A stretch of 64,000 bases of DNA, taken from NCBI RefSeq assembly GCF_900167475.1, contig NZ_LT796768.1, positions 2,604,001 to 2,668,000 on the forward strand, in the 5' to 3' direction. The translations under genes were made by a program, and so were the position numbers. The notes beneath the pieces were generated by a model that saw only the letters and a list, made by a program, of their open reading frames with translations, had not been told where the DNA came from and ran no database searches. Positions 1 to 64,000 of the stretch are shown here, in pieces (positions within the stretch are counted from its first letter, which is position 1; each line of letters opens with the position of its first letter). This DNA is from Aeromicrobium choanae (lineage in GTDB: Bacteria; Actinomycetota; Actinomycetes; Propionibacteriales; Nocardioidaceae).

Positions 1-680
1 ACGGGTCCGGGCCTGACGTGCCATCGTCCCGGTGCCTCGTCGACGACCACGCCGCGGCGGCGCAGCTCGGTGACGGTCATCGCGACGTGCGGCAGCGACG
101 GCAGCGAGCCGCCCTCGTGGCGCAGGTCGAGTCCCTCGGTGAAGCGGGGAGCGACGAGCAGCAGCGCCGAGACGAACTGGCTGGACGCGGAGGCGTCGAC
201 CGTGAGGTCGCCGCCGCGGACGCTGGAGGACCCGTGGACCGTGAACGGCAGGCTGCCCCTCCCGTCGTCGTCCACGCGCACGCCGAGGTCGCGCAGGCTC
301 GAGATGGTGGTGGCCATCGGCCGTTCACGGGCGCGCGGGTCGCCGTCGAACCGTGCCGGCCCCGTGCCGAGAGCCGCGACGGGAGGCACGAAGCGCATGA
401 CCGTGCCCGCCAGGCCGCAGTCGACCTCGGCCGATCCGACCGGCTCGATCGGGGTGACCGACCAGGACTGCGGTCCACGTTCGACCCGCGCTCCGAGCGA
501 CACGAGCGCGTCGGCCATCAGCTCGGTGTCACGGGCGGCGAGCGGCAGGTGAACGGTGGAGGGCCCGTCGGCGAGGGCCGCCAGCACGAGGGCTCGGTTG
601 GTCTGGGACTTGGACCCCGGCAGCAGGACGTCGGCGTCGACGGCCGCCGAGGGATGGGGAGCGTTCCAGTCCATCCTCAT
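1..680 (-). CDS. aroA: 3-phosphoshikimate 1-carboxyvinyltransferase (EPSP synthase), 3' part beyond window
   Basis: Transfers the enolpyruvyl group of PEP to shikimate-3-phosphate, the sixth step of the shikimate pathway, in the cytoplasm. About 226 N-terminal residues of an enzyme of roughly 430 are present; the rest lies left of base 1. Visible are the PEP/shikimate-binding motif LPGSKSQTNRALVLAAL near residue 20, GLAGTVMRFVPPVAAL near residue 90 (family NAGTxxRxL) and DASASSQFVSALLL near residue 170. The ATG at 680 overlaps the upstream stop codon as ATGA, suggesting translational coupling to the DoxX-like gene; an in-frame ATG at 674 with GGGG upstream is the alternative start. In Mycobacterium aroA is likewise close to the SRAP and sigH genes. 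Identity is clear from the motifs. Confidence 0.93.
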   Translation of the reverse strand, partial: MRMDWNAPHPSAAVDADVLLPGSKSQTNRALVLAALADGPSTVHLPLAARDTELMADALVSLGARVERGPQSWSVTPIEPVGSAEVDCGLAGTVMRFVPPVAALGTGPARFDGDPRARERPMATTISSLRDLGVRVDDDGRGSLPFTVHGSSSVRGGDLTVDASASSQFVSALLLVAPRFTEGLDLRHEGGSLPSLPHVAMTVTELRRRGVVVDEAPGRWHVRPGP

Positions 681-1162
681 CCCCGCAGGTCGTCGAGCTG
701 GTCGACGATCGTGTCCTTGGCGGCGACGGCGGTGTTCCTCGCACGCCGGCCGAGCCACGGCTTGTGCGGATCCGGGTCGAGGGTCGACAGCAGCAGGCCG
801 CCGGTGAGCGACACGTTCTTCATGAAGTGCGTGAACTGGTTCTTGCGGGCGACGGGGTCGGACTCGTTCCAGAACGGGTGCCCGGCCACCGTGGTGGCGG
901 GCATCGTGGCGGCCAGCACGAGCGCGGAGGTGCGGGGGAGGTGGCCGGTGGCCAGCGCGGCACCCGCGGCCACGTGCACCGCGGAGTTCAGCCGGATGAG
1001 GTTGGTGGGCGAGAGGTTCGCCTGGGGCGCGACCTTGCGCAGCACGTCGGCCACGGGCTGGGCCTTGTGGGCGAGCGCGCCGGGCTTGCGCAGCGCCATC
1101 ACCCCGCCGGAGATGAACATCGAGGCGAGCATCGGACGGGCCACCGCGCGCAGGAGAGTCAT
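677..1162 (-). CDS. DoxX family membrane protein
   Basis: A 161-residue protein with several hydrophobic helices: residues 5-25, about 60-80 and 80-95, and 112-128. The start MTLLRAVARPMLASMFISGG is typical of actinobacterial DoxX-like proteins, which are integral membrane proteins of mostly unknown function; some members are linked to redox or thiosulfate metabolism. It is directly upstream of aroA and overlaps it by 4 nt, so the two are probably co-transcribed. There is no strong Shine-Dalgarno; a weak CATGAT hexamer lies 6 nt before the ATG. The family assignment is from overall pattern; the substrate cannot be told. Confidence 0.8.
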   Translation of the reverse strand: MTLLRAVARPMLASMFISGGVMALRKPGALAHKAQPVADVLRKVAPQANLSPTNLIRLNSAVHVAAGAALATGHLPRTSALVLAATMPATTVAGHPFWNESDPVARKNQFTHFMKNVSLTGGLLLSTLDPDPHKPWLGRRARNTAVAAKDTIVDQLDDLRG

Positions 1163-1204
1163 GGGTTCATCATGCCGCAGAGCGAGCCTGCTGCCGAGGT
1201 GCGC

Positions 1205-3379
1205 TCAGCCGAAGGTGCCCGAGAGCGAGGTCCCGGCGCTGGTGACCGAGTAGTTGCCCTGCGGGAACCACAAGGTGTTGATCCGCAGCGCCGGGAGGGT
1301 GCGGTTCGCCGCGACCGGCTGGGCGCAGTTGAGGGTGGGACTGAACTGGCCGGCGCGCGTGCACGTCCAGCCGGACCACCCGGTGATGACCTCGACGCCC
1401 GGGAAGCCGCCGGTGAACGTGACGCGCATCTGCACCGTCTGGCCGGGCCGGACGTCGGGGCCGACCGTGAACGCGAACGTCGTCGAGAGCCAGCTCGTCG
1501 TCGCCGTGGCGCGCACCGTGGTGTCGGTCGGGGCGGGATCAGTCGGCTGAGTGGTGGGCTCGGTGGTGGGTTCCGTGGTCGGTTCCGTGGTGGGCTCGGT
1601 GGTGGGTTCCGTGGTCGGCTCGGTGGTGGGCTCGGTGGTGGGTTCCGTGGTCGGCTCGGTGGTGGGCTCGGTGGTCGGTTCCGTCGTGGGTTCCGTGGTC
1701 GGCTCGGTGGTCGGTTCCGTGGTCGGCTCGGTCGTGGGCTCGGTGGTCGGTTCCGTGGTCGGCTCGGTCGTGGGCTCGGTCGTGGGCTCGGTCGTGGGTT
1801 CCGACGTCGGCTCCGTGGTCGGCTGCTCGTCAGTGGGCTCGGTCGTGGGTTCCGATGTCGGTTCCGTCGTGGGCTCGGTGGTCGGTTCCGTGGTCGGCTC
1901 GGTCGTGGGTTCCGAGGTCGGCACCGTGGTGGGCTCGGTCGGCTCCGGAGTCGGGATGGTGGTCGGCTCCGGCGTGGGTTCCGTGGTCGGTTGAGTGGTG
2001 GGCTCGGTGGTCGGTTCCGTGGTCGGTTCCGTGGTCGGCTCGGTGGTGGGCTCGGTGGTGGGCTCGGTGGTGGGCTCGGTGGTGGGCTCGGTGGTCGGCT
2101 CGGTGGTGGGTTCCGTGGTCGGTTCCGTGGGCTCTGTCGTCGGCACGGGCGGAAGGGGCTGGGGCTCGTCGGGGAGCGGCTCGTCGGTCACCGGATCGTC
2201 GACCGGCGGCTCCTCGTCGCCGTCGTCGACGGCCTCGTCCTCGACGGGGTCCTGCCACACCATCGGATCGGGAAGGGCGCCCACGTCGGGGGCCGTGGCA
2301 TCCGCGGCGGCACCGCCCGGCAGGGTCGCGGCACCGGGGGCCGCGGCGCGGGTGGTGTTCTCCACGGCCGGCGGGCGGTCCACGGTGATGAGGGCGGTCG
2401 CACCGGCGATCACGACGAAGCTGGCCGCGGCGCCGGCGGCGATGCCCGCCGGGCCGATCGTGCCCAGGACCCCCATGAAGCCCGACGTCGAACCACCAGC
2501 GGCACCCGCTCCTCCGCCGGCACCACCACCGCCCCCGCCGTTGCCGTTCCCGCCGGCACCGGCAGCGGCCAGGCCGCCCGCGGCACCGGTGCCCTGCAGG
2601 TATCCCGCAGCGGCGGTGCCGAGGATGGCCGGGGCCAGGATGCCGGCCAGGCCGTGGTTGAAGTCCTGGAGCTCGAGGTACAGGCCCATGCACGCGCGGC
2701 AGTCGTCGAGGTGACGCTGCACCTTGCCCGCGTCGCGGCGCGACAGCCCGCCACGCACGAACGCGCCCAGGTTGCCGATCGCGAACTGGCACTCGGGCGT
2801 CGTCGTGGGGACGAGGTGCTTCTGGAGATAGGCCTGGCGCAGGCCCTCACGCGCCCGGTACGCCAGGGCCGAGACGCTGTTCGCGCTCATCCCCAGCATC
2901 GGCGCGATCTCGGCCGGCTTCTGTCCCTCCACGTCGAGGTGCCACAGCACCATCTGCCAGCGCTCCGGGAGCGAGGCGAACGCCTCGGCGGTGGTGGTGC
3001 GCTCGAACCCCAGCTCGGCGGTGTCGACGAAGTCGACCCGGCCGTCCAGCTCGAACTGGTCGTCGGTGGGGCGCTCGCGGGTGACCGCGCGGATGCGGTC
3101 GACGTGCAGCCGGCGGACCGCGGTGAGCAGGTAGGCGCGGAAGGACTCCTGCGGTCCGCCGCCCTTCTGGACCGTGACCAGCACCTTGGTGAACGCCTCG
3201 GCGACGAGGTCGTCGGCGTCGGCACCGCGCATCAGCTGGCGTGCCAGGCGCAGCGCCGCGCCCTGGTGGCGGGTGTAGAGGTCGCCGTAGGCAGCCGAGT
3301 CGCCCTCGCGGACCGCGGTCAGCAGGTCGGCGTCGCTGCGCTCGTGACCCAGGGCAGGGGAGGAGGCGTCGAGTGTCAC
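1205..3379 (-). CDS. Membrane-tethered ECF sigma factor fused to zinc-finger, TEPT-repeat stalk and extracytoplasmic domain
   Basis: 724 residues from a GTG start. Residues about 20-100 form sigma region 2 ([17 protein letters not shown]), and about 136-186 sigma region 4 with a helix-turn-helix ([33 protein letters not shown]). Residues 197-230 hold a zinc-finger anti-sigma motif, C197 then H223xxxC227xxC230. A Gly/Ala-rich linker (about 258-300) leads to one membrane helix (310-333), an acidic stretch (335-412), about 50 TEPT-type repeats (414-617) and a 107-residue C-terminal domain with two Cys ([14 protein letters not shown]). The layout predicts sigma and zinc-finger domains in the cytoplasm and a long rod carrying a sensor-like domain outside. 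ECF families with a fused zinc finger and membrane or carbohydrate-binding extensions are known (ECF52 is one example); membership here is inference. A TAGACT hexamer upstream is the likely -10. Confidence 0.85.
1529..2140 (-). repeat. 12-nt minisatellite encoding (TEPT)n
   Basis: About 51 tandem units encoding T-E-P-T with rare variants ([22 protein letters not shown]). At DNA level the unit is a 12-mer alternating synonymous codons (GGCTCGGTGGTG / GGTTCCGTGGTC on the plus strand). The even periodicity across 612 bp makes it prone to slippage, and the copy number may differ between strains or be mis-assembled. It forms a Pro/Thr-rich, acidic, extended stalk of the sigma fusion protein. Confidence 0.95.
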
Positions 3380-3444
3380 TGCCTGCCCCTTTCCCGAGTG
3401 GTCGCGTGGGTGCCCACGCGTGACCTCGGTCGGCCACGGTCCTC

Positions 3445-3450
3445 AGTCTA
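3445..3450 (-). promoter_or_regulatory. Putative -10 (TAGACT) of the sigma-fusion gene
   Basis: TAGACT on the minus strand lies about 65 nt before the GTG start at 3379, giving a leader of roughly 60 nt. No convincing -35 was recognised. Confidence 0.4.
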
Positions 3451-3647
3451 GGTGCCCGCCGCGCTGCTGTCCGTGGTTCCGGTGGCCCTTTGTGACTAGC
3501 CGATCGGACCTGTTTTTGCCGGTGCCGACAGCGTGAACTCACCGTTACCCACGATCGGTGCGGAAAGTCGCGTCATGGGGCAACCGGTGGCCCGTCCCCT
3601 AGGTGTCACACGGCGACCACGCCCGGCCCTTGCGAGAGGAGGCACGG

Positions 3648-4295
3648 ATGAACCCCTTCGACGTCAGTTACGTCGACCTGGACTCGGCTGTCCGTGCCGG
3701 CCGGGTGGACGCAGTGGACGTTGCACACGAGGTGGGAGCGAGTGCAGCGTCTCTCGGAGTCCCGCTCCACGAGGTCCTCGACCGCGTGGAGAGGGCCTTC
3801 GACGGCCTCGAACCGTCGTTCGCGATGGTCCGTGGGGTCGCCGTGGCGTGGGCCGAGACGTCCCGGGCGCTGCAGCTCGAGACGTCGTGCGAGGACCCGC
3901 TGACCCAGTTGTCGACCCTGGCGCACCTGCGGCACAGCCTGGACGGGCTGTACCGCGGGGCGATCAGGGACGACTCCACGGTCACGGATCGTCATGGTCT
4001 CGTCGTGGTCGAGCTGCCCCGGCAGGCCGGCCAGGTGCTCGAGCAGGCGCTGCACGCGGTCGACGTGAGTGTCGCCCTGCGGACGGCGTTCCCGGGCGAC
4101 GAGGTCATCGCGCAGCTGAGCCCACGACGCTTCTGCGTCCTGGCCGAACGTCGTCGGCTGGACCAGCCGACGCTGAGCCTGGTCACCGTCCTGCTGCGCC
4201 GGACGTTCGAGTCGCCCCCACCGCGGGTGTGGCTCGAGCTGCTGCCGCCGGTTGCACAGGACGTGACCTGGGTGCTCGACGCACTCACCGGTTGA
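3648..4295 (+). CDS. Protein with degenerate GGDEF-like domain
   Basis: 215 residues. The ATG at 3648 is chosen because a strong GAGAGGAGG lies just upstream; upstream in-frame starts lack one. The stretch CEDPLTQLSTLAHLRHSL (about residues 81-98) mirrors the start of diguanylate cyclase GGDEF domains (DPLTGLxNRxxLxxxL), and FPGDEVIAQLSPRRFCVLAE later in the protein resembles a decayed active-site loop followed by the usual strand. The GG(D/E)EF signature is not intact, so cyclase activity is unlikely. The N-terminal 80 residues are not recognised. It sits on its own between the divergent sigma-fusion gene and the SRAP gene. A regulatory, possibly nucleotide-binding role is inference. Confidence 0.7.
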   Translation: MNPFDVSYVDLDSAVRAGRVDAVDVAHEVGASAASLGVPLHEVLDRVERAFDGLEPSFAMVRGVAVAWAETSRALQLETSCEDPLTQLSTLAHLRHSLDGLYRGAIRDDSTVTDRHGLVVVELPRQAGQVLEQALHAVDVSVALRTAFPGDEVIAQLSPRRFCVLAERRRLDQPTLSLVTVLLRRTFESPPPRVWLELLPPVAQDVTWVLDALTG

Positions 4296-4365
4296 CCGGC
4301 GGGGTCCGCCCCCATCTCGGGTGTGGCGGAACCCGCCGGGCGGCCGGAGCGTCGGTCGTCGCGCC

Positions 4366-4371
4366 TAGGCT
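4366..4371 (+). promoter_or_regulatory. -10 TAGGCT, leaderless start of SRAP gene
   Basis: TAGGCT ends 7 nt before the ATG at 4379 and no Shine-Dalgarno is present, so transcription probably begins at or next to the start codon. Confidence 0.6.
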
Positions 4372-4378
4372 GGGTCGC

Positions 4379-5086
4379 ATGTGCGGCCGTTACGCGACGT
4401 CCCGGACCCCGACCACCCTCGTCGACGACTTCGAGGCCGATCTCGGCGACCTGTTCGCCGACACCGGCCCCGACTTCAACCTCGCGCCCACCAAGCCGGC
4501 GCCCCTCGTGGTGGCGCGCTCCGGCGACGCGGGCCCGCGACGCGAGCTCGTCACCGCCAAGTGGGGCCTGGTCCCGTCCTGGGCCAAGGACCCCTCGATC
4601 GGCAACCGCCTCATCAACGCCCGCAGCGAGACCGTCGCCGAGAAGCCGTCCTTCCGGTCGGCCTTCGCCAAGCGGCGCGCGATCGTCCCGGCCGACGGGT
4701 TCTACGAGTGGTACCAGCCCGAGGGGCAGCCCGGCGCGAAGCCGCCGCCGAAGCAGCCCTTCTACATGAGCGCCGAGGGCGGCCTCGGCCTCGCCGGGCT
4801 CTACGAGTTCTGGAAGGACCCCGAGGGGGAGTGGCTGCTGACCTACACGATCCTCACCACGTCGGCCGAGGGCGAGGACGGGCGCATCCACGACCGTGCG
4901 CCACTGATCGTCGGTCCCGAGGTCGCCGAGCACTGGCTCGCGGCCGAGCCGTGGCCCGAGGCGCTCGAGCACCTGGTGCCCGCCACGCCGGGCACGCTGC
5001 GCACGTGGCCGGTGTCCACCGAGGTCAACAACGTGCGCAACAACGGCCCCGAACTGGTCGAGCCGCTCCCGATCGAGGGGGAATAG
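4379..5086 (+). CDS. SOS response-associated peptidase (SRAP/YedK, HMCES family)
   Basis: 235 residues starting MCGRYA. Cys2, exposed after Met removal, is the family's catalytic and crosslinking residue; these proteins bind abasic sites in single-stranded DNA and form a protective thiazolidine link. Other signatures are FNLAPTKPAP, WGLVPSWAKD, NARSETVAEKPSFR, CxxxR-like RRAIVPADGFYEWY and IHDRAPLIV carrying the active-site His. Length is normal. The mycobacterial orthologue is also near aroA and sigH. The last codons overlap a SigR-type promoter for the next gene, so the two genes are adjacent but probably separately transcribed. Confidence 0.93.
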   Translation: MCGRYATSRTPTTLVDDFEADLGDLFADTGPDFNLAPTKPAPLVVARSGDAGPRRELVTAKWGLVPSWAKDPSIGNRLINARSETVAEKPSFRSAFAKRRAIVPADGFYEWYQPEGQPGAKPPPKQPFYMSAEGGLGLAGLYEFWKDPEGEWLLTYTILTTSAEGEDGRIHDRAPLIVGPEVAEHWLAAEPWPEALEHLVPATPGTLRTWPVSTEVNNVRNNGPELVEPLPIEGE

Positions 5087-5105
5087 CCGGGGCCCGCGAG
5101 CCGTT
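5079..5105 (+). promoter_or_regulatory. SigR-type autoregulatory promoter of sigR
   Basis: GGGAAT at 5079-5084, an 18-nt spacer, then GTT at 5103-5105: an exact match to the SigR/SigH consensus GGGAAY-N18-GTT. The -35 half overlaps the SRAP gene stop codon. Expected transcription start is about 5111-5113, just before AGGAGG and the ATG at 5126. Confidence 0.85.
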
Positions 5106-5125
5106 TGACCAAGCAGGAGGTTTGA

Positions 5126-5785
5126 ATGCTCGCATGCCCCGTACGTCCTGCCGCAGTAGGCTGGGCGACGATGACTGACGACACCGTCGTGGACCCGTCG
5201 ACCGAGACCACGGAGGAGCGCCAGGCCCGATTCGAGGCCGACGCCCTTCCCTTCCTCGACCAGCTGTACTCGGCCGCTCTGCGCATGACCCGCAATCCCC
5301 AGGATGCCGAAGACCTGGTGCAGGAGACCTATGCCAAGGCGTTCAGCGCCTTCCACCAGTTCAAGCCCGGCACGAACCTGAAGGCCTGGCTGTACCGGAT
5401 CCTCACCAACACCTACATCAACCACTACCGCAAGAAGCAGCGCCAGCCCCAGCAGGTGACCGACGAGGTCGAGGACTGGCAGATCGCGGCGGCGGCGGCC
5501 CACAGCTCCTCGGGGCTGAAGTCCGCGGAGATGGAGGCGCTCGAGCGCCTGCCCGACTCCGACGTGAAGGACGCGCTCCAGCAGCTGCCCGAGGACTTCC
5601 GCTACGCGGTGTACCTGGCCGATGTGGAGGGCTTCCCCTACAAGGAGATCGCGGAGATCATGGACACGCCGATCGGCACCGTGATGTCGCGTCTCCACCG
5701 CGGACGGCGTCAGCTGCGCGAGCTGCTCACCGACTACGCCCGCGACCGCGGTATGAAGGTTCCTGCTGGAGGTGACGCGAAGTGA
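5126..5785 (+). CDS. sigR: ECF sigma factor of the SigR/SigH thiol-oxidative stress family
   Basis: 219 residues from the ATG at 5126 or 204 from the ATG at 5171 ([10 protein letters not shown]). Directs RNA polymerase to thiol-stress promoters and is held inactive by RsrA under reducing conditions. Region 2 is [29 protein letters not shown], with [20 protein letters not shown]; region 4 contains [20 protein letters not shown] and [18 protein letters not shown]. The long form has a textbook AGGAGG 6 nt before its ATG and a SigR-type promoter immediately upstream. The short form matches mycobacterial SigH in length and follows a TAGGCT -10 by 8 nt. This mirrors the Streptomyces SigR/SigR' isoforms, with a 15-residue extension here. 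The stop codon overlaps rsrA. Confidence 0.95.
5157..5162 (+). promoter_or_regulatory. Second sigR promoter, TAGGCT -10 for the short form
   Basis: TAGGCT lies 8 nt before the ATG at 5171 inside the start of the long reading frame. It would give a leaderless mRNA for the short SigR isoform, presumably from the housekeeping sigma factor. Confidence 0.55.
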
Positions 5786-6045
5786 GCTGCGAAGGACCCG
5801 ATTGCGAGAAGGCCCTGGAGAACCTCTACGTCTTCCTCGACCACGAGATCGACACCGCCAGCTGCGACGAGATCCAGTCCCACCTCGACGACTGCTCGGA
5901 CTGCCTGAACGAGTACCACCTCGAGCAGATCGTCAAGGCCCTCGTGGGCCGGTCGTGCACCGAGGTGGCGCCCACCCCCCTGCGGGAGAAGGTCATGTTC
6001 CAGATCCGCACGATCCAGGTGGAGATCCGCACCGAGTCCCCCTGA
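5782..6045 (+). CDS. rsrA: Redox-sensing zinc anti-sigma factor RsrA
   Basis: 87 residues from a GTG that overlaps the sigR stop as GTGA. Binds and inhibits SigR; oxidation of its zinc-site cysteines to a disulfide releases the sigma factor. The zinc ligands are visible as C8 and H34xxxC38xxC41 (HLDDCSDC); C3, C28 and C59 occupy the places of further cysteines in Streptomyces RsrA. Length and residue spacing match the family. Co-transcribed with sigR, so the SigR-type promoter gives a negative feedback loop. A perfect hairpin follows the gene. Confidence 0.95.
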
Positions 6046-6057
6046 GCCCGGAGACGA

Positions 6058-6086
6058 CGAAACCCCATCCGCCGGATGGGGTTTCG
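6058..6086. terminator. Bidirectional intrinsic terminator between rsrA and bL37 gene
   Basis: Perfect 13-bp stem (CGAAACCCCATCC / GGATGGGGTTTCG) with a 3-nt loop at 6071-6073. It lies between two convergent genes and ends in T-rich arms on either strand, so it can serve both. Confidence 0.85.
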
Positions 6087-6104
6087 TGCGTTATCGGCGC
6101 GGTT

Positions 6105-6179
6105 TCACGCGTTGGGGCGCTTACCGTGGTTCGCGCCCTTCTTGCGACGCGCCCGGCGCTTGCGACCGGTCTTGCCCAT
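6105..6179 (-). CDS. Small ribosomal protein bL37 (24 codons)
   Basis: An ORF of 24 residues, very basic, beginning MGKTGRKRRARRKK and ending NHGKRPNA, with a strong GAGGAGG 5 nt before the ATG. The length and the conserved C-terminal NHGKRPN match the tiny actinobacterial 50S protein bL37 first seen in Mycobacterium smegmatis ribosome structures. It would bind rRNA on the large subunit. It is monocistronic and converges on rsrA across a shared terminator. Identification as bL37 rests on remembered family features; the existence of the gene is well supported by the ribosome binding site and the composition. Confidence 0.75.
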   Translation of the reverse strand: MGKTGRKRRARRKKGANHGKRPNA

Positions 6180-6218
6180 GGTTCCTCCTCAAAACGCTGA
6201 CCATCAAGTCTCGCACAC

Positions 6219-6605
6219 TCAGTCCACCGTGGGCACACGGGACAGGAACCGCTCGCGGTCGACCACGACCCGGCGCACCTGGCCACTGGCCACGAGGACC
6301 TCGTTCCGGTCGCGCGCGGAGACCTCGAAGATCACCATCCGCCCGTCGCGCTGGGTGAGCGAGGCCGTCGTGGTGATCGTGGCACCGACCCCGCTGGCGG
6401 CCAGGTGCTGCACCTCCACGCGGGTGCCCACGCTCGTCTGGCCCTCCGCCAGGTCGAGGGCGGCGCACGTGGCCTCCTCCAGCCAGGCCAGCAGGACCGG
6501 CGTCCCGAGCACCTCGAGATCGCCGCTGCCCACCGCGCGGGCGGTGTGCTCGGGCCCGACGGTGTGGGTCACGGTGGCGTGACTCGCGTCGCCGGCCACG
6601 CTCAC
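6219..6605 (-). CDS. Hotdog-fold thioesterase (FlK-like)
   Basis: 128 residues from the GTG at 6605, which overlaps the stop of the TPP enzyme as GTGA. The region GTPVLLAWLEEATCAALDLAEG, followed by TSVGTRVEVQHLAA, is typical of FlK/thioesterase-like hotdog proteins; the Glu-Glu-Ala-Thr helix and the following His strand carry the usual catalytic positions. Such enzymes hydrolyse small acyl-CoA thioesters. Coupling to the TPP-dependent enzyme suggests action on its substrate or product, but which acyl-CoA cannot be read from the sequence. Confidence 0.8.
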   Translation of the reverse strand: MSVAGDASHATVTHTVGPEHTARAVGSGDLEVLGTPVLLAWLEEATCAALDLAEGQTSVGTRVEVQHLAASGVGATITTTASLTQRDGRMVIFEVSARDRNEVLVASGQVRRVVVDRERFLSRVPTVD

Positions 6606-8290
6606 ACGCCCATCGTGTTGCGCGGGTACAGCGCGTTGACGTCGGTGGCGACGTTCACGAGGTAGGGCACGCCCGAGGCGAACGCGCGGTCCAGGGCCGG
6701 GCCGATCCCGCGCGGGTCGGTGACGAACTCGCCGCCGCCCCCCAGCGCCTCGACGACCTGGTCGTACCGGGTGTTGGGCGCCAGGTCGGCCGCCACGTCG
6801 TAGCCGTAGAGCATCTGCATCGGGGGCTTCTCCAGGCCCCACGCCGAGTTGTTGCCCACGACGATGACGACCGGAAGGTTGTGACGCACCAGGGTGTCGA
6901 CGTCGATGAGGGACATGCCCGCCGCGCCGTCGCCCATCAGCAGCACCACCTGGCTGGACGGCCGGGCGATGCGCGCGGCCATCGCCGCGCCGAGGCCGGC
7001 GCCGAGGCAGCCGTACGGTCCGGGGTCGAGCCAGCCGCCGGGGCGCTGGGGCTCGACGAACTTGCCGGCGAACGACACGAAGTCGCCGCCGTCGCCGATC
7101 ACGACCGCGTCGTCGGCCAGCCGCGGCAGCAGCTCGCCGTAGATGCGCGCGGGGTGGATCGGGTCGGCCTCGGCGGTGAGCAGGGCCGAGTCGCGCTCCA
7201 CGGCGGAGGCGACGACGTCCTGCAGCTCGCCGAGCCAGGAGGCCCAGTCCGGCCGGGACGTGCCGGACTGCAGGCCCTGGAGCAGGGCGTCGAAGACGAG
7301 GGTGAGGTCGCCGGCGACCGAGCCGCCGAGCGATGCGTGCGTGGAGACCTGGCCGGGGGAGTCGGCGACGTGCACCGTGACGGCGGGGTCGCCGCCCTCC
7401 TTGCCGCCGAAGCGACCGAAGCCGAGCCGGAAGTCCAGCGGGGTTCCCACGACCACGACGAGGTCGGCGGTGCCCAGCGCGCGCGAGCGCGCCTTGGTGA
7501 CGAGGTTCGGGTGGCCTCCGGGGACGATGCCGCGGCCCATGCCGTTCGCGATCGCGGGGATGCCGGACTCCTGGACGAAGCGCAGGGCGGCCTCCTCCGC
7601 GTGGTCGGACCACACGTCGCTGCCCAGGATGACGACCGGGCGTCGCGCCTGCGCCAGCAGCCGCACGATGCCGGCCACGGCGTCGGGGTCGGGCTCGAGG
7701 CGGTTCGTCGTGGGACCGCTCGACACGTGCTTCACCGGGCCGGAGTTGAAGAACTCGTCCATCGGGATGTCGACGAACGTGGGGCCGCGGTGCGAGGAGC
7801 CGGCGAGGGTGAACGCCTCGTCGACGACCGGCGCGATGTCGGCCAGGCTGCGCGCCGTGGTGGCCGACTTCGTGATGGTCTGGAAGATCGGCGGGTGGTC
7901 CAGCTCCTGCAGCGTGCCGGTGCCCCAGGTCGACTCGGCGGCGCGGCCGCCCACGACGACGAGCGGCGATCCCGAGAAGTACGCCTGGGCCACGGGGCTG
8001 ACGCCGTTGGTGACGCCGGGTCCGGCGGTCAGGACGGCCAGGCCGGGCGTGCGGGTCAGCTTGCCGATGGCCTCGGCGGCGAAGACGGCCGAGGGCTCGT
8101 GGCGCACGTCGATGATCGGCATCGGCGAGTCGGACTTCACCGCGGCGTCGTACATCGGGAAGATGTGGGCACCGGACAGGGTGAACATCGCCTCGGCGCC
8201 GTGGGCGCGCGCGACGTCGAGTGCGTGGTGGCCGCCGTGCGGCCCGGTGGGCTCGGGGAACGTGGCGTCCTGCTGCTGGTCTTCGGTCAT
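6602..8290 (-). CDS. Thiamine diphosphate-dependent acetolactate synthase-like enzyme (IlvG/Rv1820 type)
   Basis: 562 residues from the ATG at 8290. Three-domain TPP fold: the N-terminal pyrimidine-binding domain has FTLSGAHIFPMYD and the catalytic-type Glu in DVRHEPSAVFAAEA (about residues 62-76), with TAGPGVTNGVSP; a middle domain begins at about 200; the C-terminal domain has MGDGAAGMS and VVVGNNSAWG, the GDG...NN cofactor motif. It resembles Mycobacterium Rv1820, annotated as acetolactate synthase, more than biosynthetic IlvB. The neighbour is a thioesterase rather than ilvN/ilvC, so a 2-hydroxyacyl-CoA lyase or other lyase activity is possible. A TAACCT hexamer 7 nt before the ATG suggests a leaderless mRNA. 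Confidence 0.82.
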   Translation of the reverse strand: MTEDQQQDATFPEPTGPHGGHHALDVARAHGAEAMFTLSGAHIFPMYDAAVKSDSPMPIIDVRHEPSAVFAAEAIGKLTRTPGLAVLTAGPGVTNGVSPVAQAYFSGSPLVVVGGRAAESTWGTGTLQELDHPPIFQTITKSATTARSLADIAPVVDEAFTLAGSSHRGPTFVDIPMDEFFNSGPVKHVSSGPTTNRLEPDPDAVAGIVRLLAQARRPVVILGSDVWSDHAEEAALRFVQESGIPAIANGMGRGIVPGGHPNLVTKARSRALGTADLVVVVGTPLDFRLGFGRFGGKEGGDPAVTVHVADSPGQVSTHASLGGSVAGDLTLVFDALLQGLQSGTSRPDWASWLGELQDVVASAVERDSALLTAEADPIHPARIYGELLPRLADDAVVIGDGGDFVSFAGKFVEPQRPGGWLDPGPYGCLGAGLGAAMAARIARPSSQVVLLMGDGAAGMSLIDVDTLVRHNLPVVIVVGNNSAWGLEKPPMQMLYGYDVAADLAPNTRYDQVVEALGGGGEFVTDPRGIGPALDRAFASGVPYLVNVATDVNALYPRNTMGV

Positions 8291-8297
8291 GTGACGC

Positions 8298-8303
8298 AGG
8301 TTA
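8298..8303 (-). promoter_or_regulatory. -10 TAACCT, leaderless start of TPP enzyme
   Basis: On the minus strand TAACCT ends 7 nt before the ATG at 8290. It is back-to-back with the pdtaS -10, so the two genes diverge from a 51-bp region. Confidence 0.5.
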
Positions 8304-8329
8304 CCCGCGAGTCGCTTCCAGCGGAGCCC

Positions 8330-8335
8330 TAGGCT
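8330..8335 (+). promoter_or_regulatory. -10 TAGGCT, leaderless start of pdtaS
   Basis: TAGGCT ends 6 nt before the GTG at 8342, with no Shine-Dalgarno. Confidence 0.6.
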
Positions 8336-8341
8336 CGGAAC

Positions 8342-9736
8342 GTGCCCTCCTTCGAAGACATTGCCGACGCGCAGACGGCTCTCACGACCGCGCAGATCGA
8401 TCGCCTGCAGCTGCTGGTGACCGACTGGCAGATCGTCGCCGACCTGTCCTTCAGCGACCTCGTCCTGTGGGTGGAGGACGCCGAGGAGAAGGGGATGTGG
8501 GCGGCCGCGCAGATCCGTCCGACCACCGGTCCCACCACGCTGCTGGAGGACGTCGTGGGCACGTTCGTCCCGCGCGACCTGTCCGACATCGGCGACGAGG
8601 TCCTGGCCGACGGTGCCGTGGTCGTCCAGACGCCCGTGCCGGTCATGTGGGCCGGTCGCAGGATCGCGCTGATCGTCACGCGCCGCCCCGCCACGGACCG
8701 CCGCGCGGCGGGCGCCCTCGAGTCGGCGTACCAGCGCACGAGCGAGGAGCTGTTCGAGATGATCCAGCGCGGCGAGTTCCCGCTGCCGGGCGTCCCGTCC
8801 GAGCTGGCCGACTCCCTGCGCGTGGGCGACGGCTTCGTCCGCACCGACGCCGACGGACTGGTCGCCTACGCGAGCCCGAACGCCCTGTCGGCCTACCGGC
8901 GGCTGGGCTACACCGGCGACCTGCGCGGCGCCGACCTGATCGACCTGACGACGCACCTCATCGGCGCCGATGCCGACCGGCCCTTCAGCACGCTGTTCGG
9001 GGCCGGCGAGGCGGAGGCGGAGATCGAGAGCGGTGGCGCATCGATGCTGCTGCGGATCATGCCGCTGCGCAGCGGGGGAGCGGCGACCGGCTCGCTGATC
9101 CTGCTGCGTGACGTCACCGAGCTGCGGCTGCGCGAGCGGGAGCTGGTCTCGAAGGACGCGACGATCCGCGAGATCCACCACCGGGTGAAGAACAACCTGC
9201 AGACCGTGGCGGCGCTGCTGCGGCTTCAGAGCCGCCGGATGGAGATCCCCGCCGCGCGCGAGGCCCTGCAGGAGGCCGAGCGCCGGGTGGGATCCATCGC
9301 GCTGGTGCACGAGACCCTCAGCCAGTCGTTCGACGAGTCAGTCGAGTTCGACGCGATCGCGGACACGCTGCTGCGCACCGTGCTGGACGTGGGCGGGGGC
9401 GTGGTCAAGGCCGAGCGCGTCGGCTCGTTCGGGCTCGTGCCCGCCGAGATCGCCACGCCGCTGGCGATGACGCTCACCGAGCTCGTGCAGAACGCGGCGG
9501 AGCACGCGTTCGGGCCGGAGGGCGGCCGGGTGATGCTCGCGGTGAACCGGATCCGCGGACGGATCCGGCTGCGCGTGAGCGATGACGGACGGGGCCTGCC
9601 GGACGACTTCGATCCGACGCTCAGTCTGGGGCTGTCGATCGTGTCGACGCTGGTGCGGGGGGAGCTGAAGGGCGAGCTCGACTACGAGTCGATGCCGTCG
9701 GGCGGCACGACCGTGACGATCGCGTTCGGGCTGTGA
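8342..9736 (+). CDS. pdtaS: Cytosolic sensor histidine kinase PdtaS
   Basis: 464 residues without membrane segments. An N-terminal GAF-like region (about 20-140) is followed by a PAS-like region (about 160-275), then a HisKA_2 phosphoacceptor helix EIHHRVKNNLQTVAALLRLQ (His279/280), and an ATPase domain with the N box LTELVQNAAEHAF and G box SDDGRGLPDDF. This is the architecture of PdtaS (Mtb Rv3220c), which signals to the RNA-binding ANTAR regulator PdtaR and in mycobacteria responds to copper and nitric oxide. The partner is not in this window. Position beside whiB1 and rsrA/sigR matches Mycobacterium. Confidence 0.9.
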   Translation: MPSFEDIADAQTALTTAQIDRLQLLVTDWQIVADLSFSDLVLWVEDAEEKGMWAAAQIRPTTGPTTLLEDVVGTFVPRDLSDIGDEVLADGAVVVQTPVPVMWAGRRIALIVTRRPATDRRAAGALESAYQRTSEELFEMIQRGEFPLPGVPSELADSLRVGDGFVRTDADGLVAYASPNALSAYRRLGYTGDLRGADLIDLTTHLIGADADRPFSTLFGAGEAEAEIESGGASMLLRIMPLRSGGAATGSLILLRDVTELRLRERELVSKDATIREIHHRVKNNLQTVAALLRLQSRRMEIPAAREALQEAERRVGSIALVHETLSQSFDESVEFDAIADTLLRTVLDVGGGVVKAERVGSFGLVPAEIATPLAMTLTELVQNAAEHAFGPEGGRVMLAVNRIRGRIRLRVSDDGRGLPDDFDPTLSLGLSIVSTLVRGELKGELDYESMPSGGTTVTIAFGL

Positions 9737-9742
9737 GCCCGA

Positions 9743-9994
9743 TCAGGCGGTGCGGATGCGAGCGCGGGCGTTGCGACGCTTCAGCGCGCGGCGCTCGTCC
9801 TCGCTGAGGCCGCCCCACACGCCGTGGTCCTGGCCGGACTCGAGTGCCCACTGGAGACACTGCTCACGCACGTCGCAGCGACGGCACACCAGCTTGGCCT
9901 CTTCGACCTGCAGGATCGCCGGGCCGGTGTTGCCGATCGGGAAGAACAGTTCCGGATCTTCGTCCAGACAGGCCGAACGATGACGCCAATCCAT
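9743..9994 (-). CDS. whiB1: WhiB-family iron-sulfur regulator WhiB1
   Basis: 83 residues, nearly identical in layout to Mtb WhiB1: starts MDWRHRSACLDEDPELFFP, 4Fe-4S ligands C9, C37, C40 and C46 (CRRCDVREQC), the G(V/I)WGG turn and the basic tail SEDERRALKRRNARARIR. WhiB1 binds a [4Fe-4S] cluster, interacts with the primary sigma factor and responds to nitric oxide. AAAGGAG lies 8 nt before the ATG. The gene converges on pdtaS with only 6 nt between the stops, and its upstream region is shared with the divergent membrane-protein gene. Confidence 0.95.
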   Translation of the reverse strand: MDWRHRSACLDEDPELFFPIGNTGPAILQVEEAKLVCRRCDVREQCLQWALESGQDHGVWGGLSEDERRALKRRNARARIRTA

Positions 9995-10160
9995 ACGGAT
10001 GACTCCTTTGGCTGCTTACGTGGGGGGAAACCGCGCACCGGGGCGCACGCTCGTCCAGTTTCGCAAGGTTCTCCACAGTCCACAACCACTGTCGGCGGAC
10101 TGGTTCTGAGGGAAACGTCACATATTCGTAACACGGAAATTGCTTGCGTTCACGCCGCGT

Positions 10161-10166
10161 TAGCCT
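10161..10166 (+). promoter_or_regulatory. -10 TAGCCT, leaderless start of membrane-protein gene
   Basis: TAGCCT ends 6 nt before the GTG at 10173. Confidence 0.5.
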
Positions 10167-10172
10167 GAGACG

Positions 10173-10568
10173 GTGCCCGTCTCCACTCGTATCCCTCTCC
10201 TCACGGCCGCGGTCGTCGTCGCCCTGCAGGGCCTGGTCTTCCTCGTGCTGGCGGTGCTCGACCTGAGCGGCCTGGTCTCCGGACGCATCGCCGTCGGGGT
10301 CGGGATCGGGATCCTGCTGCTGCTGGTCGGCGCCGGCCTGGTCGCGGCGGCCGTGGGTCTGGCCCGCGGCGCCCACGTCGCCCGGGGGCCCGCGGTGGTC
10401 GCCCAGCTGATCGGTCTCGGACTGGCCTGGTCGCTGCGCCAGCCCGACCCCAACACGGGGGACAACCGCGCGGTCGCGGTGGCGATCGCCGTGTCGGCCC
10501 TGGTCGTCCTCGGATCCCTGGCCACGGGCCCGGCTCGCCGGGCGCTGGCCGACGACTACGAGGCGTGA
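10173..10568 (+). CDS. Small four-helix membrane protein, unknown function
   Basis: 131 residues from a GTG start. Four hydrophobic helices are visible at about residues 7-33, 36-63, 68-85 and 97-117, with a hydrophilic DPNTGDNRA loop and a short acidic C terminus. No catalytic or binding motif was recognised. It is divergent from whiB1 across a 178-bp region and followed by the malic enzyme gene after 116 nt. The start is supported by the -10 hexamer 6 nt upstream. Confidence 0.75.
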   Translation: MPVSTRIPLLTAAVVVALQGLVFLVLAVLDLSGLVSGRIAVGVGIGILLLLVGAGLVAAAVGLARGAHVARGPAVVAQLIGLGLAWSLRQPDPNTGDNRAVAVAIAVSALVVLGSLATGPARRALADDYEA

Positions 10569-10684
10569 CCCGTGTGCGAGACTTGACGCTGGGGCACACC
10601 CCGTCCTCACCCGCGGAAAGACACCGCACCCGGCAGCCGGACCGGCGCCGCCCGCACCTGTAGTCCCACGCTGCGCGAGGAACC

Positions 10685-11899
10685 ATGTCCACCCAACTCG
10701 ACCCGATCGATGCTGACCTGCTCATGACGCTCACCGAACACGACGACCCCGTTTTCTCGCTGCACCGCGGCGGAAAGATGGAAGTCGCCTCGACGGTACC
10801 CGTGGCGGACGCCGACGACCTGTCGCTGGCCTACACGCCGGGCGTCGCGAAGGTGTGCGAGGCCATCGCCGCCGATCCTGAGATCGCGCACGAGTACACG
10901 TGGGTCGGCAACACGGTCGCCGTCGTCACCGACGGCACGGCCGTCCTGGGCCTGGGCGACATCGGTCCCGCCGCCGCGATGCCGGTGATGGAGGGCAAGG
11001 CGATCCTGTTCAAGCAGTTCGGCGGCGTCGACGCCATCCCGATCGCGCTCGACACCACCGACACCGACGAGATCGTCGAGACGATCGTGCGGCTCGCCCC
11101 CACCTTCGGCGGCATCAACCTGGAGGACATCTCCAGCCCTCGCTGCTTCGAGATCGAGCGCCGCCTCATCGAGCGCCTCGACATCCCGGTCTTCCACGAC
11201 GACCAGCACGGCACCGCCGTGGTGGTGCTCGCGGGCCTCTACAACGCGCTGCGCCTGACCGACCGCGAGCCCGACGAGATCAAGGTGGTCATCTCCGGCG
11301 CGGGCGCGGCGGGCGTGGCGATCACGAAGATCCTCCGCTCGGCCGGCGTGCGCAAGATCAGCGTCGTCGACCGCACCGGCGTGATCACGCCCGCGCGCGA
11401 CGACCTGAACGAGGTCAAGCAGTTCCTGGCCGAGGAGACCGCCGACTGGGCCCGCCCCGGCTCGGTGGCGGACGCCCTCGACGGGGCCGACGTCTTCGTC
11501 GGCGTCTCGGGCGGCACGGTGCCCGAGGAGGCCGTCGCGAGGATGGCCCCCGACGCGATCATCTTCGCGCTGGCGAACCCGAACCCCGAGGTCCACCCCG
11601 ACGTCGCGAACCGTCATGCGCGGATCGTGGCCACGGGCCGCTCGGACTTCCCGAACCAGCTCAACAACGTGCTGGTGTTCCCGGGCATCTTCCGCGGCGC
11701 GCTCGACGTGCGCGCCACGACGATCTCCGAGTCGATGAAGCTGGCCGCGGCCCGTGCCATCGCCGACCTCGTGGACGACGACGAGCTGACCGAGACCCAC
11801 ATCATCCCCTCGCCGTTCGACCCCCGGGTGTCGCAGGCGGTCGCCCGCGCGGTCACCGACACCGCCCGGCGCGACGGCCTGGCGCGTCGCCCCTACTGA
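10685..11899 (+). CDS. NAD(P)-dependent malic enzyme
   Basis: 404 residues. Oxidatively decarboxylates malate to pyruvate in the cytoplasm, linking the TCA cycle to gluconeogenesis. Signatures: [11 protein letters not shown] (catalytic Tyr region), [34 protein letters not shown] (catalytic Lys), [18 protein letters not shown], metal site [11 protein letters not shown], a Rossmann motif [11 protein letters not shown], and FALANPNPE. Length is that of the short bacterial form without a phosphotransacetylase domain. GCGAGGA precedes the ATG. The NAD/NADP preference cannot be read with confidence. Confidence 0.93.
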
Positions 11900-11982
11900 T
11901 CGGCCCACCCTCGCGGGCGGGCGGAGCGCGATCCGGTTAGGGTCGCACCCGTAGTTGTCGCCCCGACCCCAGGAGATCGCTC

Positions 11983-12951
11983 GTGTTCGCCGTCTACGCC
12001 GCCTCGATGGACCCCAAGAACCCGCTGGACGGTCTGGTGGTGGGCGAGCGGCCCGATCCCGAGGTGCCCGCCGGCTGGACCACGGTCACGGTCAAGGCCG
12101 CCTCGATCAACCACCATGACGTGTGGAGCCTGCGCGGCGTCGGTCTGCGCGAGGAGTCGCTGCCGATGATCCTGGGCTGTGACGCCGCCGGCTTCGACGA
12201 GGACGGCAACGAGGTCATCGTGCACGCCGTGATCAGCGATCCGGACTGGGTGGGCGACGAGACGCTCGACCCCCGCCGCTCGCTGCTGTCGGAGCGCCAC
12301 CAGGGCACCTTCGCCGAGAAGGTTGCCGTGCCGCGCCGCAACGTGGTGCCCAAGCCGGCCGGACTCTCGATGGCCGAGGCCGCGTGCCTGCCCACGGCGT
12401 GGCTGACCGCCTACCGGATGCTGTTCACCCAGGCCGACCTGAGCCCCGGCGACGCGGTGCTGGTGCAGGGTGCCGGGGGAGGCGTCGCCACCGCCGCGAT
12501 CACGCTGGCCCGCGCGGCCGGCTTCCGCGTGTACGCGACCAGCCGCGACGAGGACAAGCGCCGGCGCGCCTTGGAGATCGGCGCGCACGAGGTGTTCGAG
12601 TCCGGTGCCCGGCTGCCCGTCAAGGTGGACGCCGTGATGGAGACCGTCGGTGCGGCCACGTGGTCGCACTCGGTGCGCTCCATGCGTCCCGGCGGCACGC
12701 TCGTCATCTCCGGCGCCACCTCGGGGGACGCCCCGTCCCACGCCGAGCTGACCCGGATCTTCTTCCAGCAGATGCGCGTCCACGGCTCCACGATGGGCAC
12801 CCGCGAAGAGCTGCGCCGGCTGGCCGAGTTCATGGCCGTCACGGGCACCACGCCGCTGATCGACGCCGAGATCCCCATGGAGAACGCCGCCGAGGGCCTT
12901 CAGCGGGTCATCGACGGCGACGTGTTCGGCAAGATCGTCCTCACCCGCTGA
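11983..12951 (+). CDS. Medium-chain dehydrogenase / quinone oxidoreductase-like protein
   Basis: 322 residues from a GTG preceded by AGGAG. GroES-like N-terminal domain (ASINHHDVWSLRGVG, LGCDAAGFDEDGNEV) followed by a Rossmann domain with VQGAGGGVATAAITLARAAG and an NADP-type TSRDEDKRRRA loop. The structural-zinc four-cysteine loop is absent, which favours a zinc-free NADPH:quinone or enoyl reductase. No operon partner; a TAGGGT hexamer near 11938 gives a leader of about 35 nt. The substrate is unknown. Confidence 0.85.
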   Translation: MFAVYAASMDPKNPLDGLVVGERPDPEVPAGWTTVTVKAASINHHDVWSLRGVGLREESLPMILGCDAAGFDEDGNEVIVHAVISDPDWVGDETLDPRRSLLSERHQGTFAEKVAVPRRNVVPKPAGLSMAEAACLPTAWLTAYRMLFTQADLSPGDAVLVQGAGGGVATAAITLARAAGFRVYATSRDEDKRRRALEIGAHEVFESGARLPVKVDAVMETVGAATWSHSVRSMRPGGTLVISGATSGDAPSHAELTRIFFQQMRVHGSTMGTREELRRLAEFMAVTGTTPLIDAEIPMENAAEGLQRVIDGDVFGKIVLTR

Positions 12952-12968
12952 CCCGCCGCGCTCGGACG

Positions 12969-13682
12969 TCAGTCGAGCAGGTGCCGCAGGTACCTGTCAG
13001 GGCGGTCGAGGAAAGCGCGCCAGTGGTGCAGCAGCTCGAGATCCTCCCAGGCCGTCTCGCGCCAGCCCCACTCGCCGACCTCGAGGATGCGCGCCCCCGG
13101 CAGCGACGCCAGGACGGGGGAGTGCGTCGCGCACAGGACCTGGCCCCGGTCGCGGGTGATCCGGTCGAGCGTCGCCATCAGGGCGAGCGTGTTGGAGAAC
13201 GAGAGGGCGGCCTCCGGCTCGTCGAGGCAGTAGAACCCCGCCCCGTCGAAGCGGTGCTGCAACAGGGCCACGAAGGACTCGCCGTGGCTCATCGCGTGGA
13301 AGTCGGGCTCGTGAGGATTGCCGCCCGGGTGGTCCGCGAGGTAGGAGTACCAGCCGTGCATCGTCTCGGCGCGCAGGAAGAAGCCCCATCGGCCGCTGCC
13401 GACCCCACGCTGGATCGTCAGGTCCTGCCACAGTGACGACTCGGTCTCGCGGGTCTGGTGGCGACCGAAGGCGGAGCCACCCTCGGGCGACAGGCCGTAC
13501 GCGACGGCGATCGCCTCGACGAGCGTGGACTTGCCCGAGCCGTTCTGCCCGACGAGGAACGTGACCCCCGGGCCGAGGTCGAGGCCGTCGCGCACCAGCT
13601 GGCTCACCGCGGGGATCGAGGCGGACCAGTCGCCCGGCTCCGTGCCGGTGACCCGCACGACGGGCGGCTGATCGAAGTCCAC
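12969..13682 (-). CDS. AAA/SMC-like ATPase
   Basis: 237 residues. Walker A FLVGQNGSGKSTLVEAIAVAYG (about residues 42-63), ABC-type signature MSHGESFVALL, Walker B GAGFYCLDEPEAALS and a final His (CATHSP). This is the compact ATPase type seen in many bacteria (YhaN/RecF-like, DUF-type AAA_21/AAA_23) with no long coiled coil. Function unknown; members often act in DNA or phage-defence contexts, but no partner nuclease is adjacent, so none is assigned. The GTG at 13682 lies 6 nt after a TAGGTT -10. The gene converges on the quinone oxidoreductase with 17 nt between the stops. Confidence 0.85.
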   Translation of the reverse strand: MDFDQPPVVRVTGTEPGDWSASIPAVSQLVRDGLDLGPGVTFLVGQNGSGKSTLVEAIAVAYGLSPEGGSAFGRHQTRETESSLWQDLTIQRGVGSGRWGFFLRAETMHGWYSYLADHPGGNPHEPDFHAMSHGESFVALLQHRFDGAGFYCLDEPEAALSFSNTLALMATLDRITRDRGQVLCATHSPVLASLPGARILEVGEWGWRETAWEDLELLHHWRAFLDRPDRYLRHLLD

Positions 13683-13688
13683 GGGAGC

Positions 13689-13694
13689 AACCTA
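13689..13694 (-). promoter_or_regulatory. -10 TAGGTT, leaderless start of ATPase gene
   Basis: On the minus strand TAGGTT ends 6 nt before the GTG at 13682. Confidence 0.55.
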
Positions 13695-13743
13695 GTGGCC
13701 GGGACCGACACCGAGCGGCACAACGACGTTCGGCGAGCGGCGG

Positions 13744-13920
13744 TCAGTCCTCGTCGTCGTCGAGGCGGGCCAGCCAGGTGGCGAGCCGCTCGACGGGCAC
13801 CTCGAACTCGGGGTTGAGGTCGACGAAGATCGAGAACTGCTCGGCCAGCCACGCGAAGGAGACCTCCTCCTCCCCGCGGCGGGCCGTCAGCTCCTCGATG
13901 CCCCGATCGGTGAAGTACAT
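13744..13920 (-). CDS. DUF6104-type small acidic protein downstream of kgd
   Basis: 58 residues, acidic, starting MYFTDRGIEELTARRGEEEV and ending in a DDDED tail, with FAWLAEQFSIFVDLNPEFEVPVERLATWLARL as the conserved core. Small proteins of this pattern occur directly downstream of the 2-oxoglutarate dehydrogenase gene in many Actinobacteria. Here it is 7 nt after the kgd stop on the same strand. The conserved linkage suggests a role with the 2-oxoglutarate enzyme, but none is established. The gene is real by composition, spacing and conservation of context. Confidence 0.8.
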   Translation of the reverse strand: MYFTDRGIEELTARRGEEEVSFAWLAEQFSIFVDLNPEFEVPVERLATWLARLDDDED

Positions 13921-13927
13921 CGTCGGA

Positions 13928-16900
13928 TCAGGCGAAGGCCCGGTTCATCAGGTCCTTGAACTCGGTGACGTGCACCGCGTGCGAGCCCACCGACGGAGCC
14001 GAGGACTCCGGGCGGGTGACCTGACTCATCGGCAGGCCGAGCGCATCGCGCAGGTACAGCGCGACGTGCGGCCACGGACCCTGGTTCTCGGGCTCGTCCT
14101 GGACCCAGCGGATCTCGCGGGCGTTCGGGTACTTCGCGATCTCCTCCTTGAGCTCGGCCAGCGGACGCGGGTAGAGTTGCTCGAGACGCACGATCGCGGT
14201 GCGCGGGCTGTCGCCCTCGCGGCTCTTGCGGTCGGTCATCAGGTCCCACGTGACCTTGCCCGAGCACAGGATGATGCGCTCGACGCGGCTCGGATCCACC
14301 GTGTCGTCACCGATGACCGGACGGAACGTGCCGGAGGTGAAGTCCTCCGGCTGGCTCGCGGCCAGCTTGTTGCGCAGCATCGACTTCGGCGTGAAGACGA
14401 TGAGCGGACGGTGCTGCGACTGCAGGTTCTGCCGGCGCAGGAGGTGGAAGTACGACGCGGGCGTCGACGGCTGGGCGATCGTCATCTCGTCGTTGGCAGC
14501 GAGCGTCATGAAGCGCTCGATGCGGCCTGAGGAGTGGTCCGGGCCCTGGCCCTCGTAGCCGTGCGGCAGCAGCAGCACGACGCCGGACTTCTGGCCCCAC
14601 TTGGTCTCGCCCGAGCTGATGTACTCGTCGATGACCGACTGGGCGCCGTTGACGAAGTCGCCGAACTGGGCCTCCCACATCGTCAGCGCCTCGGGACGGG
14701 CCACGGAGTAGCCGTACTCGAAGCCGAGCGCGGCGTACTCGCTCAGCAGCGAGTCGTAGATGTAGAACGACGCCTGGTCCTCGCCCACGTGCTGCAGCGG
14801 GGTCCACTCGGCACCGTCCAGACGGTCGATGATCGTGGCGAAGCGCGTCGTGAACGTGCCGCGGCGCGAGTCCTGGCCGACGAGGCGCACGGGACGCCCG
14901 TCGAGCAGCAGCGAGCCCATGGCGATGATCTCGCCGGTGCCCCAGTCGATGGGGCCGGCGGTGATCGAGGCCGCGCGGCGCTGCAGCTGGGGCAGCACCT
15001 TCGGGTGCACCGTGAAGCCCTCGGGCACGTTCGTGTAGGCGTCGGAGACGGCCTTGAGCGTGTCGGGGGTGATCGCGGTGACGAGCTCCTCGTCGTACGG
15101 CTTCTCGGGGTAGTCGGGGGTGCGCGAGTAGCCCGTGGCGTGCTGGGCCTGCTTGACCTTCGCCAGGTTCTGCTCGAGCAGCTTCTGGTAGCCCTTCAGC
15201 GCCTCCTCGGCCTCCTCGAGCGTGATGTCGCCACGACCGACAAGAGCCTCGGTGTACAGCTTGCGCACCGACTTCTTCTTCTCGATCGTGTCGTACATCA
15301 GCGGCTGCGTGAAGCTCGGGTCGTCGCCCTCGTTGTGGCCGCGACGGCGGTAGCAGATGAGATCGATGACGACGTCCTTGTGGAACGTGCGGCGGTACTC
15401 GTAGGCCAGCTGCGCGGCGCGGATGCAGGCTTCCGGGTCGTCACCGTTCACGTGGAAGATCGGCGCCTGGATCATCCGGGCGACATCGGTGCAGTAGGTC
15501 GAGGACCGCGACGCCGACGGGCTCGTGGTGAAGCCGACCTGGTTGTTGACGATCACGTGGATCGTGCCGCCGGTGCGGTAGCCCCGGAGCTGCGACAGGT
15601 TGAGCGTCTCGGCGACGACGCCCTGGCCGGCGAACGCCGCGTCTCCGTGGACGAGGACCGGCAGCACCGGGAAGTCCTCGCCGCGGTTCAGCACGTCCTG
15701 CTTGGCGCGGGCGATGCCCTCGAGCACCGGGTCGACGACCTCGAGGTGCGACGGGTTGGCCGCGACCGAGACCTTGACCTTGTCGCCACGGATCGAGGTG
15801 AACTCGCCGTCGACGCCCAGGTGGTACTTCACGTCGCCGGAGCCCTGGACGGTGCGCGGGTCGATGTTGCCCTCGAACTCGCGGAACACGTTGGCCGGGT
15901 CCTTGCCGGCGATGTTCACGAGCACGTTGAGGCGGCCGCGGTGGGCCATGCCGATGCAGACCTCCTCGAGGCCGTCGGCGGCTGCGCCCTCGCAGATCTC
16001 GTCGAGCAGCGGGACCATCGTCTCGCCGCCCTCGAGGCTGAAGCGCTTCTGGCCGACGAACTTCGTCTGCAGGAAGGTCTCGAAGGCCTCGGCCTGGTTG
16101 AGCTTCTGCAGGATCCGCAACTGCTCCTCGCGGGGCTCCTTGACGTGCGGGCGCTCGAGGCGCTCCTGGAACCAGCTGCGCTCCTCGGGCTCCTGGATGT
16201 GCATGTACTCCACGGCCATCGTGCGGACGTAGGAGTCGCGCAGGATGCCCAGGATCTCGCGCAGCTTCATGAAGCGCTTGCCCGAGGCCTTGCCGAACGA
16301 GCCGACGGGGAACTCGCGGTCGAGGTCCCACAGGGTCAGCCCGTGCGACGCGATGTCGAGATCGGGGTGGGTGCGCTGGCGGTACTCCAGCGGGTTCGAG
16401 TCGGCCATCAGGTGACCACGGACGCGGAACGAGTGGATGAGCTCCAGCACGCGGGCCTGGCGGTCGACGTCGTCGTCGTGGTTGACCGAGATGTCCTGGG
16501 CCCAGCGGATGGGCTCGTAGGGGATCCGCAGCGACGTGAAGATGTCGTCGTAGAAGCCCTCGGCGCCCAGCAGCAGCTGGTGCACGCGACGCAGGAACTC
16601 GCCCGACTGCGCGCCCTGGATGACGCGGTGGTCGTAGGTCGAGGTGAGGGTCATCATCTTCGATACGGCCATCTGCGACAGCGTGTCGGCGGAGGCGCCC
16701 TGGAACTCCGGCGGGTAGTCCATCGAGCCGACGCCCACGATGAGGCCCTGGCCCGCCATGAGGCGCGGCACCGAGTGGTTGGTGCCGATGCCACCGGGGT
16801 TCGTCAGGCTCAGGGTCGTGCCCTGGAAGTCGCTGACCTCGAGCTTGTTGTCGCGGGCCTTGCGCACGATGGTCTCGTAGCCGCGCCAGAACTGCGCGAA

Positions 16901-17737
16901 GTCCATCGTCTCGGCGGCCTTGATGTTCGGCACCATCAGCTGACGCGTGCCGTCGGACTTCTGCACGTCGACCGCGAGCCCGAAGTTGATGTGCTCCGGG
17001 TTGAGCTGGACCGGCTTGCCCTTCTCGTTGTACTCGAAGCCGGTGTTCATCTCGGGCATCGACTTCACGGCCTGCACGACGGCGTAGCCGATCAGGTGCG
17101 TGAACGAGACCTTGCCGCCACGGGCGCGGGCGAGGTGGTTGTTGATGACGACGCGCTGGTCGAACAGCAGCTTGACCGGCACCGAGCGCACGCTGGTGGC
17201 GGTGGGGACCGCGAGGCTGGCGTCCATGTTGGTCGCGGTGCGCGCGGCGGCGCCTCGCAGGATGACCTTCTCGACCTCGCCGGGGCCGGTGGGCTGCTCG
17301 GCGGGCTTGTCCTTCGTGGGCTCCTTGGCCGCGGCGGGCTGCGTCTTGGCTGCCGGCTTCGGGGTGGGCGGAGCCGCGGCCGGAGCCGGCGGGTCCTTCT
17401 CCTCGGCCGCGCGCGCGGACGGTGCCTTCGCGGGCGTCGCCGGCTTCTCGGCCTGCTGCTTCGAGGGCTCGAGCGCCGGCTCGTCGGTCCGGGTCTCGGA
17501 CGACTCGGACTTCGGCGGGGACTGCTGGTCCCCGGCCGACTGCCGGCTCTCGGTCACGCCGTTGGAGTCACCGTTGGAGCCGTACCCTCCCTTGCGGAAG
17601 AAGTCGGCCCATTCGTCGCCGACCGACGAAGGATCGGCGGTGAACTGGTCGTACATCTCTTCGACCAGCCACTCGTTGCTGCCGAAGTCGGGATGGGAAG
17701 CGTCGGTCGCCGACGCGGTGGGGGAGGACTCGGCCAC
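13928..17737 (-). CDS. kgd: Multifunctional 2-oxoglutarate dehydrogenase E1/E2 (Kgd/OdhA)
   Basis: 1269 residues from a GTG. Converts 2-oxoglutarate and acts as E1 and succinyltransferase E2 of the actinobacterial 2-oxoglutarate complex. Order: N-terminal E1 helix motif FGSNEWLVEEMYDQF (residues 18-32), a Pro/Ala/Lys-rich linker (about 60-155) in place of a lipoyl domain, an E2 acyltransferase core (about 160-395) with TYDHRVIQGAQSGEF, then the TPP-dependent E1 (about 430-1265) with GMAHRGRLNVL, FAGQGVVAETLNLSQL, GDDPEA and NNQVGFTT. The DHRVIQG motif has Gln where other E2 enzymes have Asp, as in mycobacterial Kgd. Regulation in relatives is by the FHA protein GarA/OdhI, not seen here. Leader about 60 nt. 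Confidence 0.96.
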   Translation of the reverse strand: MAESSPTASATDASHPDFGSNEWLVEEMYDQFTADPSSVGDEWADFFRKGGYGSNGDSNGVTESRQSAGDQQSPPKSESSETRTDEPALEPSKQQAEKPATPAKAPSARAAEEKDPPAPAAAPPTPKPAAKTQPAAAKEPTKDKPAEQPTGPGEVEKVILRGAAARTATNMDASLAVPTATSVRSVPVKLLFDQRVVINNHLARARGGKVSFTHLIGYAVVQAVKSMPEMNTGFEYNEKGKPVQLNPEHINFGLAVDVQKSDGTRQLMVPNIKAAETMDFAQFWRGYETIVRKARDNKLEVSDFQGTTLSLTNPGGIGTNHSVPRLMAGQGLIVGVGSMDYPPEFQGASADTLSQMAVSKMMTLTSTYDHRVIQGAQSGEFLRRVHQLLLGAEGFYDDIFTSLRIPYEPIRWAQDISVNHDDDVDRQARVLELIHSFRVRGHLMADSNPLEYRQRTHPDLDIASHGLTLWDLDREFPVGSFGKASGKRFMKLREILGILRDSYVRTMAVEYMHIQEPEERSWFQERLERPHVKEPREEQLRILQKLNQAEAFETFLQTKFVGQKRFSLEGGETMVPLLDEICEGAAADGLEEVCIGMAHRGRLNVLVNIAGKDPANVFREFEGNIDPRTVQGSGDVKYHLGVDGEFTSIRGDKVKVSVAANPSHLEVVDPVLEGIARAKQDVLNRGEDFPVLPVLVHGDAAFAGQGVVAETLNLSQLRGYRTGGTIHVIVNNQVGFTTSPSASRSSTYCTDVARMIQAPIFHVNGDDPEACIRAAQLAYEYRRTFHKDVVIDLICYRRRGHNEGDDPSFTQPLMYDTIEKKKSVRKLYTEALVGRGDITLEEAEEALKGYQKLLEQNLAKVKQAQHATGYSRTPDYPEKPYDEELVTAITPDTLKAVSDAYTNVPEGFTVHPKVLPQLQRRAASITAGPIDWGTGEIIAMGSLLLDGRPVRLVGQDSRRGTFTTRFATIIDRLDGAEWTPLQHVGEDQASFYIYDSLLSEYAALGFEYGYSVARPEALTMWEAQFGDFVNGAQSVIDEYISSGETKWGQKSGVVLLLPHGYEGQGPDHSSGRIERFMTLAANDEMTIAQPSTPASYFHLLRRQNLQSQHRPLIVFTPKSMLRNKLAASQPEDFTSGTFRPVIGDDTVDPSRVERIILCSGKVTWDLMTDRKSREGDSPRTAIVRLEQLYPRPLAELKEEIAKYPNAREIRWVQDEPENQGPWPHVALYLRDALGLPMSQVTRPESSAPSVGSHAVHVTEFKDLMNRAFA

Positions 17738-17802
17738 GGCCTGAATCGCCTCTTCCGGGGAAAATCGCTCGCGTGATCGCGCACGGATGGTGGACTCATC
17801 AC

Positions 17803-17808
17803 AGGGTA
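17803..17808 (-). promoter_or_regulatory. Putative -10 (TACCCT) of kgd
   Basis: TACCCT on the minus strand, about 65 nt before the GTG at 17737, giving a leader of roughly 60 nt. Confidence 0.4.
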
Positions 17809-17883
17809 ACGCGCGGGCCTACGACAACGCAGGCAGGTCAGGCAACCCGTCGATGAACGGACGTCAATCGACGCCCGGCGGGC

Positions 17884-18330
17884 TCAGGCGGTCTCGAGGG
17901 TGGCGTCGAGACTGATGTCGTCGACGCCGTCGAGTGCCTTGCTGACGGGGCACGTCTCCTTGGCCTCGTCGGCCACCTGCTGGAACTCGGTGGCGTCGAT
18001 CCCCTCGGCCTCGGCCCTCACGGTGAGGCTGATCCGGGTGATCCGGAAGCCGCCGTCGGGGTCGGGGCCGAGCGTCACGTCGGCGGAGGTCTCCACCGCG
18101 TTCACGGTGGCGCCGGCGCGTCCGAGCAGCGCCGTCAACTGCATCGTGAAGCAGGCGCTGTGGGCCGCCGCGATCAGCTCCTCGGGGTTGGTGGCGCCGC
18201 CGCCGTCGTCGGACGAGCGCTTCGGGAACGACATCTCGAAGGTGCCCAGGCCCGAGGACGTCAGCTCGACCTGGCCGGATCCGTCCTCGAAGCCGCCGTC
18301 CCAGGCGGTGCGTGCAGTACGAGTGGGCAT
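17884..18330 (-). CDS. OsmC-family peroxiredoxin
   Basis: 148 residues. Reduces organic hydroperoxides with a Cys pair: HSACFTMQL (peroxidatic Cys) and the C-terminal ETCPVSKAL (resolving Cys). The GGFEDGSGQVELTSSGLG start and TNPEELIAAAHSACF are classic for the OsmC subgroup rather than Ohr. AGGAGG lies 7 nt before the ATG. Monocistronic and divergent from the MBL hydrolase gene. Expected to act in the cytoplasm using a thiol or lipoyl reductant. Confidence 0.92.
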   Translation of the reverse strand: MPTRTARTAWDGGFEDGSGQVELTSSGLGTFEMSFPKRSSDDGGGATNPEELIAAAHSACFTMQLTALLGRAGATVNAVETSADVTLGPDPDGGFRITRISLTVRAEAEGIDATEFQQVADEAKETCPVSKALDGVDDISLDATLETA

Positions 18331-18444
18331 GAGGGGCCTCCTGTGGCTGGGGTGATGGTGCTCAGGTGGGTGTTCCTTCTCGACGCTAGCCACGATTGGA
18401 CAGGTCTGCACGGCGCGTCCGTGGACAGCGCCCGTACGGGCTCC

Positions 18445-18450
18445 TAGGTT
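18445..18450 (+). promoter_or_regulatory. -10 TAGGTT, leaderless start of MBL hydrolase
   Basis: TAGGTT ends 6 nt before the GTG at 18457. Confidence 0.55.
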
Positions 18451-18456
18451 CGAGCC

Positions 18457-19188
18457 GTGGAGGTCACCGAGGTCGCGGACGGCATCTGGTTCGCGCACAC
18501 CGAGTTCGTCAACTGGATCGTGCTGGTCGAGGGCGATCGCGTGGCGCTCGTGGACTGCGGCTACCCCGGCCAGGCGGCCCTCGTGGAGGAGTCCGTCCGG
18601 CGCGCCGGCGCCACGATGGAGCAGGTCGAGGCGCTCGTGGTGACGCACAACCACGTCGACCACACCGGGTCGATGCCCGCGCTGGCCGCCCGCGGCGTGC
18701 GGGTGCTGGCCGGGGCCGAGGAGCTGCCGATGCTCCGGGGCGAGCGGGTCGAGAGCGCCACGACGGCCGACGTCCTCGTGCGCGCCTGGCGGCCCCGGGT
18801 GCTGCGCTGGGCCCTGGGCATCGCCCGCCTCGGCGCGTCCGGGCATCCGCGGGTCGACGAGGTCGAGGCCGTCGTGCCGGGGCAGCCGCTCGACATCGCC
18901 CGCTCGCCCGTCCCGGTGCACCTGCCGGGCCACACGTCGGGACACCAGGCGCTGTACTTCCCGCAGCAGCGGGCCGTCGCGACCGGGGACGCGCTCGTGA
19001 CCGGGCACTCCCTCAGCCGGGTCGGGGGTCCGCAGACGATCGACGCGTTCTTCCACCACGACACCGCCCGGCTGCGCGCGACGCTGCCGGAGCTGGCCCT
19101 GCTCGACGCCGACCTCGTGCTGCCGGGTCATGGCCCCGTCGCGCACGTGCCGATCGCGCAGGCCGTCGGCGAGGCGCTGAGTCACTGA
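18457..19188 (+). CDS. Metallo-beta-lactamase-fold hydrolase
   Basis: 243 residues. Two-metal site visible: THNHVDHTG (HxHxDH, about residues 66-72), LPGHTSGH with the third His, ATGDALV with the bridging Asp, and LPGHGPVA with the last His. The compact form without extra domains resembles glyoxalase II-like and general MBL hydrolases. The stop overlaps the ATG of the E1 fusion gene by one base (TGATG), so the two are translationally coupled and probably act in one pathway, perhaps releasing a thioester product. Substrate not identifiable. Confidence 0.88.
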   Translation: MEVTEVADGIWFAHTEFVNWIVLVEGDRVALVDCGYPGQAALVEESVRRAGATMEQVEALVVTHNHVDHTGSMPALAARGVRVLAGAEELPMLRGERVESATTADVLVRAWRPRVLRWALGIARLGASGHPRVDEVEAVVPGQPLDIARSPVPVHLPGHTSGHQALYFPQQRAVATGDALVTGHSLSRVGGPQTIDAFFHHDTARLRATLPELALLDADLVLPGHGPVAHVPIAQAVGEALSH

Positions 19189-21302
19189 TGGAGACGATCG
19201 ACGAGTACGTCGTCCGCGTGCTGCCGACGCTGCAGGCCGACGCCGGCGCGGACCGCGAGGCGGACGTCGAGGCGCTGCGCCGGCTGTTCGCCGCCCAGGT
19301 CCAGAGCCGGCACCTCGACTTCGCGGCGCGCTGGCTGCAGACCCAGGGCCAGGGGCACTACACGATCGGCTCGGCCGGGCACGAGAGCAACGCTGCCCTC
19401 GGCCTGCTGTCGGAGGTCACCGACCCGGCCCTGCTGCACTACCGCTCGGGCGGGCTGTACGCGGCGCGGTCGGCCAAGGCCGGGCGTGACGACGGTGTAC
19501 GAGCGATCCTGCAGAGTCTCACCAGCGCCCGCAGCGACCCGATGTCGGGCGGGCGGCACAAGGTCTTCGGTCATCCGGCGCTCAGCATCATCCCGCAGAC
19601 CTCCACCATCAGCTCGCACCTGCCGCGGGCCGTCGGGCTGGGGCTCGGGCTCGGCTTCGCCCGGAGGCTGGGCCGCCACACCGCATGGCCCGAGGACGCG
19701 GTCGTGCTGTGCAGCTTCGGAGACGCCTCGGTCAACCACTCGACCGCGGTCGGTGCGCTCAACGCCGCGGCCTACCTCACGCACCGAGGGCTGGAGTGCC
19801 CCGTGCTCTTCGTGTGCGAGGACAACCGCATCGGGATCAGCACCGCGTCGCCCGTGGGATGGCCGGGCGCGATGCTCGAGCGCCTCCCCGGGATCGGCTA
19901 CCGGGCCGCGGACGGCGACGATCCGGTCGGCCTGCTGACGCAGACGCGGGACGCGCTCGACGAGGTGCGCGCGAGCCGCCGGCCCGGGGTCCTGCACCTG
20001 AGCACCGTCCGGTTCCTCGGTCATGCGGGCTCCGACACCGAGATCGCCTACCGCACCCGGCGCAGGATCGAGGCCGACCACGTCCACGACCCGCTCGTCG
20101 CGACCGCCCGGGTGCTGGTCGACGCGGGGGCGATGACGGGAGCCGAGGCACTCGACGTCTACGAGGAGATGCGTCGGACGGTGATGCAGGGGGCCGAGGC
20201 GATCATCGGGGAGGCACGCCTGGAGTCGCGTCCCGCCGTCATGGCGCCCCTCGCGCTGCCCTCCGTCGCATCGGTGCCCGGGGAGGTGGCCGCCGGCCCG
20301 CGGCGCACCCTCGCCCAGGCGATCAACGCGACCCTCGCCGAGCTGCTGGAGGAACACGGCGAGACGCTGGTCTTCGGCGAGGACGTGGCGGTCAAGGGCG
20401 GCGTCTACGGCGTGACGCGCGGCCTGCGCAAGCGCTTCGGTGGCCAGCGCGTCTTCGACACGCTGCTGGACGAGCAGACGATCCTCGGCACGGCCCTCGG
20501 CACGGCGCTGGCCGGGTTCGTGCCGATCCCCGAGATCCAGTACCTGGCCTATCTGCACAACGCGGAGGACCAGCTGCGCGGCGAGGCGGCCTCGCTCGCA
20601 TTCTTCTCGGCCGGCCAGTACCGCAACGGCATGGTGGTCCGCGTGGCCGGGCTGGCCTACCAGCGGGGCTTCGGCGGTCACTTCCACAACGACAACTCGG
20701 TGGCCGTGCTGCGCGACATCCCAGGGCTGGTGCTGGCGGTCCCGAGCCATCCCGCCGACGCCCCGGGACTGCTGCGGGCCTGCCACGAGCTCGCCCGGCA
20801 GGGGCAGGTGTGCGTGTACCTCGAGCCGATCGCGCGCTACCACTCCCGCGACCTGCACGCGGAGGGCGACGGCCTGTGGACCGCGGCCGCGTCGGACGGT
20901 GCGGTGATCGCCCCCGGGGAGCTCGGGGTGCACGGCGAGGGCCGCGACATCGTGCTGGTCACGTTCGGCAACGGCACGTTCATGAGCCTGCGGGCCGCGG
21001 AGGCCCTGCGGGCCCAGGGCATCGAGGCGACCGTCGTCGACCTGCGCTGGCTGGCGCCGCTGCCCGAGGAGCGGATCGTCGACGCGTGCCGCGGCTTCGG
21101 TGCGGTGCTCGTGGTCGACGAGACCCGTCGCTCCGGCGGCGTGGGTGAGGGTGTCGTGAGCGCCCTCGTGGCCGGCCGCCACCCGGGCCGCATCGCGCGC
21201 GTCGCCAGCGCCGACAGCTTCATCCCGCTCGGCCCGGCCTCCGACCAGGTGCTCCTCGGCGAGGACGAGATCGTGCGCGCCGCCCTCGCCCTGCTGGCCT
21301 GA
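19188..21302 (+). CDS. 2-oxoacid dehydrogenase E1 alpha-beta fusion, TPP-dependent
   Basis: 704 residues. Residues about 30-340 are the E1 alpha half: HYTIGSAGHESNAALG, YRSGGLYAARSAK, GSAGHE-type pocket, and the TPP motif CSFGDASVNHSTAVGALNAA...NRIG. About 365-700 are the E1 beta half: FGEDVAVKGGVYGVTRGL, DTLLDEQTILGTALG, the catalytic-type His in HFHNDNS, and the transketolase C domain VLVTFGNGTFMSLRAAEAL. Acts like branched-chain or acetoin/pyruvate E1 enzymes. Normally two genes followed by a lipoyl E2 and E3; here they are fused and no E2/E3 is nearby, the only partner being an MBL hydrolase. It may borrow an E2 from elsewhere or act as a stand-alone decarboxylase. Substrate unknown. Confidence 0.88.
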   Translation: METIDEYVVRVLPTLQADAGADREADVEALRRLFAAQVQSRHLDFAARWLQTQGQGHYTIGSAGHESNAALGLLSEVTDPALLHYRSGGLYAARSAKAGRDDGVRAILQSLTSARSDPMSGGRHKVFGHPALSIIPQTSTISSHLPRAVGLGLGLGFARRLGRHTAWPEDAVVLCSFGDASVNHSTAVGALNAAAYLTHRGLECPVLFVCEDNRIGISTASPVGWPGAMLERLPGIGYRAADGDDPVGLLTQTRDALDEVRASRRPGVLHLSTVRFLGHAGSDTEIAYRTRRRIEADHVHDPLVATARVLVDAGAMTGAEALDVYEEMRRTVMQGAEAIIGEARLESRPAVMAPLALPSVASVPGEVAAGPRRTLAQAINATLAELLEEHGETLVFGEDVAVKGGVYGVTRGLRKRFGGQRVFDTLLDEQTILGTALGTALAGFVPIPEIQYLAYLHNAEDQLRGEAASLAFFSAGQYRNGMVVRVAGLAYQRGFGGHFHNDNSVAVLRDIPGLVLAVPSHPADAPGLLRACHELARQGQVCVYLEPIARYHSRDLHAEGDGLWTAAASDGAVIAPGELGVHGEGRDIVLVTFGNGTFMSLRAAEALRAQGIEATVVDLRWLAPLPEERIVDACRGFGAVLVVDETRRSGGVGEGVVSALVAGRHPGRIARVASADSFIPLGPASDQVLLGEDEIVRAALALLA

Positions 21303-21478
21303 GCCCGCGGTCGCTACCCCGGTCTGCGCCACTCGCGGTCGGTCGGCGCGGCGGCCACATCCCGCTGCTCGGCATCCTGCGAGCGGACTGCGCGGGGCGC
21401 ACCTCCCGTGAGGGCAGGCGGGGACACCGCAGCGGCCTGAGCCGTGCAGGAGTTCGCCGGCTTCGCGAGGATGGGCGC

Positions 21479-21742
21479 GTGACCGTGTATCTGGCGTGGA
21501 CCGCGGCGGAGCCCGACGATCTCGACGGCCCGTGGCAGGAGGCGCGTCCGATCGCGCCGGGCCTGCTGCTGATCGAGAGCGCCGAGACGCTCTCGGTGGT
21601 CTACCACGCGCTGAAGTGGTCGCTGCCCGGCGACGAGGCGCTCATCGTCACGCCCGTCGACCGCACCCCGAAGTCGCGCGGGATGGCGCCCGGGACCACG
21701 ACGTGGCTGCGGGAGCGGACGAGCCCGGCCGGGAGCGACTGA
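21479..21742 (+). CDS. Small protein of unknown function
   Basis: 87 residues from the GTG at 21479, with GAGGAT 6 nt upstream as a weak -10. Sequence MTVYLAWTAAEPDDLDGPW then ARPIAPGLLLIESAETLSVV, followed by VYHALKWSLPGDEALIVTPV and a polar tail. No motif was recognised; it looks like a compact alpha/beta protein. It lies 176 nt after the E1 fusion gene and converges on the GNAT gene with a hairpin repeat between them. Confidence 0.6.
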   Translation: MTVYLAWTAAEPDDLDGPWQEARPIAPGLLLIESAETLSVVYHALKWSLPGDEALIVTPVDRTPKSRGMAPGTTTWLRERTSPAGSD

Positions 21743-21745
21743 CCG

Positions 21746-21794
21746 TGGTACCCAGACGTCGCTGGGACGACCCGAAGGTCGAAGGATCAGTCCC
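21746..21794. repeat. Dispersed 49-bp repeat, copy A, in a convergent gap
   Basis: 36 of 49 positions match 53924-53972 without gaps. It holds an imperfect dyad around GGTACC and a GTCG...CGAC hairpin. It fills the space between the stop of the 87-residue gene (21742) and the stop of the GNAT gene (21797). Confidence 0.6.
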
Positions 21795-21796
21795 CG

Positions 21797-22834
21797 TCAG
21801 TCGGTGAGGTCGAGGTCCTTGAACCAGGACTCGGTGACGTAGTCCGTCTCCCAGCCCAGCGAGCGGTAGAGCTCGTCGGCCTTGGTGGGGGAGTCCGCGT
21901 CGACCTCGAGCGCCACGCGGTCGCGCCCGTTGCGGGCCGCGTCGGCGATCGCGGTGGCCAGCAACGACTTGGCGACGCCCCGGCCGCGTGCGGCCCGGTT
22001 CACGCCGATGTACTCCACGTAGGTGCCCGGCGCGCCACCCTCGGGGGCGGTGAGGGACGAGCACACGACGGTGCCCGCGGGCACGGGGTGGCCACCGTCG
22101 GTGTCGACGTACGCCAGCCACCAGTGGTCCCAGCTGTGGCCGGGATCCTCGCGCAGCCGCTGCACGAACTCCGAGAAGCTCTCGCGGTACGAGTTGAAGT
22201 GGTCCTGGAAGGAGGTCTCGAGCATCTGGTGCACGACCTGCAGGTCTGCCGCGACGGGCATCCCGTTCTCGTGCCGCTCGACCGGCCGGACGCTGACGCC
22301 GGCGCGGGGCTCGAGCGAGGCCTCCTCCGGGGTGACCGGTCGCTGCATGTGCAGCCAGGTCCGGCGCTTGCTGTAGCCGGCGTCCATCAGCCAACCGGCC
22401 TGGCGCGTGTCGTCGGCGAACGGGCTCTCGTCGAGCCGCGTGGCGGTGATGCCGCGGAAGCGGGCCATCGCGACCGCCGCCTCCTCGGCCCAGCGGTAGA
22501 ACGCCGCGGCGATCTCGTCGACCTGGGGCACGTCGCGGTCGAAGTAGCCCCAGATCAGGGCCCGCCCCGCGGCCCGGTCGTGCACCGTGATCCAGGCGCG
22601 CGGCACGTCGTCGTCGCCGACCGCGACGAGCTGCCGGCGGGTCCAGCTCGCCTGGCCCGCGACCTCGGACTCGATCCCGGCCGGATCGACGTGGGCCTCG
22701 CCCGTTCCCTGCAGCTCGTCGAGCCGTCGCAGCGCGACGAGCGCCTCGATGTCGGCGTACCCGGGAATCCGTGCGCGCCACGGCGCAGGGAGGGTGGGAA
22801 GGTCCTGGTGGATCGCGCTCGTGGTGTCTGGCAT
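21797..22834 (-). CDS. GNAT-family N-acetyltransferase
   Basis: 345 residues from the ATG at 22834. The C-terminal GNAT domain has the acetyl-CoA pocket VEYIGVNRAARGRGVAKSLL, followed by ALEVDADSPTKADELYRSLGW. An N-terminal half with ARIPGYADIEALVALRR and ATRLDESPFADD looks like a second, degenerate GNAT fold, as in mycothiol synthase-type tandem acetyltransferases. CACAAT lies 7 nt before 22834 and favours this start over the in-frame ATG at 22843. Substrate unknown. Confidence 0.85.
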   Translation of the reverse strand: MPDTTSAIHQDLPTLPAPWRARIPGYADIEALVALRRLDELQGTGEAHVDPAGIESEVAGQASWTRRQLVAVGDDDVPRAWITVHDRAAGRALIWGYFDRDVPQVDEIAAAFYRWAEEAAVAMARFRGITATRLDESPFADDTRQAGWLMDAGYSKRRTWLHMQRPVTPEEASLEPRAGVSVRPVERHENGMPVAADLQVVHQMLETSFQDHFNSYRESFSEFVQRLREDPGHSWDHWWLAYVDTDGGHPVPAGTVVCSSLTAPEGGAPGTYVEYIGVNRAARGRGVAKSLLATAIADAARNGRDRVALEVDADSPTKADELYRSLGWETDYVTESWFKDLDLTD

Positions 22835-22896
22835 CGGGACCATTGTGGTGGAAACGCCGTGAGGCGTCGCCTCCGCCCCGACGCGCCGCTCGCAGG

Positions 22897-23745
22897 TCAG
22901 ACCCGTGTGAGGGCCTTGTCGCGGCGCGCCGCCACGGCCGATCCGGACTCGCGCCGGGCCATGCGCTGCAGCAGTCGCGGAGCCAGGACCAGCCCGATCA
23001 CGGCCCACACCGTCAGCACCGCGACCGCCTGCCAGACCCGCCATTCGCCACCGGGTTCGAGGCTCGCGGCCCAGTCGGGGAGCAGGGCCGCGCGCATGCC
23101 GGCTGCCAGCCAGTGAAGCGGGAAGAGCTGTCCGATGATCTCCACCCAACGGGGCAGGCCGCCGGTGCTGAAGATCCCCGAGGCGTAGACCAGGGCGCCG
23201 ATGACGACCATGCCCCAGCCACCCACGGAGCGAGGGTTCTTGAAGATCGAGCCCAGGACGAACCCGATCGGAGCGCAGGCCAGCAGGCCCAGCACGATCA
23301 GCCCCACGACGCCGACGAGCCCCGGCACGCCGCGGTGCCAGAGCCCGTCCACGAGTGCCGTGGCCGCCACCAGGATGATCGCGGAGCCGAAGACCGTCTC
23401 GTACGTGACCCGGGCGGACTGGCCGACGACATAGCCGCGCATGCCGCGCGGAACGCTCTTCGCTCGCAGCAGCGTGCCGTCCTCGCGCTCGGTCACCACG
23501 ACCGTGGCCAGCCCGTAGGCCGCGCCGAAGACCACCATCATCGCCAGGGCGTTGGGCACGATGAAGTGGGCCACGCTGATGTCGGCGTCCTCGATCATGT
23601 TGTCGCGGTTCAGGTACAGCACGACCGCGAGGATCCCGTTGAGCAGCACGTAGTACATGAGGTCCTCGGGCGCGCGGAGGCTGTTGCGGAACTCGATCCA
23701 GCCGCGGCGCATGCCGGAGCGGACGGCGACGTCGACCGCGCTCAT
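22897..23745 (-). CDS. ABC transporter permease (ABC-2 type)
   Basis: 282 residues with six hydrophobic helices at about 30-47, 62-82, 114-136, 143-166, 170-190 and 239-257. The sequence TEREDGTLLRAKSVPRGM between helices two and three is the conserved cytoplasmic amphipathic loop of ABC-2 exporters. The ATG overlaps the stop of the ATPase gene as ATGA, so it is the membrane partner. Probably exports a drug, lipid or polymer; which one cannot be told. Confidence 0.9.
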   Translation of the reverse strand: MSAVDVAVRSGMRRGWIEFRNSLRAPEDLMYYVLLNGILAVVLYLNRDNMIEDADISVAHFIVPNALAMMVVFGAAYGLATVVVTEREDGTLLRAKSVPRGMRGYVVGQSARVTYETVFGSAIILVAATALVDGLWHRGVPGLVGVVGLIVLGLLACAPIGFVLGSIFKNPRSVGGWGMVVIGALVYASGIFSTGGLPRWVEIIGQLFPLHWLAAGMRAALLPDWAASLEPGGEWRVWQAVAVLTVWAVIGLVLAPRLLQRMARRESGSAVAARRDKALTRV

Positions 23746-24662
23746 GCGACGACCTCCCGCGGCTCCTCGGACTCCTCGTGCCGGGCCACCATCGCCAGGT
23801 AGGTGTCCTCGAGGGTCGACCGGCGGACCTCGAGGTCGGCGATCCCGTCGGGGTGCCGGGCCAGGAGGTCGCGCACGAAGGCGGTGCCGTCGGCGGTGGT
23901 GTGCACGTGGGCCTCGCCGTGGTGGGTCCACCGCACCTCGGTGGTGCCCGAGATCTGCTCGGCGAGGGAGGCTGCGCTGCCGTCGGCCACGATGCGGCCG
24001 TGGTTGAGGATCAGGATCCGGTCGGCGAGCTTCTCCGCCTCGTTCAGGTCGTGGGTCGTCAGCAGGATGGTGGTGTCCTCCAGGTCGCTGAGCCGGTGCA
24101 CGAGCGCGTGGAAGTCTCGCCGGGCCACGGGGTCGAAGCCCACCGTCGGCTCGTCGAGGAACAGCATCTCCGGACGGCCGACGATGCCGATCGCGACGTC
24201 GAGCCGGCGGCGCTGGCCGCCCGAGAGCGACTTGACCTTCGAGCCGGCCTGGGGCGTCAGGCCGACCCGCTCGAGCAGCTCGTCGGTGTCGTAGGGGCGG
24301 GCGTGGTCGGACGTGGCGTACGGCGCGTAGTACGAGCCGAACTGCTCCAGCAGCTCGCGCACCTGCCACCGGCCGTGGTCGCGCCACGACTGGAGCACGA
24401 CCCCGACCCGTGAGCGCCAGGTCTCGTCGGCCGTGAGGGGCGACTCGCCGAGGACGCGCACCTCGCCGTCGGACGGCTTGCGGAAGCCCTCGAGGATCTC
24501 GATCGTGGTGGTCTTGCCGGCGCCGTTGGGGCCCAGCAGGGCCACCACCTCGCCGCGGCGCACCTCGAAGTCCAGGCCCTTGAGGACTTCTCGCGGGCCG
24601 TACGACATGCGGAGTCCGGACACGGCGACGACTGGGGGATGGTGTGCTGGGGCTGGGTCCAC
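23742..24662 (-). CDS. ABC transporter ATP-binding protein
   Basis: 306 residues from a GTG. Walker A LLGPNGAGKTTTIEIL (about residues 43-58), Q loop VVLQSWRDHGRW, signature SLSGGQRRRLDVAIG, Walker B EMLFLDEPTVGFD and the switch His in LTTHDLNEAEKLAD. The C-terminal 80 residues form the accessory domain usual in daunorubicin-type ABC-2 exporters. Co-transcribed with the overlapping permease. A perfect 14-bp dyad overlaps the proposed -10 upstream, suggesting repressor control. Confidence 0.94.
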   Translation of the reverse strand: MDPAPAHHPPVVAVSGLRMSYGPREVLKGLDFEVRRGEVVALLGPNGAGKTTTIEILEGFRKPSDGEVRVLGESPLTADETWRSRVGVVLQSWRDHGRWQVRELLEQFGSYYAPYATSDHARPYDTDELLERVGLTPQAGSKVKSLSGGQRRRLDVAIGIVGRPEMLFLDEPTVGFDPVARRDFHALVHRLSDLEDTTILLTTHDLNEAEKLADRILILNHGRIVADGSAASLAEQISGTTEVRWTHHGEAHVHTTADGTAFVRDLLARHPDGIADLEVRRSTLEDTYLAMVARHEESEEPREVVA

Positions 24663-24683
24663 GGGCTCGCTCTCGACGGGGGC

Positions 24684-24699
24684 GGTTCGTCCGAACCTA
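24684..24699 (-). promoter_or_regulatory. ABC operon promoter (-10 TAGGTT) overlapped by a 14-bp dyad
   Basis: The perfect dyad GGTTCG-TC-CGAACC (24684-24697) overlaps a minus-strand TAGGTT (24699-24694). The leader to the GTG at 24662 is about 25 nt. The placement fits an operator for a repressor. Confidence 0.5.
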
Positions 24700-24734
24700 A
24701 TACGGTCGCGGCGCCGGCAACAAGGCCGCGCCGC

Positions 24735-25364
24735 TCACGGACGGGCGGCGATCAACGGGGCGATCTCGCGCGCGACGTCGCGCGGTGCGTCCACCCAGAG
24801 CCCCACCCGGGACGCGACGAGCTCTCCCTTGGACGACCGCAACGTGGTGACGCCGGTGAGCTCGAGCTCGAGGTTCGTCCGGCCGCTCACACCGAGGAGC
24901 AGCAGGCCGTCCTCGTGGTGCACGGAGCGGATCGTCCCCGGCAGGTCGTGCTCGACGAGCCGGCACGCCGCCACCGCGGCGAGGGGGACGTCGACCCAGG
25001 TCCGGGCGCCGCAGCGCAGCCGAAGCCGGTCGTCGTGCAGCAGGTGCGGGCGGACCCGGTAGGACGCCAGCAGCCCGAGCATCCACAGGACGCCCCAGAT
25101 GCCGAGCACGAGCAACGGAAGCCGTATGGCGTCGGCCCAGGCGGCGTCGACGTGGCGCAGCACCAGCTCGACCGCGACCGTCTCGGTGGCCGAGCCGAAG
25201 ATCCACAGCCACAGCATCGGGCCGACGAGCTGCGCGTAGCCGATCGGCGTCGCGCCGGCCGGGACGTCGGGGCGGCGTGCGATCCAGCGCGCGAGGGAGC
25301 GGTAGAGCGCCAGCTCCAGCAGCAGCGCCTCCCGGGCCAGGTCGAGCAGCCTTCGCCCACTCAC
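24735..25364 (-). CDS. Two-helix membrane protein with PH-like C-terminal domain
   Basis: 209 residues from the GTG at 25364, overlapping the MarR stop as GTGA. Two hydrophobic hairpins are at about 43-62 and 80-102, and a C-terminal soluble part (about 105-205) contains RVRPHLLHDDRLRLRCGART and VPLAAVAACRLVEHD, a layout like bacterial PH or DUF2244 membrane proteins. No catalytic motif was seen. It is cotranscribed with MarR and is likely its regulated partner, possibly tied to the downstream ABC exporter. Confidence 0.75.
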   Translation of the reverse strand: MSGRRLLDLAREALLLELALYRSLARWIARRPDVPAGATPIGYAQLVGPMLWLWIFGSATETVAVELVLRHVDAAWADAIRLPLLVLGIWGVLWMLGLLASYRVRPHLLHDDRLRLRCGARTWVDVPLAAVAACRLVEHDLPGTIRSVHHEDGLLLLGVSGRTNLELELTGVTTLRSSKGELVASRVGLWVDAPRDVAREIAPLIAARP

Positions 25365-25804
25365 GTGGTCTCCTCCATCAGGCGCAGGAAGGTCGCGATG
25401 GTCTCGTCCAGCGTGGACTCGAACGCGGCCAGCCTGCGGTCGGGCACGTCCCCGAAGAGCTGTCGTGCGAGATCGGTGTGGCTCTCGCGGAGGTCGCGGA
25501 TCGTGCGCTCGCCGAGCTCGGTCGGGGTCACGAGGGTGGCGCGCCGGTCGGTGGGATGCGGCTCGCGGGTGACGTGTCCTGAGGCGACGAGGCCGTCCAC
25601 GAGCCCGGTGACGTTCCGTGGCGTCACCTCCAGTGCGCTCGCGAGCGCCTGCTGCGTGACGGGACCGGCGTGGCCCAGCGTCCAGAGCACGTGGGTGCGG
25701 GCCGTGGTGAGCCCGGACTCCTGCTCGAAGCGGCCCAGGTCGGACGCCATCAGCGACGAGAGGTGGAGCAGCTTGTCGAGCACGGCGGTCGGTTCGCGGG
25801 TCAC
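25361..25804 (-). CDS. MarR-family transcriptional regulator
   Basis: 147 residues from a GTG. Winged helix visible in TTARTHVLWTLGHAGPVTQQ and ALASALEVTPRNVTGLVDGL, with the wing VTREPHPTDRRATLVTPTE. It acts as a dimer, usually a ligand-released repressor of its own operon. The start is set by a TAGGCT -10 exactly 6 nt upstream. A TTCGT-AC-ACGAA dyad upstream of that hexamer is a candidate autoregulatory operator. Coupled to the membrane-protein gene. Confidence 0.92.
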   Translation of the reverse strand: MTREPTAVLDKLLHLSSLMASDLGRFEQESGLTTARTHVLWTLGHAGPVTQQALASALEVTPRNVTGLVDGLVASGHVTREPHPTDRRATLVTPTELGERTIRDLRESHTDLARQLFGDVPDRRLAAFESTLDETIATFLRLMEETT

Positions 25805-25810
25805 ATGGTG

Positions 25811-25816
25811 AGCCTA
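25811..25816 (-). promoter_or_regulatory. -10 TAGGCT, leaderless start of marR gene
   Basis: Minus-strand TAGGCT ends 6 nt before the GTG at 25804. Confidence 0.6.
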
Positions 25817-25829
25817 CTTCACTATGTGC

Positions 25830-25841
25830 TTCGTACACGAA
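25830..25841. promoter_or_regulatory. Candidate MarR operator TTCGT-AC-ACGAA
   Basis: Perfect 5-bp inverted repeat with a 2-nt centre, located 14 bp upstream of the -10, i.e. over the -35 region of the marR promoter. It shares TTCG...CGAA with the dyad at the ABC operon promoter, but the half-site spacing differs. Confidence 0.45.
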
Positions 25842-25875
25842 TCTAGTCGCGGGGCCAGGAGGGGGAAACGCAGAA

Positions 25876-25898
25876 GGTCCGCCCTCCACGGACGGACC
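25876..25898 (-). terminator. Hairpin downstream of tRNA-Arg
   Basis: GGTCCGCCC / GGACGGACC, nine pairs including one G-T, with a 5-nt loop, 15 nt beyond the tRNA 3' end. Confidence 0.65.
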
Positions 25899-25912
25899 AA
25901 GGTGTTGCAGCG

Positions 25913-25984
25913 TGCCCCCGGCAGGATTCGAACCTGCGCTCCCGCCTCCGGAGGGCGGTGCTCTATCCCCTGAGCTACGGGGGC
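25913..25984 (-). tRNA. tRNA-Arg (anticodon CCG)
   Basis: 72-nt cloverleaf: acceptor GCCCCCG/CGGGGGC, D arm GCTC...GAGC, anticodon stem CCGCC/GGCGG with loop CTCCGGA (anticodon CCG), a 4-nt variable loop and T arm GCAGG-TTCGAAT-CCTGC, discriminator A. The CCA end is not encoded. Reads CGG codons, which are common in this GC-rich genome. It sits 460 nt from argS, on the opposite strand. Confidence 0.96.
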
Positions 25985-26028
25985 CGCTCGCGGTGTGGAT
26001 GCCGCGAGGACCAACGGTAGCGCACGAG

Positions 26029-26034
26029 TAGGTT
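26029..26034 (+). promoter_or_regulatory. -10 TAGGTT, leaderless start of response regulator
   Basis: TAGGTT ends 6 nt before the GTG at 26041. Confidence 0.55.
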
Positions 26035-26040
26035 GTAGCC

Positions 26041-26421
26041 GTGCCCCCCACCGTGCTGGTCGTCGACGACACGGCGTCCATTCGTTTCCTCATCCGCACC
26101 AATCTCGAGCTGGCAGGCTTCGACGTGATCGAGGCCGAGGACGGACAGGACTGTCTCGACGTCCTCGCGGCCCTCGACGAGCTGCCGGGCCTCATCACGA
26201 TGGACATGATGATGCCGCGCATGGACGGCGTCACCGCCATCACGCGGATCCGCTCCGACTCCCGGTACGCCGGCGTCGGGCTGGTGATGGTCTCCACCCA
26301 GAGCCAGCAGATCGACCTCAACCGGGCCGCCGCCGCGGGCGTCGACGAGTACGTCACGAAGCCGTTCGATCCCGACACGCTCGTCGCGACCGTGCACCGG
26401 GTCCTCGAATCCCGGCAGTAG
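26041..26421 (+). CDS. Stand-alone response regulator receiver (CheY-like)
   Basis: 126 residues, a single receiver domain without output domain. Acidic pocket VLVVDD (D9/D10), phosphoacceptor D55 in ITMDMMMPRMDG, VMVST and K107 in EYVTKPFDPDTL. Works by protein-protein contact after phosphorylation. No histidine kinase is adjacent; pdtaS lies 16 kb away and normally pairs with an ANTAR regulator, so a link is not proposed. Confidence 0.92.
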   Translation: MPPTVLVVDDTASIRFLIRTNLELAGFDVIEAEDGQDCLDVLAALDELPGLITMDMMMPRMDGVTAITRIRSDSRYAGVGLVMVSTQSQQIDLNRAAAAGVDEYVTKPFDPDTLVATVHRVLESRQ

Positions 26422-26431
26422 CGCACGCCGA

Positions 26432-26437
26432 TAGGCT
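26432..26437 (+). promoter_or_regulatory. -10 TAGGCT, leaderless start of argS
   Basis: TAGGCT ends 6 nt before the GTG at 26444, which decides this start over the in-frame GTG at 26438. Confidence 0.6.
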
Positions 26438-26443
26438 GTGCCG

Positions 26444-28105
26444 GTGACCCCCGACCAGCTTTCCGACGCCATCGTCGCCGCCCTGACGTCCCTCGTGGAC
26501 GCGGGCCGCGTGACCCTTCCCGACCCGGTTCCCGCCCAGGTCCGCGTCGAGCGACCGAAGGTCAAGGAGCACGGCGACTACGCCACGAACATCGCGATGC
26601 AGCTGGGCAAGAAGGCCGGAATGAACCCGCGCGCGTTCGCCGAGCTGCTCGCCGCCGAGCTCACCGCGTCCGACGGCATCGCCGGCGCCGAGGTGGCCGG
26701 CCCGGGCTTCCTGAACATCCGCGTCGCCGCTGGCGCGCAGGGCGAGATCGCCCGCCACGTCCTCGAGGCGGGGGAGTCCTACGGCTACGCCCCGGCCACC
26801 GGCCGCAAGGTCGACATGGAGTTCATCAGCGCCAACCCCACAGGTCCGTTGCACCTCGGCCACACGCGCTGGGCGGCCGTCGGCGACGCGATCGGTCGCG
26901 TCATGGCCGCGGCCGGCGACGAGGTCACGCGCGAGTTCTACATCAACGACCGCGGCAACCAGATGGACAAGTTCGGCGCCTCGCTGATGGCGCGGGCCCA
27001 CGGCCAGGAGCCGCCCGAGGACGGGTACCTCGGTGCCTACGTCGCCGACCTCGCCGCGCGGATCGTCGCGGCCGACCCGGGCATCACGAGCCTGCCCGAG
27101 GACGAGCAGCTGGTCGCGTTCCGCGAGGCCGGCTACGCGTTGCAGCTGGGCGAGCACCAGTCCGAGCTGGCCGAGTTCAACACCCACTTCGACGTCTGGT
27201 TCTCCGAGCGCTCGCTGCACGAGTCCGACGCCGTCGAGCGCGGCATGGCCAAGCTGCGGGAGCAGGGCCGGCTGTTCGAGTCCGAGGGCGCCACCTGGAT
27301 GCGCACCACCGACTTCGGCGACGACAAGGACCGGGTGCTGCTGCGCGGCAACGGCGAGCTCACGTACTTCGCGTCCGACACGGCCTACTACGTCGACAAG
27401 CGCGATCGCGGCTTCGACACCTGCATCTACCTGCTGGGCGCCGACCACCACGGCTACGTCGGACGCCTCAACGCGATGGCCGCCTGCGTCGGTGACACCC
27501 CGGGCGAGCAGATCGAGGTCCTCATCGGCCAGCTCGTGAAGATCATGCAGGAGGGCAAGGAGCTCAAGCTCAGCAAGCGCGCGGGCACGATCGTCTCTCT
27601 GCGTGAGCTGATCGACCTGATCGGCGTGGACCCGCTGCGATACACGCTGATCCGCTACCCGGCCGACTCGCCGCTCACGCTCGACGTCGCGGAGATGACG
27701 CGCAAGAGCAACGACAACCCGGTGTACTACGTCCAGTACGCCCACGCGCGGCTCTCGTCGATCATCCGCAACGGCGCCGACCTCGGCCTGACCGCCGACC
27801 TCGACCGGTTCGACCCGTCGCTGCTCGTCGAGGACCGCGCCGGTGACCTGTTGCGGGCCCTCGCCGAGTTCCCGCGCGTCGTGGCGCGTGCCGCCGAGCT
27901 GCGCGAGCCGCACCGGGTCGCCCGGTACCTCGAGGACACGGCCTCCACGTTCCACAAGTTCTACGACGTCTGCCGGGTCCTCCCGCAGGGCGACGAGGAG
28001 CCCACGGACACCCACCGCGCCCGGCTCGTGCTGGTCGCGGCCACGCGCCAGGTGGTCGCCACCGGGCTCGACCTGCTGGGCGTCTCGGCGCCGGAACGGA
28101 TGTGA
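26444..28105 (+). CDS. argS: Arginyl-tRNA synthetase
   Basis: 553 residues. Charges tRNA-Arg; class I enzyme with the HIGH-like motif HLGH beginning at H137 (SANPTGPLHLGHTRW) and KLSKR at 375-379. An N-terminal Arg-S additional domain spans about 1-85, and the C-terminal anticodon-binding DALR domain (YAHARLSSI, ARYLEDTASTFHKFYD) from about 430. First gene of the conserved argS-lysA-hom-thrC-thrB-rho order; its stop overlaps the lysA start as GTGA. Confidence 0.97.
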   Translation: MTPDQLSDAIVAALTSLVDAGRVTLPDPVPAQVRVERPKVKEHGDYATNIAMQLGKKAGMNPRAFAELLAAELTASDGIAGAEVAGPGFLNIRVAAGAQGEIARHVLEAGESYGYAPATGRKVDMEFISANPTGPLHLGHTRWAAVGDAIGRVMAAAGDEVTREFYINDRGNQMDKFGASLMARAHGQEPPEDGYLGAYVADLAARIVAADPGITSLPEDEQLVAFREAGYALQLGEHQSELAEFNTHFDVWFSERSLHESDAVERGMAKLREQGRLFESEGATWMRTTDFGDDKDRVLLRGNGELTYFASDTAYYVDKRDRGFDTCIYLLGADHHGYVGRLNAMAACVGDTPGEQIEVLIGQLVKIMQEGKELKLSKRAGTIVSLRELIDLIGVDPLRYTLIRYPADSPLTLDVAEMTRKSNDNPVYYVQYAHARLSSIIRNGADLGLTADLDRFDPSLLVEDRAGDLLRALAEFPRVVARAAELREPHRVARYLEDTASTFHKFYDVCRVLPQGDEEPTDTHRARLVLVAATRQVVATGLDLLGVSAPERM

Positions 28106-29502
28106 CGATGCGATCGCACGAGGCAGGCGCCCTGCACGGCCAGGCCGGCACCCGCGGACCGGAGTGGCTGCGCGAGCCCGACGACTCCAACGAGCTCGTG
28201 CCGCACCTGTGGTCGGCCAACGTCAGCAAGATCGACGGCGTCCTCACCGTGGCGGGCGAGCCGGCCACCGACCTGGCGCAGGAGTTCGGCACCCCGCTCT
28301 ACGTCGTCGACGAGGACGACTTCCGGGCGCGGGCCCGCGGCTTCCGCGAGGCGTTCCCGGACGCCGACGTCTACTACGCGGGCAAGGCGTTCCTGTGCGT
28401 CGCCACGGCCCGCTGGATCGCCGAGGAGGGCCTGAACCTCGACGTGTGCACCGGGGGAGAGCTGGCGGTCGCGCTGCGCGCCGGGTTCCCGCCCGCCCGC
28501 ATCGGGCACCACGGCAACAACAAGTCGGTCGCCGAGCTGCGCCGGGCCCTCAAGGTCGGCGTCGGCCGCATCGTGATCGACTCGTTCGAGGAGATCGACC
28601 GGCTCGCCGCCCTCAGTGCCGAGCTCGGCGTGCGCGCCCCCGTGATGGTGCGGGTCACCGCCGGCGTCGAGGCGCACACCCACGAGTACATCTCCACCTC
28701 GCACGAGGACCAGAAGTTCGGCTTCTCGATCTCCGACGGCGCCGCGCTGGAGGCCGTCCGCCGCGTGCTGGCCGCCGACGGTCTCGACTTCCTCGGGCTG
28801 CACTCGCACATCGGCTCGCAGATCTTCGTCACCGACGGCTTCGAGGTCGCCGCGCGCCGGGTGCTGCGGCTGCACGACCAGATCGCCCGCGAGCTGGGCG
28901 TCACCGCGCCCGAGCTCGACCTCGGCGGTGGCTTCGGCATCGCCTACACGACGCAGGACGACCCCCGGCCCGCCGAGGACCTGGGTCGCGAGATCGTCAA
29001 GATCGTCACCGACGAGTGCGCCGCCCTGAGGATCGACGTCCCCCAGCTCTCGATCGAGCCCGGCCGCGCGATCGCCGGCCCCTCCACCTTCACGCTGTAC
29101 GAGGTCGGCACCACGAAGGCCGTGGGCCTCGACGGCGGCGGCTCGCGGATGTACGTCTCGGTCGACGGCGGGATGAGCGACAACATCCGGCCCGCGCTCT
29201 ACGGCGCCGACTACTCGTGCACCCTCGCGTCGCGCGAGTCCGAGGCCCGCCCGGCGCTCGCCCGCGTCGTGGGCAAGCACTGCGAGTCCGGTGACATCGT
29301 GGTGAAGTCCGAGTTCCTGCCGTCGGACATCGCCGCGGGCGACCTGCTGGCCGTGCCCGGCACCGGGGCGTACTGCCGCTCGCTGGCCAGCAACTACAAC
29401 CACGTGCCGCGCGCGGCGGTCGTGGCCGTGCGCGACGGTGAGGCGCGTCTCATCCTGCGCCGCGAGACCGAGGACGACCTGCTCGCCCTCGACGTCGAGT
29501 GA
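28102..29502 (+). CDS. lysA: Diaminopimelate decarboxylase
   Basis: 466 residues from the GTG at 28102 (GTGA overlap with argS); an ATG two codons later is possible. PLP enzyme catalysing the last step of lysine synthesis. The PLP lysine is K95 in DVYYAGKAFLC, with HGNNKSVAELR, the phosphate-binding DLGGGFGIAY, SIEPGRAIAG, and the C-terminal ESGD plus GAYCRSLASNYNH. The 40-residue N-terminal extension is normal for actinobacterial LysA. Confidence 0.97.
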   Translation: MTMRSHEAGALHGQAGTRGPEWLREPDDSNELVPHLWSANVSKIDGVLTVAGEPATDLAQEFGTPLYVVDEDDFRARARGFREAFPDADVYYAGKAFLCVATARWIAEEGLNLDVCTGGELAVALRAGFPPARIGHHGNNKSVAELRRALKVGVGRIVIDSFEEIDRLAALSAELGVRAPVMVRVTAGVEAHTHEYISTSHEDQKFGFSISDGAALEAVRRVLAADGLDFLGLHSHIGSQIFVTDGFEVAARRVLRLHDQIARELGVTAPELDLGGGFGIAYTTQDDPRPAEDLGREIVKIVTDECAALRIDVPQLSIEPGRAIAGPSTFTLYEVGTTKAVGLDGGGSRMYVSVDGGMSDNIRPALYGADYSCTLASRESEARPALARVVGKHCESGDIVVKSEFLPSDIAAGDLLAVPGTGAYCRSLASNYNHVPRAAVVAVRDGEARLILRRETEDDLLALDVE

Positions 29503-29569
29503 TCTGACGCCGTCCCCGCGCCGACCGGCGCGGTCCCGGACAGGGGCACGAGCGGCAGCACGTCGCCGC

Positions 29570-29575
29570 TAGTCT
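29570..29575 (+). promoter_or_regulatory. -10 TAGTCT, leaderless start of hom
   Basis: TAGTCT ends 6 nt before the GTG at 29582. Confidence 0.55.
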
Positions 29576-29581
29576 TGCCCG

Positions 29582-30889
29582 GTGACCACGTCCGCTCCCG
29601 CCCGCCCGATCCGCATCGCGATGCTCGGCTGTGGTGTCGTCGGCACCGAGGTCGCCCGGTTCCTCCTGCGCGACGCCGAGGAGCTCGGCCGCCGCGTCGG
29701 CGCTCCGGTCGAGCTGGTCGGGATCGCCGTCCGCCGCCTCGAGCGCACGCGCAGCCTCGACATCCCCTCCGAGCTGTTCACCACCGACGCCAAGGCGCTC
29801 GTCACGCGGGGCGACCTCGACGTCGTCATCGAGGTCATCGGCGGCATCGAGCCGGCGCGCGAGCTCATCCTGGCCGCCCTCGAGAGCGGTGCGTCGGTCG
29901 TCACCGCGAACAAGGCCCTGCTGGCCGAGGACGGCGACACCCTCTACGAGGCGGCGGTCAAGGCCGAGCGCGACCTCTACTACGAGGCCGCCGTCGCCGG
30001 GGCCATCCCGATCGTCCGCCCGCTGCGCGAGTCGCTCGCCGGCGACCGGGTCGAGCGGGTCCTGGGCATCGTCAACGGCACCACCAACTTCATCCTCGAC
30101 GCCATGACCACCACCGGCGCGGGCTTCGACGACGCGCTCGACGAGGCCCAGCGCCTCGGGTTCGCCGAGGCCGATCCCACCGCCGACGTGGAGGGCTTCG
30201 ACGCCGCCGCCAAGGCCGCGATCCTGGCCGGGCTCGCGTTCCACACGCGCGTCACCATCGCCGACGTCCACCGCGAGGGCATCACCGAGGTCACCGCCGC
30301 CGACGTGGCGTCGGCGTCCGAGATCGGCTCGGTCGTCAAGCTGCTGGCGATCTGCGAGATCGACCCCGAGGGCAGCCAGGTGTCGGTGCGCGTCCATCCC
30401 GCGATGATCCCGGCCACGCACCCGCTGGCCAGCGTGCGCGGCGCCTACAACGCGGTCTTCGTCGAGAGCGAGGCCGCCGGCCAGCTCATGTTCTACGGCC
30501 CCGGCGCCGGTGGCGCGCCCACCGCGAGCGCGGTCCTCGGCGACGTCGTCACCGTGGCCCGCCATCGTGTCGACGGCGTCTTCGGCCCCGGCGAGACCGT
30601 GCACGCCCAGGTGGAGGTGCTCGACATCGGCCGGGCCCGCACGCGGTACCACGTCCAGATCGACGTGGAGGACCGTCCGGGTGTGCTGGCCGCCGTCGCG
30701 GAGGCGTTCGCCGTCCACGACGTCTCGATCAAGACGGTCCGCCAGGAGGGCCGCGGCGGCGACGCCCAACTCGTCGTCGTCACCCATGAGGCCGACGACG
30801 CCGCACTGGCGGCGACAGTGGGACAGCTCCGCGACCTGGAGATGGTGCGCGGGGTCTCGTCGGTCATGCGAGTCGAAGGAGTGTCGTGA
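29582..30889 (+). CDS. hom: Homoserine dehydrogenase
   Basis: 435 residues. Reduces aspartate semialdehyde to homoserine. NAD(P)-binding [14 protein letters not shown] (about residues 12-25), [10 protein letters not shown], catalytic region [27 protein letters not shown] and [15 protein letters not shown]-terminal ACT domain (from about 355, [20 protein letters not shown]) mediates threonine feedback in this enzyme type. It has its own leaderless promoter 80 nt after lysA and overlaps thrC. Confidence 0.97.
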
Positions 30890-31953
30890 TGGCCAGCCCG
30901 TGGCGCGGAGTCATCGAGGAGTACCGGGACCGGATCCCGCTCGAGCCGGGCGCGACCGTCGTGTCGCTGGGGGAGGGCGGCACGCCGCTCATCCACTCGG
31001 CGTGGCTGTCCGGCCTCGTCCGCGGCGACGTCTGGGTGAAGGTGGAGGGGAACAATCCCACCGGCTCCTTCAAGGATCGCGGCATGACCACGGCGATCTC
31101 CGCCGCGGTGGCCGAGGGCGCCAAGGCGGTCGTGTGCGCCTCCACCGGCAACACGTCGGCGTCGATGACGGCCTATGCCGCCCGCGCCGGGCTCACCCCG
31201 ATCGTGCTCGTGCCCCAGGGCAAGATCGCGGCCGGCAAGATGGCCCAGGCCGTCATGCACGGTGGTGACATCATCCAGGTCCGCGGCAACTTCGACGACT
31301 GCCTCGACATGTCGCGTGGGCTCGCCAAGGAGTACCCGGTCGCGCTGGTCAACTCGGTCAACCCGATGCGTCTCGAGGGCCAGAAGACCGCCTCGTTCGA
31401 GATCGTCGACGTGCTCGGCCGGGCCCCCGACATCCACGTCCTCCCGGTCGGCAACGCCGGCAACATCAGCGCGTACTGGAAGGGCTTCGTCGAGTACCAC
31501 GAGTCCGGCGACGCCTCCTCGCGTCCGCGCATGTGGGGCTTCCAGGCGGCCGGCGCCGCGCCGCTCGTGCGGGGCGAGGTCGTGAAGAACCCCGAGACCG
31601 TGGCCACCGCGATCCGGATCGGCAACCCTGCCTCGTGGACCCTGGCCGAGAACGCCCGCGACGAGTCGGGTGGCCGGATCGACGCCGTCAGCGACGAGCA
31701 GATCCTGCACGCCCAGCGCGAGCTCGGGCGCCATGAGGGCATCTTCGTCGAGCCCGCGTCCGCCGCCGGCGTGGCCGGCCTCCTGGCCGCCGTCGAGGCC
31801 GGCGAGGTGCCCACGGGCCTCACGATCACCGTCACCGTCACCGGGCACGGCCTCAAGGACATCGACACGCCGCTGTCCCAGATCGGTTCCATCGTCGACA
31901 CGGTCGTCGACGCCGACGTGCACGCGGCCGCCGAGGCGGCCGGACTCGCATGA
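30889..31953 (+). CDS. thrC: Threonine synthase
   Basis: 354 residues. PLP enzyme converting phosphohomoserine to threonine. PLP lysine K62 in [11 protein letters not shown], phosphate-loop [24 protein letters not shown]. The ATG at 30889 is chosen because GAAGGAG stands 6 nt away; a GTG directly before it would be too close. The start overlaps the hom stop (GTGATG), and the stop overlaps thrB as ATGA. Confidence 0.97.
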
Positions 31954-32828
31954 CCTTCGTCGACGGGCCGGTGACCGTCCGGGTCCCGGCCACCACCGCC
32001 AACCTCGGACCGGGCTTCGACTCCCTCGGGATGGCCCTGTCCTGGTATGACGACGTCACGGCCGAGGTCACCACCTCGGGCCTGACGTTCGACATCGAGG
32101 GCGAGGGCGCCGACGAGGTCCCGCGCGACGAGACCCACCTGCTGTACCGCGCGATGGACACCGCGTTCGACCTCCTCGGCGAGAAGCCCGCGGGCTTGCA
32201 CCTGACGTGCCGCAACACGATTCCCCACGGCCGCGGCCTGGGTTCCTCGGCCGCGGCGATCGCGGCCGGTGTCGTGCTCGCGCGCGCCCTGGTCGTCGGC
32301 GGCGACGAGCGCGTCGACGACACGACGCTGTTCGGCCTCGCCACCGACCTCGAGGGTCATCCCGACAACGTCGCACCGGCACTGTTCGGCGGCTTCGCCA
32401 TTTCGTGGATCGAGGGTGCCGCGGCCGAGACTCTGCGGCTCGACGTCGAGGCCGACGTCACCGTCTTCGTCCCGCCCGAGCCGGTCGCCACGTCCGTGGC
32501 CCGTGGCCTGCTGCCCGAGCAGGTCCCTCATGGCGACGCCTCCTTCAACGCCGGTCGCACGGCGCTGCTGGTGGCCGCGCTCACCTCCGCGCCCGAGCGG
32601 CTGATCTCGGCCACCGAGGACCGGCTGCACCAGCCCTACCGTGCCGAGGCGATGCCCGACTCCTACAAGCTGGTCCGCCAGCTGCGTGTCGAGGGCGTGC
32701 CGGCGGTCATCTCCGGTGCCGGGCCCACGGTGCTGGCATTCGCGCACAGTCTGGGCGACTGGAGCCCTCGAGGATGGCTGCGACGCGAGCTGCGCGTGTC
32801 GGCCGAAGGTGCGCACTTGCGGCCCTGA
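31950..32828 (+). CDS. thrB: Homoserine kinase
   Basis: 292 residues, GHMP kinase family. Makes O-phosphohomoserine for ThrC. Substrate motif [23 protein letters not shown] loop [17 protein letters not shown] (about 89-105) and C-terminal [17 protein letters not shown] overlap with thrC; together hom-thrC-thrB form a tight translationally coupled unit. Confidence 0.97.
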
Positions 32829-32836
32829 GTGCGTGT

Positions 32837-32842
32837 TACAGT
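32837..32842 (+). promoter_or_regulatory. Putative -10 (TACAGT) of rho
   Basis: TACAGT just after the thrB stop, giving a leader of about 135 nt before the rho GTG. A small GTCGG...CCGAC hairpin occurs early in the leader (about 32850-32873). No clear -35. Confidence 0.45.
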
Positions 32843-32986
32843 GAAGGCGTCGGAGTCGAGTCTCTCTCCCCGACACCATGCCACCTCTCAGCCCGTCGGA
32901 TACGGGCGAACCTGAACGAGACGCGACGTCGGTCAACCCGATAGGCGCCCACCCAGGAAGCGTGGCCTCCCGAAAAAGGACAACGT

Positions 32987-34984
32987 GTGACGGAATCAAC
33001 CACGGTCGATCCCACGCCCGCGGACGGTGCCGACAAGGCCCCCGCGAAGGCCCCCCGCAAGGCTGGGGGAGCGCTCGGCGGCAAGGTGATCGCCGAACTC
33101 CAGGAGATCGCCGCCGGCCTCGGCATCGAGGGTGCCGCCAAGATGCGCAAGGGTCAGCTGATCGACGCCATCAAGACCGCCCGCGGTGACGCGAAGCCGG
33201 TCGAGGCGCCCCGTGCCAGCCAGGACAGCCAGGACACGCTCATCGACGTGCCGGCCGAGACCAAGACCAAGACCAAGACGACCAAGCGCCCGGCGCGCGC
33301 CAGCCGCGCCGCGGGTGCCCCCAAGTCCTCCACCCCGGTCGAGAAGGCCGAGTCGCGTGAGGTCGACGCCCCCGAGACCGCCGCCCCGGCCGACACGTCC
33401 GACCAGGGCGAGAGCCGCCGTGAGCGCAATCAGGGCGAGAAGCAGTCCGACCAGGGCCAGCGTGACCGCTCGCAGGGCGACAAGCAGGCCGAGAAGGACC
33501 AGAGCGACCGCTCGCGCGGCGAGAAGCAGGCCGACAAGGGCCAGGACGATCGTCGTGACCGCGAGTCCGGCGAGCGCGAGGGCAACCGCGGCCAGAACCG
33601 CCAGGATCGCCAGGGCGGCAACCAGAACCGCCAGGACCGCCAGGACCGCCAGGACCGCCAAGGTGGCGGCCAGCGCACCCAGGGTGGCGGCCAGGGTCGC
33701 GATCAGAACCGCGACCAGAACCGCGATCAGAACCGCGACCAGGACGACGACGGCGGACGCCGTCGCAACCGTCGCGGCCGCAACCGTGGCGGCAGCACCG
33801 GCCGCGGCCTCGAGGACAACCCCACCTTCACCGAGGATGACGTCCTGGTGCCCGCCGCGGGCATCCTCGACATCCACGACAACTACGCGTTCGTGCGCAC
33901 CACGGGCTACCTGCCCAGCGAGAACGACGTCTACGTCTCGATGCAGCTCGTGCGCAAGCTGGGCCTGCGTCGCGGTGACGCGATCACCGGCCAGGTGCGC
34001 CAGCCCCGTGAGGGCGAGCGCAAGGAGAAGTTCAACCCGATGGTCAAGGTCGACTCGGTCAACGGGTCGGACGCCGACGAGGCCAAGCGCCGCGTCGACT
34101 TCTCCAAGCTGACGCCGCTGTACCCGTCGGAGCGCCTGCGCCTCGAGGGCCAGGCCGGCGGCCTGACGGGTCGTGTCATCGACCTCGTCTCGCCGATCGG
34201 CAAGGGCCAGCGCGGCCTCATCGTCTCGCCGCCCAAGGCGGGCAAGACGATGGTGATGCAGCAGGTCGCCAACGCGATCACCGAGAACAACCCCGAGTGC
34301 CACCTGATGATCGTCCTGGTGGACGAGCGTCCGGAGGAGGTCACCGACTTCCAGCGCACCGTCAAGGGCGAGGTCATCGCCTCCACGTTCGACCGTCCGG
34401 CCTCCGACCACACCACCGTGGCCGAGCTGGCGATCGAGCGCGCCAAGCGCCTCGTCGAGCTGGGCCACGACGTGGTCGTGCTGCTGGACGGCATCACCCG
34501 CCTGGGCCGGGCCTACAACCTGGCCGCGCCCGCCTCCGGACGCATCATGTCCGGCGGTGTCGACTCCTCGGCGCTGTACCCGCCGAAGAAGTTCTTCGGT
34601 GCGGCGCGCAACATCGAGGACGGCGGCTCGCTGACGATCCTGGCCACCGCGCTCATCGAGACGGGCTCGCGCATGGACGAGGTCATCTTCGAGGAGTTCA
34701 AGGGCACCGGCAACTGGGAGCTGCGCCTGCGCCGCGAGTTCGCGGACAAGCGGATCTTCCCGGCGATCGACGTCGACGCCTCCAGCACCCGTCGCGAGGA
34801 GCTGCTCATGGCCCGCGACGAGCTGGCCATCGTGTGGAAGCTGCGCCGCCTGCTCTCGGGTCTCGACGGCCAGCAGGGCCTCGAGCTCATCCTGGGCAAG
34901 CTCAAGAAGACGCAGAACAACGTCGAGTTCCTCATGGAGATCAACAAGACGATGCCCGGCGGCGCGAGCAACGGCGAGAACTGA
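32987..34984 (+). CDS. rho: Transcription termination factor Rho with long N-terminal insertion
   Basis: 665 residues against about 420 for E. coli Rho. Order: Rho_N SAP-like domain (about 25-65, GKVIAELQEIAAGLGIEG), a 200-residue hydrophilic insertion (about 65-285) rich in Arg, Asp, Gln, Asn and Gly, the cold-shock RNA-binding domain (about 290-350, GILDIHDNYAFVRTTGYLP) and the ATPase (P loop P416-KAGKT-421, Walker B-type VVVLLDGITRLGRAYN). The insertion is typical of actinobacterial Rho and increases RNA binding. AAAGGA precedes the GTG. A long leader is in line with autoregulated rho genes. Confidence 0.97.
   Translation: MTESTTVDPTPADGADKAPAKAPRKAGGALGGKVIAELQEIAAGLGIEGAAKMRKGQLIDAIKTARGDAKPVEAPRASQDSQDTLIDVPAETKTKTKTTKRPARASRAAGAPKSSTPVEKAESREVDAPETAAPADTSDQGESRRERNQGEKQSDQGQRDRSQGDKQAEKDQSDRSRGEKQADKGQDDRRDRESGEREGNRGQNRQDRQGGNQNRQDRQDRQDRQGGGQRTQGGGQGRDQNRDQNRDQNRDQDDDGGRRRNRRGRNRGGSTGRGLEDNPTFTEDDVLVPAAGILDIHDNYAFVRTTGYLPSENDVYVSMQLVRKLGLRRGDAITGQVRQPREGERKEKFNPMVKVDSVNGSDADEAKRRVDFSKLTPLYPSERLRLEGQAGGLTGRVIDLVSPIGKGQRGLIVSPPKAGKTMVMQQVANAITENNPECHLMIVLVDERPEEVTDFQRTVKGEVIASTFDRPASDHTTVAELAIERAKRLVELGHDVVVLLDGITRLGRAYNLAAPASGRIMSGGVDSSALYPPKKFFGAARNIEDGGSLTILATALIETGSRMDEVIFEEFKGTGNWELRLRREFADKRIFPAIDVDASSTRREELLMARDELAIVWKLRRLLSGLDGQQGLELILGKLKKTQNNVEFLMEINKTMPGGASNGEN
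33595..33745 (+). repeat. Short tandem repeats in the rho insertion
   Basis: Units encoding Q-D-R (GACCGCCAG, about 33630-33660) and N-R-D-Q (AACCGCGAYCAG, about 33702-33745) repeat in tandem, giving an asparagine/glutamine/arginine-rich low-complexity segment of Rho. Confidence 0.8.
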
Positions 34985-35019
34985 TCGCCGGCGGCCGTCG
35001 TGCCGCCACCGCTGAGCCT

Positions 35020-35055
35020 CGAAGGCCCGGTTCCCGCGAGGGGGCCGGGCCTTCG
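35020..35055 (+). terminator. Terminator after rho
   Basis: Stem of 11 bp, CGAAGGCCCGG / CCGGGCCTTCG, with a 14-nt loop, 35 nt after the rho stop and directly before the next promoter. Confidence 0.75.
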
Positions 35056-35059
35056 TCGC

Positions 35060-35065
35060 TAGGCT
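35060..35065 (+). promoter_or_regulatory. -10 TAGGCT, leaderless start of glutathione peroxidase gene
   Basis: TAGGCT ends 6 nt before the ATG at 35072, five bases beyond the rho terminator stem. Confidence 0.6.
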
Positions 35066-35071
35066 CGCCAC

Positions 35072-35554
35072 ATGACCACCGCATGGGACTTCAGCGCCAC
35101 CACGATCGACGGCGTGGAGCAGCAGCTCGCCGACTACCGCGGCAAGGTCGCGCTCGTCGTCAACACCGCCTCGCAGTGCGGCTTCACGCCGCAGTACGGA
35201 CCCCTGCAGGACCTCTACGACACCTACGCCGATCGCGGCTTCGTGGTGCTGGGCTTCCCGTGCGACCAGTTCGGCGGTCAGGAGCCCGGCGCCGAGGACG
35301 AGATCGCCACGTTCTGCGAGTCGCAGTTCGGGGTGCAGTTCCCGATGTTCTCGAAGGTGAAGGTGAACGGCTCGGACGCGCACCCGCTCTTCCAGTGGCT
35401 GAAGTCGGAGAAGAAGGGCGTCCTCGGCGGTGCGATCAAGTGGAACTTCACCAAGTTCCTGGTCGACACCGAGGGCACGGTGGTCAAGCGCTACGGCTCG
35501 ACGACGAGCCCCCAGGACATCGCGAAGGACATCGAGGCGCTGCTGGCGGCCTGA
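35072..35554 (+). CDS. Glutathione peroxidase-family thiol peroxidase
   Basis: 160 residues. Peroxidatic Cys in NTASQCGFTPQY (replacing selenocysteine of animal enzymes), the conserved FPCDQFGGQEPG with the second Cys, and WNFTKFLVD with the catalytic Trp/Asn. Bacterial members use thioredoxin or mycothiol systems rather than glutathione. Single gene with its own leaderless promoter, converging on the next small membrane-protein gene. Confidence 0.93.
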   Translation: MTTAWDFSATTIDGVEQQLADYRGKVALVVNTASQCGFTPQYGPLQDLYDTYADRGFVVLGFPCDQFGGQEPGAEDEIATFCESQFGVQFPMFSKVKVNGSDAHPLFQWLKSEKKGVLGGAIKWNFTKFLVDTEGTVVKRYGSTTSPQDIAKDIEALLAA

Positions 35555-35564
35555 TCGCTGCCGG

Positions 35565-35882
35565 TCAGGAGCCGCTGGTGTCCTTGCGGCGTCGCCCGAC
35601 CTGCTTGTCCTCGCCCGGCAGGATCGTGCGACGGGCGACGGGGCGCTGCTCGTTGCGCAGCGTCGTGTCCTCCTCGGTGTGGACGCGACGGGCGCTGGTG
35701 GCCGTGATGATCGAGACGACCGTGAGGATGACCCAGGCCAGTGCGGCGACGAGTCCCACGGCCGCGATCACGGTGATGGCACGGCTGCGGCCGTACTCCG
35801 TGGCGATGTAGACCCCGGCGCCGCCGATCACGATGAGCATCGCCAGCGTGATGGCAATGGTCTTGAGTCTCCCGGTCCGCAT
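35565..35882 (-). CDS. Two-helix membrane protein, unknown function
   Basis: 105 residues from the ATG at 35882; an ATG three codons upstream (35891) is the alternative. Helices at about 8-28 and 37-60, then a polar, charged cytoplasmic tail ending RRRKDTSGS. TACTAT 7 nt before 35882 supports that start. No family was recognised. It diverges from rpmE and converges on the peroxidase gene. Confidence 0.7.
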   Translation of the reverse strand: MRTGRLKTIAITLAMLIVIGGAGVYIATEYGRSRAITVIAAVGLVAALAWVILTVVSIITATSARRVHTEEDTTLRNEQRPVARRTILPGEDKQVGRRRKDTSGS

Positions 35883-35889
35883 GAGGGTC

Positions 35890-35895
35890 ATAGTA
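35890..35895 (-). promoter_or_regulatory. -10 TACTAT of small membrane-protein gene
   Basis: Minus-strand TACTAT ends 7 nt before the ATG at 35882. Confidence 0.45.
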
Positions 35896-36037
35896 GGCGG
35901 TGCCTCGGGATTTGAGGACAGGGGAACACCTCGGGGCCGATTTGGGTTATGCAAGGTGCCACTGGCAGAATCAATCCTTGGTTCCGGTTCACGGTCCGCA
36001 CCCGCGTCCCGACCCGGCGACCCCACGAGAGGACATC

Positions 36038-36244
36038 ATGAAGAAGGACATCCACCCCGCGTACGTGGAGACCCAGGTCACCTGCACCTGCGGCAACTCG
36101 TTCACCACCCGCAGCACGGCCACCGAGGGCTCCCTCCGCGCCGATGTCTGCTCGGCCTGCCACCCGTTCTACACGGGCAAGCAGAAGATCCTCGACACCG
36201 GCGGCCGCGTCGCCCGGTTCGAGAAGCGCTACGGCAAGAAGTAG
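36038..36244 (+). CDS. rpmE: 50S ribosomal protein bL31 (zinc-binding form)
   Basis: 68 residues starting [21 protein letters not shown]. Four Cys in two pairs (CTC, CSAC) show the zinc-containing C+ form. GAGAGGA precedes the ATG. Position between rho and prfA is conserved in Actinobacteria. A strong terminator follows 8 nt after the stop. Confidence 0.97.
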
Positions 36245-36252
36245 GACTTCTC

Positions 36253-36287
36253 CGGCGCCGGTCGCTCTGATGGAGCGACCGGCGCCG
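36253..36287 (+). terminator. Strong terminator after rpmE
   Basis: Perfect 15-bp stem CGGCGCCGGTCGCTC / GAGCGACCGGCGCCG with a 5-nt loop, followed by TTGTCGT. Confidence 0.85.
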
Positions 36288-36325
36288 TTGTCGTGTCCGG
36301 GCACCCGAGGGCAGGAGGTGACGAC

Positions 36326-37390
36326 GTGTTCGAAGCAGTCGAGTCGTTGATCGGCGAGCACGCCGAGGTCGAGCAGCAGCTGGCAGACCCGGCCGTGCAC
36401 TCCGACGCGCGCCGCGCCCGCGACCTCGGGCGCCGCTACGCCGAGCTGACCGCGATCATCCGCGTCTACCGCGAGTGGCAGGAGGCGGCCGAGGACCTCG
36501 TCGCGGCCCAGGAGCTGCACATGGCCGAGGAGGCCGCCGACCTCGAGCGCCGCGTCCCCGAGCTCGCCGAGCGCCTCGAGCACATGCTCGTCCCGCGCGA
36601 TCCCGCCGACGGCAAGGACGCGATCCTCGAGATCAAGGGTGGCGAGGGCGGCGACGAGTCGGCGCTGTTCGCCGCCGACCTGATGCGGATGTACTCGCGG
36701 TTCGCCGAGCGGCACGGGTGGAAGGTCGAGGTGCTCGACTCCACCGAGACCGCGCTCGGCGGGTACAAGTCGGTCACGGCCGCGGTGAAGGCCAAGGGCA
36801 CCCCCGAGCCGGGCGAGGCGCCCTACGCGAAGCTCAAGTTCGAGGGCGGCGTGCACCGCGTCCAACGCGTGCCCGTCACCGAGTCCCAGGGGCGGATCCA
36901 CACCTCCGCGGCCGGCGTCCTGGTGCTGCCCGAGGCCGAGGACGTCGACGTCCAGGTCAACGACAACGACCTGCGGATCGACGTCTTCCGCTCGTCCGGA
37001 CCCGGCGGGCAGAGCGTCAACACCACCGACTCGGCCGTGCGGATCACCCACCTGCCCACCGGCATCGTCGTGAGCTGCCAGAACGAGAAGTCGCAGCTGC
37101 AGAACAAGGAGCAGGCGATGCGCATCCTGCGCTCGCGCCTGCTCGACGCGGCGCAGGCCCAGGCCGACGCCGCGGCCTCCGATGCGCGCCGCTCGCAGGT
37201 GCGCACCGTCGACCGCTCCGAGCGGGTGCGGACCTACAACTTCCCGGAGAACCGGATCTCGGACCACCGCACGGGGTTCAAGTCCTACAACCTCGACCAG
37301 GTCATCGACGGCGCGCTCGACGACGTGATCGGCTCGCTCGTCGAGGCCGACCTGGCCGATCGCCTCGCAGCCCTGGAGGACCGCCCGTGA
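36326..37390 (+). CDS. prfA: Peptide chain release factor 1
   Basis: 354 residues from the GTG at 36326, preceded by AGGAGGTGA. Reads UAA/UAG and triggers peptide release; GGQ motif at 227-229 ([14 protein letters not shown]), codon-recognition loop near [15 protein letters not shown]. Overlaps prmC as GTGA, fitting because PrmC methylates the GGQ glutamine. Confidence 0.97.
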
Positions 37391-38229
37391 GCACCCGCCG
37401 TCTGCTGGAGGAGGCCGCGTCCACGCTCGAGCAGGGTGGGGTCGCGTCCCCGCGCCACGACGCCGAGGTGCTGCTGAGCCACGTCACCGGCACGCCGCGG
37501 GCGCTGCTCACCCTCACCGCGCGGGTCGACGACGTCCAGCGCCGCACCTACCTCGAGATGATCGCGGCGCGGGCCCGCCGGGTCCCGCTGCAGCACATCA
37601 CCGGCACGGCCGCCTTCCGCTACGTCGACGTCGAGGTGGGCCCCGGCGTGTTCGTCCCGCGCCCCGAGACCGAGCTGCTCGCCGGGTGGGCGATCGACGC
37701 CGCGCGCGAGATCCTGCAGCAGGGCCGTCCGCCCGTCGTCGTCGAGCTGTGCGCCGGCTCCGGCGCGATCTCGCTGTCGGTGGTCCACGAGCTGCCCGAC
37801 GCGCGGGTGCACGCCGTGGAGCTCGACGAGTCGGCTCACGGCTGGGCGCTGCGGAACCTCGACGGCACGGGGGTCGACCTGCGCCGCGGCGACATGGCCG
37901 ACGCGTTCCCCGACCTCGACGGCACGGTCGACGTCGTGGTCGTGAACCCGCCGTACATCCCGCTCGACGCGTGGGAGTCGGTGGCGCCGGAGGCCCGCGA
38001 CCACGACCCGCAGCTCGCGCTGTGGTCGGGCGACGACGGCCTCGACGCGATGCGCGTCGTGGAGCAGGTGGCCTGGCGGCTGCTGCGCTCCGGCGGCGTC
38101 GTCGGGGCCGAGCACGCCGACGCGCAGGGGGAGACCGCCCCGGCCGTCTTCACCTCACGCTGGGCCGAGGTCCGCGACCACGCCGACCTCGCCGACCGAC
38201 CCCGCTTCGTCACCGCCCGTCGCCCCTGA
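37387..38229 (+). CDS. prmC: Release factor glutamine methyltransferase
   Basis: 280 residues. SAM-dependent N5-glutamine methyltransferase acting on PrfA/PrfB. SAM motif [14 protein letters not shown] (about 118-131), active site VVNPPYIP, and the N-terminal helical domain with [26 protein letters not shown] (seen from about 68). Translationally coupled to prfA. Confidence 0.95.
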
Positions 38230-38265
38230 CGCTCCACCCCGCTCGCGATGCGGGGAAGCGGGGAG

Positions 38266-39135
38266 TCAGGCGACGGGAGCGCGGTGGCCGGCGTCGGCGA
38301 TGCGGTAGAGGCCCCACGCGATGCCGACGAGGCCGACGGCCTGGAGCGCGAGCGTCCCCGGCGACGTGGGCAGCGACTCCTGGAAGAGCACCGACCCGAG
38401 CACGATCGACAGCAGCACGGACGTCACGTTCAGCACGGGCATCGAGTGCGAGAGGCGCGACAGCTGGTACGCCCGCTGGTTGAGCGACATCGCCAGGAAG
38501 GCGCACGACAGCAGGACCCACGGCGACCAGGTCCCGAGGAACCCCGGCACGCCGTGCACGCTGATCGACTCGCCCACGACCTTCATGAGGCAGGCGGTGA
38601 TGCCGAAGAGCATGCCGGCCGTCATTCCGAGCACGAACGCCGCCATGCCGCGCCGGGGCAGCTCGTTGGCCAGCCGCGTCACCACGAGCGCGATCACCAC
38701 GCCGGTGCCGGCGACCGCGAGCATCCAGGAGGTCGGGGCGGTCGCGCCCTCGTGGCTGGTGTCCGCGACCGAGACCACCGCGATGAGCGACACGATCGTG
38801 ACGGTGACGCCCACGAGCTCGTTCCTACTCGGCCACCGGCGGTCCAGCGACGATCGCACGACGACCGCCAGGACCACGCCCAGCAGGATGATCGGCTGGA
38901 CCAGCGAGAGCGTGCCGAGGTTGAGCGCGACGGCGTGCAGCAGCCACGCCATCAGGCCGATGGTGCTCCCCGCGAGCCAGCGCGGGCTGCGCAGCAGCTG
39001 CAGCAGCACGAGCAGCGGGTGCGTGACGGTGAGATGGACACGTCCGGCGGCCAGGTGCTGGAAGGAGGTCGAGAACGCGAATCCGAGCGCGGAGCCCAGG
39101 GCGAGCAGCGCGGCCAGCGTCGGGGACGGGGTCAT
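38266..39135 (-). CDS. DMT-superfamily membrane transporter
   Basis: 289 residues with about nine to ten hydrophobic helices from the N terminus (LAALLALGSALGFAFSTSFQ) to the C terminus (GTLALQAVGLVGIAWGLY), as in EamA/NIPA-type drug-metabolite transporters. It has an internal two-fold repeat. The substrate cannot be inferred. A minus-strand TAGAAT at about 39181-39186 may be its -10. It converges on prmC. Confidence 0.85.
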   Translation of the reverse strand: MTPSPTLAALLALGSALGFAFSTSFQHLAAGRVHLTVTHPLLVLLQLLRSPRWLAGSTIGLMAWLLHAVALNLGTLSLVQPIILLGVVLAVVVRSSLDRRWPSRNELVGVTVTIVSLIAVVSVADTSHEGATAPTSWMLAVAGTGVVIALVVTRLANELPRRGMAAFVLGMTAGMLFGITACLMKVVGESISVHGVPGFLGTWSPWVLLSCAFLAMSLNQRAYQLSRLSHSMPVLNVTSVLLSIVLGSVLFQESLPTSPGTLALQAVGLVGIAWGLYRIADAGHRAPVA

Positions 39136-39234
39136 GGGGTCACGACGGTCGGGACCGGCCTGGAGAAACGCATCCTGACGATTCTAACGATCCGTCTCGT
39201 GGCGGCCGACGCCGTGGGTGCCGGTGTCGACCCC

Positions 39235-39240
39235 TAACCT
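39235..39240 (+). promoter_or_regulatory. -10 TAACCT, leaderless start of tsaC
   Basis: TAACCT ends 7 nt before the ATG at 39248. Confidence 0.5.
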
Positions 39241-39247
39241 TGGGGGC

Positions 39248-39901
39248 ATGAGGTTCGACTGCGCGACCGAACTCGACCGCGGCGTCGAGGCGGCCGTCTC
39301 GGCACTGCGCGACGGCGCGTTGGTGGTCCTGCCGACCGACACCGTCTACGGGGTCGCGGCCGACGCGTTCGACGCGTCGGCGGTCGCCCGCCTGCTGGAG
39401 GCGAAGGGCCGAGGGCGCGACATGCCGCCGCCGGTCCTCATCGCCGACCCGGTCACCCTCGACGCGCTGGTGGCCGAGCGCCCCGCCGCCTGGCTGGAGT
39501 CGATGCTCGCGCACCTGTGGCCCGGCCCGCTCACGGTCGTCTTCCGGGCGCAGCCGTCGCTGACCTGGGACCTGGGGGAGACCCACGGAACCGTCGCGGT
39601 GCGGGTCCCCGACGACGAGCGCACGCGCGCCGTGCTGCGCCAGTCCGGACCGAGTGCCGTCAGCAGCGCCAACCTGAGCGGGCAGCCGGCGGCCACCACG
39701 GCCGACGAGGCCGAGGCGATGCTCGGGGACTCCGTGCGGGTGTACCTCGACGGCGGCCCGTCGGCCGGCGCCACGCCGTCCACGATCCTCGATGTCACGG
39801 GGCCCGTGCCCCGCGTGCTGCGCCAGGGCGCGATCGACCTGGCCACGCTCCACGGCTTCAACAACACGATCGAGCCCGCCGGCGGTGGAGCCGGTGCGTG
39901 A
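39248..39901 (+). CDS. tsaC: L-threonylcarbamoyladenylate synthase (TsaC/Sua5)
   Basis: 217 residues. Makes threonylcarbamoyl-AMP for t6A37 of ANN-decoding tRNAs. YrdC fold signatures: DGALVVLPTDTVYGVAADAF, KGRGRDMPPPVLIAD, LWPGPLTVVF, VAVRVPDDERTRAVL and GPSAVSSANLSGQPA. Single YrdC domain without the Sua5 C-terminal domain. Its stop overlaps the wecA start. Confidence 0.94.
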   Translation: MRFDCATELDRGVEAAVSALRDGALVVLPTDTVYGVAADAFDASAVARLLEAKGRGRDMPPPVLIADPVTLDALVAERPAAWLESMLAHLWPGPLTVVFRAQPSLTWDLGETHGTVAVRVPDDERTRAVLRQSGPSAVSSANLSGQPAATTADEAEAMLGDSVRVYLDGGPSAGATPSTILDVTGPVPRVLRQGAIDLATLHGFNNTIEPAGGGAGA

Positions 39902-41018
39902 GTACCTCGTCATCTTCGGCGTCGCGATCGGCGTGGCGTACCTGCTGTCGTCGATCGCGCGGCAGAGCGCCCAGCAGCTCGGCGCCGTCGCCCAGGTGCG
40001 CGACCGCGACGTGCACGCGATCCCCACGCCGTACTTCGGCGGACCGGCGATGCTCGGCGGGCTCATCGCGGCCTACCTGACCGCCACCCACCTGCCCTTC
40101 CTGTCCGGGGGCGACCCGTCGCTGTTCGCCGACGTCCGCGCCGTGCTGGTGGGAGCCTGCGTCATCTGCCTCGTGGGCGTCATCGACGACCTGTTCGAGC
40201 TCGACGCGCTCAGCAAGTTCGCCGGGCAGGTCCTGGCGGGCGTCATCACGGTCGCGATGGGCCTGCACTTCGTCTACCTGCCGCTGCCGAACACCTACCT
40301 CGGGCTCGACCAGGCCCAGGCGATGATCCTCACGGTCTTCCTGATCGTGGCCACGGCCAACGCCATGAACTTCGTCGACGGGCTCGACGGCCTGGCTGCC
40401 GGCATGGCGGCCATCGGGTCGATCGCCTTCTTCGTCTACGCCTTCGTCCTGGCGGTGGAGAACGGCGAGACCCGCGCGGTCGCGGCCGCCATCCTGACGA
40501 TCGCCCTCGCCGGCGCGTGCCTGGGAATCCTGCCGCACAACTTCTTCCCGGCCCGGATGTTCATCGGCGACTCGGGCTCGATGCTGCTGGGCTTCGTCCT
40601 GGCCTGCTCCTCGATCAGCCTCACCGGCCAGTTCCCCGCCACGAGCCTGTCCGAGGGCATCGGAGGCGCCGACTCGAGCCTGCTGCCCGCGGCGATCCTC
40701 CCGCTCGTGCTGCCGTTCGCGGTGCTCACCGTGCCGTTCCTGGACATGGGCCTGGCCGTGCTGCGCCGTACGCGCGCGGGCCGCTCGCCGTTCAGTCCCG
40801 ACAAGATGCACATCCACCACCGGCTGCTCGAGATCGGGCACTCCCACCGCCGTGCCGTGCTGCTGATGTACGCCGCCGCCGCCCTGGTCGCGTTCGGCGT
40901 CGTGGCGATCGGCCTGTTCAGCGGCTGGCAGCTCTTCGTGGCCATCGCGCTGCTCACGGCCCTGGTGACGGCAGCGATCTTCCTGCTGCCCCGACTCGAG
41001 TCGAAGGTGTGGTCGTGA
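39894..41018 (+). CDS. wecA: Polyprenyl-phosphate GlcNAc/GalNAc-1-phosphate transferase (WecA/Rfe)
   Basis: 374 residues, GTG start at 39894 with GGTGGAG upstream. Integral membrane enzyme (about eleven helices) that starts cell-wall linker or teichoic-type polymer synthesis on a lipid carrier. Catalytic Asp pair VGVIDDLFELD, NFVDGLDGLAAG, FIGDSGSMLLG and the cytoplasmic HIHHRLLEIGHSHRR loop identify the MraY/WecA family. Overlap with tsaC and the next membrane-protein gene; same order as Mtb Rv1301-Rv1302-Rv1303. Confidence 0.93.
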   Translation: MREYLVIFGVAIGVAYLLSSIARQSAQQLGAVAQVRDRDVHAIPTPYFGGPAMLGGLIAAYLTATHLPFLSGGDPSLFADVRAVLVGACVICLVGVIDDLFELDALSKFAGQVLAGVITVAMGLHFVYLPLPNTYLGLDQAQAMILTVFLIVATANAMNFVDGLDGLAAGMAAIGSIAFFVYAFVLAVENGETRAVAAAILTIALAGACLGILPHNFFPARMFIGDSGSMLLGFVLACSSISLTGQFPATSLSEGIGGADSSLLPAAILPLVLPFAVLTVPFLDMGLAVLRRTRAGRSPFSPDKMHIHHRLLEIGHSHRRAVLLMYAAAALVAFGVVAIGLFSGWQLFVAIALLTALVTAAIFLLPRLESKVWS

Positions 41019-41446
41019 GCCCGCGACGGTGGGCCCCGCGCGCCGGATTGGCCACCATCGCGGTGTGCGCGGTCGTGGCGGGCGTCGTGGTCGGCACCGA
41101 GGGAGTCGTCGGCGCCCTCATCGGCGGTGTCATCGTGCTGGCGTTCTTCGGCGCCACCCCGACCGTCCTGGGCCCGGTCGCGAAGGCCACCCCGGCGCTG
41201 TCGCTGATGTTCGCGCTGATCTTCTTCTTCACCAAGGTCGTGGCCCTGTTCGCGCTCTTCGTGGTCCTGCGTCGGTCCTCCGGCGACTCCGGCTCGATCG
41301 ACGCCGAGTCGGTCTCGGTCACGGTGATCGCCACCACGATGGTGTGGCTCGGCGCGCGGGTCCTGGACGCCACGCGCGAGCGCACGCCGATCTACGACCT
41401 GCCCGAGCAGAAGCCCGCCGAACCGGGCGAAACGCCGCGGGACTGA
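41015..41446 (+). CDS. AtpI-like membrane protein upstream of ATP synthase
   Basis: 143 residues, GTG overlapping the wecA stop as GTGA. Four hydrophobic helices at about 12-29, 31-50, 60-84 and 99-114, polar tail. Position equals Mtb Rv1303, between wecA and atpB, and the type resembles ATP synthase protein I, an assembly factor for the c ring. Similarity is by layout, not by strong motifs. Confidence 0.7.
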   Translation: MSPRRWAPRAGLATIAVCAVVAGVVVGTEGVVGALIGGVIVLAFFGATPTVLGPVAKATPALSLMFALIFFFTKVVALFALFVVLRRSSGDSGSIDAESVSVTVIATTMVWLGARVLDATRERTPIYDLPEQKPAEPGETPRD

Positions 41447-41495
41447 GCGTTCTGGCCGCTCTCCCGCTGCGTCCGCACGGGGTCCCGGCGAAGAA

Positions 41496-41509
41496 GTGAA
41501 AAGTTTCAC
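41496..41509. promoter_or_regulatory. Dyad GTGAAA-AG-TTTCAC upstream of the atp operon
   Basis: Perfect 6-bp inverted repeat with a 2-nt centre, 32 bp before the proposed -10. Its AT content stands out from the surroundings. It may bind a regulator of the ATP synthase operon. Confidence 0.45.
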
Positions 41510-41541
41510 GACCTGCCTGCAGCGGCTGCAAACGGCCCTGA

Positions 41542-41547
41542 TAGATT
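41542..41547 (+). promoter_or_regulatory. Putative -10 (TAGATT) of the atp operon
   Basis: TAGATT lies 9 nt before the ATG at 41557, so transcription starts at or near the start codon of the AtpZ-like gene. Confidence 0.5.
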
Positions 41548-41556
41548 CGGGGTGCA

Positions 41557-41748
41557 ATGAACGACGCACCCCCACCGCAGGATCCGTGGGTCGCCTTCGG
41601 TCGAGTGGCCGGGGGAGTGATCTTCTACGGTGGAGCAGGCTTCCTGCTCGACCGATGGTGGGACACGTCGTTCATGGTCGCCATCGGCGTGGTGGTGGGT
41701 GCCGCACTGGGCATCTACACCGTCGCGATGGCGCAACGCGAGAGCTGA
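41557..41748 (+). CDS. AtpZ/AtpI-like small membrane protein, first gene of atp operon
   Basis: 63 residues with two helices (about 14-31 and 38-57) separated by DRWWDTS. The pattern VAFGRVAGGVIFYGGAGFLLDRW is that of AtpZ-like proteins, small partners in F-ATPase assembly or ion supply. It is 63 nt before atpB and shares its promoter. Confidence 0.8.
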   Translation: MNDAPPPQDPWVAFGRVAGGVIFYGGAGFLLDRWWDTSFMVAIGVVVGAALGIYTVAMAQRES

Positions 41749-41811
41749 TCCGCGTGAACTGCCGACCGACGTCGGGGCCGACAGGGCTCGACGCCACAGA
41801 AGGGTGATCGA

Positions 41812-42627
41812 TTGTCCGCCGTGACGACCACCGTGTTGAACGCCGCCTCCGACTCCGAGGGCAGCTTCCACGCTCCCGGACCGGGCAGCTTCGAGCTTCC
41901 GCCGGTCTTCTCGATCGGCGAGTTCGGCGTGACGAAGCCGATGCTCCTGCTGATCCTCTCGGTGCCGCTGATCGTCGGGTTCTTCTGGGCCGCGTCGAAG
42001 CGCTCGGCCGTCGTGCCGGGCAAGCTGCAGTTCGTCGGCGAGTACGTCTACGGGTTCGTACGCAACGGCGTCGCTCGCGACTCGATCGGCTCGCACGACT
42101 TCCTCAAGTTCGTGCCCCTGCTCTTCACCCTGTTCACGTTCGTCCTGGTGAACAACTACTTCGCCCTCATCCCGTTCCTGCAGTTCCCGTCGTTCTCCCG
42201 GTTCGGTTTCGTCGTCCCGATCGCCCTGCTGGTGTGGGTCGTCTACAACGGCGTCGGCATCGCCAAGTTCGGCGTCGGCGGCTACCTGCGCAACGTGTGC
42301 ATCCCCAGCGGCATCACCGGTCCGATCCTGGTCCTGATCATCCCGCTGGAGTTCCTCTCCACGATCCTGGTCCGCCCGGCCACGCTGGCGCTTCGTCTCT
42401 TCGCCAACATGTTCGCCGGCCACCTGCTGCTGATCCTGTTCGCCACGGGCGCGGCCTACCTCATCCTCGACTCCGGCAACCCCTGGTACGCGCCGGTCGG
42501 CGTGCTGTCGTTCGCGATGGGCATCGCCGTGAGCTTCCTCGAGCTGCTGGTCCTGTTCCTGCAGGCCTACGTCTTCACCCTGCTGACCGCGATGTACATC
42601 GGCGGGGCGCTTGCCGAAGAGCACTGA
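41812..42627 (+). CDS. atpB: F0F1 ATP synthase subunit a
   Basis: 271 residues from a TTG at 41812 with AAGGGTG 5 nt upstream; a GTG three codons later is the alternative. Multi-helix stator subunit forming the proton half-channels. The essential Arg is in ALRLFANMFAGHLLL, and the C-terminal LELLVLFLQAYVFTLLTAMYI is conserved. Second gene of the eight-subunit operon. Confidence 0.97.
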   Translation: MSAVTTTVLNAASDSEGSFHAPGPGSFELPPVFSIGEFGVTKPMLLLILSVPLIVGFFWAASKRSAVVPGKLQFVGEYVYGFVRNGVARDSIGSHDFLKFVPLLFTLFTFVLVNNYFALIPFLQFPSFSRFGFVVPIALLVWVVYNGVGIAKFGVGGYLRNVCIPSGITGPILVLIIPLEFLSTILVRPATLALRLFANMFAGHLLLILFATGAAYLILDSGNPWYAPVGVLSFAMGIAVSFLELLVLFLQAYVFTLLTAMYIGGALAEEH

Positions 42628-42705
42628 CTCGTCGGCCACAACTCCATAACCCTCAGTTTTCGCTAACCGACGGCGCTCGTGCGTCGTCAACGAAAGGAAA
42701 AACCC

Positions 42706-42921
42706 GTGGATCTCGAAACCCTCGGCTCCCTGAACATGATCGGCTACGGCCTGGCGGCCGTGGGCCCCGGCATCGGCATCGGTCTGATCTTCGCCGCGTA
42801 CATCAACGGCGTGGCCCGCCAGCCCGAGGCCCAGAGCCGCCTCCAGTCGATCGCGATCCTCGGCTTCGCCCTGGCTGAGGCCCTGGCCATCATCGGCATC
42901 GCGCTCGCCTTCGTCCTCTGA
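42706..42921 (+). CDS. atpE: F0F1 ATP synthase subunit c
   Basis: 71 residues, GTG start with AAAGGA upstream. Two-helix hairpin; polar loop VARQPEAQ and proton-binding Glu58 in ALAEALAII. Gly-rich first helix [10 protein letters not shown]. Forms the rotor ring. Confidence 0.98.
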
Positions 42922-42940
42922 CAACGTCAGGAACTGACTG

Positions 42941-43483
42941 ATGTACTCCACGATTCTCGCCACGGCTGCCGAAGGCGAGGAGCACAACCCGCTCATCCCG
43001 CTCCTCTCCGAGGTCGTGCTGTCGCTGGTCGTCTTCGCGATTCTGTACTTCCTCGTGAGGAAGTACGTCGTTCCCAACTTCGAGAAGGCCTATGCCGAGC
43101 GCACGGCCGCGATCGAGGGCGGGATCGAGGAGGCGCAGTCGGCGCAGAAGGAAGCCCAGGCCGCGCTCGAGCAGTACACGGCGCAGCTGGCCGACGCCCG
43201 GCACGAGGCCGCCGCCATCCGTGAGGAGGCGCGCGAGCAGGGTGCCCAGATCGTCGTAGAGATGCGCGAGCAGGCTCAGGCCGAGTCCGCGCGCATCGTC
43301 TCGGCGGCACAGGCGCAGATCGCTGCCGAGCGCCAGCAGGCGATCGCGCAGCTCAAGTCCGAGGTCGGCGGCATGGCCACCGAGCTCGCGGGCCGGATCG
43401 TCGGCGAGTCCCTCGCCGACACCGATGCGCAGCGTCGTTCCGTCCAGCGCTTCATCGACGAACTCGAGGGGTCGGCCAACTGA
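42941..43483 (+). CDS. atpF: F0F1 ATP synthase subunit b
   Basis: 180 residues. One N-terminal helix (about 24-42, LSLVVFAILYFLVRKYVV), then a long charged coiled coil that forms the peripheral stalk. Separate from delta, unlike the mycobacterial fused b-delta. The stop overlaps the atpH ATG (TGATG). Confidence 0.96.
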   Translation: MYSTILATAAEGEEHNPLIPLLSEVVLSLVVFAILYFLVRKYVVPNFEKAYAERTAAIEGGIEEAQSAQKEAQAALEQYTAQLADARHEAAAIREEAREQGAQIVVEMREQAQAESARIVSAAQAQIAAERQQAIAQLKSEVGGMATELAGRIVGESLADTDAQRRSVQRFIDELEGSAN

Positions 43484-44286
43484 TGCGTGGATCGTCTGCC
43501 AAGTCGCTCGACGACACCCTGACCGCGGTCACCGCGGTGCCGGGTGCGGCGGCGGCCCAGGTCGGCGCCGAGCTCTTCGGCATCGTCTCGGCGCTCGACA
43601 CCGCCGTGGCCGCCCGACGCGTCCTGACCGACCCTTCGACCGAGGCCGAGGGCAAGCGTCAGCTCGCTGCCGGCATCTTCGAGGGCAAGGTCGCCGCGGA
43701 CACGCTCACGGTGCTCCGCAGCGCCGTCAGCGGTCGCTGGGCCGCGGGGCGTGACCTGACCGACGGTCTCGAGATCGCCGGCGTCGCGGCCTACACCCGC
43801 GCCGCCGACGAGGCAGGCCAGGGCGACATCCTGGAGAACGAGCTGTTCGAGGCCGGACGGGTCATCCACGACTCCGACGACCTCCGACGGGTCGTCTCCG
43901 ACCGGTCCGTCCCGGCCTCGGCCCGCACCACGTTGCTCCAGGACGTGTTCCGCGGGAAGGTCTCCGACTCGACCCTGGCGCTGCTCTCGCAGGCAGCGGT
44001 GGCTCGCACCGGCTCGTTCGAGCGTGTCCTGGAGGCGTTCAGCCGCCAGGTCGCCGCACGTGAGGACCGGCTCGTCGCCGTGGCTCGCGTCGCGTACGAG
44101 CTGGACGACACCGAGCGCGAGCGCCTCACCGACGCGCTCTCGCGGCGCTACGGGCGGGCGATCCAGCTCAACACCGTGGTCGACCCGTCCGTCATCGGCG
44201 GCATTTCCGTCTCCGTGGGCGACGAGGTCGTCGACGCCACCATGTCCACCCGCCTCGAGGCCGCCCGCCGGCGCATCGCAGGCTGA
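43483..44286 (+). CDS. atpH: F0F1 ATP synthase subunit delta
   Basis: 267 residues, in the longer range seen in Streptomyces rather than about 180. Two-domain stalk protein joining b to the alpha3beta3 head; C-terminal signature INTVVDPSVIGGISVSVGDEVVDAT. Overlaps atpF by one base. Confidence 0.95.
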   Translation: MRGSSAKSLDDTLTAVTAVPGAAAAQVGAELFGIVSALDTAVAARRVLTDPSTEAEGKRQLAAGIFEGKVAADTLTVLRSAVSGRWAAGRDLTDGLEIAGVAAYTRAADEAGQGDILENELFEAGRVIHDSDDLRRVVSDRSVPASARTTLLQDVFRGKVSDSTLALLSQAAVARTGSFERVLEAFSRQVAAREDRLVAVARVAYELDDTERERLTDALSRRYGRAIQLNTVVDPSVIGGISVSVGDEVVDATMSTRLEAARRRIAG

Positions 44287-44325
44287 CCAGAACGCACCGT
44301 TCGCACAAGAAGGCAGGCACACAGC

Positions 44326-45969
44326 ATGACTGAACTCTCGATTCGTCCGGAGGAGATCCGCGACGCGTTGCAGAAGTTCGTGTCGGACTACACCCCGACG
44401 CAGGGCGAGGCCGAAGAGGTCGGCATCGTCGCGTCGGCGGCCGACGGCATCGCGCAGGTCGAGGGTCTTCCCTCAGCGATGGCCAACGAACTGCTCGAGT
44501 TCGAGGACGGCACCCTCGGTCTGGCGCTGAACCTCGACGTCCGCCAGATCGGCGTGGTCATCCTCGGTGACTTCGCCGGCATCGAAGAGGGCCAGAAGGT
44601 CAAGCGCACGGGCGAGGTTCTCTCGGTCCCCGTGGGCGAGGGCTACCTCGGGCGCGTCGTCGACCCGCTCGGCAACCCGATCGACGGCCTCGGCGAGATC
44701 ACCGGCATCGAGGAGCGTCGCGCCCTGGAGCTGCAGGCGCCGAACGTGATGCAGCGCAAGAGCGTGCACGAGCCCCTGATGACCGGTCTGAAGGCGATCG
44801 ACTCGCTGACCCCGGTCGGCCGTGGCCAGCGCCAGCTGATCATCGGTGACCGCCAGACCGGCAAGACCGCCATCGCGATCGACACGATCATCAACCAGAA
44901 GGAATTCTGGGAGTCGGGCGATCCGAGCAAGCAGGTCCGCTGCATCTACGTCGGCATCGGCCAGAAGGGCTCGACCATCGCCAGCGTGCGCGGCGCCCTC
45001 GAGGCGGCCGGCGCGCTGGAGTACACGACGATCGTCGCGTCCCCCGCGTCGGACTCGGCGGGCTTCAAGTACCTCGCCCCGTACACCGGCTCGGCCATCG
45101 GCCAGCACTGGATGTACCAGAGCAAGCACGTCCTGATCATCTTCGACGACCTGTCGAAGCAGGCCGAGGCCTACCGCGCCGTGTCGCTGCTGCTGCGTCG
45201 CCCGCCGGGCCGCGAGGCCTACCCCGGCGACGTGTTCTACCTGCACTCGCGGCTGCTCGAGCGTTGCGCCAAGCTCAGTGACGACCTGGGCGCGGGCTCG
45301 ATGACCGGCCTGCCGATCATCGAGACCAAGGCCAACGACGTGTCGGCGTACATCCCGACCAACGTCATCTCGATCACCGACGGCCAGATCTTCCTGCAGT
45401 CGGACCTGTTCAACGCCAACCAGCGTCCCGCGGTCGACGTCGGCATCTCGGTGTCGCGCGTCGGTGGCTCGGCGATGACCAAGGCGATGAAGGCCGTCAC
45501 CGGCTCGCTCAAGGTCGAGCTCGCCCAGTACCGCGCCATGGAGGCGTTCGCGATGTTCGCGTCCGACCTCGATGCCGCGTCCAAGGCCCAGCTCGCCCGC
45601 GGCCAGCGCCTCATGGAGCTGTTCAAGCAGGCGCAGTACGACCCGTTCTCGATGGAGAAGCAGGTCGTCTCCCTCTGGGCCGCCACCACGGGCAAGCTTG
45701 ACGCCGTGCCGGTCGCGGACGTCCACCGCTTCGAGACCGAGTTCCAGGACTTCGTCAAGCGCTCGCACCCCGGTGTGCTCGACGCGATCCGCGAGAGCGG
45801 CAAGTTCGAGGACTCCAGCGCCCAGGCTCTCGACGAGGCCTACGACTCGTTCCTCGACCAGTTCGAGACCGGTGACGGTGAGTCGATCAAGGCCGGGCAC
45901 GAAGAGTTCGACGCCCTCGCCGACGAGGACGTCGAGCAGGAGCAGATCGTCCGACAGAAGCGAGGCTGA
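44326..45969 (+). CDS. atpA: F0F1 ATP synthase subunit alpha
   Basis: 547 residues. P loop [11 protein letters not shown], signature [25 protein letters not shown]-type strand [13 protein letters not shown]. Non-catalytic nucleotide-binding subunit. The short acidic C-terminal extension ([19 protein letters not shown]) is typical of Actinobacteria. Confidence 0.98.
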
Positions 45970-45971
45970 CG

Positions 45972-48366
<2,395 letters not shown>

Positions 48367-48376
48367 GGTCGCTGAC

Positions 48377-48748
48377 ATGACACTGCAGATCGAGCTCGTC
48401 GCCGCCGACCGCGTCGTGTGGTCGGGTGAGGCCCGTGAGGTCATCGCCCGCACCGCCGAGGGCGACATCGGCGTGCTCACCGGCCATGCGCCGCTGCTCT
48501 CGCTGCTGGTGCCCGGCGTCGTCGAGATCTTCCCCGTCGAGGGCGACACCGTGCGTGCCGCCGTCGCCGAGGGGTTCATCTCGGTGGCCGCCGACCGCGT
48601 GTCGATCCTGTCCGAGGACACGTTCCTCGCCGACGAGGTCGACGAGTCGGCCACCACTGCCGAGCTGGAGAAGGCCCGGTCGTCCGAGGACGACCTGGCC
48701 GTCCGCCGTGCCGAGGCGAAGCTCCGCCTCATCGGCAAGGCGTCCTGA
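48377..48748 (+). CDS. atpC: F0F1 ATP synthase subunit epsilon
   Basis: 123 residues. N-terminal beta sandwich (LVAADRVVWSGEAREV, EGDIGVLTGHAPLLSLL) and a C-terminal helical hairpin (TTAELEKARSS...RRAEAKLRL) that regulates ATP hydrolysis. Ends the operon core. Confidence 0.96.
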   Translation: MTLQIELVAADRVVWSGEAREVIARTAEGDIGVLTGHAPLLSLLVPGVVEIFPVEGDTVRAAVAEGFISVAADRVSILSEDTFLADEVDESATTAELEKARSSEDDLAVRRAEAKLRLIGKAS

Positions 48749-48771
48749 TGGTGATCGCGAGGCAGTGATCG

Positions 48772-49218
48772 ATGCCGCTCTGGTTGTGGCTGGTCGACTC
48801 CCTCGCGATCATCGTCGTGCTGGGCCTGCTGTTCCTCGGCGGGCTCGTCGCACGACGGCGGTGGATCGCCCGCAAGGGCGTGACCTTCGAACTGAGCGTG
48901 AATCGTGGCGCCGAGCACACAGCCTCCGGCTGGGTGCTCGGCGTCGCGGTCTATCGCGACGACGCGATCGACTGGTACCGCACCTTCTCGTTCTCGGCGC
49001 GCCCGCGTCACCGGTTCGTCCGTGGGGGAGTGCTCATCGAGGGCCGACGGCAGCCCGAGGGCGCCGAGGCCTACGCGCTCCATGACGGGCACATCGTGGT
49101 GCGCACCGAGAACGCCGAGGGGATCGAGCAGTTCGCGCTGAGCCCCAACTCGCTCACCGGACTGCTCTCGTGGCTCGAGTCGTCACCACCCGGTCACGGC
49201 GTGAACAACGTCCTGTGA
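48772..49218 (+). CDS. DUF2550 family membrane-anchored protein
   Basis: 148 residues: one N-terminal helix (about 5-25) and a soluble domain with ASGWVLGVAVYRDDAIDWYR. Invariably after atpC in Actinobacteria (Mtb Rv1312). Function unknown; possible link to the ATP synthase or cell envelope is only by context. 23 nt after atpC, so probably in the same operon. Confidence 0.9.
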   Translation: MPLWLWLVDSLAIIVVLGLLFLGGLVARRRWIARKGVTFELSVNRGAEHTASGWVLGVAVYRDDAIDWYRTFSFSARPRHRFVRGGVLIEGRRQPEGAEAYALHDGHIVVRTENAEGIEQFALSPNSLTGLLSWLESSPPGHGVNNVL

Positions 49219-49251
49219 CCTGAATTGCAGCGGCGGACCTTTCCGTTTCGG

Positions 49252-49280
49252 TTGCCGTGAGCCCGTTCACCCTTCACACT
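49252..49280 (+). promoter_or_regulatory. Promoter of the small secreted peptide (TTGCCG-N17-CACACT)
   Basis: -35 TTGCCG at 49252-49257, a 17-nt spacer and CACACT at 49275-49280, then exactly 6 nt to the ATG at 49287, the same geometry as other leaderless starts here. Confidence 0.5.
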
Positions 49281-49286
49281 GATCAC

Positions 49287-49412
49287 ATGAAGAAGCTCAT
49301 TGCTGCAGTCCTCCTCGCCCTCGCTGTCGCCGCCGGTACGGTCGCGTCGCCCGCCCAGGCGGACGACACCTCCAGCATCAAGATCCGGGTTCAGGCGATC
49401 GACTGGATGTGA
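49287..49412 (+). CDS. Tiny secreted peptide precursor (41 residues)
   Basis: Begins MKKLIAAVLLALAVAAG: a two-Lys start, a hydrophobic core and the cleavage motif SPAQA after residue 25, i.e. a clear Sec signal peptide. The predicted mature peptide is only 16 residues, DDTSSIKIRVQAIDWM. The gene has its own promoter with leaderless geometry and lies alone between DUF2550 and the cobalamin adenosyltransferase gene. No family was recognised. A secreted signal, a processed bacteriocin-like peptide or a vestigial gene are all possible. Confidence 0.6.
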   Translation: MKKLIAAVLLALAVAAGTVASPAQADDTSSIKIRVQAIDWM

Positions 49413-49431
49413 GCCTCTGAGGCCACACCTC

Positions 49432-49437
49432 TAGGGT
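49432..49437 (+). promoter_or_regulatory. -10 TAGGGT, leaderless start of adenosyltransferase gene
   Basis: TAGGGT ends 6 nt before the ATG at 49444. Confidence 0.55.
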
Positions 49438-49443
49438 GAACCC

Positions 49444-50025
49444 ATGGTTCACCTCACGAAGATCTACACCCGAACAGGTGACGACGGCACCACCAACCTC
49501 GTCGACTTCAGCCGCACGTCGAAGAACGACGTGCGGCTGATCGTCTATGCCGAGGTCGACGAGGCGAACAGCCAGATCGGTGTCGCGCTGGCCACGGGTG
49601 GGCTCGATGCCGACGTCACGGCGGTGCTGACCCACATCCAGAACGACCTGTTCGACCTGGGCTCCGACGTCGGCAACCCGATCGTCGCCGAGCCCAAGTA
49701 CGTCCCGCTGCGGGTCGAGCCCGACTACGTCGAGCGCCTCGAGCAGTGGTGCGACCGCTTCAACGAGGTCACCCCGAAGCTCGACTCGTTCATCCTCCCC
49801 GGTGGCACTCTCGCCGCCGCCCACCTGCACGTGGCCCGTACGGTCACGCGTCGCGCCGAGCGGGCCGCCTGGCGCGCGATCGAGGAGCACGGCGACACGG
49901 TCAACGTGCTCGTGGCGAAGTACCTCAACCGGCTGAGCGACCTGCTGTTCATCCTCGGCCGCTACGCGAACCGCGAGCGCGGCGACGTGCTCTGGGTCCC
50001 CGGCGGCGATCGCTCCGGCGCCTGA
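49444..50025 (+). CDS. Cob(I)alamin adenosyltransferase, PduO type
   Basis: 193 residues. Makes adenosylcobalamin from ATP and cob(I)alamin. PduO signatures: TRTGDDGTTNLVDFSR (ATP loop), YAEVDEANSQIGVAL, FILPGGTLAAAHLHVARTVTRRAERA and LNRLSDLLFILGRYAN. Directly upstream of the B12-dependent acyl-CoA mutase, which needs its product. The Mycobacterium counterpart lies at the same place (Rv1314c). Confidence 0.94.
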   Translation: MVHLTKIYTRTGDDGTTNLVDFSRTSKNDVRLIVYAEVDEANSQIGVALATGGLDADVTAVLTHIQNDLFDLGSDVGNPIVAEPKYVPLRVEPDYVERLEQWCDRFNEVTPKLDSFILPGGTLAAAHLHVARTVTRRAERAAWRAIEEHGDTVNVLVAKYLNRLSDLLFILGRYANRERGDVLWVPGGDRSGA

Positions 50026-50082
50026 GCCACGACCGGGCGCGAGCGCGGGGTGGACCGTCGTTCGCGCGTCCGGGACCAGCGG

Positions 50083-50088
50083 TACCCT
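50083..50088 (+). promoter_or_regulatory. -10 TACCCT, leaderless start of the mutase gene
   Basis: TACCCT ends 6 nt before the ATG at 50095 and decides this start over the upstream in-frame ATG. Confidence 0.55.
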
Positions 50089-50094
50089 TGCCGC

Positions 50095-52080
50095 ATGTCA
50101 GTGCAGCCTGATCGCCCGTGGGTGATGCGAACCTACGCCGGCCACAGCTCCGCAGCCGAGTCCAACGCGCTCTACCGTCGCAACCTGGCGAAGGGCCAGA
50201 CCGGACTCTCGGTCGCCTTCGACCTGCCGACGCAGACCGGGTACGACCCCGACCACGTCCTGTCGCGTGGTGAGGTGGGCAAGGTCGGCGTGCCGATCCC
50301 GCACCTGGGTGCGATGCGTCGTCTCTTCGAGGACATCCCGCTCTCGGAGATGAACACGTCGATGACCATCAACGCCACGGCGATGTGGCTGCTGGCGATG
50401 TACCAGGTCGCCGCGGAGGAGCAGGGCGTCGACGCGTCGGCGCTGGCCGGCACGACGCAGAACGACATCATCAAGGAGTACCTGTCGCGGGGCACCTACG
50501 TGTTCCCGCCCGAGGCGTCGCTGCGCCTGACGACCGACATGATCGCGTACACGGTCGCGAACATCCCGAAGTGGAACCCGCTCAACATCTGCAGCTACCA
50601 CCTGCAGGAGGCCGGGGCCACTCCCGTGCAGGAGCTGGCCTTCGCGATGAGCACGGCGATCGCCGTCCTGGATGCCGTCAAGGACTCCGGCCAGGTGCCC
50701 GACGACCAGTTCGAGCAGGTCGTGGGTCGTATCTCCTTCTTCGTGAACGCCGGCGTGCGCTTCGTCGAGGAGATGTGCAAGATGCGCGCGTTCGGCCAGC
50801 TGTGGGAGGAGATCACCCGCGACCGCTACGGCGTCACCGACCCGAAGATGCGTCGCTTCCGCTACGGCGTGCAGGTCAACTCCCTCGGCCTGACCGAGGC
50901 GCAGCCCGAGAACAACGTCCAGCGCATCGTGCTGGAGATGCTGGGCGTCACGCTCAGCAAGAACGCCCGCGCGCGGGCCGTGCAGCTGCCGGCGTGGAAC
51001 GAGGCCCTGGGCCTGCCGCGGCCGTGGGACCAGCAGTGGTCGCTGCGCCTGCAGCAGGTGCTGGCCTACGAGTCCGACCTGCTCGAGTACGGCGACATCT
51101 TCGACGGCTCGCACGTCGTCGAGACCAAGGTCGCCGAGCTCGTCGAGGGTGCGAAGGCCGAGATGGACCGCGTCCAGGCGATGGGCGGCGCCGTCGCCGC
51201 CGTCGTCTCGGGCTACATGAAGCAGGAGCTGGTCACCTCGCACGCCGAGCGGCGCGCGCGGATCGAGTCCGGCGAGATGAAGGTCGTGGGCCTCAACAGC
51301 TTCATCGAGACCGAGCCGTCGCCGCTGACGGCCGACCTCGACGCCGCGATCATGGTGGCCGATCCGAAGGCCGAGGCCAACGCGATCACCGACGTCCAGC
51401 AGTGGCGCAGTCAGCGCGACCAGGCCGCCGTCGACGCGGCCCTGGAGGTCGTGCAGCAGCAGGCCAAGACCGACGAGAACCTCATGGCCGCCACGCTCGA
51501 CGCCGTGCGCGCCGGCGCCACCGTGGGCGAGTGGTCCGCGGCGCTGCGCGAGGTCTTCGGCGAGTACCGGGCGCCCACGGGCGTGGCAGGAGTGAGTGGC
51601 GTGGCCGAGGCCGGATCCGAACTGACCGCCGTGCGCGAGAAGGTGCGCCAGACCGGCGAGGAGCTGGGCGGCCGCCTGCGCTTCCTCGTCGGCAAGCCGG
51701 GCCTCGACGGGCACTCCAACGGTGCCGAGCAGGTGGCCGTGCGAGCGCGCGACGCCGGCTTCGAGGTGATCTACCAGGGCATCCGACTGACGCCCGAGCA
51801 GATCGTCGCCGCCGCCGTCGCCGAGGACGTCCACGTCGTCGGCCTGTCGATCCTGTCCGGCTCGCACATGGAGCTCGTGCCCGACGTCCAGAAGGGCCTC
51901 GCCGACGCCGGCCTGACGAACGTGCCGATCATCGTCGGCGGGATCATCCCCGACTCGGACGGCCGCAAGCTCGAGGCCGCGGGCATCGCGGCGGTCTTCA
52001 CGCCGAAGGACTTCGGCATGACCGACATCATGTCGCGCGTGGTCGACGAGATCCGCAAGGCCAACGACCTGCCGGTCTGA
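50095..52080 (+). CDS. meaA: B12-dependent ethylmalonyl-CoA mutase (MeaA/Ecm)
   Basis: 661 residues. N-terminal (beta/alpha)8 acyl-CoA mutase barrel (about 1-510): MRTYAGHSSAAESNALYR, TGLSVAFDLPTQTGYDPDH, NTSMTINATAMWLLAMY; C-terminal cobalamin domain (about 525-655) with the DxHxxG motif D538-GHSNG whose His540 ligates cobalt, then LVGLSILSGSH-type loop (VVGLSILSGSHMELV). The single-subunit size and ASAMW/NATAMW barrel motif suit MeaA (ethylmalonyl-CoA mutase) better than the two-subunit methylmalonyl-CoA mutase. With ccr, mce and meaB in the window it fits the ethylmalonyl-CoA pathway. A terminator follows. Confidence 0.9.
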   Translation: MSVQPDRPWVMRTYAGHSSAAESNALYRRNLAKGQTGLSVAFDLPTQTGYDPDHVLSRGEVGKVGVPIPHLGAMRRLFEDIPLSEMNTSMTINATAMWLLAMYQVAAEEQGVDASALAGTTQNDIIKEYLSRGTYVFPPEASLRLTTDMIAYTVANIPKWNPLNICSYHLQEAGATPVQELAFAMSTAIAVLDAVKDSGQVPDDQFEQVVGRISFFVNAGVRFVEEMCKMRAFGQLWEEITRDRYGVTDPKMRRFRYGVQVNSLGLTEAQPENNVQRIVLEMLGVTLSKNARARAVQLPAWNEALGLPRPWDQQWSLRLQQVLAYESDLLEYGDIFDGSHVVETKVAELVEGAKAEMDRVQAMGGAVAAVVSGYMKQELVTSHAERRARIESGEMKVVGLNSFIETEPSPLTADLDAAIMVADPKAEANAITDVQQWRSQRDQAAVDAALEVVQQQAKTDENLMAATLDAVRAGATVGEWSAALREVFGEYRAPTGVAGVSGVAEAGSELTAVREKVRQTGEELGGRLRFLVGKPGLDGHSNGAEQVAVRARDAGFEVIYQGIRLTPEQIVAAAVAEDVHVVGLSILSGSHMELVPDVQKGLADAGLTNVPIIVGGIIPDSDGRKLEAAGIAAVFTPKDFGMTDIMSRVVDEIRKANDLPV

Positions 52081-52081
52081 T

Positions 52082-52120
52082 CACGAAGGAAGGCGCGCGA
52101 AGGCTCGCCTGTCCTTCGTG
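52082..52120 (+). terminator. Terminator after the mutase gene
   Basis: Nested stem CACGAAGGA / TCCTTCGTG and AGGCG / CGCCT, starting 2 nt after the stop codon. Confidence 0.8.
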
Positions 52121-52173
52121 GCGACGGCGGGTCCGGACCAATAGGCTCGGCGTGATCGCGGCAGTCGAAGTGA

Positions 52174-52383
52174 TCAGGCGGCCAGAGGCTTGGTCTTGGT
52201 CTTGGAGGGCTTCGAGGACTTCTTCTTGTCCTTGTCCTTCTTCTTGACCTTGACCAGCTTGCGCTTCTTGACGGTGTAGCCGTCGGGGAGGGTGCCTTCG
52301 GCCATCATGCGGATCGGGCAGCGCTTGCAGCGCGGCTTGCTCACGCAGCACTTCTTCTTCGGCGGCTTCGGCACACCCACCAC
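52174..52383 (-). CDS. Small Cys/Lys-rich protein divergent from ferritin
   Basis: 69 residues from the GTG at 52383 (in-frame GTGs at 52380 and 52374 are alternatives; 52374 lies 7 nt after TACCGT). The first 25 residues carry CCVSKPRCKRCP, four Cys in a tight metal-binding pattern, and the tail is extremely Lys-rich (KKRKLVKVKKKDKDKKKSS). Possibly a metal-binding or nucleic-acid-binding protein. It is divergent from ferritin across an iron-box-like site that covers its -35 region, so iron regulation is plausible. Not recognised as a named family. Confidence 0.72.
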   Translation of the reverse strand: MVGVPKPPKKKCCVSKPRCKRCPIRMMAEGTLPDGYTVKKRKLVKVKKKDKDKKKSSKPSKTKTKPLAA

Positions 52384-52393
52384 GGTACAGCGC

Positions 52394-52412
52394 GAAGGTT
52401 AGGCTGACCTAG
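52394..52412. promoter_or_regulatory. DtxR/IdeR-type iron box
   Basis: 15 of 19 positions match the IdeR consensus TTAGGTTAGGCTAACCTAA, with the core AGGTTAGGCTgACCTA intact. It sits between the divergent ferritin and Cys/Lys-rich genes, 15 nt before the ferritin ATG, and includes a TAGGCT that could be the ferritin -10. Confidence 0.75.
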
Positions 52413-52426
52413 CCAGAGGAGGAAAC

Positions 52427-52951
52427 ATGGCGTCCGAGCAGTTCGTGAAGGCCCTGCAGGATCAGATCGGTCACGAGTTCAGCGCGCACCAGCAGTACGT
52501 CGGCATCGCGACGTACTACGACGCGCTCACCATGCCGCAGATGGCCGCGCTGTTCTATGCGCAGGCCCTCGAGGAGCGCGACCACGCGATGATGATGGTC
52601 CAGTACCTGCTCGACCAGGACCAGCGCGTCGTGATCCCGGCGCTGGCCGCTCCGCGGATGGACTTCGTCGACGTCGTCGAGCCGGTCGCGGCGGCCCTGG
52701 AGCAGGAGAAGCGCGTCACCGCGCAGATCAACGAGCTCACCCGCCTGGCGCGCGAGGACAACGACTTCGCCTCCGACCAGTTCATGCAGTGGTTCATCAA
52801 GGAGCAGGTCGAGGAGGTCGCGAAGATGAGCGACCTGCTGGCCGTCGTCACCCGTTCGAAGGACGACTACGAGCGCATCGAGGACTGGATCGCGCGCGAG
52901 GAGACCGGCGAGGGGTCCGACCCCACCGCGCCGCCGATCGCGGGCGCCTGA
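52427..52951 (+). CDS. Ferritin (non-haem, BfrB/Ftn type)
   Basis: 174 residues. Four-helix bundle iron store with ferroxidase ligands: EFSAHQQYVGIATYYD, EERDHAMMMVQYLLDQ (Glu/His) and FMQWFIKEQVEEV (Gln/Glu). The haem Met of bacterioferritin is absent. GAGGAGG precedes the ATG by 4 nt. The iron box upstream indicates control by a DtxR-family regulator; in relatives ferritin is activated by iron-bound IdeR, but here the box overlaps the only visible -10. Confidence 0.94.
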   Translation: MASEQFVKALQDQIGHEFSAHQQYVGIATYYDALTMPQMAALFYAQALEERDHAMMMVQYLLDQDQRVVIPALAAPRMDFVDVVEPVAAALEQEKRVTAQINELTRLAREDNDFASDQFMQWFIKEQVEEVAKMSDLLAVVTRSKDDYERIEDWIAREETGEGSDPTAPPIAGA

Positions 52952-52955
52952 CGTC

Positions 52956-53894
52956 GTGAGGGTCGTCCGGGCGCTGTTGACGGTCGTCGCGGTCGCGCTG
53001 CTGCTGCTGGCGGCGACGCCGTGGATCGACCGGATCGAGCCGTCGTGGCTCCCCGCGGTCCAGGCGCTGGGCCGGGCGTGGATCGTGCTCGCGGTCGTGG
53101 GCATCGTCCTCAGCCTGCTCGCGCGGGCGTGGCTCGCCCTGGGCGCGAACGCCGTGGTGATCGCCGTGGCGCTCGTGACGATCCTCAACGTCAGCAACCG
53201 GCCCGACTGCGACGCCGGCGAGGCCCGCCTGTCGGTCCTGTCGTTCAATGCGTTCTACGGCGAGGCCGACGTGGCCCAGCTGGCGGCCGCGGTGCAGCGG
53301 CACGACGTCGACGTGCTGGTCGTCGCCGAGGCCACCGAGCCGATGATCGCGGCCCTGTCGGCCACCGAGGCCGGCAGTCGCTTCACCCACCGCACCGGCC
53401 AGACCGTCGAGGGCCGCGACACCGACGGCACCGCGATCCTCTCCCGGTATCCCACCACCCGCGTGGAGGTGCCGGCGGGCGAGGCAGACACCTTCCAGCA
53501 GCCCGCCCTGTCGGTCGATGTCGCCGGGACGCCCGTCCTGGTGCGCGCGGTGCACCCGAAGCCGCCGGTCAACCAGTGGCTCGAGGACTGGCGCGCCGGA
53601 CTCCTGGAGCTGGGGGAGTGGCAGCGCGCGAACCGCGGCCGGCCCCTCGTGATGGCGGGCGACTTCAACGCCTCCTCGGCCCATGCGGCCTTCCGCGACG
53701 CCAAGCGCGGCATGTACGACACCGCCGGCCTGTGGCCCACGGCCACGTGGCCGAAGAACCGCTCCTACCCGCCGTTCGCCGACATCGACCACGTGCTCGT
53801 GCGCGGGCTCAGCGTGCAGGGCAACGGCACCGAGGACATCAAGGGCAGCGACCACCGGGCCGTCTGGGCCGACCTGCGCGTCTGCACCCGCTGA
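52956..53894 (+). CDS. Membrane-anchored endonuclease/exonuclease/phosphatase family protein
   Basis: 312 residues. Three N-terminal helices (about 5-22, 40-60 and 63-80), then an EEP domain: SVLSFNAFYGEADV, VVAEATEPMIAAL (Glu ligand), RAVHPKPPVNQW, MAGDFNASSAH and KGSDHRAVWADL (the catalytic D-N and D-H pairs). The fold includes phosphodiesterases, sphingomyelinases and nucleases; with the catalytic domain outside the membrane a phospho- or lipid hydrolase role is possible. 4 nt after the ferritin stop; its GTG has no strong ribosome binding site. Confidence 0.85.
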   Translation: MRVVRALLTVVAVALLLLAATPWIDRIEPSWLPAVQALGRAWIVLAVVGIVLSLLARAWLALGANAVVIAVALVTILNVSNRPDCDAGEARLSVLSFNAFYGEADVAQLAAAVQRHDVDVLVVAEATEPMIAALSATEAGSRFTHRTGQTVEGRDTDGTAILSRYPTTRVEVPAGEADTFQQPALSVDVAGTPVLVRAVHPKPPVNQWLEDWRAGLLELGEWQRANRGRPLVMAGDFNASSAHAAFRDAKRGMYDTAGLWPTATWPKNRSYPPFADIDHVLVRGLSVQGNGTEDIKGSDHRAVWADLRVCTR

Positions 53895-53923
53895 CCACGA
53901 GTCGTCCGTCGGGCGACGGATCT

Positions 53924-53972
53924 TGGTACCAAGGTGTCGCTGCGGCGACCCAAAGTCAGAGAGTTCCGTCCC
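53924..53972. repeat. Dispersed 49-bp repeat, copy B, in a convergent gap
   Basis: 36 of 49 positions match 21746-21794. It contains the perfect 12-bp palindrome CTTGGTACCAAG (53922-53933) and the hairpin GTCGC-TGCG-GCGAC (53936-53949), and lies between the converging stops at 53894 and 53973. Confidence 0.6.
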
Positions 53973-54257
53973 CTACGGCGCCCCTTCAGGGCGGATTCTC
54001 ACGACTTGGCCAGCCCTCAGTCTGCTGGGGTCGACTTGGCCGAGTCCCAACGAGATCTGCCCCGGGACGACCGGCCGCCGGCCATAGAGCTCGAGCCTGG
54101 CGACGACGGTCATCACGACCTGAGCGCCGTCCCAGACATCGATCCAATCCCCGTCCCGACACTCGCCGGACTCAACGACGCCGAATATGACGACGTCTGA
54201 GCCGCCGATCGTGAGCACGTCATCGATCGTGCAGACGAAGTCGTCGGCCCCGGTCAT
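53973..54257 (-). CDS. Orphan EF-Tu domain 2-like protein
   Basis: 94 residues from the ATG at 54257. The sequence FVCTIDDVLTIGGSDVVIFG, VESGECRDGDWIDVWDGAQ, GQISLGLGQVDPSRLRAGQVV follows the beta-barrel domain 2 of EF-Tu (F.I.dvf.i.g.gtvv.G.ve.G.v..GD.v.i ... G...l.l.gv....i..Gqvv), without any GTPase domain. It is 14 nt after nucS in the same operon. The role is unknown; it could bind RNA or a translation factor, or be an immunity-type protein. Confidence 0.72.
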   Translation of the reverse strand: MTGADDFVCTIDDVLTIGGSDVVIFGVVESGECRDGDWIDVWDGAQVVMTVVARLELYGRRPVVPGQISLGLGQVDPSRLRAGQVVRIRPEGAP

Positions 54258-54271
54258 CCGCGCCGGCCCGC

Positions 54272-54949
54272 TCAGAACAGGCGCAGGCTCGGGTCGTCGA
54301 GGCCGCGCAGCTCGTCGTAGTCGACGACGACGCAGTCGATGCCGCGGTCCTTGGCCAGGGTGCGGGCCTGGGGCTTGATCTCCTGGGCGGCGAAGATGCC
54401 GCGCACGGGCCTCAGCTTGGGGTCGCGGTTCATCAGCTCGAGGTAGCGGGTCAGCTGCTCGACGCCGTCGATCTCGCCGCGGCGCTTGATCTCCACGGCC
54501 ACGGAGGCGCCGGCGGCATCGCGGCAGAGCAGGTCGACGGGCCCGATGGCGGTCATGTACTCGCGGCGCACGAGCGTCATGCCCTCCTCGAGGGCGACGG
54601 TGTGCTCGGCCAGCAGCTCCTGGAGGTGCTTCTCGACACCGTCCTTCTGCAGGCCCGGGTCGACGCCCAGCTCGTGCTCGGAGTCGTGGATGACCTCCTC
54701 GAGCCGGATCCGCAGCGTGTCGTCGGTCTTCTTCGCGGTGACCGTCCACTCGGGGACGCCGTCCTCGGCGACACCCTCGCGCAGCGTGCACGGCGGGCTC
54801 ATCCAGTTGAGCGGCTTGTAGGAGCCTCCGTCGGCGTGCACGAGCACGGACCCGTCGGACTTGACCATGATGACCCGCAGGGCCAGCGGCAGGTGGGCCG
54901 TCAGGCGTCCGGCGTAGTCGACCTGGCAGCGGGCGACGACGATCCTCAC
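54272..54949 (-). CDS. nucS: Endonuclease NucS (EndoMS)
   Basis: 225 residues from a GTG overlapping the lipoprotein stop as GTGA. Cuts both strands at mismatches and provides non-canonical mismatch repair in Actinobacteria that lack MutSL. The N-terminal domain shows [20 protein letters not shown] and [15 protein letters not shown], and the nuclease domain [21 protein letters not shown] (D-ExK) and QLTRYLELM. Usual length. The C-terminal RLF may be part of the beta-clamp-binding tail. Confidence 0.95.
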
Positions 54950-55314
54950 AGGCGCTCGAGCATCCCGAGCTTGAAGTTGATCGTGTCGCCCGACAGCTCG
55001 CCCTCGGTGGTCTCGCCGTCGTCACCGTCGAGGTAGACGATGCCGTCCTCCACGCGGTAGGTGCCGCGACGGAAGTCGACGTTGCCCTCGAAGTCCTCGG
55101 TGAACGTGCCGTCGGCCGCGAAGTGCACGGTCCAGTCGGCCTCGTCGGCCCGCCACGAGCCCACGAGATCGGCCCGCGGATCCTCCGACGGGACGGTGGC
55201 GCTGGGGGTCGCCGAGGTCGGGTCGGAGGGCGTCGCGGGCTCGTCATCGGCGCACCCGGCCAGGCCGGTGAGCAGGACGATCGCGAGTGCCGTCGCGGCG
55301 AGACGTGAGGACAT
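54946..55314 (-). CDS. Small lipoprotein
   Basis: 122 residues. Signal peptide with lipobox TGLAGC21, a Ser/Thr/Pro-rich tether (about 25-45) and a soluble domain [21 protein letters not shown] and [20 protein letters not shown], a lipocalin-like beta pattern typical of small extracytoplasmic binding proteins. Overlaps nucS as GTGA. Function unknown; divergent from the 3-hydroxyacyl-CoA dehydrogenase gene. Confidence 0.85.
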
Positions 55315-55410
55315 GGGACTCCCATCGAGACATCGGTGCTGTCACGCTACCCTTTCACGAACGCTCGGCGGGAAGCAGCACCGGCGGGCCAAGCCTCCAA
55401 GGAGAATCTG

Positions 55411-56601
55411 ATGGCAGAGATCGTCGATAGCATCACCGCCGACGACGAGAAGGGCCGCATCGCGCGCACCCTGCTCTTCCCGTACCTGAACCACGCCGCG
55501 ACGATGTACGGCGACGGCTACGCGACGGCGGCCGACATCGACGCGGGCATGCGCTTCGGCTGCGGCTACCCGATCGGCCCGCTGGCCCTGACCGACGCAC
55601 TGGGCGCCAAGACGGTCGTCGACGGTCTCTCCGAGCAGTTCGCCCTGACCGGCGACCCGCTGCACCGTCCGGCCCCCGCGCTGGTCGAGATCGCCGACTC
55701 CGGCGCCTCCTTCTCCGGCGAGGGAGCCGACGGCACCCCCGTGCCCGAGATCAAGCGCCCCGTCGCCTCGGTCGGTGTCGTGGGCACCGGCACGATGGCC
55801 TCGGGCATCGCCCAGGTCTTCGCGCAGGCGGGCTACGACGTCGTCTACGTCGGTCGTTCGCAGGAGAAGCTCGACGGCGTCGTCGCCTACGTCACGAAGA
55901 ACCTCGACCGGGCGGTCGCGCGCGGCAAGCTCGACGAGGCCGGCAAGGAGGCCGTGCTCGGCCGTCTCACCGGGGCCACCGAGCGTGAGGCGCTCGCCGA
56001 CGTCGACCTCGTCGTCGAGGCGATCGCCGAGGACCTCGACATCAAGCTCGAGCTGTTCCGCGACCTCGACCGGATCTGCAAGCCGGGCGCGATCCTGGCC
56101 ACCACGACCTCGTCGCTGTCGATCCGGGCGTGTGCCGACGTCACGGGCCGTCCCGCCGATGTCATCGGCATGCACTTCTTCAACCCCGCCCCGGTCATGA
56201 AGCTGGTCGAGGTCGTCACCACCGAGGTCACCGACCCCGACGTCGACGAGACCGTGCGCGCCCTGTGCCTGGCCACTGGCAAGCACCCGGTCTCGTGCGG
56301 CGACCGCGCCGGCTTCATCGTCAACGCGCTGCTGTTCCCCTACCTGAACGACGCGATCCTGCTGCAGGAGTCCGGTGCGGCCTCCCTGGAGCAGATCGAC
56401 GCCGCCATGAAGGAGACCAACCTGCCGATGGGCCCGTTCGAGCTGCTCGACGTGGTCGGCAACGACGTCTCCCTGGCCATCCAGCAGTCCCTCGTCGACA
56501 CGTTCGGCCACGAGGGCTGGCAGCCTGCCGAGTCGCTGGAGAAGGTCGTCGCCGAGGGCAGGCTGGGTCGCAAGACCAAGGCCGGCTTCCACACGTACTG
56601 A
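55411..56601 (+). CDS. 3-hydroxyacyl-CoA dehydrogenase with extra N-terminal domain
   Basis: 396 residues, AAGGAGA 6 nt before the ATG. NAD-dependent oxidation of 3-hydroxyacyl-CoA, or acetoacetyl-CoA reduction. Order is unusual: residues about 20-70 (RTLLFPYLNHAATMYGDGYA, GYPIGPLALTDALG) resemble the C-terminal helical domain; then the Rossmann domain (about 108-290) with VGVVGTGTMASGIAQVFAQAG and HFFNPAPVMKLVEVV; then a full C-terminal domain (NALLFPYLNDAILLQESGAA, LPMGPFELLDVVGND). So the helical domain is duplicated on both sides of the Rossmann domain. It probably works with the thiolase and Ccr elsewhere in the window. Confidence 0.9.
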   Translation: MAEIVDSITADDEKGRIARTLLFPYLNHAATMYGDGYATAADIDAGMRFGCGYPIGPLALTDALGAKTVVDGLSEQFALTGDPLHRPAPALVEIADSGASFSGEGADGTPVPEIKRPVASVGVVGTGTMASGIAQVFAQAGYDVVYVGRSQEKLDGVVAYVTKNLDRAVARGKLDEAGKEAVLGRLTGATEREALADVDLVVEAIAEDLDIKLELFRDLDRICKPGAILATTTSSLSIRACADVTGRPADVIGMHFFNPAPVMKLVEVVTTEVTDPDVDETVRALCLATGKHPVSCGDRAGFIVNALLFPYLNDAILLQESGAASLEQIDAAMKETNLPMGPFELLDVVGNDVSLAIQQSLVDTFGHEGWQPAESLEKVVAEGRLGRKTKAGFHTY

Positions 56602-56624
56602 GCCGCACCCGCACGCACCTCGCG

Positions 56625-56655
56625 CATGGCCCCGATCGGTACGATCGGGGCCATG
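56625..56655 (+). terminator. 14-bp perfect inverted repeat covering the next gene's -10 and start codon
   Basis: CATGGCCCCGATCG-GTA-CGATCGGGGCCATG. It is 24 nt after the dehydrogenase stop, where it may terminate transcription, and contains TACGAT (56640-56645) and the ATG (56653) of the next gene. Whether it works as a terminator is inference. Confidence 0.55.
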
Positions 56656-56928
56656 TCGCGTCGCAAGGCAGCCGCCGCCCGGGCCGCCCGTCGCGAGCCC
56701 CCGGCACGCCGGGAGGAGCTGGTCCACCGTCGCGCCGGAGACTTCTGGCAGCGCTTCATCACGGGGGCCACGTCCTCCTCCGCGTACCGCTGCCCCGGGT
56801 GCGACCAGCTGATCCCGCCGTCGACCCCGCACTTCGTCGTGTGGCCGGACGTCCCGAGCCTGCTGGAGTCCGACGGGATCAACGAGCGCCGCCACTGGCA
56901 CCAGCACTGCTGGCAGCGGCAGTCCTGA
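56653..56928 (+). CDS. Small zinc-finger-like protein, unknown function
   Basis: 91 residues. Basic start (SRRKAAAARAARRE), then CPGCDQLIPPSTPHFVVWP and HWHQHCWQ: two Cys and a late His/Cys group form a likely zinc site. Conserved small proteins like this occur in many Actinobacteria. The start at 56653 is chosen from a TACGAT -10 7 nt upstream; the ATG at 56626 in the left arm of the inverted repeat is in frame but would add a translated palindrome. Confidence 0.72.
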   Translation: MSRRKAAAARAARREPPARREELVHRRAGDFWQRFITGATSSSAYRCPGCDQLIPPSTPHFVVWPDVPSLLESDGINERRHWHQHCWQRQS

Positions 56929-56965
56929 GCGGTCGCCGCGTCACGGGCTCGGGCAGGATGGTCGT

Positions 56966-57742
56966 GTGAAGATCACGGGATCGTCGGTGCTGCCGGCCCG
57001 ACGCGAGGACATCGAGCTCACGACCGCCGACGGGCTGACGCTGGTGGGGGAGCTGGCGCTGCCCGCCGACCGCGATCCCGTCGCCACGATGATCTGCCTG
57101 CACCCGCTGCCCACCCACGGCGGGATGATGGACAGCCACGTCTTCCGCAAGGCGTCCTACCGCCTTCCCGCCCAGGCGGACATCGCGGTGCTGCGGTTCA
57201 ACACGCGAGGCACCGAGAGCGTGCGAGGCCGCAGCGAGGGCGAGTTCGACCGGGCCGAGGGCGAGCGCTTCGACGTCGCCGCGGCGATCGAGTACGCCGA
57301 GTTCACCGAGCTGCCGAACGTGTGGATCGTCGGCTGGTCCTTCGGGACCGACCTGACCCTGATGTACGGGCTGGAGCCCGACGTGGCCGGCGCGATCCTG
57401 CTGTCGCCGCCCCTGCGGTTCAGCCGGCCCGAGCACCTCGAGGCGTGGGCCGCCGACGGGCGCCCCCTCACGGCACTGGTCCCGGAGTTCGACGACTACC
57501 TCCGGCCCGCGGAGGCCCGCGAGCGCTTCGGCGCCGTGCCACAGGCCGAGGTGATCGCCGTGGACGGCGCGAAGCACCTGTGGGTGGGCGACACCGAGCG
57601 TGTCCTCGACGAGATCGTGAGCCGCCTCAACCCGCAGGCCGAGGTGCCGCTGCCGCGGGAGTGGGACGGGCCGATGGAGCGGGCCGACTCGTCGGCCTAC
57701 GCCGACCGCACCACGGCCGCGTTCAAGGACCAGCCGCGCTGA
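56966..57742 (+). CDS. Alpha/beta hydrolase
   Basis: 258 residues from a GTG. Nucleophile elbow GWSFGTDL (Ser), oxyanion loop CLHPLPTHGGMMDS, a late VDGAKHLWVGD with the catalytic His, and Asp in FDDYLRP. Similar to dienelactone-hydrolase-like or YheT-type esterases of unknown substrate. Its last 20 bp overlap the convergent gene tail to tail. Confidence 0.85.
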   Translation: MKITGSSVLPARREDIELTTADGLTLVGELALPADRDPVATMICLHPLPTHGGMMDSHVFRKASYRLPAQADIAVLRFNTRGTESVRGRSEGEFDRAEGERFDVAAAIEYAEFTELPNVWIVGWSFGTDLTLMYGLEPDVAGAILLSPPLRFSRPEHLEAWAADGRPLTALVPEFDDYLRPAEARERFGAVPQAEVIAVDGAKHLWVGDTERVLDEIVSRLNPQAEVPLPREWDGPMERADSSAYADRTTAAFKDQPR

Positions 57743-58778
57743 CGCCGTCGCGCGGGCCCAGGGTGGCCCGCACGATCCGGTGCAGCACCCACTCGAGCGG
57801 CCCGCGGGGGAAGCGCAGGAACCACAGGCTCGCCACGGCGAGGGCGACGACGAGGGTCCACAGCGCCAGCGCCCCCGATCCGGACTCGAGCGCGGGGTCG
57901 ACCTGGATCGCGGCCCAGTAGGCCACGATGTGGCCGGCGTAGAGCGTCAGCGCCATCCGGCCGACGGCCTCCAGGGGATACGTCAGCCCGCGGGCGTGCG
58001 GCGTGAGGGCGATCAGCAGCGCCAGCACGGCGACGCAGATCGCCAGCACGGAGGCGGCCTCCACGGGATTCTGCGAGCGGTGGTCGGACGTCAGCGTGGC
58101 CAGGACGAGGCTGTCGCGAGCGGCCGGGTCGGCCAGCGTGCGCTGGAGGAGGTCGAGCATGAGCTGGTGCAGGACGATGCCGACCCCGAGCCCCACGAAG
58201 CCCACCGCGAGAAGGGTGGAATGGCCGATCCGGAGGCGGCCCAGGCCGAGCCCGACGAGCAGGAACCCCGTCCACTGGATGGCGGGGTAGGGCATGCCCA
58301 CGAACAGCTCGCCGATCGGGCTGGTCGTCAGCTCGGGCACGCGTTCGACGAGCCACGCGATGATCACGGGCCCGGCGACGCCGAGCACGGAGCCGACGCC
58401 GATCAGCACCGGCACGGGCGCGCGCAGGAACGGCAGCGCCGCCACGAAGAACACGGCGTACGAGGCCAGGATGACGGCCACGGGGGTGCCGAGGGCGCTC
58501 AGGAAGGCGCCGAGCGCGGCCAGCACGGCGGCGCGGACGAAGATGGCCAGCCGGTCGTCGGCGAGCCGCTCGCCGGCATGAGGCCGTGTCCCGCCGGTGG
58601 TGAGAGCCAGCGAGAACCCGGCGACGACGACGAACAGCACCGCGGCGCGGCCGTCGCCCACATGGCGCCACGACGCAGCGACACCCGGATCGAAGTCGAT
58701 CCGGGTGTCGAGGTGGGCGACCACCATGCCCACGAGCGCGAGTCCGCGAGCGGCATCCAGCCCGCGGACTCGCGTCAT
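57723..58778 (-). CDS. Multi-helix membrane protein, DUF418/HGSNAT-like
   Basis: 351 residues with about ten hydrophobic helices. The start RVRGLDAARGLALVGMVVAHL is the signature of DUF418/DUF1624 heparan-alpha-glucosaminide acetyltransferase-like membrane proteins, and the C-terminal EAVGRMALTLYAGHIVAYW is also family-typical. Possibly acylates a cell-envelope sugar. It starts 4 nt after the ccr stop on the same strand, so the two may be co-transcribed. Confidence 0.85.
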   Translation of the reverse strand: MTRVRGLDAARGLALVGMVVAHLDTRIDFDPGVAASWRHVGDGRAAVLFVVVAGFSLALTTGGTRPHAGERLADDRLAIFVRAAVLAALGAFLSALGTPVAVILASYAVFFVAALPFLRAPVPVLIGVGSVLGVAGPVIIAWLVERVPELTTSPIGELFVGMPYPAIQWTGFLLVGLGLGRLRIGHSTLLAVGFVGLGVGIVLHQLMLDLLQRTLADPAARDSLVLATLTSDHRSQNPVEAASVLAICVAVLALLIALTPHARGLTYPLEAVGRMALTLYAGHIVAYWAAIQVDPALESGSGALALWTLVVALAVASLWFLRFPRGPLEWVLHRIVRATLGPRDGVSAAGP

Positions 58779-58782
58779 GCGA

Positions 58783-60120
58783 TCAGATGCCGCGGAAGCG
58801 GTTGATCTCCGTGAGGTACTTGGCGCGCTTCTCCTCGTCGGAGACGCCCAGGCCCTCCTCGGGGGCCAGCGTCAGCACGCCGACCTTGCCCTGGTGCAGG
58901 TTGTGGTGAACGTCGAGCGCGGCCTGGCCGGTGTCCTCGAGCTTGTACACCTTCGACACGGTCGGGTGGATGAGGCCCTTGTCGATGAGGCGGTTGGCCT
59001 CGAAGGCCTCGCGGTAGTTCGCGAAGTGCGAGCTCTTGATGTTCTTCAGGTTCATCCACAGGTACCGGTTGTCGTACTGGTGCATGTAGCCCGAGGTCGA
59101 CGCGCAGGTGATGATCGTGCCGCCCTTGCGCGTGACGTAGACGCTGGCGCCGAAGGTCTCGCGGCCCGGGTGCTCGAACACGATGTCCGGGTCCTCGCCG
59201 CCGGTGAGCTCGCGGATCTTCTTGCCGAAGCGCTGCCACTCCTTCGGGTCCTGGTTGTGCTCGTCCTTCCAGAACTTGTAGCCCTCGGCCGAGCGGTCGA
59301 TGATGTGCTCGGCGCCCAGCGAGCGCACGATCTCGGCCTTCTCGGGGCTGGAGACCACGCACACCGGGATGGCGCCGCCGTTGAGGGCCATCTGCGTGGC
59401 GTAGGAGCCCAGGCCGCCCGACGCGCCCCAGATCAGGACGACGTCGCCCTGCTTCATGTTGGCGCCGTTCTTGCTCACCAGCTGGCGGTACGCGGTGGAG
59501 TTGACCAGGCCGGGCGAGGCCGCCTCCTCCCACGACAGGTGCCCGGGCTTGGGCATGAGCTGGTTCGACTTCACGATCGCGAGCTCGGCCAGGCCGCCGA
59601 AGTTCGTCTCGAAGCCCCAGATGCGCTGCTGCGGGTCCATCATCGTGTCGTCGTGGCCGTCGGGGCTCTCGAGCTCGACCGACAGGCAGTGCGCGACGAC
59701 CTCCTGTCCGGGCTTCCAGGCGTTGACGCCCGGGCCCGTGCGCAGCACGACGCCGGCGAGGTCGGAGCCGACCACGTGGTACGGCAGGTCGTGGCGCTTC
59801 GTGTACTCCGAGAGCCTGCCGTAGCGCTCGAGGAACCCGAACGTCGAGACGGGCTCGAAGATCGAGGTCCACACGGTGTTGTAGTTGATCGCGCTGGCCA
59901 TGACGGCGACGAGGGCCTCGCCCGGAGCCAGCTCGGGCAGGGGGACGTCGTCGAGGTGCAGGCTCTTGCGCGGGTCCTTGTCCCGGGTGGCCACGCCCTC
60001 GAACATGTTCTGCTCGTCCTTGTGGACGGTGACTGCCCGGTAGGTGTCGGGGAGCTCGAGGTTCTGGTACGTCTCTGCGGTGCGGTCGCCGGACATGATG
60101 GCGTCGAGGATGTGCTGCAC
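58783..60120 (-). CDS. ccr: Crotonyl-CoA carboxylase/reductase
   Basis: 445 residues from the GTG at 60120 with GAAGGA 8 nt upstream. Reductively carboxylates crotonyl-CoA to ethylmalonyl-CoA with NADPH, the key step of the ethylmalonyl-CoA pathway and a source of polyketide extender units. MDR fold: SAINYNTVWTSIFEPVSTF, GSDLAGVVLRTGPGVNAW, NFGGLAELAIVKSNQLMPKP (from about 180) and IWGASGGLGSYATQMALNGG (Rossmann), then FEHPGRETFGASVYV, typical of Ccr. The dedicated product partner Ecm is encoded 7 kb away. Confidence 0.94.
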   Translation of the reverse strand: MQHILDAIMSGDRTAETYQNLELPDTYRAVTVHKDEQNMFEGVATRDKDPRKSLHLDDVPLPELAPGEALVAVMASAINYNTVWTSIFEPVSTFGFLERYGRLSEYTKRHDLPYHVVGSDLAGVVLRTGPGVNAWKPGQEVVAHCLSVELESPDGHDDTMMDPQQRIWGFETNFGGLAELAIVKSNQLMPKPGHLSWEEAASPGLVNSTAYRQLVSKNGANMKQGDVVLIWGASGGLGSYATQMALNGGAIPVCVVSSPEKAEIVRSLGAEHIIDRSAEGYKFWKDEHNQDPKEWQRFGKKIRELTGGEDPDIVFEHPGRETFGASVYVTRKGGTIITCASTSGYMHQYDNRYLWMNLKNIKSSHFANYREAFEANRLIDKGLIHPTVSKVYKLEDTGQAALDVHHNLHQGKVGVLTLAPEEGLGVSDEEKRAKYLTEINRFRGI

Positions 60121-60218
60121 TGGGGATCCTTCGCGTCGGTATTGCAGGGGGTCTGCGGTGATGTTACTGGCGGGAAACTTGTCCCGCGAGCCGGGATGGA
60201 GTCGGGTCCGCGAGCCGA

Positions 60219-60665
60219 TCAGTGCGCGGCGGCGGGCTCGACGAGTTCGACGAGGACGCCCCCGGCGTCCTTCGGGTGAACGAAGTTGACGCGGCTGTCG
60301 GACGTGCCCCGCTTGGGGGTGTCGTACAGGAGGCGCACGCCGCGGTCGCGCAGGGTGGTCGAGACCGCGTCGATGTCGGTGACACGGTACGCCAACTGCT
60401 GCACGCCCGGTCCGTTGCGGTCCAGGTACTTGGCGATCGTGGACTCCTCGCTCAGCGGAGCGAGCAGCTGGATGCACGACCCGGAGTCGCCGACGGCGAG
60501 CATCGCCTCGCGGACGCCCTGCTCCTCGTTGACCTCCTCGTGGATCGACTCGAGGCCGAAGACGCGCGAGTAGAACTCGATGGCGTCGTCGAGGTCGTGA
60601 ACGGCGATGCCGACGTGATCGATGGCGGTGAGCAGGTGGCCCGGAACGAGCGATTCACTGGTCAT
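60219..60665 (-). CDS. mce: Methylmalonyl-CoA/ethylmalonyl-CoA epimerase
   Basis: 148 residues, VOC fold. Interconverts the R and S forms of methyl- or ethylmalonyl-CoA. IDHVGIAVHDLDDAIEFY with the first metal His, the Glu in IHEEVNEEQGVREAML, GVQQLAYRVTDIDAV (His replaced by Gln-Gln, as variable in the family) and VNFVHPKDAGGVLVELVEP with the last His/Glu pair. Start at 60665 is set by TAGGCT 7 nt upstream. It is 99 nt upstream of ccr on the same strand. Confidence 0.92.
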   Translation of the reverse strand: MTSESLVPGHLLTAIDHVGIAVHDLDDAIEFYSRVFGLESIHEEVNEEQGVREAMLAVGDSGSCIQLLAPLSEESTIAKYLDRNGPGVQQLAYRVTDIDAVSTTLRDRGVRLLYDTPKRGTSDSRVNFVHPKDAGGVLVELVEPAAAH

Positions 60666-60672
60666 GCCGGGC

Positions 60673-60678
60673 AGCCTA
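60673..60678 (-). promoter_or_regulatory. -10 TAGGCT, leaderless start of mce
   Basis: Minus-strand TAGGCT ends 7 nt before the ATG at 60665. Confidence 0.55.
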
Positions 60679-60731
60679 GTACGGCCTCCGCGGGCCCTGC
60701 GCGTGGACCGCATCCGGGGTGACAATGGGGT

Positions 60732-61157
60732 ATGGACACCACCGCGATCACCGAGATGAGCGGGAACGAGCCGTGGGACTTCGTCGGCGACCACACCTTC
60801 GGGCGGCTGGCACTGAACGTCCTGGGCCAGCCCGAGATCTTTCCCGTCAACTACGCCCTGGCCGGGCGCCGCATCGCCTTCCGCACGGCCGAGGGCACGA
60901 AGCTCATGGGCGTCCTGCTGGACAGCCACGTGGCGTTCGAGGTCGACGAGGTCACGGCCGACGGCGCCACGAGCGTCGTCCTGAAGGGCACCGCCCGCAA
61001 GATCGAGACCGAGGCGCAGGCCGAGGAGCTCGACCTGGCCGACCTGCACTCGTGGCTGCCCACCCTGAAGTACAACCTCGTCGTCATCGACGTCAGCGAG
61101 ATCAGTGGCCGTCGGTTCCGCTTCGGCCCCGAGCCCGATCTCACGCCCGTGATGTGA
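60732..61157 (+). CDS. Pyridoxamine 5'-phosphate oxidase-fold flavin/F420-binding protein
   Basis: 141 residues. Split-barrel flavoprotein-like pattern: GRLALNVLGQPEIFPVNYALAG, IAFRTAEGTKLMGVLLDSHVAFEVDEV. Similar to actinobacterial PPOX-class or F420-dependent oxidoreductases, but a specific cofactor cannot be assigned. GACAAT lies 5 nt before the ATG as a possible -10. Divergent from mce. Confidence 0.82.
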   Translation: MDTTAITEMSGNEPWDFVGDHTFGRLALNVLGQPEIFPVNYALAGRRIAFRTAEGTKLMGVLLDSHVAFEVDEVTADGATSVVLKGTARKIETEAQAEELDLADLHSWLPTLKYNLVVIDVSEISGRRFRFGPEPDLTPVM

Positions 61158-61234
61158 GGTGAGCCACGCCCGGCCGGGTCGTCCGTACCCATGGGTACAG
61201 TGACCCCAACGCACGCACCGAAGGAGCACGTTTC

Positions 61235-62425
61235 ATGACCACTTCCGTCATCGTCGCAGGGGCACGGACCCCGATCGGCCGCCTCCAGGGCGGCCTCAAG
61301 ACCCTGTCCGGCTCCGATCTCGGCGGCATCGCGATCAAGGGCGCCCTGGACCGGTCCGGCATCAACGGCGACCAGGTCGACTACGTGATCATGGGCCAGG
61401 TCCTCGGCGCCGGCGCCGGCCAGGTGCCGGCCCGTCAGGCCGCGTTCAAGGGCGGCATCCCGCTCGACGTGCCCGCGATCACCATCAACAAGGTGTGCCT
61501 CTCGGGCATCAACGCGATCGCGCTGGCCGACCAGCTGATCCGCGCCGGCGAGTACGACATCGTCGTCGCCGGTGGCCAGGAGTCGATGACCCAGGCGCCC
61601 CACCTGCTGACGGGCTCGCGCGAGGGCCACAAGTACGGCAAGGTCACGATGCTCGACCACATGGAGTACGACGGCCTGTGGGACGCGCTCACCGACCAGG
61701 CGATGGGCTCGCTCACCGAGCAGCGCAACGCCGCCACCGACACGCTGACGCGTGAGGCCCAGGACACCTTCGGCGCCCGATCGCACCAGCTCGCCGCGAC
61801 CGCGCAGAAGAACGGCGTGTTCGACGACGAGATCGTCCCGGTCGAGATCCCGCAGCGCAAGGGCGACCCGGTCGTCGTCAGCGCCGACGAGGGCGTCCGT
61901 GGCGACACCACGGCCGAGTCGCTCGGCCGCCTGCGTCCCGCGTTCTCCAAGGAGGGCACGATCACCGCGGGCACCGCCAGCCAGATCTCCGACGGCGCCT
62001 GCGCCGTGGTCGTCATGAGCAAGGCCAAGGCCGAGGAGCTGGGCCTGACCTGGCTCGCCGAGATCGGCGCCCACGGCAACGTCTCGGGCCCTGACTCCAC
62101 GCTGCAGGAGCAGCCGGCCAACGCCATCGCGAAGGCGGCGCAGAAGGAGGGCATCGACGTCGCGGACATCGACCTGTTCGAGCTGAACGAGGCCTTCGCC
62201 GCGGTCGGCGTCGTCTCGACCGAGAAGCTCGGCGTCAGCGAGGACAAGGTCAACGTCAACGGCGGTGCGATCGCGCTCGGCCACCCGATCGGCATGAGCG
62301 GTGCGCGCATCGTCCTGCACCTCGCGCTGGAGCTCCAGCGTCGCGGTGGCGGCACGGGCGCAGCGGCGCTGTGCGGCGGCGGCGGCCAGGGTGACGCCCT
62401 GATCATCCGGGTCCCGCAGGCCTGA
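61235..62425 (+). CDS. Acetyl-CoA C-acetyltransferase (thiolase)
   Basis: 396 residues, GAAGGAG upstream of the ATG. Condenses two acetyl-CoA to acetoacetyl-CoA or the reverse. Nucleophilic Cys in [20 protein letters not shown], second motif [19 protein letters not shown] with the catalytic His, and the final [12 protein letters not shown] with the acid/base Cys. Full length. First step of the ethylmalonyl-CoA route; meaB follows on the same strand after 25 nt. Confidence 0.94.
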
Positions 62426-62450
62426 TCGGCCCTCAACCGAATCTGCGGAG

Positions 62451-63407
62451 TTGAACCCCAGGAACGTCGACGTCACCGACCTGGTCTCGCGGGCGCAAGC
62501 CGGCGAGGCCAGGTCGGTGGCGCGTCTGATCACCCTCGTCGAGACCGAGTCCGACCACCTGCGTGAGGTCAGCGCGGCGCTCGCCCCGCTGGTCGGCGGC
62601 GCCCACGTGGTCGGCCTGACCGGCTCGCCCGGCGTGGGCAAGTCGACCACCACGTCGGCGCTGGTCACCGAGCTGCGTGCTCGCGGCCGTCGCGTCGGGG
62701 TCCTCGCGGTCGATCCCACCTCGCCGTTCAGCGGGGGAGCGCTGCTCGGCGACCGCATCCGGATGCAGGACCACGCCACCGATCCCGACGTCTACATTCG
62801 CTCGATGGCCAGCCGGGGCCACCTCGGCGGGCTGTCATGGGCCACGCCCCACGCCATCCGGGTCCTCGACGCCGCCGGCTGTGACGTGATCCTGCTCGAG
62901 ACCGTCGGCGTCGGGCAGTCCGAGGTCGAGGTCGCCGGGCTCGCCGACACCACCGTCGTGCTGCTGGCGCCCGGCATGGGCGACGGCATCCAGGCCGCCA
63001 AGGCCGGGATCCTCGAGATCGGCGACATCTTCTGCATCAACAAGGCCGACCGCGACGGCGCCTCGACCACGCGCCGCGAGCTGCGCACGATGCTGTCGAT
63101 GTCCGACCGCCGCGACGGCTGGAAGCGCCCGATCGACCTCACCGTGGCCACCGAGGGCACGGGGGTCCCCGAGCTGGTCGATCACCTGCAGGAGCACGCC
63201 TCCCACCTGCGCGCCTCCGGGCAGCTGGCGCGCCGACGCACCGATCGCCTGCGCCGCGAGATCCAGGCCATCGCCCTCGACCAGGTGCGACGCCGCTTCG
63301 TCGTCGACGGGGGCGAGGAGCTCGACGCGCTGGCCGCCCGGGCCTTCGCCGGCGACATCGATCCGTTCTCGGCCGCCGACACCCTGCTCGCCGAATCCGA
63401 CGCGTAG
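62451..63407 (+). CDS. meaB: Methylmalonyl-CoA mutase-associated GTPase MeaB
   Basis: 318 residues, TTG start. G3E P-loop GTPase that loads and protects B12-dependent acyl-CoA mutases. P loop VGLTGSPGVGKSTTT (about 54-68), LAVDPTSPFSGGALLGDRIRM (switch I), LLETVGVGQSEVEV (switch II), INKADRDGA (base recognition) and a C-terminal dimerisation arm. The TTG has no good Shine-Dalgarno; GAATCT stands 6 nt before it. Partner of the mutase at 50095. Confidence 0.93.
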   Translation: MNPRNVDVTDLVSRAQAGEARSVARLITLVETESDHLREVSAALAPLVGGAHVVGLTGSPGVGKSTTTSALVTELRARGRRVGVLAVDPTSPFSGGALLGDRIRMQDHATDPDVYIRSMASRGHLGGLSWATPHAIRVLDAAGCDVILLETVGVGQSEVEVAGLADTTVVLLAPGMGDGIQAAKAGILEIGDIFCINKADRDGASTTRRELRTMLSMSDRRDGWKRPIDLTVATEGTGVPELVDHLQEHASHLRASGQLARRRTDRLRREIQAIALDQVRRRFVVDGGEELDALAARAFAGDIDPFSAADTLLAESDA

Positions 63408-63463
63408 AAGTCTCCCGCGCGGCGTCCACGGTTTGGGGCCGCGATTCCGGTAGACATGTTCGC

Positions 63464-63619
63464 GTGGTGAAGAAGGCAGTGATCCTGTTCGTGGTGGGCT
63501 TCGGGCTCTACTACCTGTTCAGCACGCCTGAGGACGCCGCGACGGCCGTTCGGGGGGCCTTCGACGCAGCCATCAGCGCATTCGGACAGGTCGGGGTGTT
63601 CATGTCCGAGCTCCTGTGA
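63464..63619 (+). CDS. Small membrane protein, unknown function
   Basis: 51 residues from the GTG at 63464 (a second GTG follows immediately). One N-terminal helix (VILFVVGFGLYYLF) and a short amphipathic tail DAATAVRGAFDAAISAFGQV. It lies 10 nt before the PH-domain gene, so the two are likely in one operon. No named family. Confidence 0.6.
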   Translation: MVKKAVILFVVGFGLYYLFSTPEDAATAVRGAFDAAISAFGQVGVFMSELL

Positions 63620-63629
63620 GGACCTCGTC

Positions 63630-64000
63630 ATGACCGAGCGACCAGCGATCGAGACGGCGCCCCCGCCTGTCACGGCGCGGTTCTGGCGACGCCTGCGCGA
63701 GCCGTTCCCCGATCCCGAGAACCATGTCGCGCTGAACACGCGCCTCAATCCCCGCAGCGGCGAGCGGGTCCTGCAGATCGTCCCCAAGCACGTGGCCGTC
63801 TACTGGACCCTGCCCGCCGCGGCGCTGGCCTCCATGGGCTGCCTCGTGGTCCTGCTGTTCCACTGGAACTCCGGTCCGGCCCAGGCGCTGTGGCTCCTGT
63901 CGCTCGTCGTCACCGTAGCGGCGGCCGTGCGCGCGTTCGTGGAGTGGCGCGACGTCTTCGTGGTCACGAACTGGCGGGTCGTGCGGCTCAGCGGTGTGCT
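63630..64000 (+). CDS. PH-domain membrane protein, truncated by window end
   Basis: First 123 residues only; the frame continues past base 64000. A cytoplasmic N terminus, two helices (about 57-78 and 82-102), then VFVVTNWRVVRLSGV, the start of a bacterial PH (bPH_2) domain as in YdbS/YdbT-like proteins. Function unknown; membrane-linked. Confidence 0.8.
   Translation, partial: MTERPAIETAPPPVTARFWRRLREPFPDPENHVALNTRLNPRSGERVLQIVPKHVAVYWTLPAAALASMGCLVVLLFHWNSGPAQALWLLSLVVTVAAAVRAFVEWRDVFVVTNWRVVRLSGV

Follow-up and report, generated by a model that had tools for sequence, protein, structure and literature searches.

The window analysed in this study, a stretch of 64,000 nucleotides of Aeromicrobium choanae, carries a gene in which an ECF sigma factor appears to be joined to its own inhibitor and to a long surface part. 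The question raised by this locus is how such a one-piece protein could be switched and which promoters it would serve. For ECF52-type switches, proteolytic release after surface sensing has been proposed, and their target promoters and signals are unsettled. We consider it fairly probable that the protein is a membrane-tethered, self-inhibited sigma factor of the ECF52 type, which would be released by cleavage and would activate promoters of the form CGTCAY-N16-CGTY.

The frame at 1205-3379 (minus strand) is one intact, real gene, with a GTG start, 724 codons plus a stop codon and no internal stop. Other long frames are open on this GC-rich DNA, such as one of 895 amino acids on the plus strand (764-3451), and the minus-strand frame was preferred because of its family matches and because homologues share its layout. 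The genome of A. choanae that contains it consists of one contig (3.42 Mb), and a close relative, also of one contig (G017, 3.13 Mb), has the same unbroken layout in a protein of 813 amino acids, so that an assembly break is unlikely. The copy of Aeromicrobium flavum (L063) is no test of the frame, since its contig stops inside the repeat. An artefactual origin of the frame, from GC-rich repeats or from a misassembly fusing two genes, could appeal to the long repeats, to the several other open frames and to that broken contig, but the uninterrupted layout of G017 and of other complete relatives makes it hardly conceivable. These relatives also confirm that the sigma part and the repeat part are truly joined, as proposed in a preliminary description of the sequence.

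Sigma region 2 (residues 34-101; 3077-3280, minus strand; PF04542 Sigma70_r2, E 6.7e-10), sigma region 4 (residues 132-178; 2846-2986, minus strand; PF08281 Sigma70_r4_2, E 1e-6) and a zinc-binding anti-sigma domain (residues 197-230; 2690-2791, minus strand; PF13490 zf-HC2, E 8.7e-6) were found in the same frame, all three exceeding the Pfam cut-offs (26.2 bits against 22.2 for zf-HC2). The protein also matched the NCBIfam model of ECF sigma factors, TIGR02937, with 66.5 bits (cut-off 42.9). The only cysteines are 197, 227, 230, 673 and 685, and the finger is composed of C197 and H223-x3-C227-x2-C230. All four positions are invariant in alignment A1 (28 rows); in alignment A3 (60 rows) H223, C227 and C230 are invariant and C197 is kept at 90% or more. 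Architecture and Pfam and NCBIfam matches thus bear out the one-piece ECF sigma factor with fused zinc anti-sigma domain of the preliminary description, including both sigma regions in a single frame and the HxxxCxxC finger. A structural search with the AlphaFold model of the N-terminal part (pTM 0.45; pLDDT below 50 over residues 265-340) placed ECF sigma factors at the top, among them those of the sigmaE-RseA and SigW-RsiW complexes (E 5e-5 to 9e-4), which superpose only partly, with rmsd of 15-23 for the sigma-wide matches. Given the low pTM and the partial superposition, the model does not fix the arrangement of sigma factor and anti-sigma domain.

Instead of the single helix of the preliminary description, two hydrophobic stretches were found. 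The first (residues 243-261; 2597-2653, minus strand; Kyte-Doolittle 1.57) is conserved, with P250, L253, G254 and Y260 invariant in A3 (60 rows), and in the AlphaFold model, where the helices of the finger span residues 195-208, 214-226 and 228-253, it continues the third helix. The second is a predicted membrane helix (residues about 309-331; 2387-2455, minus strand) with a hydropathy of 2.14 over residues 313-331. According to the section of PMC7406223 used here, helix 4 of class I anti-sigma domains binds sigma region 2. Since residues 243-261 adjoin the finger, are conserved and extend its helix, they more probably represent this helix 4 than a membrane crossing, and residues about 309-331 would be the sole crossing. 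Were both 243-261 and 313-331 to cross the membrane, the tip would lie on the inner side.

The outer half is formed by a stalk and a tip. The stalk (residues 386-617; 1529-2224, minus strand) is first acidic and then built of TEPT repeats, the tandem repeat proper occupying 1542-2130, and contains 94 Thr, 64 Pro and 50 Glu. EPTT is found 39 times in the protein, which matches the Pfam PT repeat, and the TEPT stretch extends over about 205 residues, close to the 200 or so first described. The last 107 residues (618-724; 1208-1528, minus strand) hold the only two outer cysteines, C673 and C685, and correspond to the Cys-containing terminal domain also recognised at that stage.

When 13 aligned Aeromicrobium-type tips were searched, DUF11 was matched by three (best E 3.8e-5), no carbohydrate-binding family was matched by any, that of the window included, and the window protein's own tip gave no family match. 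The latter is without the DPxPxND end found in the tips of relatives. The model of residues 618-724 is an eight-strand beta sandwich of moderate quality (pLDDT 74.3, pTM 0.67), for which the best Foldseek match was an adhesin domain (E 5.7e-4), followed by a cohesin-like module and mixed beta domains; a cellulose-binding domain came only at rank 15. On this comparison the tip is best classified as Ig/DUF11-like, related to DUF11 through its relatives, and not as NPCBM. The preliminary description had proposed a report on the cell surface or on polysaccharide binding and had suggested comparing a predicted structure of the tip with carbohydrate-binding folds; in that comparison the adhesin and cohesin-like beta sandwiches rank ahead. 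A tip that binds polysaccharide, in a protein reporting on carbohydrate as proposed for ECF52, is in our opinion improbable. The NPCBM domains of close architectural kin and the match at rank 15 speak for it, but with none of the 13 aligned relatives carrying a carbohydrate-binding family, three carrying DUF11 and an adhesin domain as top structural match, even if obtained with a moderate model, polysaccharide sensing is left unsupported. The broader claim, that the protein reports on the cell surface in general, is possible. Among other tips, a genus member (L024) has a DPVDPV stalk followed by an unrelated short tip, and four Aeromicrobium-type tips (L064, L066, L069 and L090) show a short hydrophobic run at their last residues (LLLL, WFLLL).

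The nearest named relative of the protein is that of A. flavum, with 85% identity over residues 1-340. Queries with the N-terminal part found matches in 58/58 genomes of the genus and the order, ordinary ECF sigma factors included; orthologues were delimited at E 1.2e-97 or lower (3.3e-63 in the next best genus genome) and are present in 25/37 genomes of the genus set. Named genomes were scanned with alignment A2 (12 rows), A1 with its 28 rows being too divergent for a scan, and the best 80 of 571 loci were kept. Nearly all of these are from named Nocardioidaceae (Aeromicrobium, Nocardioides, Marmoricola, Mumia) and a few have names no more precise than order, class or phylum; all are actinobacterial, the phylum to which ECF52 is said to be confined, and the other searches were confined to the class. 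Within these best 80 of 571 loci, H-x3-C-x2-C is kept in 80/80, a membrane segment follows the finger in 74/74 of those long enough to judge, and of 69 complete proteins, 459 to 1769 residues long, 62 have at least two outer cysteines and seven have none. The inner half is constant and the outer half, with its tips, variable among relatives, which suggests how one switch could fit many surface inputs. In the class as a whole, 66/197 genomes gave matches at E 1e-20 or lower; further matches include short frames, which may be unfused ECF sigma factors. Loci and genomes are related by descent, and these counts are not independent events.

In two members of another family (L060 and L061) the finger ligands are kept, whereas sigma region 2 has diverged strongly. 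The genome of A. choanae itself also encodes another fused sigma-finger-membrane protein (L062; G000:C1:486962-487870, plus strand), which is 40% identical and has a frame of 662 codons, a W-x-C tip and no copy of the promoter element described below within 700 nt.

The surroundings of the gene are conserved as well. Downstream lies a gene of the DoxX family (677-1162, minus strand), found in 50/80 of the best 80 of 571 loci. Upstream and divergent lies a gene for a protein of 215 amino acids (3648-4295, plus strand), followed by a SRAP domain (Pfam match over 4379-5035, plus strand, within the frame 3533-5086) and, some 1.7 kb away from the fused sigma gene, by a complete SigR-RsrA pair (5126-6045, plus strand), composed of a SigR-type ECF sigma gene (5126-5785, plus strand; TIGR02947) and a RsrA-type anti-sigma gene (5782-6045, plus strand; TIGR03988). 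The divergent gene is upstream of the sigma gene in 74 of the best 80 of 571 loci, in two of which (L122 and L142) both genes run the same way; three of the six loci without it have too little upstream DNA. Beyond this partner, sigR is present in 65/80 of the same loci, two of its 67 matches being the sigma gene itself.

Across the genus set, the divergent gene was found in 25/25 genomes with the orthologue and 0/12 without it (Fisher 5e-10, ignoring shared descent); loss of the whole block may account for part of this co-occurrence, and four of the twelve genomes are below 90% complete. Pfam gave nothing firm for the divergent protein of the window alone. Among 22 aligned members, two matched GGDEF (best E 3.2e-5), and the profile of the family reached FimX at E 0.018. 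The protein is similar to a GGDEF domain that lacks the signature and, because so few members reach GGDEF and FimX is reached only at that value, it is termed GGDEF-like with moderate confidence.

The proximity of sigR-rsrA and the intact finger invite another explanation, namely that the zinc or redox chemistry of the protein's own finger switches the sigma factor, as in RsrA, and that the outer part serves for anchoring alone or for some other purpose. SigR-RsrA also combines an ECF sigma factor with a zinc anti-sigma; it differs in being two separate proteins without membrane part or stalk, and both SigR and RsrA are soluble. In favour of a redox switch, the four zinc-ligand positions are kept in 28/28 rows of A1, and the outer domains are highly variable, with 7/69 complete proteins lacking an outer cysteine, as if their identity mattered little. 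We nevertheless regard it as unlikely: the membrane segment is kept in every protein long enough to judge (74/74), proximity to sigR-rsrA is no evidence for shared chemistry, and zinc motifs occur in about half of membrane anti-sigma factors, where a structural role is suggested in the portion of PMC7406223 available.

The preliminary description had named ECF52 as an established example of fused families, and this proved the right comparison, borne out by the architecture and by a tree that places the protein with NPCBM-bearing proteins of the SCO4117 type. The type case of ECF52 is SCO4117 of Streptomyces coelicolor. The ECF core, fused zinc finger, membrane segment (a helix after the finger by hydropathy), proline-rich extension and terminal domain recur in both; for the carbohydrate-binding C-terminal domain of ECF52 there was no match in the window protein (Pfam; Ig/DUF11-like in the fold search). 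Seven SCO4117-type proteins (L318-L323 and L331, from genomes of 6-10 Mb) are 40-46% identical to it over 233-245 residues and show, by eye, the order sigma, finger motif, membrane segment, proline-rich stretch and NPCBM-like tip. In two of them Pfam gave NPCBM at E 3.2e-27 and 1.3e-30, together with an adjoining TetR gene (TetR_N); one of this pair passes zf-HC2 and the other Sigma70_r4_2, neither passing both (E 0.001). One of the checked loci also has a gene for a pyridine-nucleotide oxidoreductase, with a weak NDH2 match below the family cut-off; an oxidoreductase gene is presumably a neighbour in the SCO4117 arrangement too. In the tree, obtained by maximum likelihood, a 100/99 branch separated all 43 fused proteins from eight other ECF sigma factors of the A. 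choanae genome, and the window protein was joined with the seven SCO4117-type proteins; this tree has long branches and unsettled bootstrap values, its outgroup is restricted to ECF sigma factors of this genome, and it includes neither SCO4117 itself, nor ECF48/53, nor any other fused ECF group.

The C-terminus of ECF52 is given as a carbohydrate-binding domain in the sections of PMC5826349 consulted, and an excerpt of PMC10766802 assigns such a domain to "some" ECF52 and ECF53 proteins. The window protein belongs to the ECF52 kind, already known and common in Nocardioidaceae, and is designated an ECF52-like variant because no carbohydrate-binding module was recognised in its tip. It differs from SCO4117 in its Ig/DUF11-like tip instead of NPCBM, and in its neighbours: the TetR gene (atrA) adjoining the NPCBM-type ECF52 in the sections of PMC5826349 has no counterpart among the neighbours checked, which instead include the GGDEF-like divergent gene and sigR-rsrA. 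The conserved element of these loci, CGTCAY-N16-CGTY, also differs from the motif CSGYN-17-SRHA given for SCO4117 in the same sections, where both motifs published for ECF52 are called theoretical. Other systems are alike by description. ECF53 and ECF48 have fused zinc-finger and membrane extensions in Actinobacteria, according to the part of PMC8999054 used. IutY of Pseudomonas putida (ECF243) unites sigma and anti-sigma in one membrane protein, as here, and is released by proteolysis (same part of PMC8999054); it differs as a component of iron cell-surface signalling and is likened by description, not by sequence.

The element itself was examined at 79 loci. In the window it reads GCGTCATG-N15-CGTC (3570-3596, plus strand), is directed towards the divergent gene and lies 51 nt before its ATG; the form CGTCAY-N16-CGTY occupies 3571-3596 there. 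CGTCAY-N16-CGTY occurs in this direction in 67/79 loci, the window included, against a shuffled mean of 0.0 at spacer 16 and 0-4 loci at other spacers; a stricter form occurs in 61/79 loci (shuffled mean 0.015). GCGTCAY alone is present in 73/80 of the best 80 of 571 loci, a count that includes chance positions and is replaced by those at fixed spacing. Towards the sigma gene, the same element was found in 26/79 loci, in 23 of them within 60 nt of the start and in 16 ending 8-10 nt before it, the distance that a leaderless transcript of the sigma gene would need. Counting also the variant CGTGAC, 38/79 loci have a sigma-ward copy; this variant occurs 13 times at spacer 16 and is less clean, since it is also seen at spacers 17 (4) and 13 (3). 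In the window, neither the element nor the variant is directed towards its own sigma gene.

Outside Nocardioidaceae, sigma-ward copies were present in 2/5 loci of family f3 and in both loci examined of family f39 (one exact, one CGTGAT), and no such element was found upstream in the seven SCO4117-type loci. Fifteen of 16 paralogue loci, that of A. choanae included, have no element within 700 nt, and the remaining one (L058) has it 579 nt away; in genome G023 a copy stands just before a fused-sigma paralogue (L245). ECF sigma factors commonly act on their own promoter. For this reason, and given the copies towards the sigma gene, CGTCAY-N16-CGTY would be the promoter element used by this sigma group.

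Taken together with the anatomy, a switch of the following form may be proposed. Sigma regions 2 and 4 would be held in the cytoplasm by the zinc anti-sigma domain that directly follows them, one membrane helix would take the chain outward, and the Thr/Pro/Glu stalk would span the wall, with a small Ig/DUF11-like domain, able to form a disulfide, at its tip. A signal received by this domain or by the stalk would lead to cleavage first on the outer side of the membrane and then within it; the released sigma part would act on CGTCAY-N16-CGTY promoters of the divergent GGDEF-like gene, of its own gene in many relatives and of a small further set. Cleavage with release of the sigma part is likely by analogy with SCO4117 and IutY, for which a release model and truncation data are reported in the sections used of PMC5826349 and PMC8999054; proteolytic release has also been proposed in print for ECF52, and would be plausible here. 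The genome has M50 protease genes, as do all 14 control genomes, so that their presence is no more than permissive for cleavage.

The exact element was searched in 37 genomes, giving 96 matches against nine for a reversed control, 17 of them at the locus itself by position. With up to two mismatches there were 87 matches against 29 in the control, so that about a third of these would be due to chance. Flanks were fetched for 80 of the 96 matches, the remaining 16 being copies at the locus in other genomes; 54 of the 80 downstream frames formed no family, and the copies outside the locus are a mixture. The genome of A. choanae has two further copies, 3.4 kb apart, before a gene for a protein of 195 amino acids of no known function and an AAA ATPase gene, and this gene pair is kept with the element in the two nearest relatives.

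DUF5667 genes recur downstream of element copies, and 29 of the 31 genomes with such a gene were examined. DUF5667 is taken here to mark RsbN, the anti-sigma factor of BldN, whose box is CGTAAC. A box of this type is present in 27/29 upstream regions of DUF5667 genes, and the element interleaves with it in 9/29 (L363-L368, L379, L380 and L383), as if two sigma factors shared one site. The element was found at DUF5667 genes in 8/19 genomes with the orthologue and 1/10 without it. The chp and rdl genes are targets of BldN. A knockout of SCO4117 lowers these genes according to the part of the literature consulted, an effect that fits a link with BldN and proves nothing. No match to the DUF5667 query was found in the window genome or its two nearest relatives, and on this evidence the link does not apply to these species.

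These boxes raise the possibility that the element is read by another sigma factor, such as an ECF of the BldN type with its similar CGTAAC box. The frequency of the box and its interleaving would agree with this, as would the absence of the element from SCO4117-type loci and genome G030, scored as lacking the orthologue and still having the element at its DUF5667 gene; the assembly of G030 is, however, 84% complete, and its lack of an orthologue may be an artefact. On the other hand, the element keeps a single spacing at both promoters of the sigma/divergent pair, and the window genome has it without any match to the DUF5667 query. Outside the locus, with 0-1 mismatches, it is present in 10/25 genomes with the orthologue and 0/12 without it (Fisher 0.015, ignoring descent; two of the ten sites, in G020 and G026, are possibly coding). 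Recognition by another sigma factor thus appears rather unlikely, if less so than a redox switch or a carbohydrate sensor, and assignment of the element to the fused sigma group is retained.

A wider reading may be offered tentatively, as a possibility that we hold doubtful. In Nocardioidaceae the two genes would form an obligate surface circuit, in which a sigma factor with interchangeable tips drives itself and, back-to-back, the degenerate GGDEF protein, which would feed back or read cyclic di-GMP; in some species, the window's not among them by this search, the sigma factor would also feed the BldN/RsbN branch of development through interleaved promoters. The conserved promoter pair and the co-occurring partner are parts worth following, and the element of fixed spacing together with this partner offers a concrete and inexpensive reporter for release, signal and regulon in relatives with small genomes.

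Minor observations were made on the remaining element copies. A group of five genomes (L179, L209, L218, L226 and L254) was rejected as a promoter, the matched stretch being near-identical between species and reading like coding DNA. In three genomes the recurrent downstream gene is one that we take to be pyrD-like. The gene pair of A. choanae, kept in its two nearest relatives, is located at L148:2778-3396 (195 aa) and L148:6186-7943 (AAA_5 ATPase), the ATPase being matched weakly by models of type II restriction enzymes. In two genomes (L195 and L214) the element lies just upstream of a gene for a SipW-type exported protein, with TIGR04089 confirmed in L195 only.
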